Assembly (NCBI GenBank): GCA_945902805.1 | Contig: CAMDMZ010000021.1 | Coordinates: 1-64,000 of the forward strand | DNA: 64,000 nt | Direction: 5' to 3' | Origin: Propionivibrio dicarboxylicus | Lineage (GTDB): Bacteria; Pseudomonadota; Gammaproteobacteria; Burkholderiales; Rhodocyclaceae | Shown here: one piece after another, positions 1-64,000 of the stretch | How the letters are laid out: every line of letters starts with the position of its first letter | Numbering within the stretch: the stretch's first letter is position 1 | Notes under the pieces: model-generated | Told to the model about the DNA's origin: nothing | The model's database searches: none | Seen by the model: only the letters and a program-made list of their open reading frames with translations | Made by a program: the position numbers and the translations under genes

Positions 1-20
1 CGGGCTTTTTTTCGCCTATG

Positions 21-46
21 CGCCGTCCCGCCAGCGCCGACTTTTT
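21..46 (+). repeat. Dispersed 26-bp repeat, copy 1
   Basis: Full copy of the family CGCCGTCCCGCCAGCGCCGA + CTTTTT. It lies just upstream of kdsD and its T-run falls where the -35 region of the kdsD promoter would be. No obvious hairpin, so it is not a normal intrinsic terminator. Confidence 0.85.
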
Positions 47-69
47 GCACTCCTTCGCCCCGCTATAAT
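41..69 (+). promoter_or_regulatory. Candidate sigma70 promoter of the kdsD operon
   Basis: A perfect TATAAT lies at 64-69, about 30 bases before the kdsD ATG. The -35 position (about 41-46, CTTTTT) is poor and is formed by the tail of repeat copy 1. The -10 match is what is seen; promoter activity is inferred. Confidence 0.5.
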
Positions 70-99
70 CCAGCCACCACATTTCCGCGTTTCAGTTCG

Positions 100-1062
100 A
101 TGCCCCCTTTGCAAGCCTTGAATGCCGGACGCCGCGTTCTTGAAATCGAAGCCGCTGAGATCTTGCGCCTGGCCGAGCGGCTGGATGGCGAATTCGAGCG
201 TGCGGTTGCTCTGATCCTGGCGCGCTCCGGGCGTGTCATTGTCAGCGGTCTGGGCAAGTCCGGACATATCGGACGCAAGATCGCCGCGACCCTGGCCAGC
301 ACGGGTACCCCGGCCTATTTTGTTCATGCCGCCGAAGCGGTGCATGGCGATCTGGGCATGATCACTGGCGAAGACGTCCTGATTGCCATCTCCAATTCGG
401 GCGAAGGCGACGAGCTGCTGACCATCGTCCCGCTCTTCAAACGCCTCGGCGGCAAACTTGTTGCCATCACCGGCAACCCGGATTCCTCGCTGGCACGCGA
501 AGCGGATGTTCATCTTGACGCCCAGGTAGAGCGCGAAGCCTGCCCGCTGAACCTGGCACCGACCGCCAGCACCACCGTCGCGCTGGCGCTGGGCGATGCC
601 CTGGCTGTTGCCTTGCTCGAAGCGCGCGGTTTTGGCGCCGACGACTTTGCGCGCTCCCATCCTGGCGGCAGCCTCGGGCGCAAATTGCTAACTCATGTCT
701 CGGATGTCATGCGCACCGACATCACACGAATTTCAACCGAGACCCGGGTGCCGGAAGCCCTGGCGGCAATGACCAAAGGCGGCATGGGCATGGTCGTGGT
801 CAGTAGCAACACTGCGATTGTCGGCATCTTTACTGATGGCGATCTGCGGCGCGCCATGGCGAAATTAGGCGACTTGCGTACCACGAAAGTTGGCGCTGTG
901 ATGACTCGCGATCCGCGCACCATCGAGCCGAATCGACTGGCCGTCGAAGCCGTGCAAATGATGGAAATGCACAAGATCAACCAGTTGCTGGTGGTCGATA
1001 GCGCGCATGGCTTGGTTGGCGCCCTTAACATGCATGACCTTTTTCGCGCCAAGGTGGTGTGA
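100..1062 (+). CDS. kdsD: Arabinose-5-phosphate isomerase KdsD
   Basis: Interconverts D-ribulose 5-phosphate and D-arabinose 5-phosphate, the first step of KDO synthesis for lipopolysaccharide, in the cytoplasm. The 320-aa length is normal for KdsD/KpsF. A SIS sugar-isomerase domain (about residues 30-165, with SGLGKSGHIGRKIAATLAST and the later ISNSGEGDE segment) is followed by a SHPGGSLGR linker and paired CBS domains (about 205-320). It opens the kdsD-kdsC-lptC-lptA operon, which supports the LPS role. Its stop overlaps the kdsC start. The ATG at 100 was chosen because the family N terminus begins close to it. Confidence 0.95.
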   Translation: MPPLQALNAGRRVLEIEAAEILRLAERLDGEFERAVALILARSGRVIVSGLGKSGHIGRKIAATLASTGTPAYFVHAAEAVHGDLGMITGEDVLIAISNSGEGDELLTIVPLFKRLGGKLVAITGNPDSSLAREADVHLDAQVEREACPLNLAPTASTTVALALGDALAVALLEARGFGADDFARSHPGGSLGRKLLTHVSDVMRTDITRISTETRVPEALAAMTKGGMGMVVVSSNTAIVGIFTDGDLRRAMAKLGDLRTTKVGAVMTRDPRTIEPNRLAVEAVQMMEMHKINQLLVVDSAHGLVGALNMHDLFRAKVV

Positions 1063-1583
1063 TGCGCGCTCTGAATAAAGCACAGCCGCTGGCCCTGATG
1101 GGCTTTGATGTCGATGGCGTATTGACCGACGGTACGCTCTACTTCGGCCCGCAGGGCGACGAGCTGAAGGCCTTCTCCAGCCTTGATGGACACGGCATCA
1201 AACTGCTTGCCACCAGCGGCATCGAAGTCGTGATCATCAGCGGGCGACGCTCACGCGCGCTTGAATTGCGCGCTGAAAATCTCGGTATTCACGAACTCCA
1301 CATGGGCATCACCGACAAACGTCAGTGCATGGCCGATCTGCTGGCAGCGCGCCAACTCGATTTCTCGCAAGCGGGCTACATGGGCGACGATATCGTTGAT
1401 TTGACGGTTTTGCGCGCCTGCGGTTTTTCGGCGACGCCGGGCGATGGTCATGCGGAGGTCCGACGCTACGTCGATTATGTCTGTCGCGCCGGTGGCGGAC
1501 ACGGAGCCGCACGCGAAGTGTGCGAACTGATTCTCGTCGCCCAAGGCAAACTTGACGGCCTGCTAGGCGAAGCCTTGAAATGA
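1062..1583 (+). CDS. kdsC: 3-deoxy-D-manno-octulosonate 8-phosphate phosphatase KdsC
   Basis: Removes phosphate from KDO-8-phosphate to give KDO. Member of the HAD superfamily, subclass C0, normally a tetramer. The nucleophile motif GFDVDGVLTDG is at residues 15-25, a threonine/serine motif IISGR follows, and the metal-binding YMGDDIVDL motif is near residue 115. At 173 aa it is a typical compact KdsC. I prefer ATG 1062, overlapping the kdsD TGA, to the GTG three bases upstream. The 3' end overlaps lptC by four bases, so translation of the operon is probably coupled. Confidence 0.95.
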   Translation: MRALNKAQPLALMGFDVDGVLTDGTLYFGPQGDELKAFSSLDGHGIKLLATSGIEVVIISGRRSRALELRAENLGIHELHMGITDKRQCMADLLAARQLDFSQAGYMGDDIVDLTVLRACGFSATPGDGHAEVRRYVDYVCRAGGGHGAAREVCELILVAQGKLDGLLGEALK

Positions 1584-2146
1584 TCAACCGGCTTCCAACG
1601 CTGGCGCCGCTGGTTTTTATCGTCCTACTTGCGGGTGGCAGCCTCTGGCTTGAGCGCTCGGTGCAGTCGCAGATTACACCCGAGAAAAATACGCGCCATG
1701 ATCCGGACTTTTGGGCCGAGAACTTCACCATTAAGAAGTTCAACGCTGAGGGGATTCTGCAAAATACGCTCAAGGCCAGCAAGATGACGCATTTCCCTGA
1801 CGACGACACCACCATCATGGCCAACCCGGTATTGACCTATCACCACACTCCGGCCGTGACGGTTTCCGCCGTCACCGGCTTGATCAGCCAGAATGCCGAC
1901 GAAATGGCCCTGACCGGTGGCGCAGTGGTCACGCGTCAAGGCGTCAAAGCCGCGCCCGAAACCCACGTGGCAACCGAGATCCTGACACTGTTCCCCGACG
2001 CTGAACGGGCGGTCAGCACAAAGCCGGTAACAATCACTCAGGGCCGCAGCGTTATTCATGGCAGCGGTATGGAATCCGATCACAAGACCGGCGTCAGCAT
2101 CCTTTCCGGACGCGTCAACGGAACCGTCTACACCAGAAAGCAATGA
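1580..2146 (+). CDS. lptC: LPS export protein LptC
   Basis: Bitopic inner-membrane protein that passes lipopolysaccharide from the LptBFG transporter to LptA. A single N-terminal membrane segment (LAPLVFIVLLAGGSLWL) precedes a periplasmic beta-jellyroll of the LptC/YrbK family, with the usual DPDFWAENFTIKKFNAEG and later LTLFPDAERAVS segments. Length 188 aa is normal. It overlaps kdsC upstream (ATGA) and lptA downstream (ATGA), the conserved proteobacterial order. Confidence 0.93.
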   Translation: MINRLPTLAPLVFIVLLAGGSLWLERSVQSQITPEKNTRHDPDFWAENFTIKKFNAEGILQNTLKASKMTHFPDDDTTIMANPVLTYHHTPAVTVSAVTGLISQNADEMALTGGAVVTRQGVKAAPETHVATEILTLFPDAERAVSTKPVTITQGRSVIHGSGMESDHKTGVSILSGRVNGTVYTRKQ

Positions 2147-2715
2147 AAAACTTATATACCTTTACTGTGTTGCTGAGCGTCATTGCCGCCAACTGGTTCT
2201 CGCTTGCCCACGCTGAACGCGCTGACCGCGATAAGCCCGTGAATCTGGAAGCCGACAAGGTCACGGTGGATGACCGGCAGCAACTGCATGTGTACGAGGG
2301 AAATGTCAAACTGGTCCAGGGAACACTGATCATCCAGGCGGAGCGAATCAACGTCAAACAGGATGCGGCCGGTTACCAGCGTGGAATCGCACATAGTGGC
2401 GCAACGGGTCTGGCCAAGTTTCGTCAGAAGCGTGAGGGGCGCAGCGACTATGTCGAAGGTGAAGCCGAGCGTATCGAACACGATAATCGTACCGAACGCA
2501 CCGAGTTCTTCAATCGCGCTCATGTCAAGAGTGGTCTCGACGAAGTGACCGGTCAATACATTGTTTTCGATGCCAAAACGGAAAATTATGTCGTCACCAG
2601 TGGTCCGAATGGCGGTAGCGCTCCGCCGGGCTCCAACCAGCGCGTGCGTGCCGTTATCCAGCCAAAAAGTCAGCCCGCAAATAGTAAGGAACCCAGCAAG
2701 GAAGCCAAGCCATGA
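2143..2715 (+). CDS. lptA: LPS transport periplasmic protein LptA
   Basis: Periplasmic bridge of the Lpt machine; OstA-like beta-jellyroll protomers stack to carry LPS to the outer membrane. A signal peptide is evident ([18 protein letters not shown]...AHA, cleaved near residue 25). The OstA signature follows: [23 protein letters not shown] split by short loops, and later a C-terminal low-complexity basic/proline tail. It overlaps lptC. Unusually, the next gene is not lptB (the ATPase) but an enoyl-CoA hydratase whose ATG overlaps the lptA stop. Confidence 0.92.
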
Positions 2716-3488
2716 ACTTTGAAAATATTCTCACCGAGACGCGTGGCAAAGTCGGAATCATCACCCTCAACCGTCCAAAGGCTTTGAATGCGCTGAACGA
2801 TGCTTTAATCGACGAAGTCGGTGCCGCACTCGACGCCTTCGAGGCTGATGATGCCATTGGCTGTATTGTCATCACCGGCTCCGAGAAAGCCTTTGCCGCC
2901 GGTGCCGACATCGGCGCCATGAAAGACTGGGGCTACATGGATGTCTATAAATCCAACTACATCAGCCGCAATTGGGATCGTGTCGGCCGCTGCCGCAAGC
3001 CCGTCATCGCCGCCGTCGCCGGGTTTGCACTTGGCGGTGGCTGTGAGCTAGCCATGATGTGCGACATGATCTACGCTGCCGATACCGCGAAATTCGGCCA
3101 GCCGGAGATCAAACTCGGCATCCTACCCGGCGCCGGTGGCACGCAACGCCTGCCACGCGCCATGGGCAAGGCCAAAGCGATGGACATGTGCCTCACCGCG
3201 CGCTTCATCGATGCCGCCGAAGCCGAGCGCTGCGGCCTGGTAGCTCGCGTTATTGCGGCCGACAAACTGCTGGAAGAAACCCTGGCTGCAGCGGCCACGA
3301 TTGCAGACTTCTCGCTGCCCGTCGTGATGATGATTAAGGAATCCGTCAATCGTGCCTATGAATCCAGTTTGCAGGAAGGGCTGCTTTTCGAACGGCGCAC
3401 CTTTCATGCCACGTTTGCCATCGCCGACCAGAAGGAAGGCATGGCCGCGTTTGTCGAAAAGCGCAAGGCGAATTTCATCGGCAGCTAA
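2712..3488 (+). CDS. Enoyl-CoA hydratase/isomerase family protein
   Basis: Crotonase-fold protein expected to hydrate 2-enoyl-CoA esters (fatty or aromatic acid beta-oxidation). Length 258 aa matches FadB1/PaaF-type monofunctional hydratases. The oxyanion-hole segment [11 protein letters not shown] and [15 protein letters not shown] are present; the two catalytic acids fall at the usual GGGCE (near residue 110) and [14 protein letters not shown] (near residue 130) segments. It is the fifth gene in the LPS operon, joined to lptA by an ATGA overlap and followed by a strong terminator. Substrate is not determined by sequence; the linkage to LPS genes may be only co-transcription. Confidence 0.9.
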
Positions 3489-3523
3489 AGAACGCTGCCA
3501 GCGACGGAAATGACGCGCTGCAC

Positions 3524-3551
3524 AAAAAAGAGTCTCGATCGAGGCTCTTTT
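3524..3551. terminator. Bidirectional intrinsic terminator after the LPS operon
   Basis: Near-perfect stem AAAAGAGTCTCGATC paired with GAGGCTCTTTT, with an A-run before and a T-run after, so it would work on both strands. It closes the kdsD-to-hydratase operon. Confidence 0.9.
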
Positions 3552-3619
3552 CAATTCAGTGTCTGTTTTCGTTAAGTTTTATGCGCAAAACTATTTTGGT
3601 GCACTGCCGCATAATTGTC

Positions 3620-3647
3620 TTGACTTCCGCTTTTTTGACCATATAAT
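3620..3647 (+). promoter_or_regulatory. Strong sigma70 promoter of the phasin gene
   Basis: TTGACT (3620-3625), 16-base spacer and TATAAT (3642-3647). The only gene downstream is the phasin at 3752, leaving a leader of about 100 bases. A second TTGACC lies inside the spacer. Confidence 0.75.
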
Positions 3648-3657
3648 TCAATGCATG

Positions 3658-3668
3658 TTGCAGTGCAA
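3658..3668. promoter_or_regulatory. Palindromic operator candidate TTGCA-N-TGCAA
   Basis: Perfect odd-centred palindrome TTGCAGTGCAA placed about ten bases after the -10 box, so a bound repressor would cover the transcription start. PhaR-type regulators of phasin genes bind TGC/GCA-rich sites; assignment to PhaR here is inference. Confidence 0.5.
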
Positions 3669-3751
3669 TACCGCTTCGATCAAAGGTATCAGATGACCGG
3701 TGCGGCCGCTAACCTCAAAGTGAAATCCACCCAAATTCAAGGAGCCTCATC

Positions 3752-4324
3752 ATGTCATACGCTATCCCCGAGCAGTTCGCCTCCGCCAACAAGGCCAATA
3801 TTGAAACCCTGCTGACCGTCGCCAATACCGCGTTCGCCAGTGCCGAACGTTTCGCTGCCCTGAACCTGAATACCGCTCGCTCGATTCTGGAAGACAGCGT
3901 TGCCAACGCCAAGGCCATCATGTCCGTCAAGGACATGCAGGGCTTTATGGGTCTCCAGGCATCGCTGGCTCAGCCCTCCGTCGAGAAGGCTGTTGCTTAC
4001 TCGCGTAGCATGTACGAAATCGCCACCCAGACCTCGGAAGAGCTCTCGAAGGTATTTGAAGGCCAGTTCGCTGACCTGAACAAGAATGTTGCTGTTGCCC
4101 TGGACAAAGCTGCCAAGAACGCTCCTGCGGGTTCCGACGTCGCTGTTGCCGCCGTCAAGCAAGCCATTGCCGCCGCCAACTCCGCCTACGACAGCATGAG
4201 CAAGGCTGCCAAGCAAGTTGCTGAAATCGCCGAAGCCAATGTGGCTGCCGCGACCACCGCCACTGTCAAGGCTATCGGCACCACGGGCAACACGGCTGCG
4301 CCAAAGGCCAAGAAAGCCGCTTAA
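3752..4324 (+). CDS. phaP: Phasin family protein (PHA granule-associated)
   Basis: Coats polyhydroxyalkanoate granules in the cytoplasm, controlling their size and number. The 190-aa protein fits the Phasin_2 family: an alpha-helical body with FASANKANIETLLTVANTAF at the start and alternating hydrophobic/charged heptads, then an Ala/Lys-rich tail (AAPKAKKAA). A strong ribosome site (AAGGAG) precedes ATG 3752. It is monocistronic, with its own promoter and terminator, as expected for a highly expressed phasin. No PHA synthase is in the window. Confidence 0.92.
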   Translation: MSYAIPEQFASANKANIETLLTVANTAFASAERFAALNLNTARSILEDSVANAKAIMSVKDMQGFMGLQASLAQPSVEKAVAYSRSMYEIATQTSEELSKVFEGQFADLNKNVAVALDKAAKNAPAGSDVAVAAVKQAIAAANSAYDSMSKAAKQVAEIAEANVAAATTATVKAIGTTGNTAAPKAKKAA

Positions 4325-4372
4325 TTAGTTTTACGATGTCTCCTCCTCCAGCCCTTTAACAGGGTTGGTTTC

Positions 4373-4401
4373 AACCCGGTGCTTAGGCACCGGGTTTTTT
4401 T
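4373..4401 (+). terminator. Intrinsic terminator of phaP
   Basis: Stem AACCCGGTGC / GCACCGGGTT with a TTAG loop, directly followed by a run of seven T. Confidence 0.93.
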
Positions 4402-4427
4402 CGTCTACGGCGCCTTTAGACAAAATT

Positions 4428-4457
4428 TTGCACTTGCACTTGTCATCATGATCTAAT
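4428..4457 (+). promoter_or_regulatory. Candidate promoter before the outer-membrane pseudogene
   Basis: TTGCAC (4428-4433), 18-base spacer and TCTAAT (4452-4457). Three imperfect tandem hexamers (TTGCAC, TTGCAC, TTGTCA) start at the -35 box, which leaves the true -35 ambiguous. Confidence 0.35.
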
Positions 4458-4546
4458 TCGCATCAAACCGATGGTGCCGACCTCAATCAGGTACCGAATC
4501 CGACAGTCTGTAGTCGTCACCGTTTGACCTCGATGGAAATAAAACC

Positions 4547-5650
4547 ATGACAAGTGCCCAAGTCTGTTGCCGGTTGGCTTTTCTCTTGGCCATCTCGGCT
4601 TCTCTTGTGCCGGCGTTAGCCAATGAGATTCCCACCGTCAGTGGCAGCCTGGCACTGGAATTGAATCACAAGACGACGGACCGAAAGTCGACTGGCACTA
4701 GTCGCAATGATTTGTACGGGTTTGCCGAGGCGGATGTTTCCTTTCGTCTGAACGATTACGTCTCAACGCGCGCGGTCGCCACATTCGAACCGCTGACTGA
4801 TCCGCATCCCTTGGCAGACCGGGTTTTTCAGAACGAGGACGTCCGCTGGAAAGATGTGTATGTTCAGTACGATGATGGCGTGATGGGATTTCGTGGCGGC
4901 CGGATCACCGCCAACTTTGGCCGCGCCTGGTATGCCGCGCCGGGCTTAGATGCCACGACTCTGGCGGAGGACTATGCGATCTGGGACCGAATGGGCATCT
5001 CGACTTGGTATCGACTGAAGACGGCCAGCTTCGGTACCACCACCTTGGGTGCCATGCTGTTCTCGATGGACACATCGCCGCTTTCAGAGTCGTGGCGCAA
5101 CACACGGAAGCGCCGCACCCCCGAGCAGGGTGGCCCCAGCAACACGGATTCACCTACGTCGATAGCGCTGTCGCTCGATGGTGGCGATATTGCCCGCTTG
5201 CCCGGGTTTTCCTGGCAACTCGCGGTTCTGCAACAGAAGGTCGACTTTCGCATGGATAGCGCCGGCCAACGCAATGATCATGTCGCAGATGAAAAGGGAG
5301 CCACGGCCGGTATCCAGCAAGTCCTTCGCATTACACACCGTGTTGAATAGATAACCCTGCTCGAAGCAACTTACTTGAAGGACAAGAGCGGTGTTCCTGG
5401 TGCAACTGGTCACTATCTGACCGTGGGTGAAACGCTCCGGATTGGGCAAAACCATATTCAAGTGGCCTACACTGCGCGGCGGCTAGACACTGAACTCGCT
5501 GAACCGGCCAGGGATTCACTTCTGGCGCTGACTGCCGGGCACAAGTTTTCAGATCGCTTGTCGCTTGACGCCCGCTGGCGCAAGGCCAAAATCGCGGCGT
5601 CGAAGGAAGACGACTTTCGGTTGCGGCTCAGATATGTCATCGTGTTTTAG
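4547..5650 (+). pseudogene. Outer-membrane beta-barrel (porin-like) gene with in-frame amber stop
   Basis: Two ORFs in the same frame (4547-5350 and the stretch to 5650) are separated only by a TAG at 5348-5350 (GTT GAA TAG ATA ACC). Read through, they give a 367-codon protein. It has a signal peptide (cleavage near ALA-NEIP, residue 26), many alternating beta strands and a terminal phenylalanine (LRLRYVIVF), the usual end of an outer-membrane barrel. The sequence after the stop keeps barrel character and coding quality, so the mutation looks recent; CAG to TAG is the simplest change. I do not recognise the family or substrate. Alternatives: sequencing error or suppressed amber codon. Confidence 0.75.
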
Positions 5651-5799
5651 TGTCGAGACTCCAACTCGGTTTGTGTTGGTTGTGACTTTCGCTACGTATA
5701 CGCCATGCCTGTCTATGCCATCAAGTGAGTCAGAAAATCATCTATTCATAGGGCGTCATTTCCGTTAGCATAAAGGCATCTGACTAAATCTGTTTCCAA

Positions 5800-7203
5800 A
5801 TGCAGTTGCCCACTGCCATCAGCCGCTCCCTGACAATTATTGTTTCCTATTTTGTCTGTTGGCAATTCGCTGCTGTTTTTACTGTCGCCACGGACGTTAG
5901 TGCGTTTTACCCGGCTGCGGGTACCCTCGTCTACTTCATCTATCGATGGGGCCGGAATTATCTTCCGGCCGCTGTCCTCGCCATGCTCGTGGCAAATCTT
6001 CCTCAGCTTCCGTTCTGGAACTGGTCCGTCTCCAACTACCTCGATCTGTTGCGACAACTCGCGGTGTACGGCGGGCTGGCGTTGCTTGCACGTCGTTACG
6101 GATGGGTGAGCCTGCCTCTGGCGACGCTCAACGAGGCACTGCGCCTGATCACTTTTGCGGCGATAAGTTCGTTGTTCTCGGCATTACTCGCGCTGGGAAT
6201 CTTCTGGTACTTCCGTCCCGCTCTTCGTCCCTTTATCGACGCCATCTTCTACAGTTTCTGGGTCGGTGACTTCAGCGGCATTCTTATGCTGCTCGGTTTG
6301 GTCAGTGTCGTGCTCGTAGTCCGTGATTTCGTGTGGAAGACCGACGATTCGGTGACTGTAATGGGGCGACTTGCGGGTTTGGCGCCGCGATTGAGCGGCC
6401 TGGTAGTATCGTCGCTGACTGTCGGCGGGTTGATGGCAATCCTGGGCACCCAGGGCGAACTGCACCACTACACTTATTTGATTCTCCTGCCGGTCATCTT
6501 CGGGACAGTCGCTTTCGGTTTGAATTTTGGCATCAGCTCCGCCATTCTGGCCAATTTGAGTGCTGTATTTGCCTACATGATGGTTGGTGCGGACAAAATT
6601 TCACCGCTACAAATCCAGCTTCTATGCGCGCTGGTAATGTGCGTTGGTATGGTGCTCGGCGGCGCCATCGCCGACCGCACGACGGCAACCTTCGAAGCCC
6701 AACATGACCCCATGACCGGCTTACTGAATCGTCGCGCGTTTATGCAACAGGGCGACATCATGCTCGAACGGGCGCGGCGATATCAACACAGTCTGGCGGT
6801 CATCATGCTGGATCTCGATATGTTCAAGCTCGTGAACGATGCCTATGGGCATGATGCCGGCGATCGTCTGTTATGCGAGGTGGCTGATCAATGCAAGCTC
6901 ATCACCCGCAAAGTGGATTTGTGCGCGCGCATGGGGGGTGAAGAATTTGCCCTCATGATTGAGGATGCCGATGCGGAGCAAGCGGTCCAGATAGCCGATC
7001 GGCTACGCACAATGATCTATCAATTGCATCGTGGAACCTCCAAGGACCCGGCCTCGGCCAGCTTTGGTGTCAGCATCTTTCGCAACCAGGGCGAAACGGT
7101 GAATGCCCTGCTGACAGCGGCCGATCGCGTTCTCTATGTGGCCAAGGAAACCGGACGCAATCGGGTAGTGCTGGATAGCGAACCGGCGTCAGTTGCGGCG
7201 TAA
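5800..7203 (+). CDS. MASE1-domain diguanylate cyclase
   Basis: Makes the second messenger c-di-GMP from two GTP. The N-terminal 300 residues are hydrophobic, with about eight membrane spans of MASE1 type (opening with an FVCWQFAAVFTVATDVSAFY-like segment). A C-terminal GGDEF domain follows (from about residue 305, DPMTGLLNRRAF). The active-site loop is GGEEF (about residue 378), preceded by RKVD, an intact RxxD inhibitory site for product feedback. No EAL domain is present. Length 467 aa. No clear ribosome site before ATG 5800. The signal sensed by MASE1 is unknown. Confidence 0.92.
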   Translation: MQLPTAISRSLTIIVSYFVCWQFAAVFTVATDVSAFYPAAGTLVYFIYRWGRNYLPAAVLAMLVANLPQLPFWNWSVSNYLDLLRQLAVYGGLALLARRYGWVSLPLATLNEALRLITFAAISSLFSALLALGIFWYFRPALRPFIDAIFYSFWVGDFSGILMLLGLVSVVLVVRDFVWKTDDSVTVMGRLAGLAPRLSGLVVSSLTVGGLMAILGTQGELHHYTYLILLPVIFGTVAFGLNFGISSAILANLSAVFAYMMVGADKISPLQIQLLCALVMCVGMVLGGAIADRTTATFEAQHDPMTGLLNRRAFMQQGDIMLERARRYQHSLAVIMLDLDMFKLVNDAYGHDAGDRLLCEVADQCKLITRKVDLCARMGGEEFALMIEDADAEQAVQIADRLRTMIYQLHRGTSKDPASASFGVSIFRNQGETVNALLTAADRVLYVAKETGRNRVVLDSEPASVAA

Positions 7204-7246
7204 CCGATCAGGATCGACAGCCGACATTGCCGTGCTTTGCGGCAGC

Positions 7247-8404
7247 TCAAATCGCCCGCAGGCGCGCGCCGGCAGCGGCAAGCGTAGCTTCGTTTTTGGC
7301 GAAGCAGAAACGAATCACACGCTCAGACGTGGCGTGCGGACTAAAGACAGAAACCGGAATTGCGGCGACACCATGCTGCGTGGTCAGTCGCCGCACGAAA
7401 TCGGTATCGGCTTCGTCACTGATCGCGTCGTACTGTGCCAACTGGAAATACGTTCCGGCACTCGGTAACAAAGTAAAGCGTGAGTCCTCGAGTTGCTGGC
7501 GGAAGAAATCGCGCTTGCCCTGGTAGAACGTAGCCAGCTCATCGGCAAACTCGGGCGCCTCACGCATGAAATCAGCCAACGCCAACTGTGATGGGTGATG
7601 GACTGTAAAAACAATGAACTGGTGCGCTTTGCGAAACTCGGCCATAAGTTCGCGCGGCGCCACGCAATAGGCGATCTTCCAACCGGTCACGTGATAGGTT
7701 TTGCCAAAACTGGAGACAACGAAACTGCGTTCGGCCAGGCGCGGATAGCGCAATACACTTTCATGGCGTGCACCATCGAATACGACATGTTCATAGACCT
7801 CGTCGCTGACGATCACGATGTTGGTGCCGTTAATAGCCTGCTCCAACTCGAGCATGTCGGCCGCTGTCAACACCGCCGCACTCGGATTGTGCGGACTGTT
7901 GATGATGATCATGCGTGTGCGCGGCGTGATCAGGGAACGCACCTCGGTCCAGTCCGGACGGTAGTCGGGAAAGCGCAATTGCGCGTACTTGACGACGCCA
8001 CCGTTAAGCTCGATGCCGGGACCATACGAGTCATAAACCGGCGCAAAGACAATCACTTCGTCGCCGGGTCGGACACAGGCCGAAATGGCGGTGAAGATCG
8101 CCTGCGTCGCACCGGCCGTGACCGTTACTTCGCTTTCCACGTCGACTCTGGCGCCGTAGAGACGATTCACCTTTTCCGCAATCGCCTCGCGCAGCGGCAA
8201 GACGCCGGCCATCGGCGGATACTGATTGGCGCCCGCCGCCATGTAATGCGTCACCCGCTCCAGCAAGCGCGCCGGCGGCGAAAAATCAGGGAAACCTTGC
8301 GACAGATTGATCGCCCCATGTTCTGCCGCCAGCCGCGACATCACGGTAAAAATGGTGGTACCGACCGCTGGCAGTTTGCTGGAAATCAACATGCCTTCGA
8401 TCAC
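7247..8404 (-). CDS. PLP-dependent aminotransferase, YbdL/methionine aminotransferase-like
   Basis: Class I/II fold-type I aminotransferase. Visible landmarks are [10 protein letters not shown] near the start, [25 protein letters not shown], and the PLP lysine in [13 protein letters not shown] (about residue 230). The pattern is closest to the YbdL methionine/glutamine-dependent aminotransferase group, which acts in 2-keto-4-methylthiobutyrate transamination; exact substrate is inferred. Last gene of the minus-strand operon. The GTG at 8404 overlaps the FKBP stop (GTGA), and an ATG at 8392 is an alternative start. Confidence 0.88.
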
Positions 8405-8745
8405 TCGATACCCAGCAATTCCACCTCGAACACCAACGTTGCATTCGGCGGGATCACACCACCGGCGCCGCGTGCGCCATAGCCCAGAGTGGGCGGAATC
8501 GTCAGCTTGCGCGTGCCGCCGATTTTCATGCCCTGCACACCTTCGTCCCAGCCGGCAATGACCTGACGACCGCCGAGCGGAAAATCAAAGGGCTCATTGC
8601 GATCCTTGCTGGAATCGAACTTCTTGCCATTGGTCAGCCAGCCGGTGTAATGCACCGACACGAATTGACCGGCAGTGGCTTCGGCGCCGTTACCCTCGAC
8701 GACGTCTTCGTAGACCAGGCCGCTGGCGGTGGTTGTTGTACTCAT
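8401..8745 (-). CDS. FKBP-type peptidyl-prolyl cis-trans isomerase
   Basis: Small single-domain FKBP (114 aa) without a signal peptide, so a cytoplasmic prolyl isomerase/chaperone. Active-site and family motifs include [43 protein letters not shown] and FEVELLGI. I chose the ATG at 8745: AGAAGGAAACAG precedes it and it overlaps the upstream gene's TGA, whereas the ORF track starts 20 residues earlier inside that gene. Part of the minus-strand operon. Confidence 0.93.
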
Positions 8746-9638
8746 GCTGTTTCCTTCTCGGTTGAAAAAACGGTATCGGCGGATTCCATGACCCGCAGCA
8801 GGCAAGATGTATCGCGTTCGCCGGCGCCCATGGCCATGGCGGAATTTAGTTGCTGGCTGACCGTCACCGATACGGGCAGTGGCACGCCAAGGTGGGTGGC
8901 TTCGCCCATCAGCAGCGCGTAGTCCTTGTGGTGAAGGCGTGACATGACACCGGCCTGGAAGTCCCGCGCGGCCAGTCGTCCACCAAAAACGTCGAGTACG
9001 CGAGAGGCGGCAGAGCCGCCCATGAGCGCTTCGCGCACGGTACCGAAGTCGATGCCTTGGGCATCCGCCAGATGCGCAGCTTCCGCGCAGGCTTCAATTG
9101 CTGCGACCATGATCATCTGATTGCAAGCTTTCGCCACCTGGCCGTCGCCGGGCTGTCCAATGCGCACGATGGTCTTGCCGAGCAGGGCAAACAGTGGCAG
9201 CAGGCGTTCGCCCAACTCGTCGCGGCCGCCCCACATGATGGATAGCGTGGCCTGTGTCGCGCCAACACTGCCGCCGGTGACCGGCGCATCGACGAAATCG
9301 ATGCCGCGCGTGGCATAGTGGGCCGCAATCCGGCGCGCCATGGTGGGCGAGATGGTCGAGAAATCAACGTGGATTCCGCCGCGTGCAAAACCTTCTGCCA
9401 ACCCGTCGGTGCGAAATGCCAGATCGTGAACGTCGGCGTCGGAAAAAACATTCGTGAAGACGATGTCACTTTCGCCCGCCACGGCGGCGGGGGACTCGCA
9501 CCAAAGCGCGCCCTTGGCACGCGCAAAGTCGGTGCTGGCGGGACGGCGGCTCCAGACATGCAGCGTGTGCCCGGCAGCAAGTAGATGGCCCGCCATGGGG
9601 GCGCCCATAGCACCGAGACCAATGAAGCCGAGTTTCAT
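8742..9638 (-). CDS. NAD(P)-dependent beta-hydroxyacid dehydrogenase (3-HIBDH family), copy A
   Basis: Oxidises or reduces a beta-hydroxyacid (3-hydroxyisobutyrate or tartronate semialdehyde type). Rossmann motif [13 protein letters not shown] at the N terminus, substrate motif [11 protein letters not shown], and the catalytic lysine segment VAKACNQMI. 298 aa, typical. It overlaps both neighbours by four bases and lies directly after a paralogue. Residues about 29-38 (RRPASTDF) are encoded by a copy of the dispersed repeat, yet length there equals that of copy B. Substrate undetermined. Confidence 0.88.
9525..9548 (-). repeat. Dispersed repeat, copy 2 (inside dehydrogenase A)
   Basis: AAAGTCGGTGCTGGCGGGAC followed by GGCG on the plus strand, i.e. 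the repeat reads on the minus (coding) strand and encodes RRPASTDF. The tail is three T rather than five. Confidence 0.8.
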
Positions 9639-10513
9639 GCGTCTGGCGTGCTCATCTTTTCCAGCAGCATCAGCGCCGAGATCGAATCGTTCTCGCCCAT
9701 GCCGCTGCCGACGATGGCATTGAAGATTTGCGCCGTGGCGGCTGCCGAGGGCAGCATCAGACCCATGCGGTGCGCCTCTTCCATCACGATGCGTAAATCC
9801 TTCTGGTGCATCCAGGCCTTGAAGCCGGGTTTGAAGTTACGATCGAGCATGCGTTGGCCGTGGTTTTCAAGGATCTTCGAATAGGCAAAACCGCCCAGCA
9901 GCGCCTCGCGCACTTTGGCCGGATCGACGCCACTTTTGGCCGCGAAGTTGAATGCTTCCGCCACGGCCAACACGCCGACGCCGGTCAAAATCTGGTTGCA
10001 CGCCTTGGCCACCTGGCCGGCGCCGGACGCGCCAATCAGCGTCACGGATTTGCCCATTTTTTCGAGCAGCGGCTTGACCTTTTCGAACACGTCGGGCTTG
10101 CCGCCAACCATGATGGTCAGCGCCGCATTGATGGCGCCGATCTCGCCACCGGACACCGGTGCATCGATGAACTCGATCCCCTGCGTCGCCAGCTTTTCGC
10201 CGATGACGCGCGCCGCATTCGGGTTGATGGTCGACATGTCGACCACGATCAAGCCCGGCTTGCCACCAGTCGCCAGACCATTTTCGCCAAGACACACTGC
10301 CTCGACATCCGGCGCGTCGGCGACCATGGTAATCACCACCTCGGCATGCGCCGCGACTTCAGCCGGCGTTGCGTAGGTCGTGGCATTCACGGTCGCAAAC
10401 GGTGTCAACGACTCCGGTCGCCGCGCCCACAAGTGCAGCGCGTGGCCGGCTTTCTCCAAATGCAAGGCCAAGGGACGGCCCATCAAGCCCAAGCCGATAA
10501 ATCCGACATTCAT
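9635..10513 (-). CDS. NAD(P)-dependent beta-hydroxyacid dehydrogenase (3-HIBDH family), copy B
   Basis: Paralogue of the next gene, 292 aa. GFIGLGLMGRPLA nucleotide-binding loop, DAPVSGGEIGAINAALTIM substrate loop, and VAKACNQILTGVGVLAVAEA around the catalytic lysine. Slightly closer to 2-hydroxy-3-oxopropionate (tartronate semialdehyde) reductases such as GarR/GlxR, but no glyoxylate carboligase or hydroxypyruvate isomerase is next to it. Overlaps copy A by four bases; probably produced by tandem duplication. Confidence 0.87.
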   Translation of the reverse strand: MNVGFIGLGLMGRPLALHLEKAGHALHLWARRPESLTPFATVNATTYATPAEVAAHAEVVITMVADAPDVEAVCLGENGLATGGKPGLIVVDMSTINPNAARVIGEKLATQGIEFIDAPVSGGEIGAINAALTIMVGGKPDVFEKVKPLLEKMGKSVTLIGASGAGQVAKACNQILTGVGVLAVAEAFNFAAKSGVDPAKVREALLGGFAYSKILENHGQRMLDRNFKPGFKAWMHQKDLRIVMEEAHRMGLMLPSAAATAQIFNAIVGSGMGENDSISALMLLEKMSTPDA

Positions 10514-10528
10514 GATGTCAGCTTCCTC

Positions 10529-11125
10529 TCAGTTGGCAATAGCTTTAAGAATAAGTGGCACCAGTGGCTCGGGCAACTTGATGCCGCCACTGGTAGCAAA
10601 GGTATGCGCGCGGTCCGACATCTTTTTCCAAGTCTTGCGGATGATGTCGAGCCACTTCTCTTCGCTGTACTCGGCATGTTGGCCGGCGAAGCCGAGCATG
10701 TAGCTCTCGATGAACACCAGGTCGGTCACATCTTCCATCATCTGCGTATCCGGGTTGGTCTTGATCCCGCGTTTGCTGACCGCCATCTTGACCTGCTCGA
10801 TCATGGCCTCGTCGTTACCCGCCTGCTGCATCAGCGCGCCAGCGGTTTCGGCGTGAAACTTGTACAAACCGGTACGCCAGGCGTAATAGCCTTCCTTGGT
10901 CATCGGATAGCTGCTGCGCGGCACTTTCCAGCGCTCGATATGCTGGGCGCGCACCGCCAATTGCGCGACTTCACTGGCCTCCGGCGCGTAACGCCCGATC
11001 ATTGCCGTCATGCGCTGGGCATAAAGCAACTCTTTTGGCTGGCCTTCGTCCTGGTTCGGGTCTTGTGCGTTGGCGGCATCGAATAGTGCGAGGGTTTTGT
11101 TGAAGCGGTCCTGATTGGCGATCAT
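10529..11125 (-). CDS. DUF4202 domain protein
   Basis: 198-aa cytoplasmic protein matching the DUF4202 family: opens with RFNKTLALFDAANAQDPN and includes RAQHIERWKVPRSSYP, YYAWRTGLYKFHA and a conserved VEDVTD-like segment near residue 140. The histidine/aspartate-rich pattern resembles HD-type hydrolases, but function is unknown. It sits between argJ (21-base gap upstream) and the dehydrogenases (15 bases), so it is in the same operon. Confidence 0.82.
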   Translation of the reverse strand: MIANQDRFNKTLALFDAANAQDPNQDEGQPKELLYAQRMTAMIGRYAPEASEVAQLAVRAQHIERWKVPRSSYPMTKEGYYAWRTGLYKFHAETAGALMQQAGNDEAMIEQVKMAVSKRGIKTNPDTQMMEDVTDLVFIESYMLGFAGQHAEYSEEKWLDIIRKTWKKMSDRAHTFATSGGIKLPEPLVPLILKAIAN

Positions 11126-11146
11126 CGAGTTTCTCCTTTAGGATGT

Positions 11147-12382
11147 TTAAGAACGGTAATCGGCGTTGATCTTGACGTAATCGTAGGAAAAATCGCAGGT
11201 CCACACGGTAGCCTCTGCGCTGCCACGGCCGAGGTCGACACGAACGGTGATTTCGGCATTCTTCATGATGCGCGAGCCGTCTTCCTCGCGATAGCTGGCA
11301 GCGCGGCCGCCGTTCTCCGAAACCAGCACTTCTTCGGTAGCGGAACCGAGCCAGACCTTAACGCCAGCGGCATCGAGATCGTCGATGCCGGCGTAGCCGA
11401 TGGCGGCGAGGATGCGCCCGAGATTGGGGTCGGAAGCGAAGAACGCCGTCTTCACCAAGGGTGAATGGCCGATGGCGTAGGCGACTTTGCGGCACTCTGC
11501 CGCCGTCCCGCCAGCACCGACTTCTACGGTAATGAACTTGGTCGCGCCTTCACCGTCGCGCACGATGGCTTGCGCTAGTTCCTGGGCGACGCTGATCACG
11601 GCGGCGCGCAAGGCTGGCCAGTGTGGCGAGGCCGCGTCGACGGCCAGGCCGGATGCGCCGGTAGCAAAGACGACAAAAGAATCGTTGGTCGAGGTATCGC
11701 CATCGATGGTGATGCAATTGAAGGACTGATCCGCCGCATCCCGGGCGAGCGCGGGCAGTAGCTCTGGCGCAATTCCGGCATCGGTGGCGACGAAGCCAAG
11801 CATGGTCGCCATATTCGGTCGGATCATGCCGGCGCCCTTGCTGATCCCGGTGATGGTGACAGTTATTCCGCCCAACTCGATACGCCGCGACGCCGCTTTG
11901 GCCACTGTGTCGGTGGTCATGATGGCGTGTGCGGCAGCGTGCCAGTGGTCGGCGTTCAAGTCGGCTTTCGCCGCTGGCAGGCCGGCGATCAAACGATCAA
12001 CCGGCAGATGCTCAAGGATCACACCGGTGGAAAACACCAGCACTTCATCCGCAGCGCAGCCAATCTGAGCGGCTACTGCCTCACAGGTCGCGCGTGCCGC
12101 CGCCATGCCTTGTTCGCCGGTCGCCGCGTTGGCAATGCCGGTATTGATCACCAGCGCCCGAATGTCGCTACCCGCCGCCAGGTGTTCGCGACATACCGTT
12201 ACTGGTGCGGCACAACAGCGATTCTGCGTGAACACGCCGGCGGCATGACTGCCCGGTGCCAGTTCAACCAGGGTCAGGTCGCGCCGGTTCTTCTTGCGGA
12301 TTTCTGCTTCGGCGGTGCCGAGCCGTACCCCGGCAACAGGAAACAGAGCTTCAGGTGCCGGAGTGGCGTAATTCACGGGCAT
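11147..12382 (-). CDS. argJ: Bifunctional ornithine acetyltransferase/N-acetylglutamate synthase ArgJ
   Basis: Transfers the acetyl group from N-acetylornithine to glutamate in the cyclic arginine pathway; bifunctional forms also use acetyl-CoA. 411 aa. The self-cleavage site is visible as [14 protein letters not shown] (nucleophilic Thr about residue 190), splitting alpha and beta chains. [18 protein letters not shown] and the terminal [13 protein letters not shown] are family hallmarks. It begins two bases after the glnE stop. A dispersed repeat lies antisense inside it, encoding VGAGGTAA at a variable surface position (about residue 290). Confidence 0.96.
11501..11523 (+). repeat. Dispersed repeat, copy 3 (antisense inside argJ)
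   Basis: CGCCGTCCCGCCAGCACCGA then CTT on the plus strand; the T-tail is incomplete (CTTCTAC). Read on the coding strand it gives VGAGGTAA. Confidence 0.8.
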
Positions 12383-12384
12383 GA

Positions 12385-15090
12385 TCAGTCCTCTACGATT
12401 GTTTGAATTTGGAAAACGGTTTGCCAGAGTTCGCGCACCACCGCGATCCGGTCGGCCACGACATCCGGCGACACGCGCGCCTTGGTGCCATTCAGGCGCA
12501 AGGAATGCTGCATGCGGCGGAAATCGCGATAGGCGTTGCGGACTTTTTCCGCCAGCTCGGCAGGAATCAGGCCCAACTCGGCCGCGATGCGCAGCAAAGC
12601 GATGTTGCCGAGATTTCCGGTCAGTTGAGGATGGGCGTGGGCATAGCCGAGGATGAGATATTGGACGATGAACTCGACATCGACTAGGCCACCGGGATCG
12701 TGCTTGAGATCGAACACCGTCTCGCGCAGATCGCCTTTGGTGGCATGGGTGTCCATCATTTTCTGGCGCATTTCGGCGATATCGCTGCGCAGCTTCGGCA
12801 GATCACGCGGCTGACACAGCACCTCGCACCGAATTCGCTCGAAGGCCTCACCGACCGCCTTGTCGCCAGCCGAAAAACGCGCCCGCGTCAGCGCCTGATG
12901 TTCCCAAACCCAGGCCGACTCCAGTTGATACTGACGGAATCCTTCCATCGAGCTGACGACCAGGCCGGAATCACCGTTCGGTCGTAACCGCAGATCGGTC
13001 TCGAACAATTGTCCAGCCGAGGTCTGCGCCGAGAGCCAGGTGTTCAAGCGCGTGCCGAGTCGGGCGTAGTTCTCGCCGGCCTCGGGCGCCGCGTCCTCGA
13101 ACAGGAAAACGAGGTCAAGATCAGACGCAAAGCCGAGTTCCTTTCCGCCCAGCTTGCCATAGCTGATGACCGCGAACTTTGGCGTCTCGACATGGCGCTT
13201 GAGCATCTTTTTCCAGGCGCGTTCGATCGCCGCCGCGAGCAGGATGTCGGCCAGTTCCGAAAGGTGGTCGGCCAGCCGTTCAACGGTCAGTAGCTGTGCC
13301 ACGTCCTGCGTCAACAAACGAAACACCTGGGCGTGATGGGTTTCGCGCAGCAAATCCATTTGGCGCTCGGTGTCGGGCTCCAGCTCTTCCAGGCGCGTGT
13401 TCAGTTGCTGGCGCACGGCGCTCCAGTCGGGAGCGACATCGAGCAGCCGGGGATCAAGCAATTCGTCGAGCAGGATCGGATGTCGCTGCAAATAGGTGGC
13501 GGCCCAGCTCGAACTGCTGACTAGTTCGGCAACTTTTTGCAAGGCTTGCGGATATTGCTGCAGCAGCGCCAGGTAGGCCGGGCGTCGCGCCACCGCTTCG
13601 AGCAGATCGAGGCTACGGGCGAGTGTTGCGTCCGGGTTGCGCATGCCGGCCGCCGCTTGGATCAAACGTGGCACCAGGGCGTCGAAGCGCTCGCGGAAGC
13701 CCGCAGCCATTTGTTGGTAGCGTGGCCCATCACGCAGCGCCGCAACGCGTGCCGCCGCCGCTACCGGATCGACATAGCCGAGGTTGTCGAATTCGTCGGC
13801 CTGCTCGTCGCCGCCCGCGCCGCGCCACATCCCGGCCAAACGGTGCTCGCCTTGGTTGGGATCGGCAAAGACTTGTTCGAAGTGACGCGACACCGTCGCC
13901 CGGTGATCGTCGAGCTCAACCAGCAGCGCATCAAACGAGGCAAAACCCATGGCCCGTGCGACCGTCTGGCGGTCATCGGGCGAGGTTGGCAAGCTGTGTG
14001 TCTGGGCATCGTCCAGATACTGCAGGCGATGTTCGACACGGCGCAAGAAATCGTAGGCTGCGGCCAGCTCGAATGCCGAATCGAGGCTCAGGATGGCTTG
14101 CTCGGCGAGCAGTTTCATTACCTGCATGGTCGGCTTGATTTGCAACGCGGGCTGCCGTCCGCCACGAATCAGTTGAAACACCTGGGCGATGAATTCGATT
14201 TCGCGGATGCCACCTGGGCCGAGCTTGACGTTATCGGCTTTGTCCTTCTTCGCGACTTCCTGGCGAATCTGCGCGTGTAGTTCGCGCATGGCGTTGATGG
14301 CCCCGAAATCGAGATACTTGCGGAAGACGAAGGGGCGTCGAATAGCTTCCAGCTCATGCCAGCGCGTGTCGTCGCTATTGCCGGTGAGCGGCCGCGCCTT
14401 GATCCAGGCGTAGCGCTCCCACTCACGGCCCTGGGTGATGAAATAGTTCTCCAGCATGTCGAACGAGCACGCCAGTGGCCCCGAATCGCCATTCGGTCGC
14501 AAGCGCATATCCACCCGGAAAACCTGGCCGTCTTCGGTGATATCGGAGATCGAGTTGATCAACGCGCGGCCGAGACGGGTGAAGAATTCGAAGTTGGAAA
14601 TCGACTTGCCGCCATTGGCCGCATCGGTATCGCCATCCTCGGGATAGACAAAGATCAGATCAATATCCGACGACACATTTAACTCGCGCCCACCGAGCTT
14701 GCCCATGCCGATGACGATCATTTCCTGGGCGCGACCATCGGCGCCGCGTGGTGTGCCGTAGCGTGCCGTGAGCGCCGTCATATGGATCGCCAGCGCCAAG
14801 GTCACGGCCTGTTCGGCGATCTGTGTCATGCATTCGGTGACCTCCCCGAGCGGTGCGCCGCCGACCAGGTCACGCGCCACAATGCGGGCGTAGGCGCGCT
14901 GCTTGAAGCGACGCAAAACCTTTTTCAGCATTTCTTCAGTGGGCGCTGCGTCCGCCAGCCAGGTCGCCAATTCGGCGCCAGAGATCGGCGTATCTAGTCG
15001 CGCCAGCATTTCCTCACCTAGTTCGGGTCGAGACTGGCACAAGCGCTGCAAATAGCGCGAAAAACCGAGAACGTCGTCGAGAGAGGGCAT
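12385..15090 (-). CDS. glnE: Glutamine synthetase adenylyltransferase/adenylyl-removing enzyme GlnE
   Basis: Adds or removes AMP on glutamine synthetase in response to PII protein, tuning nitrogen assimilation. 901 aa, with two nucleotidyltransferase domains: [20 protein letters not shown] (about residues 128-147) and [20 protein letters not shown] (about 640-660), each with the DxD metal pair and followed by a GlnD-like helical domain. First gene of the minus-strand operon, with argJ two bases behind, linking nitrogen regulation to arginine synthesis and perhaps to cyanophycin made further downstream. Confidence 0.95.
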
Positions 15091-15235
15091 CGGATAGAAT
15101 TTGAACTTGTTTTAACAATGAATCTTGGGCTTTCCGGCGATCATTCTAGCCTGAGCCGACATCGCTTCCGGCGTTCCAGCCACAACCATCAGCAGCCCCT
15201 CCCGGGCTTGATCCGACACCCCAGACACTCTCGCT

Positions 15236-18200
15236 TTGCACGTTCCCGCTGCCCTAACCCGAGTTACCCAGTTTCCGCTGTTGCGCCGCAGCCTGCGTTT
15301 GCTGTTGCTCGGTGGTATCGCTCTCTACTTCGCCTTTGCCGGTGCGGTACTGGCGCTGCGTTACGTCGTCTTGCCGAATATCGACAACTACCGGACCACG
15401 CTCGAGAGTTTGCTGGGTGACGCCATGCAGCGCCCGGTCAGCATTCGCCAAGTCGAGGCGTACTGGGTCGGGTTGCATCCGGCATTAACTCTGCGCGGTG
15501 TCGACATTCGTGACCAGGAAGGTCGTAGCGCCCTGGGTCTGGAGCAGGTTGAAGCGGAACTCGCCTGGGATTCCTTACTCTTCATGCAATTGCGTCTGGC
15601 ACGACTGGAGATCGTGGCCCCCGATCTGGTCTTGCGTCGCGATACGGCTGGCCGCGTGTTTGTCGCCGGCCTGGAGATGATTGCGCAAGCGGAGGACGAC
15701 AATAGTTTCTCGGATTGGCTGCTCGTCCAGCATCGTATTGTCGTTCGCGACGCTCGTCTGCAATGGATCGACGAACAGCGTCAGGCACCGCCGCTGGTGC
15801 TCAATCGGCTCAATGCTCAGTTTGATAATCGTTTCAGCCGGCATCGTTTCGGACTCACCGCCGAGCCACCGCCCGAACTGGCCGCCGCCATCGATCTGCG
15901 CGGTGACTTCAAGGGTCGCGACCTAGATCAACTGGAAAACTGGCGCGGCGAGTTTTTTGCCCGCCTCGACTACGCCGACCTGGCGATCTGGCGGCAATGG
16001 ATCGATTACCCGATCGCGCTGCCGCAGGGGCAGGGCGGCCTGCAACTCTGGCTACGCTTTGGCAATCGGCAACTGCAATCGGCTACTGCCGATGTGCTGC
16101 TGTCCGACGTTCGCCTGCAACTTCGCCCGGATTTGCCGGAAATGGCGCTGACTCGTCTCGCCGGTCGTTTTACCGGAGCCCGCACCGGCAATGGTTTTTC
16201 GTTGCAAGCCAAGCGCCTGAGCCTGGCGACTCAGGACGGGCTCGAGTTCTTGCCGACCGACATCGCCATCGCCTGGCAGGCCGCTACCGGCAAACAACCG
16301 GCGCAAGGGCGCCTGTCCGCCAGCGTTCTCGATTTGGCCGCCGTGGCCGGCATTGCCAGCCATCTGCCGCTGGAACCCGCCGTGCGTGCGCGATTATTGC
16401 AGCACGCACCTAGCGGCTCGGTCGATCACCTGGACTTCTCCTGGCAAGGCACGCCGGATGCGCTCGTGGCCTGGACAATCAAGACCGGTTTCGAGGCGCT
16501 GCAACTCGCACCAGTTGGTTCGATTCCTGGCCTATCCGGGTTTCGCGGTCGCGTTGAAGGCAATGAAAAGAGCGGGCGACTGGAGCTCGCCGGGCAGCAG
16601 GCCAGCCTTGTCCTGCCGGAGATCTTTGTCGAACCGCGCGTGTCCCTCGATCGCGTCAGCGCTGAAGTGAGTTGGTTGTCCACGGCCAAGGGCATGGAGG
16701 TCGATCTACACAAGGCGAGCTTTGAGAACAAGGACGCTGCCGGCGATGTGCTTGCACGCTGGCATGCCTCGACCGAACAACCGGCCGGACCGGGCGTGAT
16801 TGATCTCACCGCCCATGTCACACGCGGCAACGGTGAAGCGGTCTGGCGCTACATCCCGCTGGTGGTCGGCGAGCAAACGCGCAGCTGGCTGCGCAGCGCC
16901 ATTCACGAGGGCAAAGCGCACGACGTCAGCCTGCGACTCAAGGGTGATTTGTGGCATTTCCCCTACGGCGCTACGGCGGACGGCAAAGTCAATCCGAAGG
17001 GGACTTTTCGTGTCCAGGGCAAATTCCGTGACGTCCGACTGGACTATGCCGCAGACTGGCCCGAGCTGACCGGGGTTGGCGGCGAGCTGCTGTTCGATGG
17101 CGCCCGTATGCTGATCACTAGCAAGCAGGCCAAACTCTACGGCGTTACGGTAAGCAATGCGCGCGCCGAGATCAAGGATTTGCGCCAAACCACCGAATTG
17201 CTTGAGATCACTGGCGTTGCCAACGGCCCGACGGCGGATTTTCTGCGCTTTGTCGAAGCCAGTCCGGTCGGCGAACGGATCGACCATTTCACCGCCCCGA
17301 TGCAAGCTGAGGGCAAGGGCACGCTGGATATCAAACTCGCCTTGCCGCTGCGTCAGATCGATCAGACGCGGATCGAAGGTCGTTATCGCTTTGACAGCAA
17401 CCGCTTGATCGTCGATGCCGATCTACCCCCGCTGACCGAGGCGCGCGGGCAACTCAACTTTACCGGCGATGCACTGGAGTCGAAAGGGTTGCGCGCTCAA
17501 CTCATCGGCACGCCGTTGGCTGTCGAGGTGCGAACCGCGCAGGATGGCAACGTCCAGGTTAATACCGATGGCGAAATGTCGGTTGCCGCGCTGCGCCGCC
17601 AGTATCCGTCACCGTGGTTTGACCATCTGGCGGGGACGATCAAGTGGAACGGCAGTGTGCGCATTCGCAAGCAAAAAGCGGAAGTTGCCATCACGTCGAA
17701 CCTGCTCGGTTTGACATCAAGCCTTCCGTCACCGCTGAACAAGACAGCGCTGGAGCCACTGGCGCTGCGCTTCGAGCGAAAATCGATGCCCGAAGTCAGT
17801 TCCAAAACGGCCGGCACACCGCAAAAAGTCGGTGCTGACGGGACGGCGCCGGATTTGATTGACGTCGGTTTGGGCAAGATTCTGCACCTGCAACTGGTGC
17901 GTCGTCATGAGGGCGCCGCGACCACGATCTCTCGTGGCAGCCTGGCGCTGGGCGGAGCCAGCCTGCCGCTGCCTGAACGCGGCCTGCAGATCGCCGGCGC
18001 CTTGCCCGCCGTTGATGTGGATGCCTGGCGCACCGCCATTAAGGCGAATAACGAATCCAGTAGCACCAGCATCGGCAATGGCAATGCGGTTGGTGAAAAC
18101 AGCCTGGGCAAATTGCCGCCGATCCAGTTTGACCTGCGTACCGATCAACTCACGCTGTTCGACAAATCCTTCAGCGACATTCGTCTGAGCGGTCAGCACC

Positions 18201-19222
18201 AGGGAGCGCTTTCACGAGTCGAGCTAAAAAGCCCCGGCCTTTCCGGCAGTTTTGTGTGGGATACCACCGGCAAAGGCAAGATTAATGGAAAGATCGGCGA
18301 ACTCGCGATTCCCGAATCGTTGGCGCAACCTGAGAAGCTGAACAGCGAAGTGGGCACCTTGGTCGAGCAGTTGCCGGCACTTGACATCACCATCGGCAAG
18401 CTTTCCTTCAAGGGCCGCGATCTCGGTGCCGTCAATCTCTCGGCCGAAAACCGCGACCGCTTCTGGAATGCCAACTTCAAGCTCGATGCCGATGAAACCA
18501 AGCTCAAGGGCACGCTGCAATGGCGCCCCGATCCGGCACACAGTGAAACCCGGCTCGATATCGGGTTGGAAACCAAGAGCATCCAGAAACTGCTGGGTCG
18601 TCTGGGCTATGTCGACGGCATCAATCGTGGCACCGCCGAGCTTAACGGCCAACTCTCATGGCAAGGCACACCGGTCGCCATTGATTATCCGACCTTGACT
18701 GGCACGCTCAATGCCAACGCCGCCAGCGGTCAATTCACCAAGCTTGAGCCGGGTGTCGGGCGACTGCTCGGCGTACTCAGCCTGCAATCGCTGCCACGCC
18801 GCATCACGCTTGATTTTCGCGATGTCTTTAGCGATGGCTTTGCTTTCGATCGTATGGCCGGCAAGTTCGATGTCAAACAGGGCGTGATGCACACCAGCAA
18901 CATGCAGATCCAGGGACCATCGGCGAAAGTCCTGATGAGCGGCAGCATCGACCTGGCCAAAGAAACGCAGGATCTCAAGGTGCGTGTCCAGCCTGCACTT
19001 GGTGAATCCATCGCTGTGGGTACCATGATTGTCAATCCGGCCGCTGGTGCCGTGGCCTGGGTCGCCCAGAAACTGCTCAAAGACCCGCTCGATCAGGTGT
19101 TTGCTTTCGAATACGCCGTCACCGGCCACTGGCAAGACCCCAAAGTCGACAAGTTGGGCAGAACCGCCACAGTACCCACGGTGCCCTCGGCACCCACGGT
19201 ACCAAGCGAGGAGAAAAAATGA
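15236..19222 (+). CDS. yhdP: YhdP family AsmA-like envelope protein (DUF3971)
   Basis: Very large (1328 aa) inner-membrane-anchored periplasmic protein of the YhdP/TIGR02099 family; YhdP in E. coli helps move phospholipids to the outer membrane. One N-terminal membrane segment (LRLLLLGGIALYFAFAGAVLAL) precedes long beta-rich AsmA-type repeats. The C-terminal region has VGRLLGVLSLQSLPRR and FDRMAGKFDVKQGVMHT, typical of the family. Start is uncertain: no ATG or ribosome site, TTG 15236 is the first start after an in-frame stop at 15209. Operon yhdP-nit1-tldD is conserved in betaproteobacteria. A dispersed repeat lies near residue 862. Confidence 0.92.
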   Translation: MHVPAALTRVTQFPLLRRSLRLLLLGGIALYFAFAGAVLALRYVVLPNIDNYRTTLESLLGDAMQRPVSIRQVEAYWVGLHPALTLRGVDIRDQEGRSALGLEQVEAELAWDSLLFMQLRLARLEIVAPDLVLRRDTAGRVFVAGLEMIAQAEDDNSFSDWLLVQHRIVVRDARLQWIDEQRQAPPLVLNRLNAQFDNRFSRHRFGLTAEPPPELAAAIDLRGDFKGRDLDQLENWRGEFFARLDYADLAIWRQWIDYPIALPQGQGGLQLWLRFGNRQLQSATADVLLSDVRLQLRPDLPEMALTRLAGRFTGARTGNGFSLQAKRLSLATQDGLEFLPTDIAIAWQAATGKQPAQGRLSASVLDLAAVAGIASHLPLEPAVRARLLQHAPSGSVDHLDFSWQGTPDALVAWTIKTGFEALQLAPVGSIPGLSGFRGRVEGNEKSGRLELAGQQASLVLPEIFVEPRVSLDRVSAEVSWLSTAKGMEVDLHKASFENKDAAGDVLARWHASTEQPAGPGVIDLTAHVTRGNGEAVWRYIPLVVGEQTRSWLRSAIHEGKAHDVSLRLKGDLWHFPYGATADGKVNPKGTFRVQGKFRDVRLDYAADWPELTGVGGELLFDGARMLITSKQAKLYGVTVSNARAEIKDLRQTTELLEITGVANGPTADFLRFVEASPVGERIDHFTAPMQAEGKGTLDIKLALPLRQIDQTRIEGRYRFDSNRLIVDADLPPLTEARGQLNFTGDALESKGLRAQLIGTPLAVEVRTAQDGNVQVNTDGEMSVAALRRQYPSPWFDHLAGTIKWNGSVRIRKQKAEVAITSNLLGLTSSLPSPLNKTALEPLALRFERKSMPEVSSKTAGTPQKVGADGTAPDLIDVGLGKILHLQLVRRHEGAATTISRGSLALGGASLPLPERGLQIAGALPAVDVDAWRTAIKANNESSSTSIGNGNAVGENSLGKLPPIQFDLRTDQLTLFDKSFSDIRLSGQHQGALSRVELKSPGLSGSFVWDTTGKGKINGKIGELAIPESLAQPEKLNSEVGTLVEQLPALDITIGKLSFKGRDLGAVNLSAENRDRFWNANFKLDADETKLKGTLQWRPDPAHSETRLDIGLETKSIQKLLGRLGYVDGINRGTAELNGQLSWQGTPVAIDYPTLTGTLNANAASGQFTKLEPGVGRLLGVLSLQSLPRRITLDFRDVFSDGFAFDRMAGKFDVKQGVMHTSNMQIQGPSAKVLMSGSIDLAKETQDLKVRVQPALGESIAVGTMIVNPAAGAVAWVAQKLLKDPLDQVFAFEYAVTGHWQDPKVDKLGRTATVPTVPSAPTVPSEEKK
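17823..17848 (-). repeat. Dispersed repeat, copy 4 (inside yhdP)
   Basis: AAAAAGTCGGTGCTGACGGG then ACGGCG on the plus strand; one variant base. It encodes KVGADGTA in yhdP, the same frame as the other antisense intragenic copies. Confidence 0.83.
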
Positions 19223-20013
19223 GAATTGCCGCCGTACAGATGATCTCGGGGCCAGCGGTCGGCCCCAACCTCGCCACCGCTGCGCGCTTGATTGCACACG
19301 CTGCCGAGCAGGGCGCCGAACTCGTCGCCCTGCCCGAGTATTTCCCCTTGATCGGCGCCAGCGATGCCGAGCGCCTGGCAGCTCGCGAAACCGAGGACGA
19401 AGGCCCAATCCAGCACTTCCTGGCCGAAACCGCGCGCCAACACAAGCTCTGGCTGGTCGGTGGCTCGATTCCTTTGCAGGCCAACGATCCGGCGAAGCTG
19501 CGTAACAGTTGCCTGGTATTTGGTCCCGACGGCCAGCGTGTCGTCCGCTATGACAAGATCCACCTGTTCGGCTTTCACAAGGACGATGAATCTTATGATG
19601 AATCGCTCACCATCGAAGCCGGTGCACAACCCGTGGCCTTCGATGCACCCTGCGGGCGTGTCGGACTCGGTATTTGCTACGATCTGCGCTTCCCCGAATT
19701 ATTCCGCGCGCTGGGCGAGATGAACCTGCTGGTGCTCCCCGCCGCATTCACCGAAACCACCGGTCGCGCCCACTGGGAAATTCTGCTGCGCGCCCGCGCC
19801 ATCGAAAACCAGTGCTACGTCCTCGCCGCCGCCCAGGGCGGTCGCCATCCCAACGGCCGCATGACGCACGGCAACAGCATGCTGATTTCGCCCTGGGGCG
19901 AGGTGCTGGCGCGCATGGACAAGGGCGAGGGCGTAGTGCACGGCGAACTTGAATCTGAACGTCTGGTCGACGCCCGCAGCAGCCTGCCCGCGTTGCGCCA
20001 CCGAAAACTGTGA
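19219..20013 (+). CDS. Carbon-nitrogen hydrolase, deaminated glutathione amidase type (Nit1)
   Basis: Nitrilase-superfamily amidase of the Nit1/YbeM branch, which repairs deaminated glutathione. The catalytic triad is visible: Glu in LPEYFPLIG (about residue 41), Lys in YDKIHLFGFH (about 113) and Cys in GICYDLRFPELFRALG (about 151). 264 aa, normal. ATG overlaps the yhdP stop (ATGA), and tldD follows after 12 bases. Confidence 0.92.
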   Translation: MRIAAVQMISGPAVGPNLATAARLIAHAAEQGAELVALPEYFPLIGASDAERLAARETEDEGPIQHFLAETARQHKLWLVGGSIPLQANDPAKLRNSCLVFGPDGQRVVRYDKIHLFGFHKDDESYDESLTIEAGAQPVAFDAPCGRVGLGICYDLRFPELFRALGEMNLLVLPAAFTETTGRAHWEILLRARAIENQCYVLAAAQGGRHPNGRMTHGNSMLISPWGEVLARMDKGEGVVHGELESERLVDARSSLPALRHRKL

Positions 20014-20025
20014 GAACATAAGCCC

Positions 20026-21507
20026 ATGAACGCACCTATGAAAAAATCCTCATCCCCCATTCCGCACTTCGACATTGCCCGCCAAACCCTGCTCGATCCG
20101 CATGGTCTCGCGCCTAAGCAGCTCGACGGCATCTTCGGTCAACTCTTTGGGCATCAGATCGACTACGCCGATCTGTATTTCCAGTACGCGCGCTCGGAAG
20201 CCTGGAGTCTTGAAGAAGGCATCGTCAAATCCGGCACTTTCAATATCGAACAAGGTGTTGGCGTGCGCGCCATCTCGGGCGAAAAAACCGCGTTTGCCTA
20301 CTCCGACGACATCAGTCAGGTTGCGCTTCAGGCCGCGGCCGGCACCACCCGCGCGATTGCTGCCGCCGGTGCCCAAATCGCTGTCCCCGCATTGAAGCGC
20401 GGCAAAGCACCGCTGGCGCTTTACGCCGGCTGCGATCCGATTGCCTCGCTCGATGCCACCGCCAAGGTCAAACTGTTGGAACGTCTCGAAGCTATGGCGC
20501 GTGCCGAAGATCCCCGCGTCAAGGAAGTCATGGCGCACGTCGCCGGCACCTGGGAAGTGGTGCTCGTCGCCCGCTCCGACGGACATTTGGCCGCCGATGT
20601 GCGGCCGCTGGTGCGCGTTTCAATTACCGTCATCATGGAAGATGGTCTGGGCAGCGGCAAGAAGCGCGAACAAGGCTCGTCCGGCGGCGGAGGTCGCTTC
20701 GACTACGCCTATTTCACCGACGCCGTGTTACGCGATTACGCCAAAAAGGCCGTGCATCAGGCCAGCGTCAATCTGGCCGCCAAGCCCGCGCCCGCTGGCG
20801 AGATGACCGTCGTACTCGGCCCCGGCTGGCCCGGCATCCTGCTGCATGAAGCGGTGGGTCACGGGTTGGAGGGCGACTTCAATCGCAAAGGCAGTTCCAC
20901 CTTTGCCGGTCGTATCGGCCAGCGTGTGGCGGCCAAGGGCGTCACGGTGGTCGACGACGGCACCATCGCCGACCGGCGCGGATCGATGACCATCGACGAC
21001 GAAGGCAACCCCAGCCGCCGCACAGTATTGATCGAGGACGGCATTCTCACCGGCTACCTGCAGGACACGCTGAACGCGCGCTTGATGGGCGTCGCCCCGA
21101 CCGGCAACGGCCGCCGCGAATCCTTCGCCCACCTGCCGCTACCGCGCATGACCAACACCATGATGCTGGCCGGCGATCGCTCGCCCGAAGAAATCATCAA
21201 GTCGGTGAAGAAGGGCATTTATGCCGCCAACTTTGGTGGCGGGCAGGTCGACATCACCAGCGGTAAGTTCGTCTTCTCCACCGCCGAAGCCTACCTGATC
21301 GAAAACGGCAAGATCACCACGCCAGTCAAAGGAGCGACCTTGATCGGCAGCGGCCCGGAAGCGATGATGCGCGTGTCGATGATCGGCAACGATCTGGCAC
21401 TCGATTCGGGCGTCGGCACTTGTGGCAAGGAAGGTCAAAGCGTGCCGGTCGGCGTCGGTCAGCCGACGCTGCGCATCGACGGCCTCACGGTCGGCGGGAC
21501 CGGGTAA
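20026..21507 (+). CDS. tldD: Metalloprotease TldD
   Basis: Zinc metallopeptidase subunit of TldD/TldE, which degrades unfolded peptides and matures some RiPPs such as microcin B17. The HExxxH motif is present as [14 protein letters not shown] (about residue 275), with the conserved C-terminal [25 protein letters not shown] (in two parts) and [20 protein letters not shown]. 493 aa, near the family length. Its partner TldE is not in the window; it is commonly unlinked. Confidence 0.95.
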
Positions 21508-21528
21508 AGCGGCGTCCCAGGAGCACGC

Positions 21529-22755
21529 ATGTCGCTGCTCTCCACCCTGTTGGTCCTGGTATTTGCCGCGCGCCTGCTGGGCAAACTGTTCGCGCGCTAC
21601 AAGCAGCCCGAGGTCGTTGGCGAAATCCTGGCGGGTATTCTTCTTGGCCCCGCCGTCTTGGGGGTCATTCAGCCCAGTCCGGCGCTGGCCGGAATTTCTG
21701 AGTTGGCCGTATTTCTGGTCATTCTCAGTGCGGGCCTTGAGATGCGATTCGACGCCGTGGTCAGCGCCATGCGCGGGCGCGGATTGTTGCTCGCTGCGGC
21801 CAGCTTCCTGATTCCCTTCGCCGGCGGTGCCGCCGTCGGCACCTATTACGAACTCGATGCCATGCGGATCGTGTTTCTTGGGCTGTGTGTCTCGATTACG
21901 GCATTGCCGGTAGCCGCCAAGATTCTCGACGGGCTCAATATTCTCGATACGCGCATCGGTCGCTACTCGATCTCGACCGCCATCCTCAACGATATCGCGG
22001 CGCTGCTGCTACTCGGTGTGATCCTCAGCCTGCCACCACAGCCCACCGTGCTTGCGGTGACCAGCTCATTGCTGACCGGGGGCGCCAAACTGTTGGCGCT
22101 TGCCGCGATCGTGCTCGCCTTCAATCGTGGCTTGCTTTGGTTGGAAGGCAATGGTGTCAAGATCCAGAATCTGCCTGAACGCCTGGTGGCAACGCTTGGT
22201 GCCGAAACCCTCTTCGGCATCGTCGTCTTGTTTGTCCTGATCTTCGGCTCGCTCAGTGAAATGCTTGGCTTTCACTTCGTCATCGGTGCATTTTTCGGCG
22301 CACTCCTGCTCGACAAGCGCTTCTTCCTCGCCTCGCGTTACGACGATCTCACCAAGACACTGGGTTCCGTCACGGGCGGTTTTCTGGCGCCGGTTTTTTT
22401 TGCCTATCTCGGGCTAAAGTTCAATTTCAGCGCTATGCAGGATGTCGGCTTTGTTGCCGCCGTACTTGCTGCCTCGGTCATTACCAAGCTGGTTGCCGGT
22501 TGGTGGGGCGGACTTATGGTCGGCATGACGCACCGCGAGGCGCTAGGGCTGGGCTGCATACTCAATGGTCGTGGCGTGATGGAGCTGATCGTGGCCAGCA
22601 TCGCTTACGAAAAGGGATTCATTGGGGCGGGAACCTTCTCCACGCTGGTATTGATGGGCATCGTCACCACCCTACTGGCGCCCTTCCTGTTTAATCGCGT
22701 GATGCCCGAAGCCAAGCTTCTCAGCTACCGCAGCACCACGCCGGCAGGCAGCTAA
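21529..22755 (+). CDS. CPA2-family cation/proton antiporter
   Basis: Inner-membrane Na+(K+)/H+ exchanger of the Kef/GerN type. 408 aa with about 12 hydrophobic segments. The family motifs YKQPEVVGEILAGILLGP and FLVILSAGLEMRFDA are at the N terminus, ITALPVAAKIL and IGRYSISTAILNDIAAL (ion-binding aspartate in LNDI) in the middle. There is no C-terminal TrkA-N domain, so no nucleotide regulation is expected. Ribosome site CCAGGAG before ATG 21529. It converges with the next gene, overlapping by four bases. Confidence 0.92.
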   Translation: MSLLSTLLVLVFAARLLGKLFARYKQPEVVGEILAGILLGPAVLGVIQPSPALAGISELAVFLVILSAGLEMRFDAVVSAMRGRGLLLAAASFLIPFAGGAAVGTYYELDAMRIVFLGLCVSITALPVAAKILDGLNILDTRIGRYSISTAILNDIAALLLLGVILSLPPQPTVLAVTSSLLTGGAKLLALAAIVLAFNRGLLWLEGNGVKIQNLPERLVATLGAETLFGIVVLFVLIFGSLSEMLGFHFVIGAFFGALLLDKRFFLASRYDDLTKTLGSVTGGFLAPVFFAYLGLKFNFSAMQDVGFVAAVLAASVITKLVAGWWGGLMVGMTHREALGLGCILNGRGVMELIVASIAYEKGFIGAGTFSTLVLMGIVTTLLAPFLFNRVMPEAKLLSYRSTTPAGS

Positions 22756-23714
22756 AACATCACCTCGACGCGATCGCGGCCATTGTCCTTAGCCAGCGTC
22801 AACGCGGCTTCGGCGCGGATGATCAGCTGTTGTAGGGTATCGCCGCGAACATGAACGGATACACCACAACTGACGGTGATCGGATGCGCGCCGTCGGGCG
22901 TCGATAAGCCGCCGCCACCCGCTACCAGATCACGCAGGCGCTCGGCGATCAGGATGGCTTCGTCAATTTCGGTGCGCGGCAACACGATCGCGAACTCCTC
23001 GCCGCCGTAACGCGCAATCATGTCCTGCCCGCGCAGGCCATCGGCCAGGCGACTGGCTACCTGGCGCAGTGCATTATCGCCACTGGCGTGGCCCCAGCGT
23101 TCGTTCACCGTGCTCAAGCGATCCATATCGATCATGAGCAAACAGGCCGCATGACCATCGAAATCGCAGCGATTGAGCACGCGTGGCACCGCCGATTCGA
23201 GCCAGCGACGGTTATGCAATCCGGTCAACACGTCGACACTGCCGGACTGCTCGAATTCGAGGCTGCGCGTCTGTGCCGCGACCAGCGTGAGATTGTTGCG
23301 GCGCACCCGACCGGAGAGAATCGACAACAGATTGCGCGCGATGCCGTGTGAGGAATCCACCAGCGTCCACACCACTTCATGCGGAATCATCAGCAGCCGG
23401 CACTGACTCTCGGCCACCACCAGCGCCGACACCGGCTGGCCGTCGATCAGCGACATCTCGCCGACACAGTCGCCGGCGCTAAGCACAGCATGCACCGGCA
23501 TATCCGGCCCATCAAGGTAGACACGCAATTCGCCGGCGAGCAGGATGTAGATCGACTTGTTTTCGTCACCCGGCGCCAGCAGTCGCGTCTCGGCGCTTAC
23601 TTCGCGCACCTCACAGTCATTGAGATACGTTGCCAGACGTTCGATCGCAATCGAACGGAACAGGCTGCTGCTTTCGAGATGCCGGTAATCCGAAAAATTC
23701 AGGTTGAGCTTCAC
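22752..23714 (-). CDS. Cyclic-nucleotide-binding domain + GGDEF diguanylate cyclase
   Basis: Soluble 320-aa protein. A cNMP-binding/CRP-like sensor domain (about residues 15-130, LLAPGDENKSIYILLAGELRVYLDG in parts, then GDCVGEMSLIDGQPVSA) is followed by GGDEF (from about 160, VDVLTGLHNRRWLES). The catalytic loop is GGEEF, preceded by RGQD, an RxxD product-inhibition site. I chose GTG 23714 because the ORF-track extension upstream overlaps the radical SAM gene in another frame and looks non-coding. Likely makes c-di-GMP in response to a ligand of the N-terminal domain. Confidence 0.88.
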   Translation of the reverse strand: MKLNLNFSDYRHLESSSLFRSIAIERLATYLNDCEVREVSAETRLLAPGDENKSIYILLAGELRVYLDGPDMPVHAVLSAGDCVGEMSLIDGQPVSALVVAESQCRLLMIPHEVVWTLVDSSHGIARNLLSILSGRVRRNNLTLVAAQTRSLEFEQSGSVDVLTGLHNRRWLESAVPRVLNRCDFDGHAACLLMIDMDRLSTVNERWGHASGDNALRQVASRLADGLRGQDMIARYGGEEFAIVLPRTEIDEAILIAERLRDLVAGGGGLSTPDGAHPITVSCGVSVHVRGDTLQQLIIRAEAALTLAKDNGRDRVEVMF

Positions 23715-23752
23715 GACAGGCGACGCGTGCGAAGAAGAAGGCTCAGGATAAA

Positions 23753-24838
23753 TCAAAACAGCGATTGTTGTCGGCTGGCCGCAGCCGCCGGCGGTGGCGG
23801 GGCACGAAAGCAGGTGCAGTTCAACGCTAAGGTCGGCTGTTGCAAGCCATGACGACGTAGCGCCGTGTGATAGCGCTGGGCGATCATGTCTGCCAAGGGG
23901 CCGGTACCGCGTTGACGCTGTCCGAAAGCACTGTCGTATTCCTTGCCGCCATGCATCTGGCGTAGCAGGCTGAAGACATGCTCGGCTCGCCCAGGCTGCA
24001 CACGTTCCAGCCAATCGCGGAACAAGGGCTTTACCTCCAGCGGTAAGCGCAACAGGATGTAGCCAGCGGCAGTCGCGCCGGCCTCGGCGGCGGCACCGAT
24101 GATGTTTTCGAGCTCGTGATCGGTCAGCGCCGGAATCAGCGGCGCCACCATCACCGCCGTCGGAATTCCGGCGGCCGCCAGTTCGCGAATCGTAAAAAGT
24201 CGGCGCTGGCAGGACGGCGCTCGCGGCTCCAGCGAGCGCGCCAAACCGGCATCGAGCGTGGTAATCGACACCGCGACATGCACCAGCTGGTCGCGCGCAA
24301 GATCGGCGAGCAGATCGAGGTCGCGCAGGATCAGCGCCGACTTGGTAACGATGGTCACCGGATGCCGCGTCTCGGTCAGCACCTCAAGAATGCCGCGCGT
24401 CAGCTTCAGGGTGCGTTCCACCGGCTGCCAGGCATCGGTGTTGATGCCCAATGCAATGGGGCGGCAGATGTAATTCTTCTTGGCCAGTTCGGCCCGCAGA
24501 CAGGTTACTGCATCAGCCTTGTAGGCCAGTTTCGTCTCAAAATCCAGCCCCGGCGACAGCCCCAGATAGGCATGCGAAGGCCGCGCAAAACAATAGGCAC
24601 AACCATGCTCGCAACCGCGATACGGATTGACCGAGCGGTCATAGGGAATATCCGGCGACTCGTTGTAGGTAATCACCGATTTGGCCATATCGACGATCAA
24701 TTCGGTACGCGGTGCGGGCAGTTCGCCGGCCTCGGCCTCGTTCCACCAGCCGTCATCGGTCGCTTCGCGCTGCCAGGCGAGATAGCGGCTATCAGGGCCG
24801 ATAGCGGAACCGCGACCCTTGGGTGGCGCCGAATTCAC
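23753..24838 (-). CDS. PA0069-family radical SAM protein
   Basis: 361-aa radical SAM enzyme, of the group related to spore photoproduct lyase. The 4Fe-4S motif CEHGCAYCFARPSHAYLG is clear (about residues 75-92), preceded by NESPDIPYDRSVNPYRG. Family members of unknown substrate are widespread in proteobacteria. A dispersed repeat in sense orientation encodes part of the APSCQRRLFT segment near residue 210. It shares a short gap with the cNMP-GGDEF gene downstream. Confidence 0.9.
   Translation of the reverse strand: MNSAPPKGRGSAIGPDSRYLAWQREATDDGWWNEAEAGELPAPRTELIVDMAKSVITYNESPDIPYDRSVNPYRGCEHGCAYCFARPSHAYLGLSPGLDFETKLAYKADAVTCLRAELAKKNYICRPIALGINTDAWQPVERTLKLTRGILEVLTETRHPVTIVTKSALILRDLDLLADLARDQLVHVAVSITTLDAGLARSLEPRAPSCQRRLFTIRELAAAGIPTAVMVAPLIPALTDHELENIIGAAAEAGATAAGYILLRLPLEVKPLFRDWLERVQPGRAEHVFSLLRQMHGGKEYDSAFGQRQRGTGPLADMIAQRYHTALRRHGLQQPTLALNCTCFRAPPPPAAAASRQQSLF
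24194..24219 (-). repeat. Dispersed repeat, copy 5 (inside radical SAM gene)
   Basis: AAAAAGTCGGCGCTGGCAGG then ACGGCG on the plus strand; sense to the gene, encoding PSCQRRLF in a different frame from copy 2. Confidence 0.83.
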
Positions 24839-24856
24839 GTAGAACTCAGTGCAAGC

Positions 24857-25075
24857 CTAGCGCGTCGATGGGACTGACGGCGCCACGTCGCGCTCTGCGG
24901 CAAGCCAGGACAAAAAGGCTGTCACTTTCGGCGCCCCCATGTCGCGCGGATGCCTCATGCCGCTAATGCGGACAAAAGCCCGAACCCAATAGACATATGT
25001 TGCCTCTGTGCGTATGCTGTAGTGCTTGCAACGAATGCGTTCTCGAATCTGGTCAAGTAACTTAGTCGCCTGCAA
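24857..25075 (-). pseudogene. Truncated integron integrase (IntI N-terminal fragment)
   Basis: About 72 codons from a possible TTG at 25075. [20 protein letters not shown] and [20 protein letters not shown] then [12 protein letters not shown] match the SAM-like N-terminal domain of integron integrases and related tyrosine recombinases. The match ends at about 24890 ([11 protein letters not shown]), and the catalytic domain with R-H-R-Y is absent, so the gene was cut by a deletion ending beside the radical SAM gene. The ORF track starts further up at 25141, but that part overlaps the LexA-like box. Confidence 0.75.
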
Positions 25076-25121
25076 TACCGGCCGAACAGCGGCCTTGCAG
25101 GGTTTGTGGATGGATTTGATA

Positions 25122-25137
25122 CTGTGCATGTACACAT
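25122..25137. promoter_or_regulatory. LexA-like box upstream of intI remnant
   Basis: CTGTGCATGTACACAT fits CTGT-N8-ACAG with one mismatch and has a perfect TACTGT half-site. LexA boxes control intI in many integrons, so position supports the call; binding is inferred. Confidence 0.45.
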
Positions 25138-25253
25138 GCATATCACCTACTCCATTGATTGCAAGGAGAATTCAAGTGACGTGTTGTCTCGGTTATACAG
25201 CAAGCCCTTGCCGAAACCCTGCAATTTCGCTGTTCAATTGACGTAGCCCTCAT

Positions 25254-26102
25254 ATGACATCCGCGACTATCAAACTCTTTCTCCCGCACGGCGACGCAAA
25301 GCGGTTGCGCGTTGGCGAAGTCTCAAACTGGACGGGCAAGGCGTTGGCTGCTCCGCGAACGGAACTAGACGACCTCCTTCTCCGTGAAGAAGCAGAGAGC
25401 GCCGGGGTCTACTTCCTCTTCGGCTCAGACCCCGAGAGCGGGGACGCCTTGGCTTACATTGGGGAAGCTGAAGTAATTCGCGACCGCCTGAAACAGCACA
25501 AGGCCAAAGATTTCTGGAACGCCGTGGTCGTTTTCGTCAGCAAAGACGAAAACCTCACCAAGGCACATATTCGGTACCTTGAGAACCGCCTGTTGCACGA
25601 AGCAAAGCAGGCTGGTCGCTACCGCCTTGAGAATTCCAACACCAGCAATCCCAAACTACCCGAGTCTGACCGCGAAGACATGGAGGTATTCCTATCTCGC
25701 ATTCAGTAAGTTCTGCCTGTGCTCGGCTCCGACCTGCTAACCCCGGTTTCCGGCTCCACCAAGACCGCCAAGCCGCAGAAAGAACTTCTGTGCAAGAACA
25801 AAGGGGCGGTTGCTCGCGGTCGGCGTACTGAGGGTGGGTTCGTCGTATTCAAAGACTCCACTGCCGTGGTTGCGGAACGATCTTCCGCCGGAACACAGCA
25901 TCCGTATGTTGTCGCGCTTCGCAAGAAGCTTGTCCAAGACAGAACGCTCGTAGAAAGCGAAGGTTTCTTCGTATTCACGAAGGACACCGAGTTTGACAGT
26001 CCGAGTGCCGCAGCCGCTGTAATTCATGGAGGGGGAGCTAATGGCCTCACCGCTTGGAAAGATGCTAATGGCAAATCGCTCAAGGAACTCGAAGAGGGCT
26101 AA
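25254..26102 (+). pseudogene. GIY-YIG nuclease + DUF4357 gene with in-frame ochre stop
   Basis: The ORFs 25254-25709 and 25719-26102 are in one frame, split by TAA at 25707-25709 (ATT CAG TAA GTT CTG CCT). The first part has the GIY-YIG core (GVYFLFG ... LAYIGEAEVIRDRLKQH). The second part is a DUF4357 domain (GGFVVFKDSTA ... FTKDTEFDSPSAAAAVIHGG ... NGLTAWKD). These two domains occur fused in known GIY-YIG proteins, and VLPVLGSDLL just after the stop is part of their normal linker. Thus one protein of about 282 codons has been inactivated by a nonsense change. Possible start ATG 25254. Family role is DNA cleavage/repair, not established here. Confidence 0.8.
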
Positions 26103-26126
26103 CACTTCATCCCACCGGACGTTAGC
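26098..26126. other. attC-like site (shortened), cassette boundary 1
   Basis: Inverted cores GCTAAC (26098-26103) and GTTAGC (26121-26126), only 17 bases apart, right at the stop of the nuclease pseudogene. The outer cores fit R''/R' of an attC, but the interior is far shorter than normal (57 bp or more). Confidence 0.4.
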
Positions 26127-26208
26127 TGTTAAGAGCCGTCATGGCATATGAGCCGAAAATTCAAGCTGAGTCGTTACCTCCACGTTGGGCCTCACAAATA
26201 GCGCCCGA

Positions 26209-26236
26209 TTGACGGGCGTACGTATTAGCGTACCAT
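26209..26236 (+). promoter_or_regulatory. Promoter/operator candidate of the toxin-antitoxin pair
   Basis: TTGACG (26209-26214), 16-base spacer and TACCAT (26231-26236). The spacer holds the inverted repeat GTACG-N6-CGTAC (26218-26233), well placed for autorepression by the antitoxin. Confidence 0.45.
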
Positions 26237-26261
26237 TGTAGCTTCTTTGAAGGAGCACGAA

Positions 26262-26504
26262 ATGAACACGCTTACCGCCAGCGAAGCTCGCGCAAACCTT
26301 TACCGACTCATTGACCAAACAGTTGAGTCTCATGAGCCCATCCTCATTTCCGGAAAACGCAGTAGTGCCGTGCTGCTCTCTGCGGAAGATTGGAGCGCAA
26401 TTCAAGAAACCCTGTACCTACTGGTCGTACCTGGCATGCGGGAGTCCATCAAAGCGGGCATGGCCGAGCCGCTCGAAAAAAGCTCGAAAGCGCTTAAGTG
26501 GTGA
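26262..26504 (+). CDS. yefM: YefM-type antitoxin (Phd/YefM family)
   Basis: 80-aa antitoxin expected to bind its operator and neutralise the adjacent YoeB-like RNase. MNTLTASEARANLYRLIDQT and ILISGKRSSAVLLSAEDWSAIQETLYLL closely follow the YefM pattern (DNA-binding N-terminal half, toxin-binding C-terminal half). I chose ATG 26262 over the upstream TTG because GAAGGAG sits seven bases before it. Its stop overlaps the toxin GTG. Likely carried as an integron cassette. Confidence 0.92.
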   Translation: MNTLTASEARANLYRLIDQTVESHEPILISGKRSSAVLLSAEDWSAIQETLYLLVVPGMRESIKAGMAEPLEKSSKALKW

Positions 26505-26764
26505 GTTGGGAAATTGTTTATGCCCGCCAGGCAATGAAGGACGCAAAGAAGCTCGCTGCAACGGGTCTTAAGCCAAAGGCACTAGAGCTGCTGGCGGTTC
26601 TTTCCCATGACCCGTTTCAAAATCCTCCGCCCTTCGAAAAGTTGGTTGGTGATCTTGCTGGCGCCTACTCGCGACGCATCAATATTCAGCACCGTATGGT
26701 CTATGAGGTTTTTACCAAAGAGAAAACGGTTCGCGTCTTGCGCATGTGGACCCACTATGACTGA
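26501..26764 (+). CDS. yoeB: Txe/YoeB family toxin
   Basis: 87-aa ribosome-dependent mRNA interferase of the RelE superfamily. SWEIVYARQAMKDAKKL at the start, NPPPFEKLVGDLAGAYSRRINIQHRMVYEV in two parts, and the conserved end VRVLRMWTHYD containing the catalytic His/Tyr region. GTG 26501 overlaps the antitoxin TGA (GTGA); GTG 26498 is an alternative. The reading frame is intact, unlike its cassette neighbour. Confidence 0.92.
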   Translation: MSWEIVYARQAMKDAKKLAATGLKPKALELLAVLSHDPFQNPPPFEKLVGDLAGAYSRRINIQHRMVYEVFTKEKTVRVLRMWTHYD

Positions 26765-26790
26765 GATGAAGCCCATCAAAGCGTCGTGCT

Positions 26791-26857
26791 GCGTAAATCA
26801 GCGGACGCCTTGCCGTGACGCTGATGTCCGCCCCTTCGATCGAGAGGAACGTTAGCC
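26791..26857. other. attC-like site (degenerate), cassette boundary 2
   Basis: 67 bases after the toxin gene. It contains nested inverted repeats CAGCG/CGCTG and GCGGAC/GTCCGC and ends in AACGTTAGCC (R'-like core GTTAGCC at 26851). The left core (GCGTAAA) fits R'' poorly. Length is within the normal attC range. Confidence 0.4.
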
Positions 26858-26928
26858 CTCAAACCCAATGGCCATGCGCTACCAAGGTCCTATCCGCTCC
26901 CGGAATTAGCTGCGACAGACGAAATTCC

Positions 26929-26954
26929 CGCCGTCCCACCAGCACCGACTTTTT
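26929..26954 (+). repeat. Dispersed repeat, copy 6
   Basis: CGCCGTCCCACCAGCACCGA then CTTTTT, between the attC-like site and the SRPBCC gene. The gene's ribosome site (TTAGGAG) starts two bases after it. Confidence 0.85.
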
Positions 26955-26970
26955 ATTAGGAGAATCGTAA

Positions 26971-27417
26971 ATGTCCACAGGTATTGTGCAACTGCATCGT
27001 GTATTTCGCGCGCCTCCCGAGCGTGTGTATCATGCGTTTCTGGACGCCGACGCCATGGCAAAGTGGTTACCGCCCTACGGCTTCACCTGCAAGGTTCACC
27101 ACATGGATGCCAAGGTCGGCGGTACCTTTCGGATGACGTTCACTAATTTCACATCAGCAAGCGGCCATTCGTTTGGAGGTGAGTATCTTGAATTGGTGCC
27201 TCACGAGCGTATTCGCTACGCCGACAAATTCGACGACCCGAACTTGCCTGGAGTTATGCAGGTGACGATAGCGTTGACCAAGGTATCCTGCGGCACTGAG
27301 ATCAACATCGTGCAAGACGGGATTCCGGAAGTCATTCCGCTTGAAATGTGCTACCTCGGCTGGCAGGAGTCTCTTGCGCAACTTGCCACGCTCGTCGAGC
27401 CCGAGATTGCGGGTTAG
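26971..27417 (+). CDS. SRPBCC (AHSA1-like) family protein
   Basis: 148-aa protein of the START/Bet v1-like fold (activator of Hsp90 ATPase homolog group). RVFRAPPERVYHAFLDADAMAKWLPPYG opens the domain in family fashion and DAKVGGTFRMTF follows. Such proteins bind hydrophobic ligands; the ligand here is unknown. Good ribosome site (AGGAG, eight bases before the ATG). Probably accessory DNA, next to the integron remnant. Confidence 0.85.
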   Translation: MSTGIVQLHRVFRAPPERVYHAFLDADAMAKWLPPYGFTCKVHHMDAKVGGTFRMTFTNFTSASGHSFGGEYLELVPHERIRYADKFDDPNLPGVMQVTIALTKVSCGTEINIVQDGIPEVIPLEMCYLGWQESLAQLATLVEPEIAG

Positions 27418-27485
27418 CAAGATGACACGCAACCCGGCAGTCAGCCGTTCCTGAGCTAAACGCCGCGCCGCACCGGTTACCGCCT

Positions 27486-27938
27486 ATGCCAGCTTTGTAC
27501 ACGATCATTCCCGCACGCGAAACGGATGCCGCAGAGATCGCCCTTCTTTCGGTTGAACTCGGGTATCAAACAACAATTGATCAAACTCACGCGTCCCTCA
27601 AACAGATGTTGAGTTCGCCCAACTACGTTGCCGTTGTTGCTTCCACCGCAGCCGGGCGGCTGCTTGGCTGGGCCGTGGCCGAGCGCCGTTTAACGTTGGA
27701 GTCTGGCGAATCCGTGGAACTGACCGGTCTGGTCGTCACAACCGCTGCGCGGCGCGTAGGCGTCGGAAGGGCGCTGGTAGCATCAGCCGAACATTGGGCA
27801 CTTCAACATGGATTTAGCTCGATCCGGGTACGATCCAACATTACACGAACGGAGTCGCATCGCTTCTATGAGCGCCTTGGCTTCGAGCCAACCAAGACGC
27901 AACATGTATACAAAAAATCCTTGTCTCCTGCAGCCTAA
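27486..27938 (+). CDS. GNAT family N-acetyltransferase
   Basis: 150-aa acetyl-CoA-dependent acetyltransferase. Residues 85-105 carry the acetyl-CoA loop VTTAARRVGVGRALVASAE (motif A, here RRVGVGRAL), and NITRTESHRFYERLGFEPTK is the usual C-terminal motif B. Substrate unknown. Stand-alone gene among small accessory genes; its context does not reveal a target. Confidence 0.88.
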   Translation: MPALYTIIPARETDAAEIALLSVELGYQTTIDQTHASLKQMLSSPNYVAVVASTAAGRLLGWAVAERRLTLESGESVELTGLVVTTAARRVGVGRALVASAEHWALQHGFSSIRVRSNITRTESHRFYERLGFEPTKTQHVYKKSLSPAA

Positions 27939-27962
27939 CCAGCGCACAGTCCACAGCCGACC

Positions 27963-28370
27963 ATGACAACACCAACCAAACGCGTCACACCGGCCGCCGG
28001 CAAGCGAGCATCCCCGCGCAAGGATGTCGCTGATTCGCCGCCCGCGCCATTTATGCGCTTTCATCACTCGCAGAAGCTCCGCGACAAGACTCTGGATGTG
28101 CTCGGTATCATCGAAAGTGCTGACGAGGCGACGGCCCATTCAGGTCTGCTGACCGAATTGGTGCTGGAACTGACCGACAGCGGGCTGGATGAGTTCTTCC
28201 TCCAATCGCTGAAGGCGACGAAAGCGAATTTCCTCGTTCAACAGTCTGCCACGCTGGGTTTAGCGGGGGTACAGAAAGTGATGGGCACGGTCACGCGAAA
28301 CATTATCGGGCGCATGGATGATCGCCAGTTGCTTTCGGTCTGTAGTTCTATCCGCCGCTTTATGGTGTGA
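27963..28370 (+). CDS. Conserved hypothetical protein
   Basis: 135 aa, not recognised. A basic, Pro/Ala-rich N-terminal 30 residues (TTPTKRVTPAAGKRASPRK) precede a mostly helical body (LLTELVLELTDSGLDEFFLQS ... IGRMDDRQLLSVCSSIRRFM). No signal peptide or membrane segment. Starts 24 bases after the GNAT gene. Codon use matches the genome, so it is probably a real gene. Confidence 0.6.
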   Translation: MTTPTKRVTPAAGKRASPRKDVADSPPAPFMRFHHSQKLRDKTLDVLGIIESADEATAHSGLLTELVLELTDSGLDEFFLQSLKATKANFLVQQSATLGLAGVQKVMGTVTRNIIGRMDDRQLLSVCSSIRRFMV

Positions 28371-28425
28371 CTGAATGGTGGATTGGGGACTTCAAATAGT
28401 GCGCCACACAGCAGGAGCGAAAGAT

Positions 28426-28779
28426 ATGCCAAAACTTGCCGCCACACCCTGTCCGCCGTATTACACGGTGATCTTCTCGTCGCAACGCAGCGAGGGCGAC
28501 GCTGGCTACGGTGCCATGGCCGATCGCATGGTCGAGCTGGCGAGCCAGCAACCGGGCTTTCTTGGTGTCGAAAGTGCACGTGGCAGCGATGGCTTCGGCA
28601 TCACGGTTTCGTATTGGACGTCGACCGATGCCATCGCGCAGTGGAAGGCCAATCTCGAACATCTCGCCGCCAAGGACCTGGGACGGACGACTTGGTACAC
28701 ACATTACGAACTTCGCGTGGCCAAGGTCGAGCGCGCCTACGGCAACGCCAACACAACAGAAAATGGAGCCACGCCATGA
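28426..28779 (+). CDS. Antibiotic-biosynthesis-monooxygenase-fold (ABM) protein
   Basis: 117-aa dimeric alpha/beta-barrel type protein. YYTVIFSSQRSEGDAGYGAM, MVELASQQPGFLGVESARG and FGITVSYWTSTDAIAQWK are the ABM strand-helix pattern shared by small monooxygenases and heme-degrading proteins. I chose ATG 28426 (ribosome site GCAGGAG ahead) over the upstream GTG of the ORF track. The stop overlaps the next gene (ATGA), so the two are co-expressed. Reaction unknown. Confidence 0.8.
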   Translation: MPKLAATPCPPYYTVIFSSQRSEGDAGYGAMADRMVELASQQPGFLGVESARGSDGFGITVSYWTSTDAIAQWKANLEHLAAKDLGRTTWYTHYELRVAKVERAYGNANTTENGATP

Positions 28780-29132
28780 ACCTTCTTGCCAACGTCGTCA
28801 TTGGCCTGGTGGCTGTGTTGCACATCTATTTTTTGGTGCTGGAGATGTTTCTTTGGGACAAACCGGCCGGGCTCAAGGCGTTTCGCCAAACCCCGGCACA
28901 GGCTGCCGCCACCAAGGTGCTGGCGGCGAATCAGGGCCTTTACAACGGCTTTCTTGCGGCCGGACTGATTTGGGGTCTCGCTCTCGGCGCAGCCGGATTC
29001 GGCGTCAAGGTCTTTTTCCTGGTGTGCGTCGTGATTGCCGGTCTGTATGGTGCCGTCACAGCGAGCAAGAAGATCCTCTACATCCAGGCTGCCCCGGCCG
29101 CACTAGGCTTGCTGCTGCTGATGCTTGGCTAA
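28776..29132 (+). CDS. DUF1304 membrane protein
   Basis: 118-aa integral membrane protein with four hydrophobic segments (MNLLANVVIGLVAVLHIYFL; FLAAGLIWGLALG; VKVFFLVCVVIAGLYGAV; AAPAALGLLLLMLG). MFLWDKPAGLKAFRQTP is a DUF1304 signature. Overlaps the ABM gene. The ORF track lists it only as the tail of a longer frame from 28383; the true start is ATG 28776. Function unknown. Confidence 0.87.
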   Translation: MNLLANVVIGLVAVLHIYFLVLEMFLWDKPAGLKAFRQTPAQAAATKVLAANQGLYNGFLAAGLIWGLALGAAGFGVKVFFLVCVVIAGLYGAVTASKKILYIQAAPAALGLLLLMLG

Positions 29133-29163
29133 CGTTCATGATTCGACAGGCTCACCACGAACG
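29133..29163. repeat. Imperfect palindromic intergenic repeat (TTCGACAGGCTCA type)
   Basis: CGTTCATGATTCGACAGGCT followed by CACCACGAACG; the ends CGTTC/GAACG are inverted. This word is a common small repeat in many proteobacterial genomes. It follows the DUF1304 stop and may act as a terminator-like hairpin. Confidence 0.6.
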
Positions 29164-29200
29164 GACGCTGCTTCACGAAATGTTCTACGTTTCACATTCA

Positions 29201-29230
29201 GTCAGGCCAAGTCAGGCCAAGTCAGTCCAA
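29201..29230 (+). repeat. Three tandem 10-bp units
   Basis: GTCAGGCCAA twice and GTCAGTCCAA once, in direct succession. Simple tandem duplication; no function evident. Confidence 0.8.
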
Positions 29231-29393
29231 CCGCACTATCTGATTCTGCATGCGCCATACCTCGGCAAAGTGCGCATCACCGAGTCGTTTCATCGGGCGG
29301 GGCGCCCCCTTGCCGGCAACAATCGCAAACGGGTTGTCGACGCTTTTGTTCCGCAGAGGGTACGAGCAGGTCGATTACCAGCGGCACATCGTT
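29231..29393. other. Non-coding stretch between DUF1304 gene and elbB
   Basis: No gene I can support. Short shadow frames cross it but none has coding character, and the elbB stop marks its right end. Could hold a decayed gene; I recognise nothing in it. Confidence 0.4.
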
Positions 29394-30080
29394 TCAGCCC
29401 ACCACCAGCTTCTTCAGCGCCGCCATCCCAGCCGCAATGCCGCGCGCCACAGTGACAATATCTGCTTCCATCATGTAGCAAGGCACGGTGATCACGCGAT
29501 TAGCGGTGTCGACGCAAACCTGGTCGGCGCTGCAAGCAGCGGTGTTCATGCCCAGTGTGGCCATGCCGCCGCTGATATCGGCGATAGGGTAGGGCGATGC
29601 CTCGGCGACCGTGCCGACGGTCAGCGTCAGCGCCGGACCATCGGGGCCGATAGCGCGCGCCAGTGTGGTCGGCGCCATGCACAGAGCGGCGATGGCAATT
29701 TTTGTCGTGATGGCATCTTGCAAGGATTGGGCAACCTCGGGCAGGATCGTGCCCTGCGGACCATCAAACGCCCACTGGCTGAAATTCTTTGCCACGCCAA
29801 AGCCGCCGGGCATGACCACGGCGTCGAAATCGGCAGCGGAGAACTCACTCAGCGGCTTGATCTCGCCACGGGCGATACGCGCCGCTTCGGTCAATACGTT
29901 GCGCGATTCGGCCATCTCTTCACCCGTACGATGGTTGATGACATGGTGCTGTGCTACGTCGGGGGCAAAGCACTGGTAGTCGAATCCGTTTTGCTTGAGC
30001 GATAGCAGCGTGAGCACGCTTTCCTGAATCTCGGCGCCGTCATAGACGCCACAACCGGACAAAAATACGGCGGCTTTCAT
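29394..30080 (-). CDS. elbB: Isoprenoid biosynthesis glyoxalase ElbB
   Basis: 228-aa DJ-1/PfpI superfamily protein, reported to have weak glyoxalase activity; the physiological role is unclear. MKAAVFLSGCGVYDGAEIQE, CFAPDVAQHHVINH, VVMPGGFGVAKN and the nucleophile region AALCMAPTTLA are diagnostic. I chose ATG 30080, preceded by GGGAGGA, and rejected the 129-residue upstream extension in the ORF track, which has no family match and runs into the promoter of the opposite gene. Confidence 0.93.
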   Translation of the reverse strand: MKAAVFLSGCGVYDGAEIQESVLTLLSLKQNGFDYQCFAPDVAQHHVINHRTGEEMAESRNVLTEAARIARGEIKPLSEFSAADFDAVVMPGGFGVAKNFSQWAFDGPQGTILPEVAQSLQDAITTKIAIAALCMAPTTLARAIGPDGPALTLTVGTVAEASPYPIADISGGMATLGMNTAACSADQVCVDTANRVITVPCYMMEADIVTVARGIAAGMAALKKLVVG

Positions 30081-30111
30081 ACGTCCTCCCTGATGGTTTA
30101 TGGAACTGCCC

Positions 30112-30155
30112 ATTGCGAACAAATTGCTAACAGATCGGTCACCGATTGCGAACAA
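30112..30155 (+). repeat. Direct repeats ATTGCGAACAA in the elbB/thioesterase intergenic region
   Basis: Identical 11-mers at 30112-30122 and 30145-30155, 33 bases apart (about three helical turns). A TATACT at 30197-30202 could be the -10 of the rightward gene, putting the repeats upstream of that promoter. Confidence 0.45.
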
Positions 30156-30270
30156 TTGTAGTCTGCCTCGCCCATTTCGCAGTCGTGGTGCCGCTTTATA
30201 CTGGCGACCCGATGAACCCGCTATCGCACGCCAGATGCGCATTTTTGTGACTGGCGGCACGGAGAACCCG

Positions 30271-30675
30271 ATGAGCCATGAAGGTGTGAAACTGCCCGAC
30301 GTTGAGCCGGTGTTACGCGTGATGCCGATGCCGTCCGAAGTCAATCCGTCGGGCGACGTGTTTGGCGGTTGGGTGATGGCACACGTTGATATCGCCGGGG
30401 CAATTCCCGCTATGCGCCGGGCGCGTGGCCGCATTGCGACTGTGGCGGTGAATTCCTTCCTCTTCAAGCAACCGATCTCGGTCGGTGATCTGGTCAGCTT
30501 TTACGCCCAAGTGACGCGTGTTGGCAACAGCTCGCTGACCGTCGATGTCCAAGTCTTCGCTGAACGCAATCCCGCCAACCCGATTGTGGTCAAGGTCACC
30601 GAAGCCCAGCTAACCTATGTCGCGCTTAATGCCGATGGCAGCAAGCGCCTGGTTCCGCCGGCAGCGCACCTGTGA
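30271..30675 (+). CDS. Acyl-CoA thioesterase, YciA type (hotdog fold)
   Basis: 134-aa thioesterase releasing CoA from acyl-CoA. The hotdog catalytic segment PSGDVFGGWVMAHVDIAGAI includes the YciA-type Asp, and VAVNSFLFKQPISVGDLVSFYA is the second conserved block. I chose ATG 30271 (GGAG six bases ahead) rather than the ORF-track start 57 codons upstream. The stop overlaps the next gene's start. Confidence 0.9.
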   Translation: MSHEGVKLPDVEPVLRVMPMPSEVNPSGDVFGGWVMAHVDIAGAIPAMRRARGRIATVAVNSFLFKQPISVGDLVSFYAQVTRVGNSSLTVDVQVFAERNPANPIVVKVTEAQLTYVALNADGSKRLVPPAAHL

Positions 30676-31967
30676 TGAAACCGCAGTGGTCTGAATTTGT
30701 TGCCGTAATCCGGCAGGAAGTGGTTCCTGCCCTGGGTTGTACCGAGCCGATATCGGTCGCCCTGGCCGCCGCCAATGGCCGCCGGCTGCTGGGCCAGGTA
30801 CCGCAACGGATCGATGTTCTGGTCAGCGGCAACCTGTTCAAGAACGGCATGGGTGTCGTTGTGCCAGGCACCGGGATGACCGGCCTTGCGGTGGCCGCCG
30901 CCGTTGGCGCGCTGGGTGGTTTGCCCGATGCCGGCCTGGAAGTGCTGCAGGACTTAACCCCCGAGCATGTCGAGCAAGCCAAGGCGCTGATCCCCAACAT
31001 CACCGTGGATATCAAGGACGTGCCGGACGTGCTGTATGCCGAAGTGACGTCTTACGCCGGCGAACACGTTGTGCGCGTAGTCATCGCCGAGGGTCACACC
31101 CGAATCGTTGCGCTGGAAAAGGATGGCGTTGACCAGATGCCCCGTCAGGACCAATCGGGCACGCCGGCGGCGAACGAAGAAGCCACCAAGCCAGTCATGA
31201 AAATGCGCGCTATCGTTGAGTTCGCCGAGCAAGTGCCTTATTCGGAGATTGCCTTCATTCTCGACGCCGCCACCATGAATCAAGCTCTGGCCGACAAAGG
31301 TCTGCAAGGTCTCGGGCTGGGGATCGGCAAGCTGCTCAGTGATCAGGTCGAACGCAAGTTGCTTTCCGACGATCTGATGACGATGGCGATGCGTCTCTCT
31401 GCCGCCGCGTCGGATGCGCGCATGGATGGCGCCATGTTACCGGCCATGTCGAATTCCGGTTCGGGCAATCAGGGCATCGCGGCAACCATGCCGGTGGTTG
31501 CCGCCGCGCGTTTTCTCAAAGCCAGCGACGAGCAACTTGCCCGCGCCCTGATCATGAGCCATCTAGTGGCGATCAGCATCAAGAGTCACCAGAACAAGCT
31601 GTCCGCCCTGTGCGCCGCGAGTACGGCGGCTATGGGTGCCGGTGCAGCAATCACCTGGCTGCTCGGTGGCAACTTCGACCAGATTGGCCATTGCATCAAC
31701 AACATGATCGGCGACGTCGCCGGCATCATCTGTGATGGCGCGGGCAGCGCCTGCTCGATGAAGGTGTCGACGTCCACTGCGGCGGCAGTCAAGGCAGCAC
31801 TGATGGCAATCAACAACCTGCACATCCCCGAAAGCCAGGGCATTGTCTCGGACGATGTCGATCAGACCATCGCCAACCTCAGCCGCATCGCGCGCAAGGG
31901 TATGCTCGATACCGATATCGAGATCATCAACATCATGCGCGCCAAGCAGCGCACGCAATGTACGTGA
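30675..31967 (+). CDS. L-cysteine desulfidase-like protein (UPF0597/CyuA family)
   Basis: 430-aa member of the serine dehydratase-alpha-like UPF0597 family, which includes CyuA/YhaM, an iron-sulfur cysteine desulfidase giving pyruvate, sulfide and ammonia. Candidate cluster cysteines are visible in VPALGCTEPISVALA, GDVAGIICDGAG and GSACSMKVS. MSNSGSGNQGIAATMPVVA is another hallmark. ATG 30675 overlaps the thioesterase stop; GTG 30672 is possible. Specific substrate (cysteine or serine) is not settled by sequence. Confidence 0.87.
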   Translation: MKPQWSEFVAVIRQEVVPALGCTEPISVALAAANGRRLLGQVPQRIDVLVSGNLFKNGMGVVVPGTGMTGLAVAAAVGALGGLPDAGLEVLQDLTPEHVEQAKALIPNITVDIKDVPDVLYAEVTSYAGEHVVRVVIAEGHTRIVALEKDGVDQMPRQDQSGTPAANEEATKPVMKMRAIVEFAEQVPYSEIAFILDAATMNQALADKGLQGLGLGIGKLLSDQVERKLLSDDLMTMAMRLSAAASDARMDGAMLPAMSNSGSGNQGIAATMPVVAAARFLKASDEQLARALIMSHLVAISIKSHQNKLSALCAASTAAMGAGAAITWLLGGNFDQIGHCINNMIGDVAGIICDGAGSACSMKVSTSTAAAVKAALMAINNLHIPESQGIVSDDVDQTIANLSRIARKGMLDTDIEIINIMRAKQRTQCT

Positions 31968-31981
31968 GGGTGAATTTCGTC

Positions 31982-33583
31982 ATGCTACGTCGCCTGGGTT
32001 TGCTGATTTCCTGCGTCTGTTTAGTGTTGCTGGCGCTACCGGCAGGTGCGGCAGTGTCATCCGCCGATAGTGAAGCAGCCGCATTGACCTTGTTCAACCG
32101 TCACATTGTTACCCTGCAAGCCACCCAGTCCGGCTTGAGTGCTGCGGGTCGGGTCGAGCGAGCGCGACGGCGTTTTCTCGCTCTTGACGATACCGATTTG
32201 CTAAAACCGCTCAGCGTCTCGCCACTCCCCTCCGTGCCGGCCGGTCTATTGCTGAGCGTTGGCGAAAAGCCCCTGTTTGCTTTGCTCGCTGCCGATCTTG
32301 ACCCCGAGGACCGTGTCGATTTGGCGCAAGCCATGGATAGGGCACGCCTCCGGGTCAAGGACGCGATTGCCGCGCGTAATGCACAGAGTCAGTCCACTAC
32401 GCTGTTGCGTGGTCTGGCGATCAGCGCGGCCTGTGTCTTCGTCTGGTTGCTGGCGTTTCTGGTTGCCACGCGCCTGCATGGGTATTTCGATCGGCAGGTG
32501 CTGCAACACATGGAACCCGAAAGCGCCGATGCGGTGCCGCAAATCCATGCGTTGACCTATCTGCGTCTTGCCGGATATCGTTTGGCGGCCACGGGCGTCT
32601 GGCTGATGGTGGTGATCGCGACCTATCTCGCCGCATTGGGTGCCTTGATGGCATTCCCCTGGACCGAGCCATGGGGGCAAGAACTCGGCTCGTTTGTATA
32701 TACCCTGGGCGGATGGCTGGTCGCGGGCACACTGGGCGCCGTCCCGGGACTGCTCACGATAGCTGTAATCATGTTCGTTGCGCGGTCGATCCAGGATGTG
32801 CTGAATCTGTTGTTCAAGCATGTGCAGTCGGGTCAATTGCGGATTCCATTTCTGCATATCGAAACTCTCGGCGCGACGCGGCGTTTGTTCAGCGTGCTGA
32901 TCTGGGGGCTGGCACTGGCCGTGGCGTATCCATTTTTGCCCGGCTCGGGCAGCGATGCCTTCAAAGGCCTCTCGGTGATGTTCGGCTTGATGCTTACGCT
33001 GGGCTCAACTGGCGTGGTGACCCAATGGATGAGCGGCTTGGTCGTGGTTTATTCGCGTTCGCTCAAACGCGGCGATTTCGTGGCCGTGAATGGCGTTGAG
33101 GGGGTGGTAAGCGAAGTCGGCACGCTGGCGGTGAAGATCGTCAATCTGCGCAACGAGGAAATCACCTTGCCCAATAGCGTGCTCACCGGCAACCCCATCC
33201 ACAATTACTCCAAGCTTGCCGGACTTGAGGGTACGATGATCTCGACCCGAATCACCATCGGCTACGATACTCCATGGCGCCAAGTGCACGCCATGCTGAT
33301 CCTGGCCGCAGAGAAGACACCGGGCATCCGTCGCGAACCGAAGCCTTTTGTGTATCAGCGCGGATTGTCGGATTTTTACGTTGAGTACGAAGTGTTCGCC
33401 CATATCGATCAGCCGTTGCGGCGCATTCCGATTCTGTCGGCCATGTTGGCCGCGATCCAGGATGAATTCAATACTCATGGCGTACAGATCATGTCGCCGA
33501 ACTTTGTCGCCCAGCCGCCGCAGGCAGTGTTCGTTCCGCCGGACAAATGGCACGAAGCTCCTGCAGCGCCCCCAGCGCGGTAA
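31982..33583 (+). CDS. MscS-family mechanosensitive channel
   Basis: 533-aa channel that opens under membrane tension during osmotic downshock. A signal peptide (MLRRLGLLISCVCLVLLALP, cleaved near AGA-A) is followed by a periplasmic helical region of about 100 residues, at least four membrane spans, and the MscS core: a pore-lining helix, then VVVYSRSLKRGDFVAVNGVEG, NEEITLPNSVLTGNPIHNYS and a C-terminal alpha/beta vestibule. I chose ATG 31982, with GAGGGTG upstream; ATG 31958 overlaps the previous gene. Confidence 0.92.
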   Translation: MLRRLGLLISCVCLVLLALPAGAAVSSADSEAAALTLFNRHIVTLQATQSGLSAAGRVERARRRFLALDDTDLLKPLSVSPLPSVPAGLLLSVGEKPLFALLAADLDPEDRVDLAQAMDRARLRVKDAIAARNAQSQSTTLLRGLAISAACVFVWLLAFLVATRLHGYFDRQVLQHMEPESADAVPQIHALTYLRLAGYRLAATGVWLMVVIATYLAALGALMAFPWTEPWGQELGSFVYTLGGWLVAGTLGAVPGLLTIAVIMFVARSIQDVLNLLFKHVQSGQLRIPFLHIETLGATRRLFSVLIWGLALAVAYPFLPGSGSDAFKGLSVMFGLMLTLGSTGVVTQWMSGLVVVYSRSLKRGDFVAVNGVEGVVSEVGTLAVKIVNLRNEEITLPNSVLTGNPIHNYSKLAGLEGTMISTRITIGYDTPWRQVHAMLILAAEKTPGIRREPKPFVYQRGLSDFYVEYEVFAHIDQPLRRIPILSAMLAAIQDEFNTHGVQIMSPNFVAQPPQAVFVPPDKWHEAPAAPPAR

Positions 33584-33595
33584 ACGTACGCCTTC

Positions 33596-33621
33596 CGCCG
33601 TCCCACCAGCGCCGACTTTTT
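33596..33621 (+). repeat. Dispersed repeat, copy 7
   Basis: CGCCGTCCCACCAGCGCCGA then CTTTTT, filling most of the gap between mscS and the FAD-protein gene; its T-tail ends four bases before that gene's ATG, where the ribosome site should be. Confidence 0.87.
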
Positions 33622-33625
33622 GACC

Positions 33626-35254
33626 ATGTTGCGAATCAACGAACTCAAACTCCCGCTCGACCACGCCAAAGACGCGATCCGTGCTGCGATTCTGCAGCGG
33701 CTCGATATTCCGGCTAGCGAACTGATCAGCTTCTCGATTTTTCGGCGCAGCGTGGATGCGCGCAAGAAGTCGGCAATCAGCCTGATCTACGCCATCGATG
33801 CCGAGGTGAACAACGAAGCGGCGCTGCTTCGGCGCTTGCGGGATGATCGTCACATCATGCCCACGCCGGATGCCACGTATCGTTTCGTGGCGCATGCCCC
33901 GGCGGAGTTGAAGTCGCGCCCAGTGGTGATTGGTACCGGTCCCTGCGGCCTGTTTGCCGGCTTGCTGCTGGCACAGATGGGCTTCAAGCCCATCATCCTC
34001 GAACGCGGCAAGGCGGTGCGCGAGCGGACCAAGGACACTTGGGGCTTGTGGCGCAAGGGCGAATTGAATCCGGATTCGAATGTGCAGTTCGGCGAAGGTG
34101 GTGCCGGCACTTTCTCCGATGGCAAACTTTACAGCCAGATCAAGGACCCGCAGCACCACGGGCGCAAGGTGCTGGAAGAGTTCGTCAAAGCCGGTGCGCC
34201 GGAAGAGATTCTTTACATCAACAAGCCGCACATTGGCACGTTTCGCCTGGTCAGCATGGTGGAAAAGATGCGCGCGAGCATCATCGAGTTGGGCGGTGAA
34301 GTGCGCTTCGGCGCCAAGGTCGAGGAAATCGAGATCGAACGCGATAACAATGGCAACGGACAGGTGCGCGGCGTGGCGCTCGCCGACGGCGAACGCATCG
34401 CCGCCGAGCATGTGGTGCTCGCCGTTGGTCACAGCGCACGCGATACCTTCCAGATGCTCTATGACCACGGCGTGCATATCGAGGCCAAACCGTTCTCGAT
34501 CGGCGTGCGCATCGAGCATCCGCAAGCGCTGATCGATCGCGCTCGCTACGGCACAGCGGCGGGCCATCCGCTGCTCGGCGCAGCCGACTACAAGCTGGTG
34601 CACCACTGCAGCAACGGTCGCTCGGCCTACAGTTTCTGCATGTGTCCCGGCGGTCAGGTGGTGGCCGCGACCTCCGAACCCGGATGCGTGGTGACCAACG
34701 GCATGAGCCAGTATTCGCGCGCCGAGCGCAACGCTAACAGCGGCATCGTCGTCGGCATCACGCCCGAAGTCGACTACCCCGGTCATCCGCTGGCCGGCAT
34801 CGAGTTTCAGCGTGAGTGGGAATCGAAGGCCTTTGCGGCAGGCGGTAGTAGCTACGCCGCACCGGCGCAACGGGTCGGCGATTTTCTCGCTGGCCGTCCC
34901 TCGGTCGCTCAAGGCGAAATCGAACCGTCCTACACGCCCGGTGTGCATTGGACCGATCTCGCACAGTGCCTACCGCCTTTTGTGGTGACCGCGCTACGCG
35001 AAGCGTTGCCGGCCTTCGAAAAACAGATTCGCGGTTTTGCCATGGAAGACGCGGTGATGACCGGTGTCGAAACCCGCACTTCATCGCCGATCCGCATCAC
35101 GCGCGGCGCGGATTTTCAGAGCTTGAACACGCGCGGCCTCTACCCGGCCGGTGAAGGGGCGGGTTACGCTGGCGGCATTCTCTCGGCGGGCGTCGATGGC
35201 ATCAAGGTAGCGGAAGCCGTGGCGCTGGCGCTGCTCCAGGCTGCCCCGGCATAG
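33626..35254 (+). CDS. FAD-dependent dehydrogenase family protein (COG2509-like)
   Basis: 542-aa flavoprotein. A helical/RNA-binding-like N-terminal part (LRINELKLPLDHAKDAIR, then FSIFRRSVDARKK) precedes an FAD-binding Rossmann fold, VVIGTGPCGLFAGLLLAQMG (about residue 95). VQFGEGGAGTFSDGKLYS and AGEGAGYAGGILSAGVDG are family hallmarks. Widespread in bacteria, with unknown substrate. I chose ATG 33626; the ORF track starts at a TTG made by the repeat tail. No ribosome site precedes it, because the repeat occupies that position. Confidence 0.9.
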   Translation: MLRINELKLPLDHAKDAIRAAILQRLDIPASELISFSIFRRSVDARKKSAISLIYAIDAEVNNEAALLRRLRDDRHIMPTPDATYRFVAHAPAELKSRPVVIGTGPCGLFAGLLLAQMGFKPIILERGKAVRERTKDTWGLWRKGELNPDSNVQFGEGGAGTFSDGKLYSQIKDPQHHGRKVLEEFVKAGAPEEILYINKPHIGTFRLVSMVEKMRASIIELGGEVRFGAKVEEIEIERDNNGNGQVRGVALADGERIAAEHVVLAVGHSARDTFQMLYDHGVHIEAKPFSIGVRIEHPQALIDRARYGTAAGHPLLGAADYKLVHHCSNGRSAYSFCMCPGGQVVAATSEPGCVVTNGMSQYSRAERNANSGIVVGITPEVDYPGHPLAGIEFQREWESKAFAAGGSSYAAPAQRVGDFLAGRPSVAQGEIEPSYTPGVHWTDLAQCLPPFVVTALREALPAFEKQIRGFAMEDAVMTGVETRTSSPIRITRGADFQSLNTRGLYPAGEGAGYAGGILSAGVDGIKVAEAVALALLQAAPA

Positions 35255-35265
35255 GGGAAAAAGCA

Positions 35266-35336
35266 TTGTCTTTCCCGCGTCGGCGGGAATCTAGTCAAGC
35301 CAACACACTGGATCCCCGCTTGCGCGAGGATGACAG
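35266..35336. repeat. Large imperfect inverted repeat between convergent genes
   Basis: Left arm TTGTCTTTCCCGCGTCGGCG... and right arm ...CTTGCGCGAGGATGACAG are about 30 bases each around a 12-base loop, and each arm folds into its own small hairpin (CCCGC-GTCG-GCGGG). Resembles the TCATTCCCGC/GCGGGAATCCAG repeats common in proteobacteria. Located where both genes end, so it may terminate transcription from both sides. Confidence 0.75.
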
Positions 35337-35341
35337 AAAAA

Positions 35342-38300
35342 TCAGGCCAGCGTGGTCAGTGTGTCGGCGACAGCCATGGTAAAACGCGGAAGTTCAGCAT
35401 CAAGTCGTACCAGGGCGTTCCTGGCAATGGCCTCGGCATCCGGTAATTTCTGCTTCAGCGGCAGTTCGATCGCTGCCGCAATTTCCTGGATTTCCATAGC
35501 GCCCAGATTGCCGGCAGCGCCTTTGGTGGAGTGCGCAATGTCCTGCGCCTCATCCGGGTTACCTGCATCCAGTGCGGCGCGAATCCGGACGTGGTTCTGG
35601 CTGTGGTGGTCGACGAATATCTTGAGCAGGCGCAGGTAAGATGCCATTTTTCCTTGCACCGCGCTCAGTCCGACGGTGACATTCAGCCCGTCAATCTGCG
35701 CCAGTGCCTCGCTGGCCGTCGGTTTCGGTGCGGCGGCAATCGCTTCGGTTGGTGCTGTGTCGCTGGTGGCAGTCTGTGCCGCCGGAGTCGGCATCCACTG
35801 CAAGAGTGTGGAGAAGAAGTGGCTTGGATTGACCGGTTTGGTGATGAAGTCATTCATCCCCGCTTCCAGGCAGCGCGCCTTGTCCTCGACGAAGGCATTC
35901 GCCGTCATCGCGATGATCGGCACCCGCTCGCCACCAACCTGGCGACGGATGGTTCGCGTCGCTTCCAGCCCATCCATACGGGGCATTTGCATGTCCATCA
36001 GGATCAGGGCATAGGTGTTTTCACGGGTCAGTTTCGCCGCCTCGACGCCGTCGACGGCAATGTCAACCTCCAAAGCGGCATCACCGAGCAACATCGAGGT
36101 GATTTCACGATTGACCGGCTCGTCCTCAGCCAGCAGCACGCGACGGCCGGCATGGCTGGCCTGCAGGATGTCGACGGCATTGTGGATGTCGGCGCTGGTG
36201 TTGCCGGTCCGGGCGTCAAGATTCTTCTTCAGCCGCGCGGTGAACCAGAATGTGCTGCCGATGCCTTGGGTGCTGCTGACACCCGCATCGCCGTTCATCA
36301 GTTGCGCAATCTTGCGCGTGATGGCTAAGCCGAGACCGGTGCCGCCATACTTGCGCGTGGTCGAATTGTCGGCTTGCTCGAAGGCGGAAAAAAGTCGCGG
36401 AAACGATTCTGCCGCGATCCCGATCCCCGAGTCTTCGACCTCGAAGCGCAGCAAGGCACTCGCCGCATCCTGCTCGATCAGCGCTACGCGCAAATTGACC
36501 TTGCCGGCATCGGTGAATTTGACCGCGTTCGTCGCGTAGTTGAGTACGGCCTGTTGCAGGCGGGTGGAATCGCCGAGCAGATCCGGCAGCCCGGGGGCAA
36601 CCTGGCTGATCAGTTGCAGACGTTTGGCCTGGCTCTTGGACGCGAGCATCGAAATGACATTGCCGATCACGCTTTCGATCCGCAGCGGTGCTTCTTCCAG
36701 CACCAGCTTACCGGCCTCGATCTTCGAAACATCGAGCACGGCGTTGATGATGTCGAGCAGGTGTGTGCCGGCCGCTTCGAGCTTGTCGAGCCGATCCATC
36801 TGCGGCGGCGGCAGACCGCCACGGCGGATCAGGTGGGCCATGCCGGTGATCGCATTGAGCGGGGTCCGGATCTCGTGCGACATATTGGCGAGGAACGCCG
36901 TTTTCGCCACGTTGGCGGCCTCGGCCGCCTCCTTGGCAATGGCCAGTTGTTCGGTGCGTTTGCCGACCAGTTCTTCCAAATGCAAGCGGTGTTGCTGCAA
37001 CTCGGCATTGGCTTTCTTGTGTTCAGTGATGTCGGAACAGAAGCCCATTACCTGCTGGTTGGGTAGCGTGATGGCGCGCAAAGTGACATCGATGGTGCTG
37101 CCGTCCTTGCGCCGCAGCGTGAGATCAACGTCCTGCATACCCGCCGATTTCACGGACTCGAAGGTTTCGACATACTGATCGATTGGACCCGGCGGTGCCA
37201 GGTCGGCGACCGTCATCCGCAGCAGCTCCTCTTCGCTGTAGCCGACCATCTGGCATGCCGATGGATTGACTTCAACGTAGCGGCCTTCGAGGTCGGTGAC
37301 GAAAATTCCTTCCGGTGCGGATTCGATATAGGTCCGGTAGCGCGATTCGCTGGCTTGCAGGGTTTCGGTAGCGCGTTGTCCTTGCAACCAGGCGCGTCGG
37401 ATCAGCCACGCCGCGAAAATACTGCCGAGCAAAAAGGCACCCAGCAACATGAGGGTCTTCTGTACTTCGCGGTTCCAGGCATCGAAATAGTCTTCCGGCG
37501 CCATGCCGATGGTCAGGATGTAAGGAATGTGGCGAATACGCTGAAAGGCGTAGGTGCGCTCATAGCCGTCGGGGGCGTTCAAGGTGTGAAAGCGGCCATG
37601 GCTGACGCCCGACTCAAGCAGCGCTGTAAACTCGCTAGAAACCTTCTTGTCGCCCGATTGACCGGCCGGGCCTTCGACGGGTGGGACGCGTGTGAGTAGT
37701 CCCTTGTTGACGTTCCGGATGACGGCAGAGCCATGCGGACCGAGCTCGAGCTTGGCTAGGATCTGCGAAAAGTGACTGACCGGCATCGCCGCTGAGATCA
37801 CGCCGGCGAATGTGCCATCCGCTTTGCGGAACGAACGAGTAAAAGCCACGACGGGCGTTTTCGACACCCGTCCGAGTAGTGGTTCGGTAACGATCAGCGT
37901 TTGCCCTGGATTCTCTTTATGGGCAGCAAAAAATGGGCGGTCTGCGTAGCTTGCTGGACTTTCACGACTGACGCCCTTTCCCCAGAGCGCAAGACCCTCG
38001 GTATTGCTGACACGAAAGGCGTCGACCTCCGGGTGGCGCTTGCGGTGTGTTTCGAGCAATCGATTGATCCGCGCATCATCAAGGTGCCCCTCCGAACTCA
38101 TGTGTTCGAGCCAGTCGGCGATCGCCAGCAACGCCAGATCGATGCCACGGGACGAATCGGCGATGTTGTGTTCCAGCAGCTTGGCCAGGTTGCTGGTCGT
38201 CTCATTGACCTGTTCGATGGTCTTTTCGCGACTGAACTGCAGGCTCTGGATACCGATGGCGATCATCAGGACGTTGACGACAAGCACGCCCAGCACCAAC

Positions 38301-38374
38301 CAGCGGTGAAATCCGTTGGTGAGTGAGAACGGCGTGGGGCGATCAGTGGCGCCGCTATCGTTACGATCGTTCAT
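35342..38374 (-). CDS. Hybrid sensor histidine kinase (dCache-like, PAS, HisKA, HATPase, REC, HPt)
   Basis: 1010-aa membrane kinase. Membrane span 1 (about residues 24-46) and span 2 (about 310-330) enclose a periplasmic ligand-binding region of dCache/PDC type (ADRPFFAAHKENPGQTLI). Then PAS (about 340-455), HisKA with His in MSHEIRTPLNAITG (about 496), HATPase (DSGIGIAAESF, TGLGLAITRK), a receiver with Asp in LILMDMQMPRMDG (about 792), and HPt with His in AHSTKGAAGNLGAM (about 946). The full relay is within one protein; no partner regulator gene is adjacent. The ligand is unknown. Confidence 0.95.
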   Translation of the reverse strand: MNDRNDSGATDRPTPFSLTNGFHRWLVLGVLVVNVLMIAIGIQSLQFSREKTIEQVNETTSNLAKLLEHNIADSSRGIDLALLAIADWLEHMSSEGHLDDARINRLLETHRKRHPEVDAFRVSNTEGLALWGKGVSRESPASYADRPFFAAHKENPGQTLIVTEPLLGRVSKTPVVAFTRSFRKADGTFAGVISAAMPVSHFSQILAKLELGPHGSAVIRNVNKGLLTRVPPVEGPAGQSGDKKVSSEFTALLESGVSHGRFHTLNAPDGYERTYAFQRIRHIPYILTIGMAPEDYFDAWNREVQKTLMLLGAFLLGSIFAAWLIRRAWLQGQRATETLQASESRYRTYIESAPEGIFVTDLEGRYVEVNPSACQMVGYSEEELLRMTVADLAPPGPIDQYVETFESVKSAGMQDVDLTLRRKDGSTIDVTLRAITLPNQQVMGFCSDITEHKKANAELQQHRLHLEELVGKRTEQLAIAKEAAEAANVAKTAFLANMSHEIRTPLNAITGMAHLIRRGGLPPPQMDRLDKLEAAGTHLLDIINAVLDVSKIEAGKLVLEEAPLRIESVIGNVISMLASKSQAKRLQLISQVAPGLPDLLGDSTRLQQAVLNYATNAVKFTDAGKVNLRVALIEQDAASALLRFEVEDSGIGIAAESFPRLFSAFEQADNSTTRKYGGTGLGLAITRKIAQLMNGDAGVSSTQGIGSTFWFTARLKKNLDARTGNTSADIHNAVDILQASHAGRRVLLAEDEPVNREITSMLLGDAALEVDIAVDGVEAAKLTRENTYALILMDMQMPRMDGLEATRTIRRQVGGERVPIIAMTANAFVEDKARCLEAGMNDFITKPVNPSHFFSTLLQWMPTPAAQTATSDTAPTEAIAAAPKPTASEALAQIDGLNVTVGLSAVQGKMASYLRLLKIFVDHHSQNHVRIRAALDAGNPDEAQDIAHSTKGAAGNLGAMEIQEIAAAIELPLKQKLPDAEAIARNALVRLDAELPRFTMAVADTLTTLA

Positions 38375-38480
38375 GCGTGGAATGAAATTCCGAATGGATT
38401 GACGCAGGTTGGAAGATCCTGCAATTTGCGTTTAAGGCGCAATTATCCACTATTACTTTGTGCCTATGGAACGGGTTGTG

Positions 38481-39695
38481 CTAGACACATTGCCCGGCCA
38501 CCCAACCCGATGACCACGCCCACTGAAAGTTGTAGCCGCCCAGCCAGCCGGTGACGTCAACGACTTCGCCGATGAAGTAGAGGCCGGGGGTGGCCGTGGC
38601 TTCCATGGTCTTCGACGAGAGAGCGTCGGTGCTAACGCCACCAAGCGTTACCTCGGCCTTGGCAAAGCCGAGCGTGCCCGATGGCATCAGCGACCAGCTT
38701 TTCAGCCCGGCGGCGACATCCGCCAGATCGCGGTTCGAGAGTTCGCTGATAGGGCGTTCGAGCAATCGGGGATTGCCTTGCAGCGCGCACCACTCGTGGG
38801 CGAAGCGGCGCGGCAGATGCTCCGCCAGAAGATTCGGCAGGATCAGCTTGCTCTGTCGGTGCTCGGCCAGCCAGGCGCTGATATCGATGCCGGGCAACAG
38901 ATCGATGTCGACCGGCTGCTTCTTTCCGCTGTGGTAGTCCTGCATCTGCCAATAGCTGGAAATTTGCAGAATGGCCGGACCGGACAGGCCGCGATGGGTG
39001 ATGAGGACGTTTTCGCGAAACTGCGCGGCGTCGACTTGCGCCTTGGCGTCGAGCGTGGCGCCGGACAGCGGCTTCAGTGCCGTGAGCAGTTCCGGTGGCA
39101 GGGCCAGCGGGACCAGCGCCGGTTTGGGTGGAATCACCGGGATGCCGAATTGCTCGGCCAGCCGGTAGCCGAAGGGTGTTGCACCGAGCTTGGGAATGGC
39201 GAGGCCGCCGGTGGCGATCACCAGCGACTGGCACTGGAAGCGGCCTTGATCGGTGGTGATGGTGTAGCGATGTGGCGCACCGGAATCATGGCGTTCGACA
39301 TTCTGCACGGCGCAGTTCAAGGCCCAGCGCACTCCTGCGCCATCGCAGGCATCGCGCAGCATCGCGATGATCTGTTCGGCCGAGTCGTCGCAGAACAGTT
39401 GCCCGTGCTCGCGCTCGTGATAGGCGATGCGTCGTGCCTCGATCATGGCGATGAAGTGCTGCGGCGTGAAGCGGGCGAGGGCGGAACGGCAAAAGTGCGG
39501 GTTTTGCGAAAGGTAGTTGGCGGCGCTGACCGTGCGATTGGTGAAGTTGCAACGTCCGCCACCCGAGATGCGGATGCGTTCGCCGATCGTCGTGGCGTGA
39601 TCGATCAGCAACACGCGTCGGCCACGTGCCCCGGCTTGGGCCGCGCACATCATGCCGGCAGCACCGGCACCGATGACGATGACGTCAAGATTCAT
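38481..39695 (-). CDS. NAD(P)/FAD-dependent oxidoreductase, HI0933/YhiN family
   Basis: 404-aa flavoprotein. N-terminal FAD loop DVIVIGAGAAGMMCAAQAG and the very characteristic RIRISGGGRCNFTNR, then LATGGLAIPKLGATPFGY-like segment and C-terminal GEVVDVTGWLGGYNFQWAWSS in parts. Function of the family is not firmly known. Its start overlaps the stop of the EamA gene by four bases (ATGA), so these two minus-strand genes are coupled. Confidence 0.92.
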   Translation of the reverse strand: MNLDVIVIGAGAAGMMCAAQAGARGRRVLLIDHATTIGERIRISGGGRCNFTNRTVSAANYLSQNPHFCRSALARFTPQHFIAMIEARRIAYHEREHGQLFCDDSAEQIIAMLRDACDGAGVRWALNCAVQNVERHDSGAPHRYTITTDQGRFQCQSLVIATGGLAIPKLGATPFGYRLAEQFGIPVIPPKPALVPLALPPELLTALKPLSGATLDAKAQVDAAQFRENVLITHRGLSGPAILQISSYWQMQDYHSGKKQPVDIDLLPGIDISAWLAEHRQSKLILPNLLAEHLPRRFAHEWCALQGNPRLLERPISELSNRDLADVAAGLKSWSLMPSGTLGFAKAEVTLGGVSTDALSSKTMEATATPGLYFIGEVVDVTGWLGGYNFQWAWSSGWVAGQCV

Positions 39696-40585
39696 GGCGG
39701 CCGGTGGCTGGCCAGTTCATTCAGCACCAGGGCGCCCAACACCAGGGCACCGCCGACGAGCGTGCTGGTGGTCGGCACTTCACCGGCTCCAAGCCAGGCC
39801 AGGAGAATGCCGAAGATCACTTCAAGCAAGGCCAATAGTGAGATTTCGGGGGCGGGCAAAACACGCGTCAGGCGCACGACGATCAGACACGGAATGGCCA
39901 GTTGCACGACGCCGAGCAGTGCCAGCAGACCAAGATCGTGATTCGATGCCTGCAGCGGCCAGGCAAAAGGCAAGGTGGCGGCCGCCGAAAGTAGCGCGCC
40001 GACCAGGATCGCCGGCAGCATATCCTGCACTGGGGTGCCGTTATCGCGAGCTTTGCCGGCGAGGCCTTGCAACAAGGTCCAATTGACCGAGGCGGCGACG
40101 GGCACCACCAGCGCAACTAGGCTACCGACCAGCGACATGCCGTGCGTAGCCTCCTCGCCGAACATTCCGGCAATGCCGATGACGGCGGCAATAATCGCGG
40201 CCCAGGTTCGGCGCGGGAGTTTGTGTTGCAGAAAAACGCGAGCGAAGAGTGCCGTGAGCAAGGGGCCGGCAGCCATGGTGACCAGCACGTTGGCGACCGA
40301 CGTCAGCGTCAAGGCAACCATGAACGAGGTGTACATCACACCCCAGCACACCCCGGAAATCCAGATCACCCGTGGGCCGCGCAGCAGGATGCGCCAAAGA
40401 TCGGCGCCGCGCATTACCGTCAGAATTGTGGCCAGAGCGACCGCGTTGAAGAGGCTGCGCCAGAAGGTGACCTCGAAACTGCGAGCCGCATCGAGATGGC
40501 GTGTGACGACGCCGGCGATGCTCCAGAGCAGAGTGGCGAGCACCATCAGGGCGACGGCGCGCGAGTGCGAAAGTGGTGGTGACAT
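39692..40585 (-). CDS. EamA/DMT-family transporter
   Basis: 297-aa inner-membrane protein with ten predicted membrane segments in two EamA repeats (first ALMVLATLLWSIAGVVTRHL, second starting near VALVVPVAASVNWTLLQ). This superfamily exports metabolites such as amino acids, but substrate cannot be assigned. I chose ATG 40585 because the 15-residue ORF-track extension is encoded by the dispersed repeat region upstream and lacks family match. Confidence 0.88.
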   Translation of the reverse strand: MSPPLSHSRAVALMVLATLLWSIAGVVTRHLDAARSFEVTFWRSLFNAVALATILTVMRGADLWRILLRGPRVIWISGVCWGVMYTSFMVALTLTSVANVLVTMAAGPLLTALFARVFLQHKLPRRTWAAIIAAVIGIAGMFGEEATHGMSLVGSLVALVVPVAASVNWTLLQGLAGKARDNGTPVQDMLPAILVGALLSAAATLPFAWPLQASNHDLGLLALLGVVQLAIPCLIVVRLTRVLPAPEISLLALLEVIFGILLAWLGAGEVPTTSTLVGGALVLGALVLNELASHRPP

Positions 40586-40613
40586 GGTGTGTGCGCCGGG
40601 GCTGTGTCGGAAC

Positions 40614-40639
40614 CGCCGTCCCGCCAGCACCGACTTTTT
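40614..40639 (+). repeat. Dispersed repeat, copy 8
   Basis: CGCCGTCCCGCCAGCACCGA then CTTTTT, in the 59-base gap between the DUF1854 gene stop (40645) and the eamA start, both on the minus strand. Confidence 0.87.
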
Positions 40640-40644
40640 AGGCT

Positions 40645-41109
40645 CTAAAGAAAACGATCAAGCAAGCGCCGGCTGTGGGCATCGAGGGTGAACAGGTCGG
40701 GGATGCGGTAGTTCATGCCGTGGCTGTCCGTGATGAGCAATTCACCTTGCCCAATGCGGCGAATATCTTCTTCGCCGCGCAAGGTGAATTCGGTTGCGCC
40801 ACGGTCAGTATTGACGCGCCATTGACTGGGTGTGGCGAAGGCCGAGACGGCGACTAGTTGCTTGACCTCGGGCACAAATTCGCGCTGGGCCAGTTCGTCC
40901 TGCACCAGCGTTTGCTCGTTGTCGGGCAATTCGGATAGCCGCGCGATCCAGGCCAGTTCGTGGCCGTCAGTGCTGACCAGCGAAACGCCTTCGTCGGGGG
41001 CGGCGATCGGAAAGGCGCGCACGGCGACAACGCCTTCATGCTGTTGGCCGTCATTGGTGATCAGCACGAGGCGGCCAAAACTGTTGCGGCTGAGAGTGAA
41101 ATCGCTCAT
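40645..41109 (-). CDS. DUF1854 protein associated with cyanophycin loci
   Basis: 154-aa soluble protein of the DUF1854 family, which is recurrently found beside cyanophycin synthetase genes and an ABC transporter. FTLSRNSFGRLVLITNDGQQ, RAFPIAAPDEGVSLVS and HELAWIARLSELPD are the conserved blocks, and LDAHSRRLLDRFL ends the protein. It overlaps the ABC gene by four bases. Biochemical role unknown; the association with cyanophycin metabolism is known from context, not from this sequence. Confidence 0.85.
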   Translation of the reverse strand: MSDFTLSRNSFGRLVLITNDGQQHEGVVAVRAFPIAAPDEGVSLVSTDGHELAWIARLSELPDNEQTLVQDELAQREFVPEVKQLVAVSAFATPSQWRVNTDRGATEFTLRGEEDIRRIGQGELLITDSHGMNYRIPDLFTLDAHSRRLLDRFL

Positions 41110-43382
41110 AGGGCACCGCCTTCCAGCAGCAGTTCTTCGGCATGGCGTTGTTGCGCCTGATAGAGCCGGTAGTAGTGGCCTTCGCGCGCCATCAGGTCGT
41201 CGTGGCCACCCACTTCGACAATCAAGCCACGATCCATCACCACCAGGCGGTCGGCCTTGCGCAGTGTGGACAGGCGGTGCGCGATGGCGATCGTGGTGCG
41301 GCCGGCGACAAGATTGTCCAGCGCACGCTGGATTTCCTTTTCGGTCTCGGTATCGACGGCCGAGGTGGCTTCGTCGAGGATCAATAAGCGGGGATCAATT
41401 AACAACGCACGGGCGATGGAAACCCGTTGCCGCTCGCCGCCGGAAAGTCCCTGGCCGCGTTCGCCGACCAGGGAGTCATAGCCTTGCGGCAGGCGCAGGA
41501 TAAATTCGTGGGCGTGCGCGGCGCGAGCAGCGGCGACGATTTCCTCACGCGTGGCCTCAGGCTTGCCATAGGCGATGTTCTCGGCCACCGAACCGAAGAA
41601 CAGGAAGGGCTCCTGCAACACCAGGCCGATGTGGCGTCGATATTCGGCGACCGGAATCGAGCGCAGATCGACGCCATCGATGCGAATCGAACCATCCGTG
41701 ACATCGTAGAAGCGACAGATCAGATTGACCAGCGTACTCTTACCTGAACCGCTATGACCGACCAGGCCGATCATCTCACCGGGCCGAATCTGCAGCGACA
41801 GGTCGCGGATTACCGAACGGCTGCCATAGCGGAAACCGACCTCGCGCAGTTCGACAGCGCCGGTGACGTTTTCCAGATGGATGGGCCGCGTCGGTTCTGG
41901 TACGGTGGAGACGTGATCGAGGATGTCGAAGATGCGCTTGGCGCCGGCCGCAGCTTTTTGCGTCACGGAAACAATACGGCTCATCGAGTCCAGGCGCGCG
42001 TAAAAACGGCCGATGTAGGCGAGAAAGGCGGTGAGCACGCCGACCGTGATCTGGCTTTTTGACACCAGCCAGATACCGAAGCCCCAGACCACCAGCAGTC
42101 CAATCTCGGTCAGCAGCGAAACTGTGGGTGTGAACAGCGACCAGGTGCGATTGAGTTTGTCGTTGATTTCCAGATTGTGCTGGTTGGCGTCGCGGAAGCG
42201 CTTGGCCTCACGTGATTCTTGGGCGAAGGCCTTGACCACGCGAATGCCGGGAATGGTATCGGCCAGCACATTGGTGACCTGGCCCCAGACGCGGTCGATC
42301 TTTTCAAAGCCGGTGCGCAAGCGGTCGCGCACCAGATGGATCAACCACGCGATCAAGGGCAGCGGCAGCAGCGTGACCAGTGCCAGTGAGGGATTGATGC
42401 TGAACAAGATCACGGCGGTCATGCCGATCATCAATACGTCGGTGGCGAAGTCGAGCAAGTGCAGCGACAAAAAGACGCTGATACGGTCGGTTTCCGAGCC
42501 GATACGCGCCATCAGATCGCCGGTGCGTTTGCCACCGAAGTATTCGAGCGAGAGCTGCAGCAGGTGCTCGAAGGTGGTGGTGCGCAGGTCAGCAGCAATG
42601 CGTTCCGAGGCCAGGGCAAGGATGTAGGTCTTGGCCCAGCCCAGACCCCACGACAGCAGCGCGGCACCGAATAAGCCGGCGAGATACAGCCCGACCATGG
42701 CGGGATCGATGTGCTGGCCGGCGTGAAAGGGGATCAGGATATCGTCCATCAGCGGGATGGTGAGGTAGGGCGGCACCAGCGTCGCCGCCGTCGAGCCCAA
42801 CATCAGCAGGAAACCCGCCAGCAACTGGCCCTGGTACGGTTTGGCGAAACGCCACAGGCGCAGCAAGGTCCAGGTCGAGGGCGGCGTTTGTTCGACGCGA
42901 GTGCAGATCGGACACTCGTCCTCGTCAGGTGGCAGCGGGGCCTTGCAGTTGGGGCAGACGTCGTTGTTGTCGATAGGTGCCGGGGCGCCGGTCGCTATCG
43001 CCAGGCGTTGGCTTTCGAACAGCTTGATCAGGCGCTGTGCGGCGAGGTTCTGTTCCAGCGTGTAGCGCCAGCGGGCGAGCCGTTGCTGCAGGTCGTACAG
43101 CTCCAAAGTACCGATGCCGGCGTGATCGAAGTGCCCGAGCCGCAGTTCGTCGTGCAGCGGCCAGTGTTCCCATTGGGCGGAATCGGCACGGCGGGCGAGC
43201 AACTCACGCTCGCAGAGAACGATGCAGGTCCGGGAAAAATTCAGACGCTCGTCGAGATCGACTTCCAGCCAGGCGACGACGACGGCGTCCGGTGCCAGTT
43301 CGGTATTCAGGCCGTCGCGCCAGGTAGCGGGAAAAGACTCGGGGAATCGTGAAAGGGATGGCAAGGCAGGGCGGAGGTTCAT
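41106..43382 (-). CDS. Cyanophycin-associated ABC transporter (fused permease/ATPase)
   Basis: 758-aa type IV (exporter-fold) ABC half-transporter with an unusual N-terminal extension of about 170 residues. That extension holds a zinc ribbon, CPNCKAPLPPDEDECPIC (about residues 140-158). The permease domain follows (about 175-450, six spans), then the ATPase with Walker [17 protein letters not shown] (about 537), signature LSGGERQRVSIARALL and Walker B LLILDEATSAVD. It is divergent from cphA' and coupled to DUF1854. A role in moving cyanophycin building blocks or degradation peptides is inference only. Confidence 0.9.
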   Translation of the reverse strand: MNLRPALPSLSRFPESFPATWRDGLNTELAPDAVVVAWLEVDLDERLNFSRTCIVLCERELLARRADSAQWEHWPLHDELRLGHFDHAGIGTLELYDLQQRLARWRYTLEQNLAAQRLIKLFESQRLAIATGAPAPIDNNDVCPNCKAPLPPDEDECPICTRVEQTPPSTWTLLRLWRFAKPYQGQLLAGFLLMLGSTAATLVPPYLTIPLMDDILIPFHAGQHIDPAMVGLYLAGLFGAALLSWGLGWAKTYILALASERIAADLRTTTFEHLLQLSLEYFGGKRTGDLMARIGSETDRISVFLSLHLLDFATDVLMIGMTAVILFSINPSLALVTLLPLPLIAWLIHLVRDRLRTGFEKIDRVWGQVTNVLADTIPGIRVVKAFAQESREAKRFRDANQHNLEINDKLNRTWSLFTPTVSLLTEIGLLVVWGFGIWLVSKSQITVGVLTAFLAYIGRFYARLDSMSRIVSVTQKAAAGAKRIFDILDHVSTVPEPTRPIHLENVTGAVELREVGFRYGSRSVIRDLSLQIRPGEMIGLVGHSGSGKSTLVNLICRFYDVTDGSIRIDGVDLRSIPVAEYRRHIGLVLQEPFLFFGSVAENIAYGKPEATREEIVAAARAAHAHEFILRLPQGYDSLVGERGQGLSGGERQRVSIARALLIDPRLLILDEATSAVDTETEKEIQRALDNLVAGRTTIAIAHRLSTLRKADRLVVMDRGLIVEVGGHDDLMAREGHYYRLYQAQQRHAEELLLEGGAL

Positions 43383-43623
43383 GGTTGATGCGGAAAGTGA
43401 AACAAAGGGAAACAGCGTGCTTTAACGCGATTCAGGAAGGCCGGAAAGGGGTTAACATCGAAGCGTTTACACTCAACGACAGCCTGATTTGCGACTGAAA
43501 ACTACGGGATCGCGTTTGTGATCAGGCGAGAATCGATCAACCACAGTATAAGGTACCGACGTCCGGCACCCGCGCGGTTTGCGGGATCTGCTCGTTCAAT
43601 ACCAGCGATCGACATGAACCCAC
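43383..43623. other. Divergent intergenic region, ABC transporter / cphA'
   Basis: 241 bases that must contain the promoters of both cyanophycin-locus transcripts. A TATAAG at 43547-43552 could be a -10 box for cphA', but no good -35 is spaced to it. No clear operator or hairpin is seen. Confidence 0.4.
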
Positions 43624-45807
43624 ATGACTAAGCGCGACTTGACCTTTTTGCGCGTGAACTACCTGCGCGGCCCCAATATCTGGACCTATCGACCGGTAAT
43701 CGAAGCCTGGGTCGATATCGGCGAATTCGAACAGCAACCGTCGAACACCTTGCCCGGTTTCAACGAACGCCTGATTGCCCTGCTGCCCGGGCTTGATAAG
43801 CATCGCTGCGGCGTAGGCGAGCCGGGCGGCTTCATCCTGCGTTTGCGCGAGGGCACCTGGCTCGGCCATGTGCTGGAGCACGTGACCATCGAATTGCAGA
43901 ACCTGGCCGGTAGCCAGGTCGGATTCGGCAAGGCGCGGCAAACGGCGGAAGGCAGCGGTATTTACAAGGTCGCCGTGCGAACGCGCGACGAGAGAGTCGG
44001 ACGCGCGGCGATAGCTATTGGCCGCGAACTGATCCTGGCGGCGGTGGACGATCGCCCGTTCGATCTGGCCAAAAATGTCGCCGAGTTGCGCGATCTGGTC
44101 GATCGCCATTGTCTCGGGCCGAGCACGGCGTGCATCGTCGATGCGGCGGGCGAACGCAAGATTCCGTCGATCCGGCTGAATGACGGCAACCTGGTGCAGC
44201 TCGGGTATGGCGTCAAGCAGCGCCGCATCTGGACGGCAGAGACCGATCGCACCTCGGCGATCGCCGAAGGTATTTCACGCGACAAGGATTTGACCAAGTC
44301 GTTGCTGGCATCCTGCGGCGTCCCTGTACCCGGCGGGCAGATCGTCAAAACGGCGGCCGAGGCATGGGACGCGGCCGAAGACATCGGACTGCCGGTGGTG
44401 GTCAAGCCGGTTGACGGCAATCACGGGCGCGGCGTGTCGCTGGAGCTGATCAATCGCCAAGAGGTGGAAGCCGCCTTCGCCCTGGCCGAAAAGGAAGGCA
44501 GCGAGGTTATTGTCGAAAGCTTCATCAAGGGCAATGAACACCGCTTGCTGGTGGTCGGTGGCAAGGTCGTGGCCGCGGCGCACGGCGAGATTGCGGCGGT
44601 GACGGGCGATGGCCGTTCGACCGTGCTGGGACTGATCGATGCCCAGATCAATAGCGATCCACGACGTGGACTGACGGAAGACTTTCCGCTCAATCGGGTG
44701 ACCGTCAGTGAAGATCCTGCGGTCGGGCTCGAACTGGAGCGCCAGGGCTACACGCCGAAATCGGTGCCTGTCGCCGGCGCACGGGTGCTGATCCAGCGCA
44801 ATGGAAATGTCGCCTCCGATTGCACGGACCAGGTTTGCCCTGAGGTGGAGGCCATTGCGGCGCTGGCCGCGCGCGTGGTTGGACTCGATATTGCTGGTGT
44901 CGATGTGGTGGCCGAGGATATATCGCGACCGCTGGAAAGCCAGGGCGGCGCGATTGTCGAGGTCAATGCCGGTCCGGGCCTGCTCATGCACCTGAAACCG
45001 GCGAGCGGCCAGCCGCGTCCGGTCGGGGAGGCGATCGCCCGTGAACTGTTTCCTGTCGGCGAAACCGGACGCATTCCGGTGGTCGGCATCAGTGGCTTGC
45101 GCGGTACGACCCAGATCGCCCGTCTGACAGCGTGGATAGCACAATTGGCTGGCCGTCATGTCGGACTCGCCTGTGCCGATGGCCTGTTTGTCGGTCATCG
45201 CTGTATTGGCAAGCGCGACCCGATCGGCTTTGACGGCGCACAGTCGATTCTGATGAACCGGACCGTCGATACGGTGGTGATTCAGAGCGCGGCTCGCGGC
45301 ATCCTGAGCGATGGCTTGTCCTATGATCGCTGCCAGGTTGGCGTGGTGACGGATGTCAGCGGCGCGGCCGAGCTTGGTGAGTTTTATCTGAGCGACGATG
45401 ACCAGGTATTCAATGTGTTGCGTACCCAGGTGGACGTGGTTTTGCCGGATGGCATGGCCGTGCTCAATGCTGCCGATGCGCGCGTGGTCGAGATGGCTGA
45501 GCTGTGCGATGGCGACGTGATCTTCTACGCCGAGACGGGCGATCAGCCGGTCATCGTCAAACATCGCACCGATGGCGGTCGTGCGGTATTCGAGCGCCAC
45601 GGGCGGATAGTGCTGGCGACTGGCGATAGCGAGACTTTGCTGCGCGCCCTGACGGCACAGGCACCGGGCAGCCCGCACGTGCTTGAGAATCTGCTGGCGG
45701 CCGCTGCAGCGGCCTGGGCGCTTGGTATCGTGCCCGAGCTGATCGGTGCCGGCATCCAAACCTTTGAGGACAGTCTGGCCGCAACGGCCCTGGCTGCTGC
45801 CTCCTGA
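43624..45807 (+). CDS. Cyanophycin synthetase-like protein CphA' (short form)
   Basis: 727-aa homologue of CphA with the same order: N-terminal CphA domain (VNYLRGPNIWTYRPVIEAW), ATP-grasp (VVVKPVDGNHGRGVSLEL, about residue 258), and Mur-ligase-like domain. It differs in two ways. The Mur P-loop is GISGLRGTTQIARL (about residue 486) where CphA has GTNGKTTT, so the ATP-binding lysine is lost. It also ends about 125 residues early and lacks the DYGHNPDAM segment. It probably cannot add arginine by the usual Mur-type reaction, but may add aspartate or act as a CphA partner. Twenty bases separate it from cphA. Confidence 0.9.
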   Translation: MTKRDLTFLRVNYLRGPNIWTYRPVIEAWVDIGEFEQQPSNTLPGFNERLIALLPGLDKHRCGVGEPGGFILRLREGTWLGHVLEHVTIELQNLAGSQVGFGKARQTAEGSGIYKVAVRTRDERVGRAAIAIGRELILAAVDDRPFDLAKNVAELRDLVDRHCLGPSTACIVDAAGERKIPSIRLNDGNLVQLGYGVKQRRIWTAETDRTSAIAEGISRDKDLTKSLLASCGVPVPGGQIVKTAAEAWDAAEDIGLPVVVKPVDGNHGRGVSLELINRQEVEAAFALAEKEGSEVIVESFIKGNEHRLLVVGGKVVAAAHGEIAAVTGDGRSTVLGLIDAQINSDPRRGLTEDFPLNRVTVSEDPAVGLELERQGYTPKSVPVAGARVLIQRNGNVASDCTDQVCPEVEAIAALAARVVGLDIAGVDVVAEDISRPLESQGGAIVEVNAGPGLLMHLKPASGQPRPVGEAIARELFPVGETGRIPVVGISGLRGTTQIARLTAWIAQLAGRHVGLACADGLFVGHRCIGKRDPIGFDGAQSILMNRTVDTVVIQSAARGILSDGLSYDRCQVGVVTDVSGAAELGEFYLSDDDQVFNVLRTQVDVVLPDGMAVLNAADARVVEMAELCDGDVIFYAETGDQPVIVKHRTDGGRAVFERHGRIVLATGDSETLLRALTAQAPGSPHVLENLLAAAAAAWALGIVPELIGAGIQTFEDSLAATALAAAS

Positions 45808-45827
45808 ATCTGACAGGAATTACGTCC

Positions 45828-48395
45828 ATGGAAGTTTCCCGCATCCGGGCATTGCGCGGCCCCAACCTGTGGAGTCGCCAGACCTCGATCGAAGCCATTG
45901 TCAAATGCGTGGCGACCGATTGCAACATTGCTGCGAATGTCGGCCTGGAAGCGCGGCTTCGCGAGCGCTTTCCCGGCCTTGGCCAGTTGCAGCCGAAAGG
46001 GCAGAACGAACCGATGTCGCTGGCGCATGTGATCGCTGCGGCGACATTGAATCTGCAGGTACAGGCTGGCTGCTCGGTCACCTTTTCGCGCACCCAGCGG
46101 ACGCTTGAAAAGGGCGTGTATCAGGTAGTGATCCAGTATTCCGAAGAGGAAGTCGGGCGTCTGGCATTCGATATGGCACAAGAACTGATTGCCGCAGCAA
46201 TGAACGATCAGCCATTCGATGCGGCGGCAGCCATCGCGACATTGCACGAACTTGACGCCGACGTACGCCTTGGCCCATCGACCGGCGCCATCGTCGATGC
46301 CGCAGTGGCACACGGCATTCCCTATCGCCGCCTGACTTCGGGCAGTCTGGTGCAGTTTGGCTGGGGCTCGAAGCAGCGCCGCATCCAGGCCGCCGAAGTG
46401 GATTCAACCAGCGCGATTGCCGAATCTATCGCCCAGGACAAGGACCTGACCAAACGCCTTCTGGCCGCGGCCGGCGTGCCGGTGCCCTACGGTCGGCCGG
46501 TGGATGATGTCGAGGATGCCCTCGCTGCCGCCGAGGAAATCGGCTGGCCGGTGGTGGTCAAGCCGCAAGACGGCAACCAGGGCAAGGGCGTGACGTCGAA
46601 TGTGGTGAGCGAGGAACATTTGCGCACCGTGTATCAGGTGGCCTTGCAGTACAGCGACAACATCCTCGTCGAAAAATACCTGCCGGGCCACGATTTCCGC
46701 TTGTTGGTCGTGGGCGACAAGCTGGTGGCTGCGGCGCGGCGCGATGCACCGCATGTGGTCGGCGACGGCGTGCATACGATTCGCGAACTGGTGGCCGAGG
46801 TGAACAAGGATCCTCGTCGCGGCGATGGTCATGCCACGCCGATGTCGTGGATGCGGATCGACGAGATCGCCATTGCGCGCCTCAAGCTGCACAATTTCAC
46901 GCCGGAATCGATCCCGCCCATGGGCACCCGCGTGATGATGCGTAACAACGCCAATCTTTCCACGGGTGGCACGGCGACCGATGTGACCGACGAAGTGCAT
47001 CCAGATGTGGCAGCGCGTGCCGTGGATGCCGCCTTGACCATCGGTCTCGATATTTGCGGTGTCGATGTGGTGTGCGACAGCGTGGGGCGTCCACTTGAAG
47101 AGCAAAGTGGCGGCATCGTCGAAGTCAATGCCGCACCGGGCTTGCGCATGCACATCTTCCCTTCCTACGGCAAAGGCCGTGCGGTCGGCGAGGCGGTGGT
47201 GGCAACGCTGTACCCGAATGGCGACAACGGGCGCATTCCCGTCATCGCCGTCACCGGCACCAACGGCAAGACGACCACCGTGCGGGTGATCTCGCATCTG
47301 CTGGCAACCAGCGGCTTGCGGGTCGGCATGACCAATACCGATGGCGTGTACATCGGCAAGCGTCAGATCGATAGCGGTGATTGCTCGGGACCGAAGAGCG
47401 CGCGCAATGTGTTGATGAATCCGGATGTCGATGCCGCCGTGTTCGAAACCGCGCGTGGCGGCTTGCTGCGCGAGGGCCTGGCGTTTGATCAGTGCCAGGT
47501 GGCGGTGGTCACCAATCTCGGGCTGGGTGATCACCTCGGTCTCAACTACATCACCACGGTCGATGATCTCGCCGTCTTGAAGCGCGTGATTGTGCAGAAC
47601 GTGGCCAGCGATGGCTACGCCGTTCTCAATGCCGCCGATCCGGTGGTGGTGGCGATGGCGCCGAAATGTACTGGTCATGTTTGTTTCTTTACAGCTGATC
47701 GCGGCTTGCCGATCATGGCCGCGCATCGCGCCCAGGGCCAGCGCGTGGTGTATGTGGCCGACAATGCCATCGTCGCCGAGCAGGGCAGTTTCATCGAGCG
47801 CATTCCCCTGTCCGCGGTACCGATCACCCACAACGGCACGATCGGCTTCCAGGTCGATAACGTAATGGCCGCTGTGGGGGCCGCCTGGTCCGTGGGACTG
47901 GACTGGGACATCATCCGGCGCGGACTGGCTACATTCAATGCCGACCTCGACAACGCGCCGGGACGCTTCAACGTTTTCGATTATCGAGGTGCAACCTTGA
48001 TTGCCGATTACGGCCACAACCCGGATGCCATGGCGGCGCTGGTGGGTGCCGTGAATGCCATGCCGGCAAAGCGCCGCCTGGTCGTCATCAGCGGTGCCGG
48101 CGACCGGCGCGACGAGGACATCCGCCAGCAGACGCAGATCCTCGGCGGTGCCTTCGATGAGGTCCTGCTTTATCAGGACGCCTGTCAACGTGGTCGCGCC
48201 GATGGCGAGGTGCTGGGGCTGTTGCGCGAAGGTCTGACAAATGCGTTTCGGGCCAAGATCGTGGAAGAAATCCACGGTGAGTTCATTGCCATCGATACCG
48301 CGCTGGCCAAATTAAAGCCGGGTGACCTGTGCCTCATCCTGATTGATCAGGTGGAGGAAGCGCTGGCGCATATTGCCAAGCGGGTGGCGGGCTGA
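45828..48395 (+). CDS. cphA: Cyanophycin synthetase
   Basis: Polymerises L-aspartate and L-arginine into multi-L-arginyl-poly-L-aspartate, a nitrogen store in cytoplasmic granules. 855 aa. N-terminal domain (SRIRALRGPNLWSRQTSIEA), ATP-grasp aspartate-adding part (GWPVVVKPQDGNQGKGVTS, about residue 240), then Mur-ligase arginine-adding domain with intact P-loop VTGTNGKTTTVRVI (about 477) and the LIADYGHNPDAMAAL segment (about 725). Arranged cphA'-cphA as in many proteobacteria. Arginine could come from the pathway that includes ArgJ in this window. No cyanophycinase is seen. Confidence 0.96.
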   Translation: MEVSRIRALRGPNLWSRQTSIEAIVKCVATDCNIAANVGLEARLRERFPGLGQLQPKGQNEPMSLAHVIAAATLNLQVQAGCSVTFSRTQRTLEKGVYQVVIQYSEEEVGRLAFDMAQELIAAAMNDQPFDAAAAIATLHELDADVRLGPSTGAIVDAAVAHGIPYRRLTSGSLVQFGWGSKQRRIQAAEVDSTSAIAESIAQDKDLTKRLLAAAGVPVPYGRPVDDVEDALAAAEEIGWPVVVKPQDGNQGKGVTSNVVSEEHLRTVYQVALQYSDNILVEKYLPGHDFRLLVVGDKLVAAARRDAPHVVGDGVHTIRELVAEVNKDPRRGDGHATPMSWMRIDEIAIARLKLHNFTPESIPPMGTRVMMRNNANLSTGGTATDVTDEVHPDVAARAVDAALTIGLDICGVDVVCDSVGRPLEEQSGGIVEVNAAPGLRMHIFPSYGKGRAVGEAVVATLYPNGDNGRIPVIAVTGTNGKTTTVRVISHLLATSGLRVGMTNTDGVYIGKRQIDSGDCSGPKSARNVLMNPDVDAAVFETARGGLLREGLAFDQCQVAVVTNLGLGDHLGLNYITTVDDLAVLKRVIVQNVASDGYAVLNAADPVVVAMAPKCTGHVCFFTADRGLPIMAAHRAQGQRVVYVADNAIVAEQGSFIERIPLSAVPITHNGTIGFQVDNVMAAVGAAWSVGLDWDIIRRGLATFNADLDNAPGRFNVFDYRGATLIADYGHNPDAMAALVGAVNAMPAKRRLVVISGAGDRRDEDIRQQTQILGGAFDEVLLYQDACQRGRADGEVLGLLREGLTNAFRAKIVEEIHGEFIAIDTALAKLKPGDLCLILIDQVEEALAHIAKRVAG

Positions 48396-51083
48396 TTGCC
48401 AAAAATCGGGGATTCCGAATCCTGGCACAGCCTCGCCGCTGAGCGTGTCACCGCCCACCTCGAGGTCGATCCGGCGGTCGGCCTGAGTGACGACGAAGCG
48501 GCCCGTCGTCTGCTCACCTACGGCGAGAATCGTCCCACGGTCAGTGGCGGTCGCAGCATCTTTTCACGCCTCGCCGATCAGGTCATCCAGCCATTGGTAT
48601 TGGTCCTGATCGGCTCCGGAACGATCACGACGTTTCTTGGCGAATGGATCGATGCCAGCGTGATTTTCGGCGTCGTGGTGGTCAATGCCCTGATCGGCTT
48701 CTTTCAGGAAGGCAAGGCCGAGGCGGCGCTGGCAGCGCTGGCGCGCGCGGTTGCGACCGACGTCACTGTCTTGCGCGGTGGCATGCGACGGCGCATGGAT
48801 GCGACCGGCCTGGTACCGGGCGACATTGTCTGGCTGGCCGCTGGCGACAGGATTCCCGCCGATTTGCGTCTGCTCGGTGGCCGCCAGTTGCGCACCGTGG
48901 AAGCCGCACTCACCGGCGAAGCGGCGCCAGTCGATAAACACAGCGAAACCTTGTCCACCGATACGTCTTTGGCGGACCGACGCAACATGGCCTATGCCGG
49001 CACCGCCCTGGTCGCCGGGAGTGGCTACGGTGTGGTGATCGGCACCGGCAACCAGACCGAGACGGGCCGCATCTCGACGCTGATCGCGGCGGCGCCAGAC
49101 ATGGCGACACCGCTCACGCGCAAGATGGCCGAATTTGCCAATCTGCTGCTGTGGGTCATTCTCGGATTGGCGTCGCTGACCATGCTGATCGGCTGGCTGC
49201 GCGGCGGACAGTTGTTCGACCTCTTCATCGCGGCGGTTGCGCTCGCCGTCGGGGCCATTCCCGAAGGTTTGCCGGCGGCGATGACCATCACGCTGGCGAT
49301 TGGCGTGTCACGCATGGCGAAGCGCCGCGCCATTATCCGCCGCTTGCCGGCGGTGGAAACCCTGGGCAGCACCACGGTGATCTGTTCCGACAAAACCGGT
49401 ACCTTGACCGATAACGCGATGACGGTGACCGAACTCTGGGCTGGCGGCACCGCTATCGAGGTAACGGGTCTGGGTTATGTGCCGGATGGAAAAGTCGGCG
49501 CTGGCGAGACGGCGGCGCCACAAATCAATCCCGCATTGCGCGAAACCCTGCTCGCCGGTGTGCTCTGCAACGATGCCACGCTGCGCCATGAAGCGCGCCA
49601 CTGGCACATCACCGGCGATCCGACTGAAGCTGCCTTGCTGGTGGTGGCGCGCAAGTCCGGGCAGGATGAAGGCACGCTGCGCACGCTGTTTCCGCGAACC
49701 GATGAATTGCCGTTTGATGCCACGCGACAAACCATGGCCACGCAACACAGTGTCGAAGGCAATCCGGTGCTGTATCTCAAAGGGGCGCTGGAACGCGTAT
49801 TGCCGGCGTGCCGCACCATGCTTGATGAGCGTGGCAACGAGGTCTTGATTGCGCCGCCCGTGATCGAAGCGATTGGCGACATGATGGCGGCGCGTGGCCT
49901 GCGGGTGCTGGCGCTGGCGCGACGGCCGATGGCAGTGGCTGAGTTGCTGACCGAGGCGACGCCGGCCAGCGGCCTGATTTTTCTCGGTCTCGTCGGCATG
50001 CTTGACCCGCCGCGTCCGCGCGCCATGGCGGCGGTCAAGGCCTGTCATGCGGCCGGCATCAAGGTCAAAATGATCACCGGCGACCATGCCGCTACGGCCA
50101 CCGCAATCGCCGGGAAAATCGGCATCGGACACGCCAAGCAGGCCGCCATTAGCGGGCGCGAACTGGCGCAAATGGACGATGCGGCGTTGCAGGAGGCGGC
50201 ACAGACTCACGATGTCTTTGCCCGCGTCGAACCCGAACAAAAATTGCGTCTGGTGCGTGCGCTGCAAGCACGCGGCGAAGTCGTGGCGATGACGGGTGAC
50301 GGCGTGAATGATGCACCGGCGTTGAAGTCCGCCGACATTGGCATCGCCATGGGCCTTGCCGGCACCGACGTCGCTAAGGAGGCAGCGGCGATGGTGCTGA
50401 CCGATGACAACTTCGCCACCATCGAAGCCGCGATCGAAGAGGGGCGCGGCATCTATGACAATCTGGTGAAGTTCATTACCTGGACCTTGCCGACCAACAT
50501 CGGCGAGGGCCTGGTCATTCTCGCCGCCATTGTTGCCGGTGTCACCTTGCCGATTACTCCGCTGCAGATCCTGTGGATCAACATGACCACCGCCGTCTTG
50601 CTCGGCCTGCCGCTGGCGTTCGAGCCGGCCGAGGCCGGCATCATGCGGCGGCCGCCACGACCGCCGGGGCAAGCGATTCTGGATGCCGTGCTGATCGAGC
50701 GCATCGTATTGGTCGGTGCGCTGATGCTGGCTGGCTCGTTCGGCCTCTTCATGATCGCCCTACAAAATGGTGAAAGCATGGCGGTTGCACGCACCATCGC
50801 GGTCAATGTCTTTGTCGCCATTGAAATTGTTTACCTGTTCAATTGCCGGAGTCTGCGAAAGCCGGCTCTTTCCTTGGCGCCATTTTCCAATCCGTGGGTG
50901 TGGTGGGGCGTCGGCGCGATGGCCGTGCTGCAAGCCGGATTGACCTACTGGGCACCGCTTAACGCGGTGTTCGCTACCGCACCGATCGATGCCAGGGCAT
51001 GGTTGCAAATCGCAGCCGTTGCCACGCTCGCCTTCCTGATTGTCGAAGGCGAGAAATTTGTGCGTCGTCGGCCATCCGTCTAA
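48396..51083 (+). CDS. Cation-translocating P-type ATPase (P2A-like)
   Basis: 895-aa ion pump. Cation_ATPase_N (residues 10-75), actuator TGEAAPVDK (about 172), membrane segment 4 AIPEGLPAAMTITLAIG typical of P2-type Ca2+/Mn2+-like pumps, phosphorylation site CSDKTGTLTDNAM (about 331), hinge GDGVNDAPALKSADIGIAMG (about 634), then six C-terminal spans. No heavy-metal-binding domain. The TTG start directly follows the cphA stop (TGA-TTG), so translation is probably coupled to cphA. A dispersed repeat encodes KVGAGETA in the nucleotide-binding region (about residue 365). The ion is not determined. Confidence 0.92.
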   Translation: MPKIGDSESWHSLAAERVTAHLEVDPAVGLSDDEAARRLLTYGENRPTVSGGRSIFSRLADQVIQPLVLVLIGSGTITTFLGEWIDASVIFGVVVVNALIGFFQEGKAEAALAALARAVATDVTVLRGGMRRRMDATGLVPGDIVWLAAGDRIPADLRLLGGRQLRTVEAALTGEAAPVDKHSETLSTDTSLADRRNMAYAGTALVAGSGYGVVIGTGNQTETGRISTLIAAAPDMATPLTRKMAEFANLLLWVILGLASLTMLIGWLRGGQLFDLFIAAVALAVGAIPEGLPAAMTITLAIGVSRMAKRRAIIRRLPAVETLGSTTVICSDKTGTLTDNAMTVTELWAGGTAIEVTGLGYVPDGKVGAGETAAPQINPALRETLLAGVLCNDATLRHEARHWHITGDPTEAALLVVARKSGQDEGTLRTLFPRTDELPFDATRQTMATQHSVEGNPVLYLKGALERVLPACRTMLDERGNEVLIAPPVIEAIGDMMAARGLRVLALARRPMAVAELLTEATPASGLIFLGLVGMLDPPRPRAMAAVKACHAAGIKVKMITGDHAATATAIAGKIGIGHAKQAAISGRELAQMDDAALQEAAQTHDVFARVEPEQKLRLVRALQARGEVVAMTGDGVNDAPALKSADIGIAMGLAGTDVAKEAAAMVLTDDNFATIEAAIEEGRGIYDNLVKFITWTLPTNIGEGLVILAAIVAGVTLPITPLQILWINMTTAVLLGLPLAFEPAEAGIMRRPPRPPGQAILDAVLIERIVLVGALMLAGSFGLFMIALQNGESMAVARTIAVNVFVAIEIVYLFNCRSLRKPALSLAPFSNPWVWWGVGAMAVLQAGLTYWAPLNAVFATAPIDARAWLQIAAVATLAFLIVEGEKFVRRRPSV
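49490..49514 (-). repeat. Dispersed repeat, copy 9 (inside P-type ATPase)
   Basis: AAAAGTCGGCGCTGGCGAGA then CGGCG on the plus strand; encodes KVGAGETA. Antisense to the repeat orientation. Confidence 0.82.
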
Positions 51084-51117
51084 AGTTACTCGTTCTTTTC
51101 CGCAGTCCAGTCAACTT

Positions 51118-52077
51118 ATGCTCGATACCTTTTCCTTACTGTTGAAAACCGATTTCCCGGCCCTGCAACGGACCCGGCTGGATACCTTGCAGGCCAATCT
51201 GGGCTACCGCTGCAACCAGTCGTGCCTGCATTGTCATGTCGCGGCGAGTCCCAGGCGGACCGAAGAAATGTCATGGGAAGCCATGGAACTTCTATTGCAG
51301 TTTGTCCAGCGGCAAGGTGTTGCCACGCTCGATCTGACCGGTGGCGCACCGGAGCTCAACCCGCATTTTCGTCGTCTCGTACTGGCGGCCCGTGCTCAGG
51401 GATTGAAGGTCATGGATCGTTGTAACCTGACCATCCTGAATGAGCCGGGACAGGAAGGTCTGGCCAATTTTCTCGCGGAAAATGAGGTCGAAATTGTTGC
51501 CTCCATGCCCTGTTATCTTGAAGAGAACGTCAATCGGCAGCGAGGCGACGGCGTGTTCGAGTCGAGCCTCGCCGGCCTGCGCCAGCTAAATGCTCTGGGA
51601 TACGGCGTGACGGGCAGCGGCCGGGTGTTGAACTTGGTCTACAACCCCGCCGGCCCGAGCTTGCCACCTGATCAGGTCAAACTGGAGGTCGCCTACAAGG
51701 AGCAGTTGGCGAGCCGCTACGGCATCGTTTTCAACCAACTCTACGCCCTCGCCAATATGCCAATCCAGCGCTTTGGCAGCCAGCTTGTCGCAAACGACGG
51801 GTTTCACCACTACATGGGTTTGCTCAAGGCGGCGCACCGCGACGACAACCTGGCCGGCGTGATGTGCAAATCCCTGATCTCGGTCAACTGGCAGGGCTTC
51901 GTGTACGACTGCGACTTCAACCAGATGCTTGGCCTGCCCTTGGGCGAGGCGAGTGCTCCGGTGCCGCTGGCGGACTTGTTGGCAACTGAATTCGACGGTC
52001 TGCCCATTCGTGTCGCCGATCACTGCTATGGCTGCACGGCCGGGCAAGGAAGCAGTTGCGGGGGGGCGTTGGGTTAG
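51118..52077 (+). CDS. arsS: Arsenosugar biosynthesis-type radical SAM protein ArsS
   Basis: 319-aa radical SAM enzyme. The cluster motif CNQSCLHCHVAASPRR (CxxxCxxC, about residues 33-40) is followed by DLTGGAPELNPHFRRLV and the family C-terminal domain (DUF3641) with NPAGPSLPPDQVKLE and the cysteine-rich end HCYGCTAGQGSSCGGALG. ArsS is thought to attach the adenosyl moiety to dimethylarsenic in arsenosugar synthesis. All Cys positions at the tail are TGC codons, so it is not a selenoprotein here. I chose ATG 51118; the ORF track extension overlaps the ATPase gene. ArsM is absent from the window. Confidence 0.88.
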   Translation: MLDTFSLLLKTDFPALQRTRLDTLQANLGYRCNQSCLHCHVAASPRRTEEMSWEAMELLLQFVQRQGVATLDLTGGAPELNPHFRRLVLAARAQGLKVMDRCNLTILNEPGQEGLANFLAENEVEIVASMPCYLEENVNRQRGDGVFESSLAGLRQLNALGYGVTGSGRVLNLVYNPAGPSLPPDQVKLEVAYKEQLASRYGIVFNQLYALANMPIQRFGSQLVANDGFHHYMGLLKAAHRDDNLAGVMCKSLISVNWQGFVYDCDFNQMLGLPLGEASAPVPLADLLATEFDGLPIRVADHCYGCTAGQGSSCGGALG

Positions 52078-52157
52078 CATTCCGGCATGGCAGTGGTCGC
52101 CTGACTTCTTGTTGAGTGTCCCGTTACACTTTCGTCTCGTTATCCGAAGGAGAGTTC

Positions 52158-52841
52158 ATGTCCAATCAGATTCTTTCCGGCAAACGGGTGCTCATCACCC
52201 ACGCCGATGCGTTCATGGGGCCTGTCCTGTGTGAGGTGTTCACCAATCACGGTGCCACGGTGATTTCCAGTACTGATCCACTCATCGCTGCCGATGCGCC
52301 GGCTTCCATCATTGCCGACGCGGGGCAGGTTGATGTCCTCGTTGCCAATTTGGCGATACCGGCACCGAGCACTTCGGCCACGGAAGCGTCAGACGAAGAA
52401 TGGGACGATACCTTTGCTGCCCTGGTGAATCCCCTGCCTCGGTTGTTCCGCGCTGTCTTGCCAGCCATGATAGCGAGGCGTGCGGGCAAGATCCTCGTCA
52501 TGGGTAGCGCATCAGCATTGCGCGGGATGAAACGTGCCTCGACCTACAGCGCGGCACGTGGCGCCCAGCTTGCCTATGTGCAGGCGGTTGGCGTGGAGGT
52601 CGCTGCGCACAATGTTCAGGTGAATGCAATCGCGCAGAACTTCGTCGATAACCCGACCTACTTTCCGCCCGAAGTGCAGAGCAATCCAAAGTTTCAGGAG
52701 CGCCTGAAGCGTGAGGTTCCGCTGGGGCGCCTTGTTGGCGCGAAGGAAGACGCTGAATTTGCTGCCTACCTTTGCAGCGAAGCGGCGAACTGCTTTGTCG
52801 GGCAAGTGTTTCCGGTTTGCGGCGGCTGGGTGGTGCGATAG
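52158..52841 (+). CDS. Halohydrin dehalogenase-like short-chain protein
   Basis: 227 aa, SDR fold but with features of halohydrin dehalogenases (haloalcohol to epoxide plus halide, cofactor-free). The NAD loop is replaced by THADAFMG, matching T-x4-F/Y-x-G. The catalytic set is S-x12-Y-x3-R (GSASALRGMKRASTYSAARG), i.e. Arg instead of the SDR Lys. NFVDNPTYFPPEV and LKREVPLGRLV also match these enzymes, as does GQVFPVCGG near the end. Ribosome site GAAGGAGAG before ATG 52158. It sits between arsS and two glycosyltransferases, an unexpected context. Type (HheA-G) cannot be set by eye; substrate unknown. Confidence 0.83.
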   Translation: MSNQILSGKRVLITHADAFMGPVLCEVFTNHGATVISSTDPLIAADAPASIIADAGQVDVLVANLAIPAPSTSATEASDEEWDDTFAALVNPLPRLFRAVLPAMIARRAGKILVMGSASALRGMKRASTYSAARGAQLAYVQAVGVEVAAHNVQVNAIAQNFVDNPTYFPPEVQSNPKFQERLKREVPLGRLVGAKEDAEFAAYLCSEAANCFVGQVFPVCGGWVVR

Positions 52842-52854
52842 CGAACCGGGCAAT

Positions 52855-52877
52855 AAGTCGGTGCTGGCGGGACGGCG
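52855..52877 (-). repeat. Dispersed repeat, copy 10
   Basis: AAGTCGGTGCTGGCGGGACG then GCG on the plus strand, in the gap between the dehalogenase-like gene and the next glycosyltransferase. The A-tail is shortened to two. Confidence 0.82.
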
Positions 52878-52909
52878 CGTTTTTTCAATTGAACTCGGAA
52901 CTCTGAGTC

Positions 52910-53629
52910 GTGCGCCCATTCACTGATCTCACCATCATCGTTCCGGTGCTGAACGAAGCCAATGGCATTGTTGTTGCCTTGCAGGCGCTGGTGCCGCTGC
53001 GCCGGCAGGGCGCGGAAGTGATCGTCGTCGATGGTGGCAGCAGCGACGCGACACTGGAATTGGTGACATCACTGGCCGATCATGTACTGACGGCACCGCG
53101 CGGCCGGGCCAGCCAAATGAATGCTGGCGCTGCACTTGCCCAGGGTCGGGTGTTGTTGTTCCTGCATGCCGACACGGTATTGCCTGACGATGCTGATCAC
53201 TTCGTCAGGCAGATTCTTGAGCTGATTGACCGGGACCGTTCGAGACGCCAATGGGGTCGCTTCGATGTGCGTATCGCCGGCCGCTCGCCCTGGCTGCGGT
53301 TAGTGGCGACGATGATGAACTGGCGCTCGCGACTCACCGGTATCGCTACCGGCGACCAGGCGATGTTCGTCTCGCGATCCGCTTTTCAGCATGTCGGCGG
53401 CTTTCCCGATATTTCCCTGATGGAAGATATCGCGCTTTCGACCTTACTCCTGAAGGTGTCGCGGCCGGTGTGTCTTGCCGCCCGTGTCACCACTTCCGGG
53501 CGTCGCTGGGAGACGCATGGCGTGTGGCGCACCATCGTCTTCATGGCTTGGCTGCGCTTGCGATATTTTTTCGGCGCCGATCCCCATTGCCTGGCCATCG
53601 AGTACGGTTATGCACCGCCCGACCCCTGA
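52910..53629 (+). CDS. TIGR04283-type glycosyltransferase (arsenosugar-associated)
   Basis: 239-aa family 2 glycosyltransferase of the TIGR04283 group found with ArsS. TIIVPVLNEANGIVVALQAL opens the GT-A fold, EVIVVDGGSSDATLE carries the sugar-nucleotide binding Asp, and VLLFLHADTVLP contains the metal-binding D-x-D-like segment. APRGRASQMNAGAALAQG is a group hallmark. GTG 52910 is the only good start. Overlaps the next gene by 20 bases. Probable cytoplasmic enzyme adding a sugar in arsenosugar or similar glycan synthesis. Confidence 0.85.
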   Translation: MRPFTDLTIIVPVLNEANGIVVALQALVPLRRQGAEVIVVDGGSSDATLELVTSLADHVLTAPRGRASQMNAGAALAQGRVLLFLHADTVLPDDADHFVRQILELIDRDRSRRQWGRFDVRIAGRSPWLRLVATMMNWRSRLTGIATGDQAMFVSRSAFQHVGGFPDISLMEDIALSTLLLKVSRPVCLAARVTTSGRRWETHGVWRTIVFMAWLRLRYFFGADPHCLAIEYGYAPPDP

Positions 53630-54263
53630 TACGGTGCCCCGCATCGGCGTCGCGATCCTGGCCAAAGCGCCGATTACCGGCTACGCCAAGACCCGGCTGA
53701 TTGCGATGCTGGGCGCACAGGGAGCGGCCGATTTGCAGCGTTGGCTGCTGCAGCGGACCATCGCCACAGCGTTGGCGGCAGATGTCGGTCCGGTGACGCT
53801 GTGGTGCGCTGGTGACATGCAGCATCCCGATGCCGCCCTTTGTCGTACCTTTGCGGCGGTGACGTTACGACAACAACCGGAAGGTGACCTTGGCACACGC
53901 ATGCTGGCGGCAGTGGCCGAATCGCCGACAGCGGGGGGGCTGGTTATCGGCACCGACTGCCCGGTACTCACGTCCGCGCATCTGCGTGCGGCGGCGAAGA
54001 GTCTGCGGACATCGGATGCAGTCGTTTTGCCCGCCGAGGACGGTGGTTATGTGCTGATCGGCATGCGCGAGCCCATCGCCGGTGCCTTTGCCGGCGTCGA
54101 TTGGGGTACCGAGAGTGTCATGGCGCAAACCCGCGAGCGTCTTGCCGCGCTCGGTCGGCGTTGGGAAGAACCCGTGACCCTTTGGGATGTCGATCGTCCC
54201 GCCGATCTTGAGCGGCTTTCAACGGTCTTTCCGGATTGGGTTCGGGCATTGACGGTTGTGTAG
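53610..54263 (+). CDS. TIGR04282-type glycosyltransferase (arsenosugar-associated, DUF2064)
   Basis: 217-aa nucleotide-diphospho-sugar transferase-like protein of the DUF2064/TIGR04282 group. AILAKAPITGYAKTRLIAML is the N-terminal loop, GDLGTRMLAAVAES and GGLVIGTDCPVLTSAHLRAA are typical, and VLPAEDGGYVLIGMREP follows. I chose ATG 53610, within the preceding gene's end, since the ORF track extension (45 residues) lies in another gene. Works with the previous gene by context; exact product is unknown. Confidence 0.85.
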   Translation: MHRPTPDTVPRIGVAILAKAPITGYAKTRLIAMLGAQGAADLQRWLLQRTIATALAADVGPVTLWCAGDMQHPDAALCRTFAAVTLRQQPEGDLGTRMLAAVAESPTAGGLVIGTDCPVLTSAHLRAAAKSLRTSDAVVLPAEDGGYVLIGMREPIAGAFAGVDWGTESVMAQTRERLAALGRRWEEPVTLWDVDRPADLERLSTVFPDWVRALTVV

Positions 54264-54305
54264 CTTGCTGCGGTCGGAGAGCAACAATATTTTCGGCAAC
54301 CATAA

Positions 54306-54334
54306 TTGACACGATGTGTTGCAGGCCCTAGGAT
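54306..54334 (+). promoter_or_regulatory. Candidate sigma70 promoter of the HDOD gene
   Basis: Perfect TTGACA (54306-54311), 17-base spacer and TAGGAT (54329-54334, four of six). The next start codon is about 60 bases downstream. Confidence 0.5.
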
Positions 54335-54392
54335 GGAAAGCGCAGTGTCGATGGAAAAATGTTCTTTATTACTAAAGGCATAGACTGACGTA

Positions 54393-55289
54393 GTGGAAGA
54401 CTTGACCACGCTCGCCGCTGTACCAATGCCTACCGAGAAGATCATGCCCACCGACATCAGCAACTACGAAAGTATCCTCAAAGACCTGTCGATTCCTCCG
54501 CGTCCGGAAGCGCTGACGCGCATCTTTGCCGAAATGAGCCAGGACGATCCGGACCTCAACCGGGTTGGCAAGATTGTCCAATCTGATCCGGCCATGACCG
54601 CCGGCGTTTTGCAGGTCGCGAATTCGCCGCTGCTGGGGCTCAACCGAAAAGTTGGCAGTATTTCCCAGGCACTCAGTCTGCTGGGACTGAAGAATATTTC
54701 GAACATCGCCACCGGCGTTGCGATTCGTCAGTCGCTCAAAGGCGGCGGGGACGGCAAGGCGTTTCAGTCGTTCTGGGATGCGGCCGAAAAAACTGCGTTG
54801 ATCAGTGCCTATCTCGCCACCCAGTTACGCGGCATTGCATCGGACGTCGCATTTACCTTTGGCTTGTTTCATGACTGCGGCGTGCCGTTGCTGATGATGC
54901 GTTTCCCGCGCTACAAGGCCACCCTGGCGAAAGCAAAGACGCAGGGAAGTGGCGACTTCACGACGATCGAGGAAGATGACACCGGTACCAGTCACTCGAT
55001 TCTGGGCTACTTCCTGGCCAAGTCATGGGGTCTGCCGGATGAACTGTGTCAGGGGGTGTTGCTGCATCACGACCTGAGCGCCTTCAGGGACAAACACACG
55101 CCGGGTGGGGTACGCAATCTGATCGGTCTGGTTCATTTGGCGGAATATATGCAGAGTCGGGTGATGGGCAATTCCGGTGATGCTGACTGGATTCAGTTTG
55201 AAGAACCGATCATGGAACACTTCGGGCTCGGCGAAGAAGATGTTGCCAATCTCAGTGACGCCATCGCCGAGGCATTGCACATCCATTAG
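54393..55289 (+). CDS. HDOD domain signal-output protein
   Basis: 298 aa (from GTG 54393). The HDOD domain spans about residues 25-225: [58 protein letters not shown] and [20 protein letters not shown] proteins take part in signalling and gene expression in many proteobacteria, often with c-di-GMP, but lack HD hydrolase residues. Starts at ATG 54426 or at ATG 54444 (GAGAAG seven bases ahead) are equally possible. Has its own promoter candidate. Overlaps the end of the convergent lhgO-like gene by four bases. Confidence 0.85.
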
Positions 55290-56401
55290 CCGCCATTGAC
55301 CAGCGCCGCCACGCTGTCGGCAATCGCCAGGCAGGCCGTCAATCCGGGCGATTCGATACCGAACAGATTGACCAGGCCCGGTACCCCGTGGGTAGGTGGA
55401 CCCTGGATCAGGAAGTCCGCCGCACTGTCCTGTGCGCCGGCGATCTTTGGGCGAATTCCGGCAAAGGCTGGAGTGAGCGCTTCATCCGGCAATTCGGGCC
55501 AGTAGCGACGCACTGCACGGTAGAACCCTGCGGCGCGCGCCGGATCAATGCTGTAGTCGGGTTCGGCAATCCATTCCACATCGGGACCGAAACGCGCCTG
55601 ACCACCAAGGTCAAGGGTGAGATGCACGCCGAGTCCGCCGGGTTCCGGTAGCGGATAGATCAGGTGTGAAAACGGCGGGCGCCCGGTGAGCGCGAAGTAG
55701 TTGCCCTTGGAGTAGTAGCGGGTTGGAACATGTGTCGACGGAAAGCCGTCGAACGTGGTGGCGACCTGCGGCGCTGAAAGTCCGGCGGCGTTGATCACGA
55801 TTCCGGCCATGAGTTGCGTCCCGTGGCCACTGGCTGTGCCGCCGATGTCGAGCGCGATGCCGTCTGAGGTGATGCGGCCACGGCGCAGTGGGCTGCGCAG
55901 GGCGAGCACTGCACCATCGCGCTCGGCATCGCCGAGTAAGGCCAGCATCAGGCCGTGGCTATCGATGATGCCGGTGGTGGGTGACAGCAGGGCGGCAGTG
56001 CAGTGCAGCGCGGGTTCGAGTGCCAGCGCCTGATCAGCGTTGAGCCACCGCAGCTCGGTCAGACCGTTGGCGCACCCTTGTTCCTGCAGCGCCAGCAGCC
56101 GGACCTCCTGGTCCGGTGATGTGGCGACAATCAGCTTGCCGCAGCGTCGGTGGCTCACGCCATGCGATTGGCAAAACACGTAGAGCGACCGATTGCCCGC
56201 CACGCACAGTTGCGCTTTTTGCGAGCCGGTCGGGTAATACAGCCCGGCGTGGATGACTTCGCTGTTGCGTGCGCTGGTTTCAGTGCCAAAAGCATCGTGG
56301 CGTTCGAGGATAAGGGTTTCGAGACCCTGTTGCGCCAGGGCGCGGGCGCAGGCCAGGCCGACCACGCCGGCGCCGATGACGACCGCGTCAATCTGGTCCA
56401 T
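55286..56401 (-). CDS. FAD-dependent oxidoreductase, L-2-hydroxyglutarate dehydrogenase (LhgO)-like
   Basis: 371-aa DAO-family flavoenzyme. N-terminal FAD site [20 protein letters not shown], then [20 protein letters not shown] and [16 protein letters not shown] are the LhgO pattern. Predicted to oxidise a 2-hydroxyacid such as L-2-hydroxyglutarate and feed the quinone pool. The C-terminal part [20 protein letters not shown] is usual for the family. I chose ATG 56401 (ATG 56410 is possible) against the longer ORF track frame, which overlaps the lipase-like gene. Last gene of the pepN operon. Confidence 0.87.
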
Positions 56402-57593
56402 CGTCTTCATCCAACCAGGCCAGGATTTGCTGGTAAACCCGGGGATCGTTGAGCAGGCCCATGTGGCTGACACTGCCCAGGCGCACACTACAGCTATCGC
56501 CCTCGCCCTCGGGTTCGTGGGCGGTGGCGCTTTCGGGGGTAACCAGGCCATCGCCAACCAGCTTGCTGAGTGGGCTTTCCGGGTCATCACTCAGGCTGCC
56601 GCCGATGAAGCGCCAGGCCACATGTGATGTGCATTCGTGGCGCCCAGGGCCATGGCGCAGATCCTGGATGCCCTGGCTGCGTTTGGCGGCGAATCGTGCC
56701 AGCGGCGCCGTGATGGGAGACAGGCTCAGTGCCGCGGTGGTGAACTGGCCCAGGCGTTCGACCGGCGAGCCCAGATGGGGCGTGCCGAGACAGATCACCT
56801 TGCGAAGTGTTTGCGGCCACGTGCAACCCGCCGCGACGCCTTGCGTGAATGCGCTGCGGGTGAGCAAGCCGCCCATGCTGTGGCTGATGATCAGCAGTTC
56901 GGCGACGGGGTGTGGCCAGGCCGCGAGCAGTTCCTCAAGCAGTTCGGACAGTTGCTGGCCGTTGTCATCAATCGGCAAGCCGGTGTTGTAGCGCAGCTCT
57001 AGGCAGGTGTAGCGGGTGTCGGCGGCAAGGCGGCGCGGGATGTCGGTCGCCATGGGATCGGCTTTGATGTCTGCCTGCCAGCACTGCTCGTTGCAGCCCA
57101 GACCATGGACGAAGAGACAAAGGCGCTCGCCCTTCTGAGGCCAGACCTGGCCGAGCGCGGCGCGCGTGAGCGCGACCGGATGACCGTTTTGATATAGCGC
57201 CATGGTGATGGCCAGCACACTGCCGCTATCGGCTAGATGGTCGCCAAAAGCACCGTTGATGGCACTGCGCAGATTGCTTGCCAGGCGGCTCGGTGGTGCC
57301 GCGTTGGCGGCCGGCGGAACGCGTTTTTCCAGCGCCGCAGCGACATCGAGTAGCCCGCCGCCGCCATGGTGGATGGCGGCGTAGACGCCGGACGTAATCG
57401 CGTTGTGCACTGTTTCGACGACGGCGGCGGTGCCGCTGACGGCGGGAATCTTGCGCAACACATCGAAGGCGGTATTGGCTATGGCACCGTGGATCTCCTG
57501 CACGCGCGCGGCACCTTCCTGCAACGCGATCTTGGCCGTCGCACTGTAGCCACGGCTGCCGGGTTCTGCGGGTTTGGGCTTCTTCGAGTTCAT
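56388..57593 (-). CDS. Alpha/beta hydrolase (lipase-like)
   Basis: 401-aa hydrolase. The first about 150 residues are helical/Ala-rich ([20 protein letters not shown]) with no signal peptide. The catalytic domain starts near residue 170 ([17 protein letters not shown]). The nucleophile elbow is [13 protein letters not shown] (about residue 258); an acid in [10 protein letters not shown] and a His in [12 protein letters not shown] complete a candidate triad. The N-terminal region may be a PHA-granule or membrane-association module (inference). Start ATG 57593 was chosen because upstream codons overlap the small gene. Overlaps lhgO-like gene. Confidence 0.83.
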
Positions 57594-57610
57594 TTGGCTT
57601 GGGACGCCAT

Positions 57611-57970
57611 CTATGGCGCCGTCTCGCCAGCGCGGACTTTTTCGGCAGTCACCTGGGCATCGTGTTCGGCCCACAGCGCGCGGGCGAAGATTTTCCAGAT
57701 TGGGCCGCCGTGGCTGAGAATGTCGTCCCGGGCGCTTTCTGTCATGACGCGCAACATCAGCTGGGCAATGCCATAGAGATCCAGGCGCGCCATTTGTTCC
57801 GGATCGTGGCGGTCGCAATCCATCACGGCCGGTTTGCAGTGCAGCGCGGCGCAGGCGATTTCGCGGACCTGGATGGCATTGTTCCAGTCGATATTGAGGG
57901 CGATGCCCTTGCGCTGAAGTTGGAGTTCAAGCTCGGCCGTCTCGCGATCGTAATTTTCGAAGCCACTCAT
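57611..57970 (-). CDS. Small conserved hypothetical protein (C terminus made by the repeat)
   Basis: 119-aa cytoplasmic protein, not recognised. NYDRETAELELQLQRKGIAL and PEQMARLDLYGIAQLMLRVM are helical. Start ATG 57970 has a perfect ribosome site (TTAGGAGGG) eight bases ahead. It begins ten bases after the pepN stop, so it is in the pepN operon. The last nine residues, EKVRAGETAP, and the TAG stop fall in dispersed repeat copy 11, so the present C terminus is repeat-derived. Confidence 0.75.
   Translation of the reverse strand: MSGFENYDRETAELELQLQRKGIALNIDWNNAIQVREIACAALHCKPAVMDCDRHDPEQMARLDLYGIAQLMLRVMTESARDDILSHGGPIWKIFARALWAEHDAQVTAEKVRAGETAP
57617..57642 (+). repeat. Dispersed repeat, copy 11 (3' end of small gene)
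   Basis: CGCCGTCTCGCCAGCGCGGA then CTTTTT; two differences from consensus (TCTC, CGCGG). It encodes KVRAGETA of the small protein on the other strand. Confidence 0.82.
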
Positions 57971-57980
57971 GGGAGCCCTC

Positions 57981-60659
57981 CTAATTGAGTGCGTTGCCGA
58001 TAACTTCGGCGACGTCGCGGGCCAGATCGGGGCAGGCCTGGATGCGTTCCAGCGCAGCACGGGCTTGGCTCTGGCGTGTGTCATCGAACTGGCGCCAGCG
58101 GTCGAAGCTGCGGGCGATGCGCGAAGCGACTTGCGGATTCATGGCCTGCAACTCGATGATGACATCGGCGGCGAGCTGGTAGCCGCTGCCATCGATGGCA
58201 TGGAAATGGCGCGGGTTGGCACCACAGAAAGCGCGCACCAGGGCGTAGACCTTGTTCGGATTCTTCAGATCGAAGGCCGGGTGCTGCATCAGTTCGCGTA
58301 CACGCGCCGTGGTGTCGGACAGGCGTGAGGTCGATTGCACCTGCAGCCATTTGTCGACCACCAGCGCTTCGTTTTGCCAGCGGGCGTAGAAGGCATCAAG
58401 CGCTTGCTGGCGCTCTGGCACGTCGAGGTTGGCCAGCGTGGACAAGGCGGCGATGACATCGGTCATGTTGCCGGTGGTGGTGAATTGGGTCATCAGACGC
58501 GGCAGCACGGCGGTGCGCAAATAGCTGTTCTCGCTTTCGGCGAGATAGCCAAGACACAGGTTGCGCAGACTGCGACGGCCGGTCTGGGCACCGTCGGGCG
58601 CATAGGCTTCGCGGGGAGCCAGGGCGGTCCAGGCGGCTTCGAATTGGTTGCGGAGCGCACTTGCCAAGTAGCGTCGCAGGTTCACGCGAGCGAGGTGGAT
58701 GGCTTCCGGATCAATGATCTGGCCGAGGCCGGCGATTTCTTCCGCCAGCACCTGCTCGGCCGGCAAGACCAGGGCTTCGGCGGCGAGGGCAGCGTCGCCG
58801 GTCAGGCCGTCATCGAGAACACGGCCGACGGCCGCCACGAGGGCCGACGGAATCCATGTCGTACCATGGCCGCCGACGGTGATGCCGGCTAGAAGTACGC
58901 GGGTGGCCAGGCGCTGGCCGGCTTCCCAGCGATTGAACGCATCCGAGTCGTGCGCCATCAGTTGCGCCAGTTCGGCGTCGGTTTGTTCGAATTCGAGATG
59001 CACCGGAGCGGAGTAATCCCGCAGCAGCGAAGCCCCGGGCGGCGCAACGACATTGTCAAAAACGAAACTTTGCGTTGCTTCCTTGAGCGAGAGCACGCGG
59101 GTGATTTCAGGCAAGGCATCGCGGCCATCGGGCAGGACCAGGCCGACGGCGACGGGGACATGCAGGGGGCCGTCGACGATCGGTAGGCCGGCTTCCTGCA
59201 AGCGCTGTTCATAGGTAGTGGCGGCGAGGCTCTGCGTCAGCGTCAATGTGTAGCGCTGTGCGGCGGCGTCGTAACTGCCCTCGGCCTTCAGTCGCGGTGT
59301 GCCGGCGCGGGCATACCAGCGGCGGAACTGGGTGAGATCTACCAGCGATGCATCCTGCATCGCCGCGACGAAATCTTCGCAGGTGACGGCCTGGCCGTCG
59401 TGACGCTGGAAGTAGAGATCCATGCCTTTGCGGAAATTGTCGCGGCCGATCAGGGTGTGGATCATGCGCACCACTTCGGCACCCTTTTCATACACCGTGG
59501 CGGTGTAGAAATTGTTGATCTCGGCATACGAAGCCGGGCGGATCGGGTGCGCCATCGGGCCGGCATCCTCGGGGAATTGCGCCACGCGCAGGGTGCGCAC
59601 TTCCTGAATGCGCGTCACCGGGCGCGAATGCACGTCGGCACCGAACTCCTGGTCGCGGAACACGGTAAGACCTTCCTTCAGCGAGAGCTGGAACCAGTCG
59701 CGGCAGGTGATGCGATTGCCGGTCCAGTTGTGGAAGTATTCATGGGCGACGACGCGGTCGATGTTCTGGTAATCGGTGTCGGTCGCTGTATCGGGGCGCG
59801 CCAGCACGTACTTGGTGTTGAAGATGTTGAGGCCCTTGTTTTCCATCGCGCCCATGTTGAAGTCGCCGACAGCGACGATCATGTAATGGTCGAGATCCAT
59901 TTCGAGGCCGAAGCGTTGCTCGTCCCAGGCCATGGCTTTTTTCAGCGCCGCCATGGCGTGGTCGCACTGGTCGAGCTTGCCCGGTTCGACATACACGGCA
60001 CAACGTACCTGGCGACCGGAGGCCGTGGTGAAGAGGTCTTCAAGCACATCGAGTTTGGCGGCGACCAGGGCGAAAAGGTAGGCCGGCTTGGCGAATGGAT
60101 CTTCCCATTTCGCCCAGTGCTTACCGTCGCCGGCATCGCCCGTGTCCACCCGATTGCCGTTCGATAGCAGTTGTGGGAAGCGTTCGCGGTTGGCCTCGAT
60201 GGAGCAGGTGAAGCGCGCCATGACGTCGGGACGATCCGGATAAAACGTGATGCGCCGGAATCCTTGCGCCTCGCATTGTGTGAAATAGCCGTCCTTCGAT
60301 TTATAGAGACCAGAAAGCTGTGTGTTGCGGTCCGGTTCAATGCGGACCAACGTTTCCAGCGTGAAGCTGTCCGGTAGCGGCGTGGTCTGGTCGTTGACCA
60401 AGGTCAGCAACTCGTCGTCGAGGTGGTAGCGCGCCGCCGAGATGGCGACGCCATTGATACCGATTTCGAGTAAGGTGAGCTCTTCGCCATTCAGGATCAG
60501 GTCACCGCCGGCGCCGTGCGGATTGCGTCGACAGGCGAGGCGGGCACGCACTTCGGCATGGTGGTCAAGAATTGATACCTGGAGATCAACGGTGTCGATC
60601 AGCCATGCCGGTACGGTGTAGTCCTTGAGAAATATGGTTTGGGGCGTTGCTGTCAGCAT
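57981..60659 (-). CDS. pepN: Aminopeptidase N
   Basis: 892-aa M1 zinc metallopeptidase of the PepN branch, removing N-terminal residues from peptides in the cytoplasm. GAMENKGLNIFNTKYVLA is the substrate (N-terminus) recognition loop, followed by the HExxH-x18-E site, VVAHEYFHNWTGNRITCRDW then LKEGLTVFRDQEF. C-terminal helical domain is complete (ends ARDVAEVIGNALN). Length is usual (870-890). First gene of a minus-strand operon with the small gene, hydrolase and lhgO-like gene. Confidence 0.96.
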   Translation of the reverse strand: MLTATPQTIFLKDYTVPAWLIDTVDLQVSILDHHAEVRARLACRRNPHGAGGDLILNGEELTLLEIGINGVAISAARYHLDDELLTLVNDQTTPLPDSFTLETLVRIEPDRNTQLSGLYKSKDGYFTQCEAQGFRRITFYPDRPDVMARFTCSIEANRERFPQLLSNGNRVDTGDAGDGKHWAKWEDPFAKPAYLFALVAAKLDVLEDLFTTASGRQVRCAVYVEPGKLDQCDHAMAALKKAMAWDEQRFGLEMDLDHYMIVAVGDFNMGAMENKGLNIFNTKYVLARPDTATDTDYQNIDRVVAHEYFHNWTGNRITCRDWFQLSLKEGLTVFRDQEFGADVHSRPVTRIQEVRTLRVAQFPEDAGPMAHPIRPASYAEINNFYTATVYEKGAEVVRMIHTLIGRDNFRKGMDLYFQRHDGQAVTCEDFVAAMQDASLVDLTQFRRWYARAGTPRLKAEGSYDAAAQRYTLTLTQSLAATTYEQRLQEAGLPIVDGPLHVPVAVGLVLPDGRDALPEITRVLSLKEATQSFVFDNVVAPPGASLLRDYSAPVHLEFEQTDAELAQLMAHDSDAFNRWEAGQRLATRVLLAGITVGGHGTTWIPSALVAAVGRVLDDGLTGDAALAAEALVLPAEQVLAEEIAGLGQIIDPEAIHLARVNLRRYLASALRNQFEAAWTALAPREAYAPDGAQTGRRSLRNLCLGYLAESENSYLRTAVLPRLMTQFTTTGNMTDVIAALSTLANLDVPERQQALDAFYARWQNEALVVDKWLQVQSTSRLSDTTARVRELMQHPAFDLKNPNKVYALVRAFCGANPRHFHAIDGSGYQLAADVIIELQAMNPQVASRIARSFDRWRQFDDTRQSQARAALERIQACPDLARDVAEVIGNALN

Positions 60660-60704
60660 GGAATGCGTTGTCCTGTAAGAAATATGTTGAAGCGGTGTCG
60701 TTGC

Positions 60705-60730
60705 CGCCGTCTCGCCAGCGCCGACTTTTT
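60705..60730 (+). repeat. Dispersed repeat, copy 12
   Basis: CGCCGTCTCGCCAGCGCCGA then CTTTTT in the 74-base gap between the histidine kinase stop (60734) and the pepN start (60659). One difference from consensus. Confidence 0.87.
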
Positions 60731-60733
60731 GCC

Positions 60734-62377
60734 TTATCGCGCGACGGCGCGCCTGTCCTCGCCGGGGGCGATGGTTCCCACTTTCACACGGAACCAGAAA
60801 CGCGACCCCTGGCCGTGGACGCTGTCCACGCCGGCTTCGCCACCGTGCAAACGGGCGAGATCGCGGACGATGGAAAGCCCAAGACCGGTGCCACCATATT
60901 CGCGCGTCGTCGAGCTATCGGCCTGGCTGAAGGGCTGGAACAGTTGCGCCTGTTGCGTGGTTGTTAGGCCGATGCCGCTGTCGCTGACGGCAAATTCCAG
61001 CACCGCAGTTTCGTTGTTGGTGGAGACTTCCTGGCAGTCGATGCGCACGAAACCTTGCTCGGTGAACTTAATCGCATTGGCAGTCAGGTTGGAGAGCATC
61101 TGTCGGATGCGCAACGCATCGCCATGGTATGCCACTCGAAGTGACGGCTGGCGCAGCTCTTCCAGGCGCAAGCCCTTGGCCTCGGCCAGCTCACGGAACA
61201 GCAAATGGACGTCGTGTAGAACTTGTTGCGGCGCGAACGACCCGTGATCCAACTCGACTCGGCCGGCTTCGATCTTGGCAGCATCGAGGATATCATTGAG
61301 CAGGGTGAGCAGGGTTTGCCCGGAATTGTGGATGGTGCGGGCGTAATCGCGTACTTCGTTGTCGTCGTTTCCCGGCATCAGCAGCAACTGGGCCATGCCG
61401 AGGATGCCGTTGAGCGGGGTACGGATTTCGTGCGACATGGTGGCGAGAAAGCGGCTCTTGGCCTCGCTGGCGGCCTCGGCCAGTTTCTGCAGTTCCTCGG
61501 CACGCTGGCGTGCGGCGGCGGCGTGTTGCAGGGCTCGACCCAGAGCAAGGAAACTGCCGACGACCAACACAGCGATCAGCAAGAATGCGCCGCGTAGCAG
61601 CCACAGGTTGTCGGCATGGGCCGGCCAACCCTGGCGCGGCGCGGCGGCCAGTTGCCACGACCCGGACGGCAACTGGATCGTCGCCAGCACGGCATCGCGC
61701 GAGAATAATTCCGGCGCGCCAAAGAACACGTCGCCCTCCGCGCCCTTGCCATCACGCCCCCGAATGGCGATCTCGAGTGGCGAAGCAGGATCATTGAGGC
61801 CGCTCGATTGATACAGTCGGTCGACATCGATCACGGCACTGACCAGGCCCCAGAACTCTTCCTTGCCCGATTCGGGCTCGAGATAGATTGGCAGGCGGGC
61901 AATCAGGCCGTTGCCACCTTGCGCCAGTTTCAGTGGCCCGGCGAGCACTACCTGGCGGGCTAGGCGCGCCTGCTCGGCGGCTGCGAATTGCGCCGGGGTC
62001 TTGCGGTAATCGAGGCCGATGGCTTTTTCATTGCCGGCCAGTGGATACATCAGGCGGATCACCATGTCCGGTGCGCCGCCAATGTTGCGCAACTGGGTAC
62101 GCCCGGCAAACAGCGGGCGTGCGGCGCGCTCGAAGCGTTTCTGGTCTATCGTCGGGTCGGCGGCGATGACGCTGATCAGGCCCTGCACGAGCTGGACATC
62201 GCCGATCAGGCTGGATTCCAGCCGGTCACGCGCCTCAACCAGTTGTGCCAACGTCTCCGCGCGAATCCGCGATTGATAGCGCTGATCGTTGATGCGCTCC
62301 ACTTGCCACGAGGCAAGCGCCAGCCCCACGGCCAGGACGGCGGTGAAGGCGTAGACGCGTGCGGCGTGAAGGTGCAC
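60734..62377 (-). CDS. CHASE-domain sensor histidine kinase
   Basis: 547-aa membrane kinase. First membrane span (residues 8-23), then a periplasmic CHASE-like sensor (AADPTIDQKRFERAARPLFA, DMVIRLMYPLAGNEKAIGLD) of about 225 residues, second span (LLRGAFLLIAVLVVGSFLAL, about 265), HisKA with MSHEIRTPLNGILGMAQLLL (about 313) and HATPase (DSGIGLTTTQQ, TGLGLSIVRDLARLHGG). No receiver or HPt, so it needs a separate response regulator not seen nearby. Ligand unknown; CHASE domains bind small molecules. Confidence 0.92.
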   Translation of the reverse strand: MHLHAARVYAFTAVLAVGLALASWQVERINDQRYQSRIRAETLAQLVEARDRLESSLIGDVQLVQGLISVIAADPTIDQKRFERAARPLFAGRTQLRNIGGAPDMVIRLMYPLAGNEKAIGLDYRKTPAQFAAAEQARLARQVVLAGPLKLAQGGNGLIARLPIYLEPESGKEEFWGLVSAVIDVDRLYQSSGLNDPASPLEIAIRGRDGKGAEGDVFFGAPELFSRDAVLATIQLPSGSWQLAAAPRQGWPAHADNLWLLRGAFLLIAVLVVGSFLALGRALQHAAAARQRAEELQKLAEAASEAKSRFLATMSHEIRTPLNGILGMAQLLLMPGNDDNEVRDYARTIHNSGQTLLTLLNDILDAAKIEAGRVELDHGSFAPQQVLHDVHLLFRELAEAKGLRLEELRQPSLRVAYHGDALRIRQMLSNLTANAIKFTEQGFVRIDCQEVSTNNETAVLEFAVSDSGIGLTTTQQAQLFQPFSQADSSTTREYGGTGLGLSIVRDLARLHGGEAGVDSVHGQGSRFWFRVKVGTIAPGEDRRAVAR

Positions 62378-62430
62378 TCGGGGTTCTCTTATCGGCGTAG
62401 CGCGAAAGCTGGGGCGGACATGGTAATCCT

Positions 62431-64000
62431 TTAGGCCGCCGATTTCTTCGCCTTCGCCGTTTTGCCGGCCTTGGGCACCGGCGGGGTTCGCGCGCCCAGC
62501 AAGTGTGCCAGGTAGCGCCCGGTATAGCTGCGCTCGACTTGCGCAATGGCTTCAGGCGTGCCGGTGGCGATGATCAGACCACCACCATCGCCGCCTTCGG
62601 GACCGAGGTCAATCACCCAGTCGGCGGTCTTGATCACGTCAAGGTTGTGCTCGATGACCACGACCGTATTGCCGTGATCGCGCAAACGATGCAGGACGGT
62701 GAGTAGCATCTCGATGTCGGCGAAGTGCAGACCGGTAGTGGGTTCGTCGAGAATGTAGAGTGTGCGGCCGGTATCGCGTTTGGAGAGTTCTAGGGCAAGC
62801 TTTACCCGCTGCGCTTCGCCGCCGGAAAGCGTGGTCGCGCTTTGGCCCAGGGTGATGTAGGAAAGGCCGACATCCCTCAGCGTCTGCAATTTGCGGGCGA
62901 CTACCGGCACCGGGTCGAAGAATTCACGCGCCTGCTCGACCGTCATGCCCAGCACTTCGTGGATGGTCTTGCCCTTGTAGCGGATTTCCAGCGTCTCGCG
63001 GTTGTAGCGCTTACCGTGGCAGACATCGCAGGGGACAAAGATGTCGGGCAGGAAGTGCATCTCGACCTTGATCATGCCGTCGCCCTGGCAGGCCTCGCAG
63101 CGTCCGCCCTTGACGTTGAAGCTGAAACGGCCGGGGCCGTAGCCACGTTCGCGTGCGCCGGGAACGCCGGCATAGAGTTCGCGGATGGGGGTCAGTACAC
63201 CGGTGTAGGTGGCGGGATTTGAGCGCGGCGTGCGGCCGATGGGCGACTGGTCGACGTTGATCACCTTGTCGAAGAATTCGAGGCCGAGAATTTCCTGGTG
63301 TGCTGCAGGTTCAGTGGCTGACCCATACAAATGGCGGGCGGCGCCGGCATAGAGCGTGTCGTTGATCAGGGTCGATTTGCCCGAACCCGAGACGCCGGTG
63401 ACGCAGGTGAAAAGTCCAACCGGAATGGTTAGCTCGGCATGCTTGAGATTGTTACCGGTGGCGTCGAGAATCTTCAGTTCGCGCAGCGGATTCGGCGGCG
63501 TGCGCTTGGCCGGGATGGCGATTTCGCGTCGCCCGGAAAGGTAGGCGCCGGTCAGCGATTCGCTGCTCGCCGCGACTTGCGCTGGCGTGCCTTCGGCCAC
63601 CACACGGCCGCCATGTTCACCAGCGCCAACGCCCATATCGACCACATAATCGGCCGACTCGATGGCTTCCTGATCGTGCTCGACCACGATCACGGTGTTG
63701 CCCAGGTTCCGCAAGTGAAACAGGGTTTCGAGCAGGCGCGTGTTGTCGCGCTGGTGCAGGCCGATGCTGGGTTCGTCCAACACGTACATCACGCCGGTGA
63801 GGCCGGAGCCGATCTGCGACGCGAGTCGAATCCGTTGCGCTTCACCGCCGGATAGTGTCTCGGCCGAGCGGTCGAGCGAGAGATAATCAAGGCCGACATT
63901 GATCAGGAAGGAAACCCGCGAGGTGATTTCCTTGATGATCTTTTCCGCCACCTGCGCCTTGTTACCGCTGAGGGTGAGATTGGCGAAGAAATCGCGACAA
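62431..64000 (-). CDS. uvrA: Excinuclease ABC subunit A (partial, C-terminal part)
   Basis: DNA-damage recognition ATPase of nucleotide excision repair. The frame stays open to the window edge; the ORF track start at 63951 is an internal GTG, and upstream codons ([13 protein letters not shown]) continue the family sequence, so the gene extends beyond 64000. Visible: first ABC signature [33 protein letters not shown], second Walker [18 protein letters not shown], zinc ribbon [19 protein letters not shown], second signature [20 protein letters not shown] and [13 protein letters not shown]. Ends with a Lys/Ala-rich tail. Confidence 0.96.

Follow-up and report, generated by a model that had tools for sequence, protein, structure and literature searches.

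Why should a gene with the marks of a halohydrin dehalogenase (HHDH) lie between arsS and two glycosyltransferase genes of the arsenosugar type, as one does in the 64,000-nucleotide stretch of a Propionivibrio dicarboxylicus contig (CAMDMZ010000021.1, positions 1 to 64,000; hereafter the window) analysed here? We propose that this gene, hheD, encodes a D-type HHDH which very probably arrived as an integron cassette at the junction of arsS and the TIGR04283 glycosyltransferase gene, subsequently lost its attC site, is now fixed, and is likely to serve in stand-alone detoxification. The arsenosugar location looks accidental, because the closest relatives of the gene are mobile integron cassettes and the window copy bears a cassette scar. 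The enzyme belongs to a known family; the surprise is the cassette vehicle, not the arsenosugar setting.

Family placement of the hheD product

The hheD gene is an intact open reading frame of 227 codons (52158-52841, plus strand; 227 aa) with an ATG start, immediately preceded by the Shine-Dalgarno sequence AAGGAGAG. An in-frame GTG at 52116 provides a longer alternative start, and the ATG at 52158 is preferred because of its good Shine-Dalgarno sequence and its agreement with the relatives. The two motifs used to mine the HHDH family, T-x4-F-x-G and S-x12-Y-x3-R (Schallmey 2014, quoted in PMC4989007), are both complete in the product, as the original prediction had held: THADAFMG at residue 14 (T14-x4-F19-x-G21) supplies the T-x4-[FY]-x-G motif that replaces the NAD loop, and S117, Y130 and R134 form the catalytic set. 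All six residues are invariant among 32 homologues. Two close homologues, L029 (THADAFMA) and L104 (THAGHFIA), carry alanine for the glycine of the first motif, and a strict motif filter would therefore miss both.

The best PDB sequence matches of the product, aligned end to end, are 7B73 (1.3e-99), which is HheD2 (PMC9629495), and 8XXB (3.1e-94), a triple mutant of HheD8 with chloride, at 69% and 67% identity, respectively. HheB comes third (2.1e-53), followed by a long tail of NAD-dependent SDRs and other HHDHs; the two D-type enzymes outscore every NAD-dependent SDR by a wide margin. An AlphaFold2 model (mean pLDDT 82, with residues 120-125 and 215-227 poor) gives the same order of fold matches, with HheD2 first and then HheD8 and HheB. 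The window enzyme thus resembles HheD2 and HheD8 in full-length alignment, in both family motifs and as best fold matches; it differs from them in being encoded between arsS and the TIGR04283 gene and in having a cassette-type leader.

Could the product nevertheless be an ordinary NAD(P)-dependent SDR in which both motifs occur by chance? Pfam and NCBIfam label it only as SDR or FabG-like, with all NCBIfam matches below their cut-offs. However, a search for the SDR glycine motif TGxxx[AG]xG in the product found none, arginine stands where SDRs have their catalytic lysine, and the identity to two structurally solved HHDHs is high. In addition, in a maximum-likelihood tree (built without HheE, HheF and HheG sequences, and used only in its upper part because the deep branches are long and the bootstrap had not settled), the NAD-dependent SDRs of the same genome separate from hheD with support of 99/91, and the product groups with the verified D-type enzymes. 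A chance SDR is thus highly improbable, and the profile and tree check that accompanied the claim of an HHDH came out in favour of that claim. As judged by these comparisons, hheD encodes an ordinary D-type halohydrin dehalogenase with predicted catalysis. Between hheD and its cassette relatives (see below), dN is 0.07-0.09 and dS is 0.86-1.57, and we therefore consider the gene to be kept under purifying selection. The accompanying notion that such enzymes are rare did not hold up, since a single scan of species-representative genomes returned at least 509 relatives.

Related genes also occur in viral data, where six IMG/VR contigs (L219-L224) contain a D-type HHDH homologue of 52-63% identity. 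The one at L222:4983-5669 is surrounded by genes for a tail sheath, a head-tail adaptor and a dNMP kinase and is, as read from the contig, phage-borne; its first motif is TQANDMMG, with methionine for Phe/Tyr, and its S-x12-Y-x3-R motif is intact.

The mechanism is family knowledge (PMC4989007), applied here by homology. Tyr130, activated by Arg134, would deprotonate the hydroxyl of a vicinal haloalcohol to give the epoxide, with Ser117 holding the substrate oxygen, and the halide would exit into a pocket around the Thr14-Phe19-Gly21 loop that takes the place of the NAD loop. In the reverse reaction, small anions would open the epoxide. It is in this sense that we infer both the catalytic activity and the physiological substrate of the product.

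The arsenosugar setting

The neighbours of hheD are what they had been taken to be, as all three score above their NCBIfam cut-offs, which is also how the window resembles other ArsS/TIGR04283/TIGR04282 clusters. Upstream is arsS, encoding the arsenosugar biosynthesis radical SAM protein (51118-52077, plus strand; TIGR04167, 437.8 bits against a cut-off of 300), and downstream are two glycosyltransferase genes of arsenosugar clusters, TIGR04283 (52910-53629, plus strand; 269.2 bits, cut-off 182) and TIGR04282 (53610-54263, plus strand, start uncertain; 183.3 bits when scanned from 53649, cut-off 134). The four genes run on one strand in the order arsS-hheD-TIGR04283-TIGR04282. Elsewhere in the order, in contrast, such clusters occur without hheD inside them.

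One option is that the enzyme works in the arsenosugar pathway, opening or forming an epoxide on an intermediate or aglycone, and that this is why it sits in the arsS operon. In keeping with this, hheD is co-directional with arsS and the TIGR04283 gene, with gaps of only 80 bp and 68 bp. The linkage is nevertheless not conserved. None of ArsS, TIGR04283 and TIGR04282 was found near hheD in the best 80 of the at least 509 related loci (71-89% identity, with flanks of up to 10 kb per side; 65 loci offered 1 kb or more on both sides and 44 offered 5 kb or more), a search that recovered the window locus as its positive control, and ArsS and the glycosyltransferases were likewise not found near hheD at 20 further loci from the same order. 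ArsS is not shown in 31 of 50 hheD-bearing genomes, and its presence in the other 19 of this wider set is not significantly above the rate of the order. Conversely, hheD is missing from most arsS clusters. In two genomes of the order (G450 and G667), arsS and the TIGR04283 gene are adjacent without hheD, separated by 23 bp and 1 bp, and the junction can therefore exist without it; both of these genomes belong to other families of the order, and in the same family the arsenosugar cluster is arranged in another gene order.

The pathway option draws further support from genome-level co-occurrence of hheD and ArsS across the order (21/26 against 97/372, p=3e-8), which is weaker but still present when stratified by family (one-sided p=0.003). 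Against this, leaving out a single family reduces the stratified result to p=0.09, and the hheD genes of that family belong to a divergent clade. The co-occurring genes are far apart or on separate contigs in the genomes of the order. This unlinked co-occurrence in one order leaves a residual signal that is in part without explanation. Since the linkage is unique to the window locus, we do not take a functional link to arsS as the default, and a role in the arsenosugar pathway is very unlikely. The meaning that the original prediction had implied for this setting is accordingly not upheld: linkage was found in 0 of 100 other hheD loci, many hheD genomes show no ArsS, and the flanks point instead to an integron cassette. 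A literature search, which did not extend to most subscription journals, found no paper linking HHDHs and arsenosugars.

A conserved neighbourhood of another, non-arsenic kind was considered as well and rejected, with none apparent in 97 loci and the commonest neighbour family present in only 9. As a separate observation, another contig of the source genome encodes an ArsM-like arsenite methyltransferase of 346 aa (L192:1153-2193, G000:C16; best match 171 bits, cut-off 263).

Integron cassettes among the nearest relatives

When upstream sequences were anchored at the start codon, attC-like flanks were first seen in the nearest relatives of hheD. We detected attC sites with two covariance models, the first built from eight sites, six of which came from loci that were later scored, and the second from 49 matches; L012, L021, L011, L013, L025, L029 and L037 were outside the first model. 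Nine loci among the best 80 of the at least 509 have an attC directly beside hheD. The site begins 10-14 bp past the stop codon in L011, L013, L015, L025, L027, L029 and L037 and ends about 40 bp 5' of the start in L014, L015 and L018, with weak scores in L011 (E 0.06) and L029 (E 0.32). Arrays of sites are present at four loci. In L015, from Propionivibrio, hheD is flanked by attC on both sides inside a run of four sites; in L014 (Gammaproteobacteria) it is part of an array with roughly ten sites; in L021 (Alphaproteobacteria) it follows the last of 13 sites by about 400 bp; and in L012 a broken integrase is followed by five sites, with hheD 3 kb beyond. Without exception, these flanking and array sites have the orientation of hheD. 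No attC match better than E=0.22 was found in sixty control loci (364 kb).

A loose pattern scan for attC across the whole hheD family showed no excess over shuffled sequences, and the cassette state is therefore true of only part of the family; many hheD genes elsewhere are located outside integrons. An integron integrase is found in 32 of 50 hheD genomes, and for the order as a whole the figure is 151 of 399 (p=7e-4, in a comparison not matched for taxonomy), and a plasmid search for hheD returned a single distant match. In the literature searched (again without most subscription journals), no publication turned up that describes HHDH genes as integron cassettes.

The window copy as a probable former cassette

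The window hheD falls in one clade (support 96/91) with six genes that adjoin an attC and with a single gene from an Acidobacteriota MAG. Its leader (52111-52157, plus strand) is of cassette type. From -47 to -15 it is 76% identical to the leaders of both L018 and L015, 67% to that of L019 and 64% to that of L017, a similarity for which 0 of 200,000 random 33-mers reached even 60%, and identity falls to background 5' of -48. The first seven bases of the leader, GTTGAGT (52111-52117), conform to the attC core GTTRRRY. Homology to the cassette copies stops at this core, and the edge at -47 has the same spacing to the start codon that real attC cores show in L018 and L015. Neither covariance model found an attC near the window gene. 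Directly after hheD, a pattern scan identified a terminator-like hairpin with a T run (52861-52888, plus strand), which may instead be a decayed attC remnant and which we grade as weak because the region has six such sites against 3.0 expected. Because the search for its own attC came back empty, the window hheD is cassette-derived and not a cassette. The source genome is a 129-contig assembly and may contain an assembly error at the hheD locus.

Integron remains lie 24 kb upstream on the same contig. A 94-aa open reading frame (24857-25141, minus strand) encodes an N-terminal integron integrase fragment, matching positions 1-63 of TIGR02249 with 62.4 bits (below cut-off) and also PF13495. It is followed by a region that, by Pfam, its attC match and our reading of the sequence, is a decayed cassette array (25254-28370, plus strand), with small ORFs that resemble those of cassette arrays (DUF4357, a Phd/YoeB pair, AHSA1 and GNAT) and a weak attC-like sequence at 26097-26127 (E 0.031), the best attC match in the window. 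The integrases of the source genome are only fragments below cut-off, this one among them; of 12 other genomes of the family, 8 gave a match to an apparently intact integrase.

Origin of the locus

In light of these findings, how might hheD have come to lie beside arsS? The DNA that moved would extend from the attC core at 52111 through hheD; this cassette would have inserted at the arsS-TIGR04283 junction, and its attC would have been lost after insertion, a loss by which hheD became a fixed, cassette-derived gene. Cassettes inserted at secondary sites with spoiled attC have been documented (PMC1382264, PMC10127599). Like integron cassettes, the window hheD is a single promoter-poor gene with a homology block that starts at an attC core and with relatives in real attC arrays; unlike them, it has lost its attC, and the nearby integrase is fragmentary. 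The family membership, the cassette state of the nearest relatives, the shared clade, the leader homology and its boundary, the missing attC and the non-conserved linkage to arsS are direct observations. Insertion driven by an integrase and transcription together with arsS are presumed. The points against are the missing attC at the window gene, the overlap between training and scored loci in the first attC model, the weak scores of L011 and L029, the lack of a family-wide attC excess, the occurrence of hheD-free junctions only in other families of the order, and the fragmented assembly.

Alternatively, a D-type HHDH gene may have been brought in through ordinary recombination or on a different mobile element, in which case the similarity of the leaders would reflect only a conserved regulatory region of hheD. 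The failure to find either an attC at the gene or an intact integrase in the source genome is compatible with this, as are the many hheD genes outside integrons. The leader match, however, stops at the exact position of the attC core in L018 and L015 and is confined to the cassette clade, and integron remains are present on the same contig. We thus regard transfer by another element as unlikely and retain arrival as a cassette. A more far-reaching version of events, in which environmental integrons repeatedly carry D-type HHDHs and this strain has also co-opted hheD into the arsS operon, bringing haloalcohol or epoxide chemistry into organoarsenic metabolism, seems to us very unlikely indeed.

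Possible role and significance

The presumed role of the HHDH family is the detoxification or degradation of haloalcohols (PMC11536340). Only two known HHDH genes adjoin an epoxide hydrolase gene, and other functions are possible (PMC4989007). For the window enzyme, stand-alone detoxification of haloalcohols or epoxides is the most likely job; a self-contained function suits a gene that travels alone. Its neighbours tell of the landing site and perhaps of transcription, and not of function, and the arsenosugar link thereby ceases to be a clue to what hheD does. Should cassettes carry part of the D-type family, its scattered distribution and the absence of conserved neighbours would be accounted for; this would also hint at a self-contained role that is useful now and then, detoxification for example, and cassette arrays would become a hunting ground for new HHDHs.

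Elsewhere in the window, and apart from hheD, two adjacent large ORFs (43624-48395) of 727 and 855 aa are paralogous, with 43% identity over 663 residues, and probably encode cyanophycin synthetases. Genes on the compared loci were called with a codon-scored caller.
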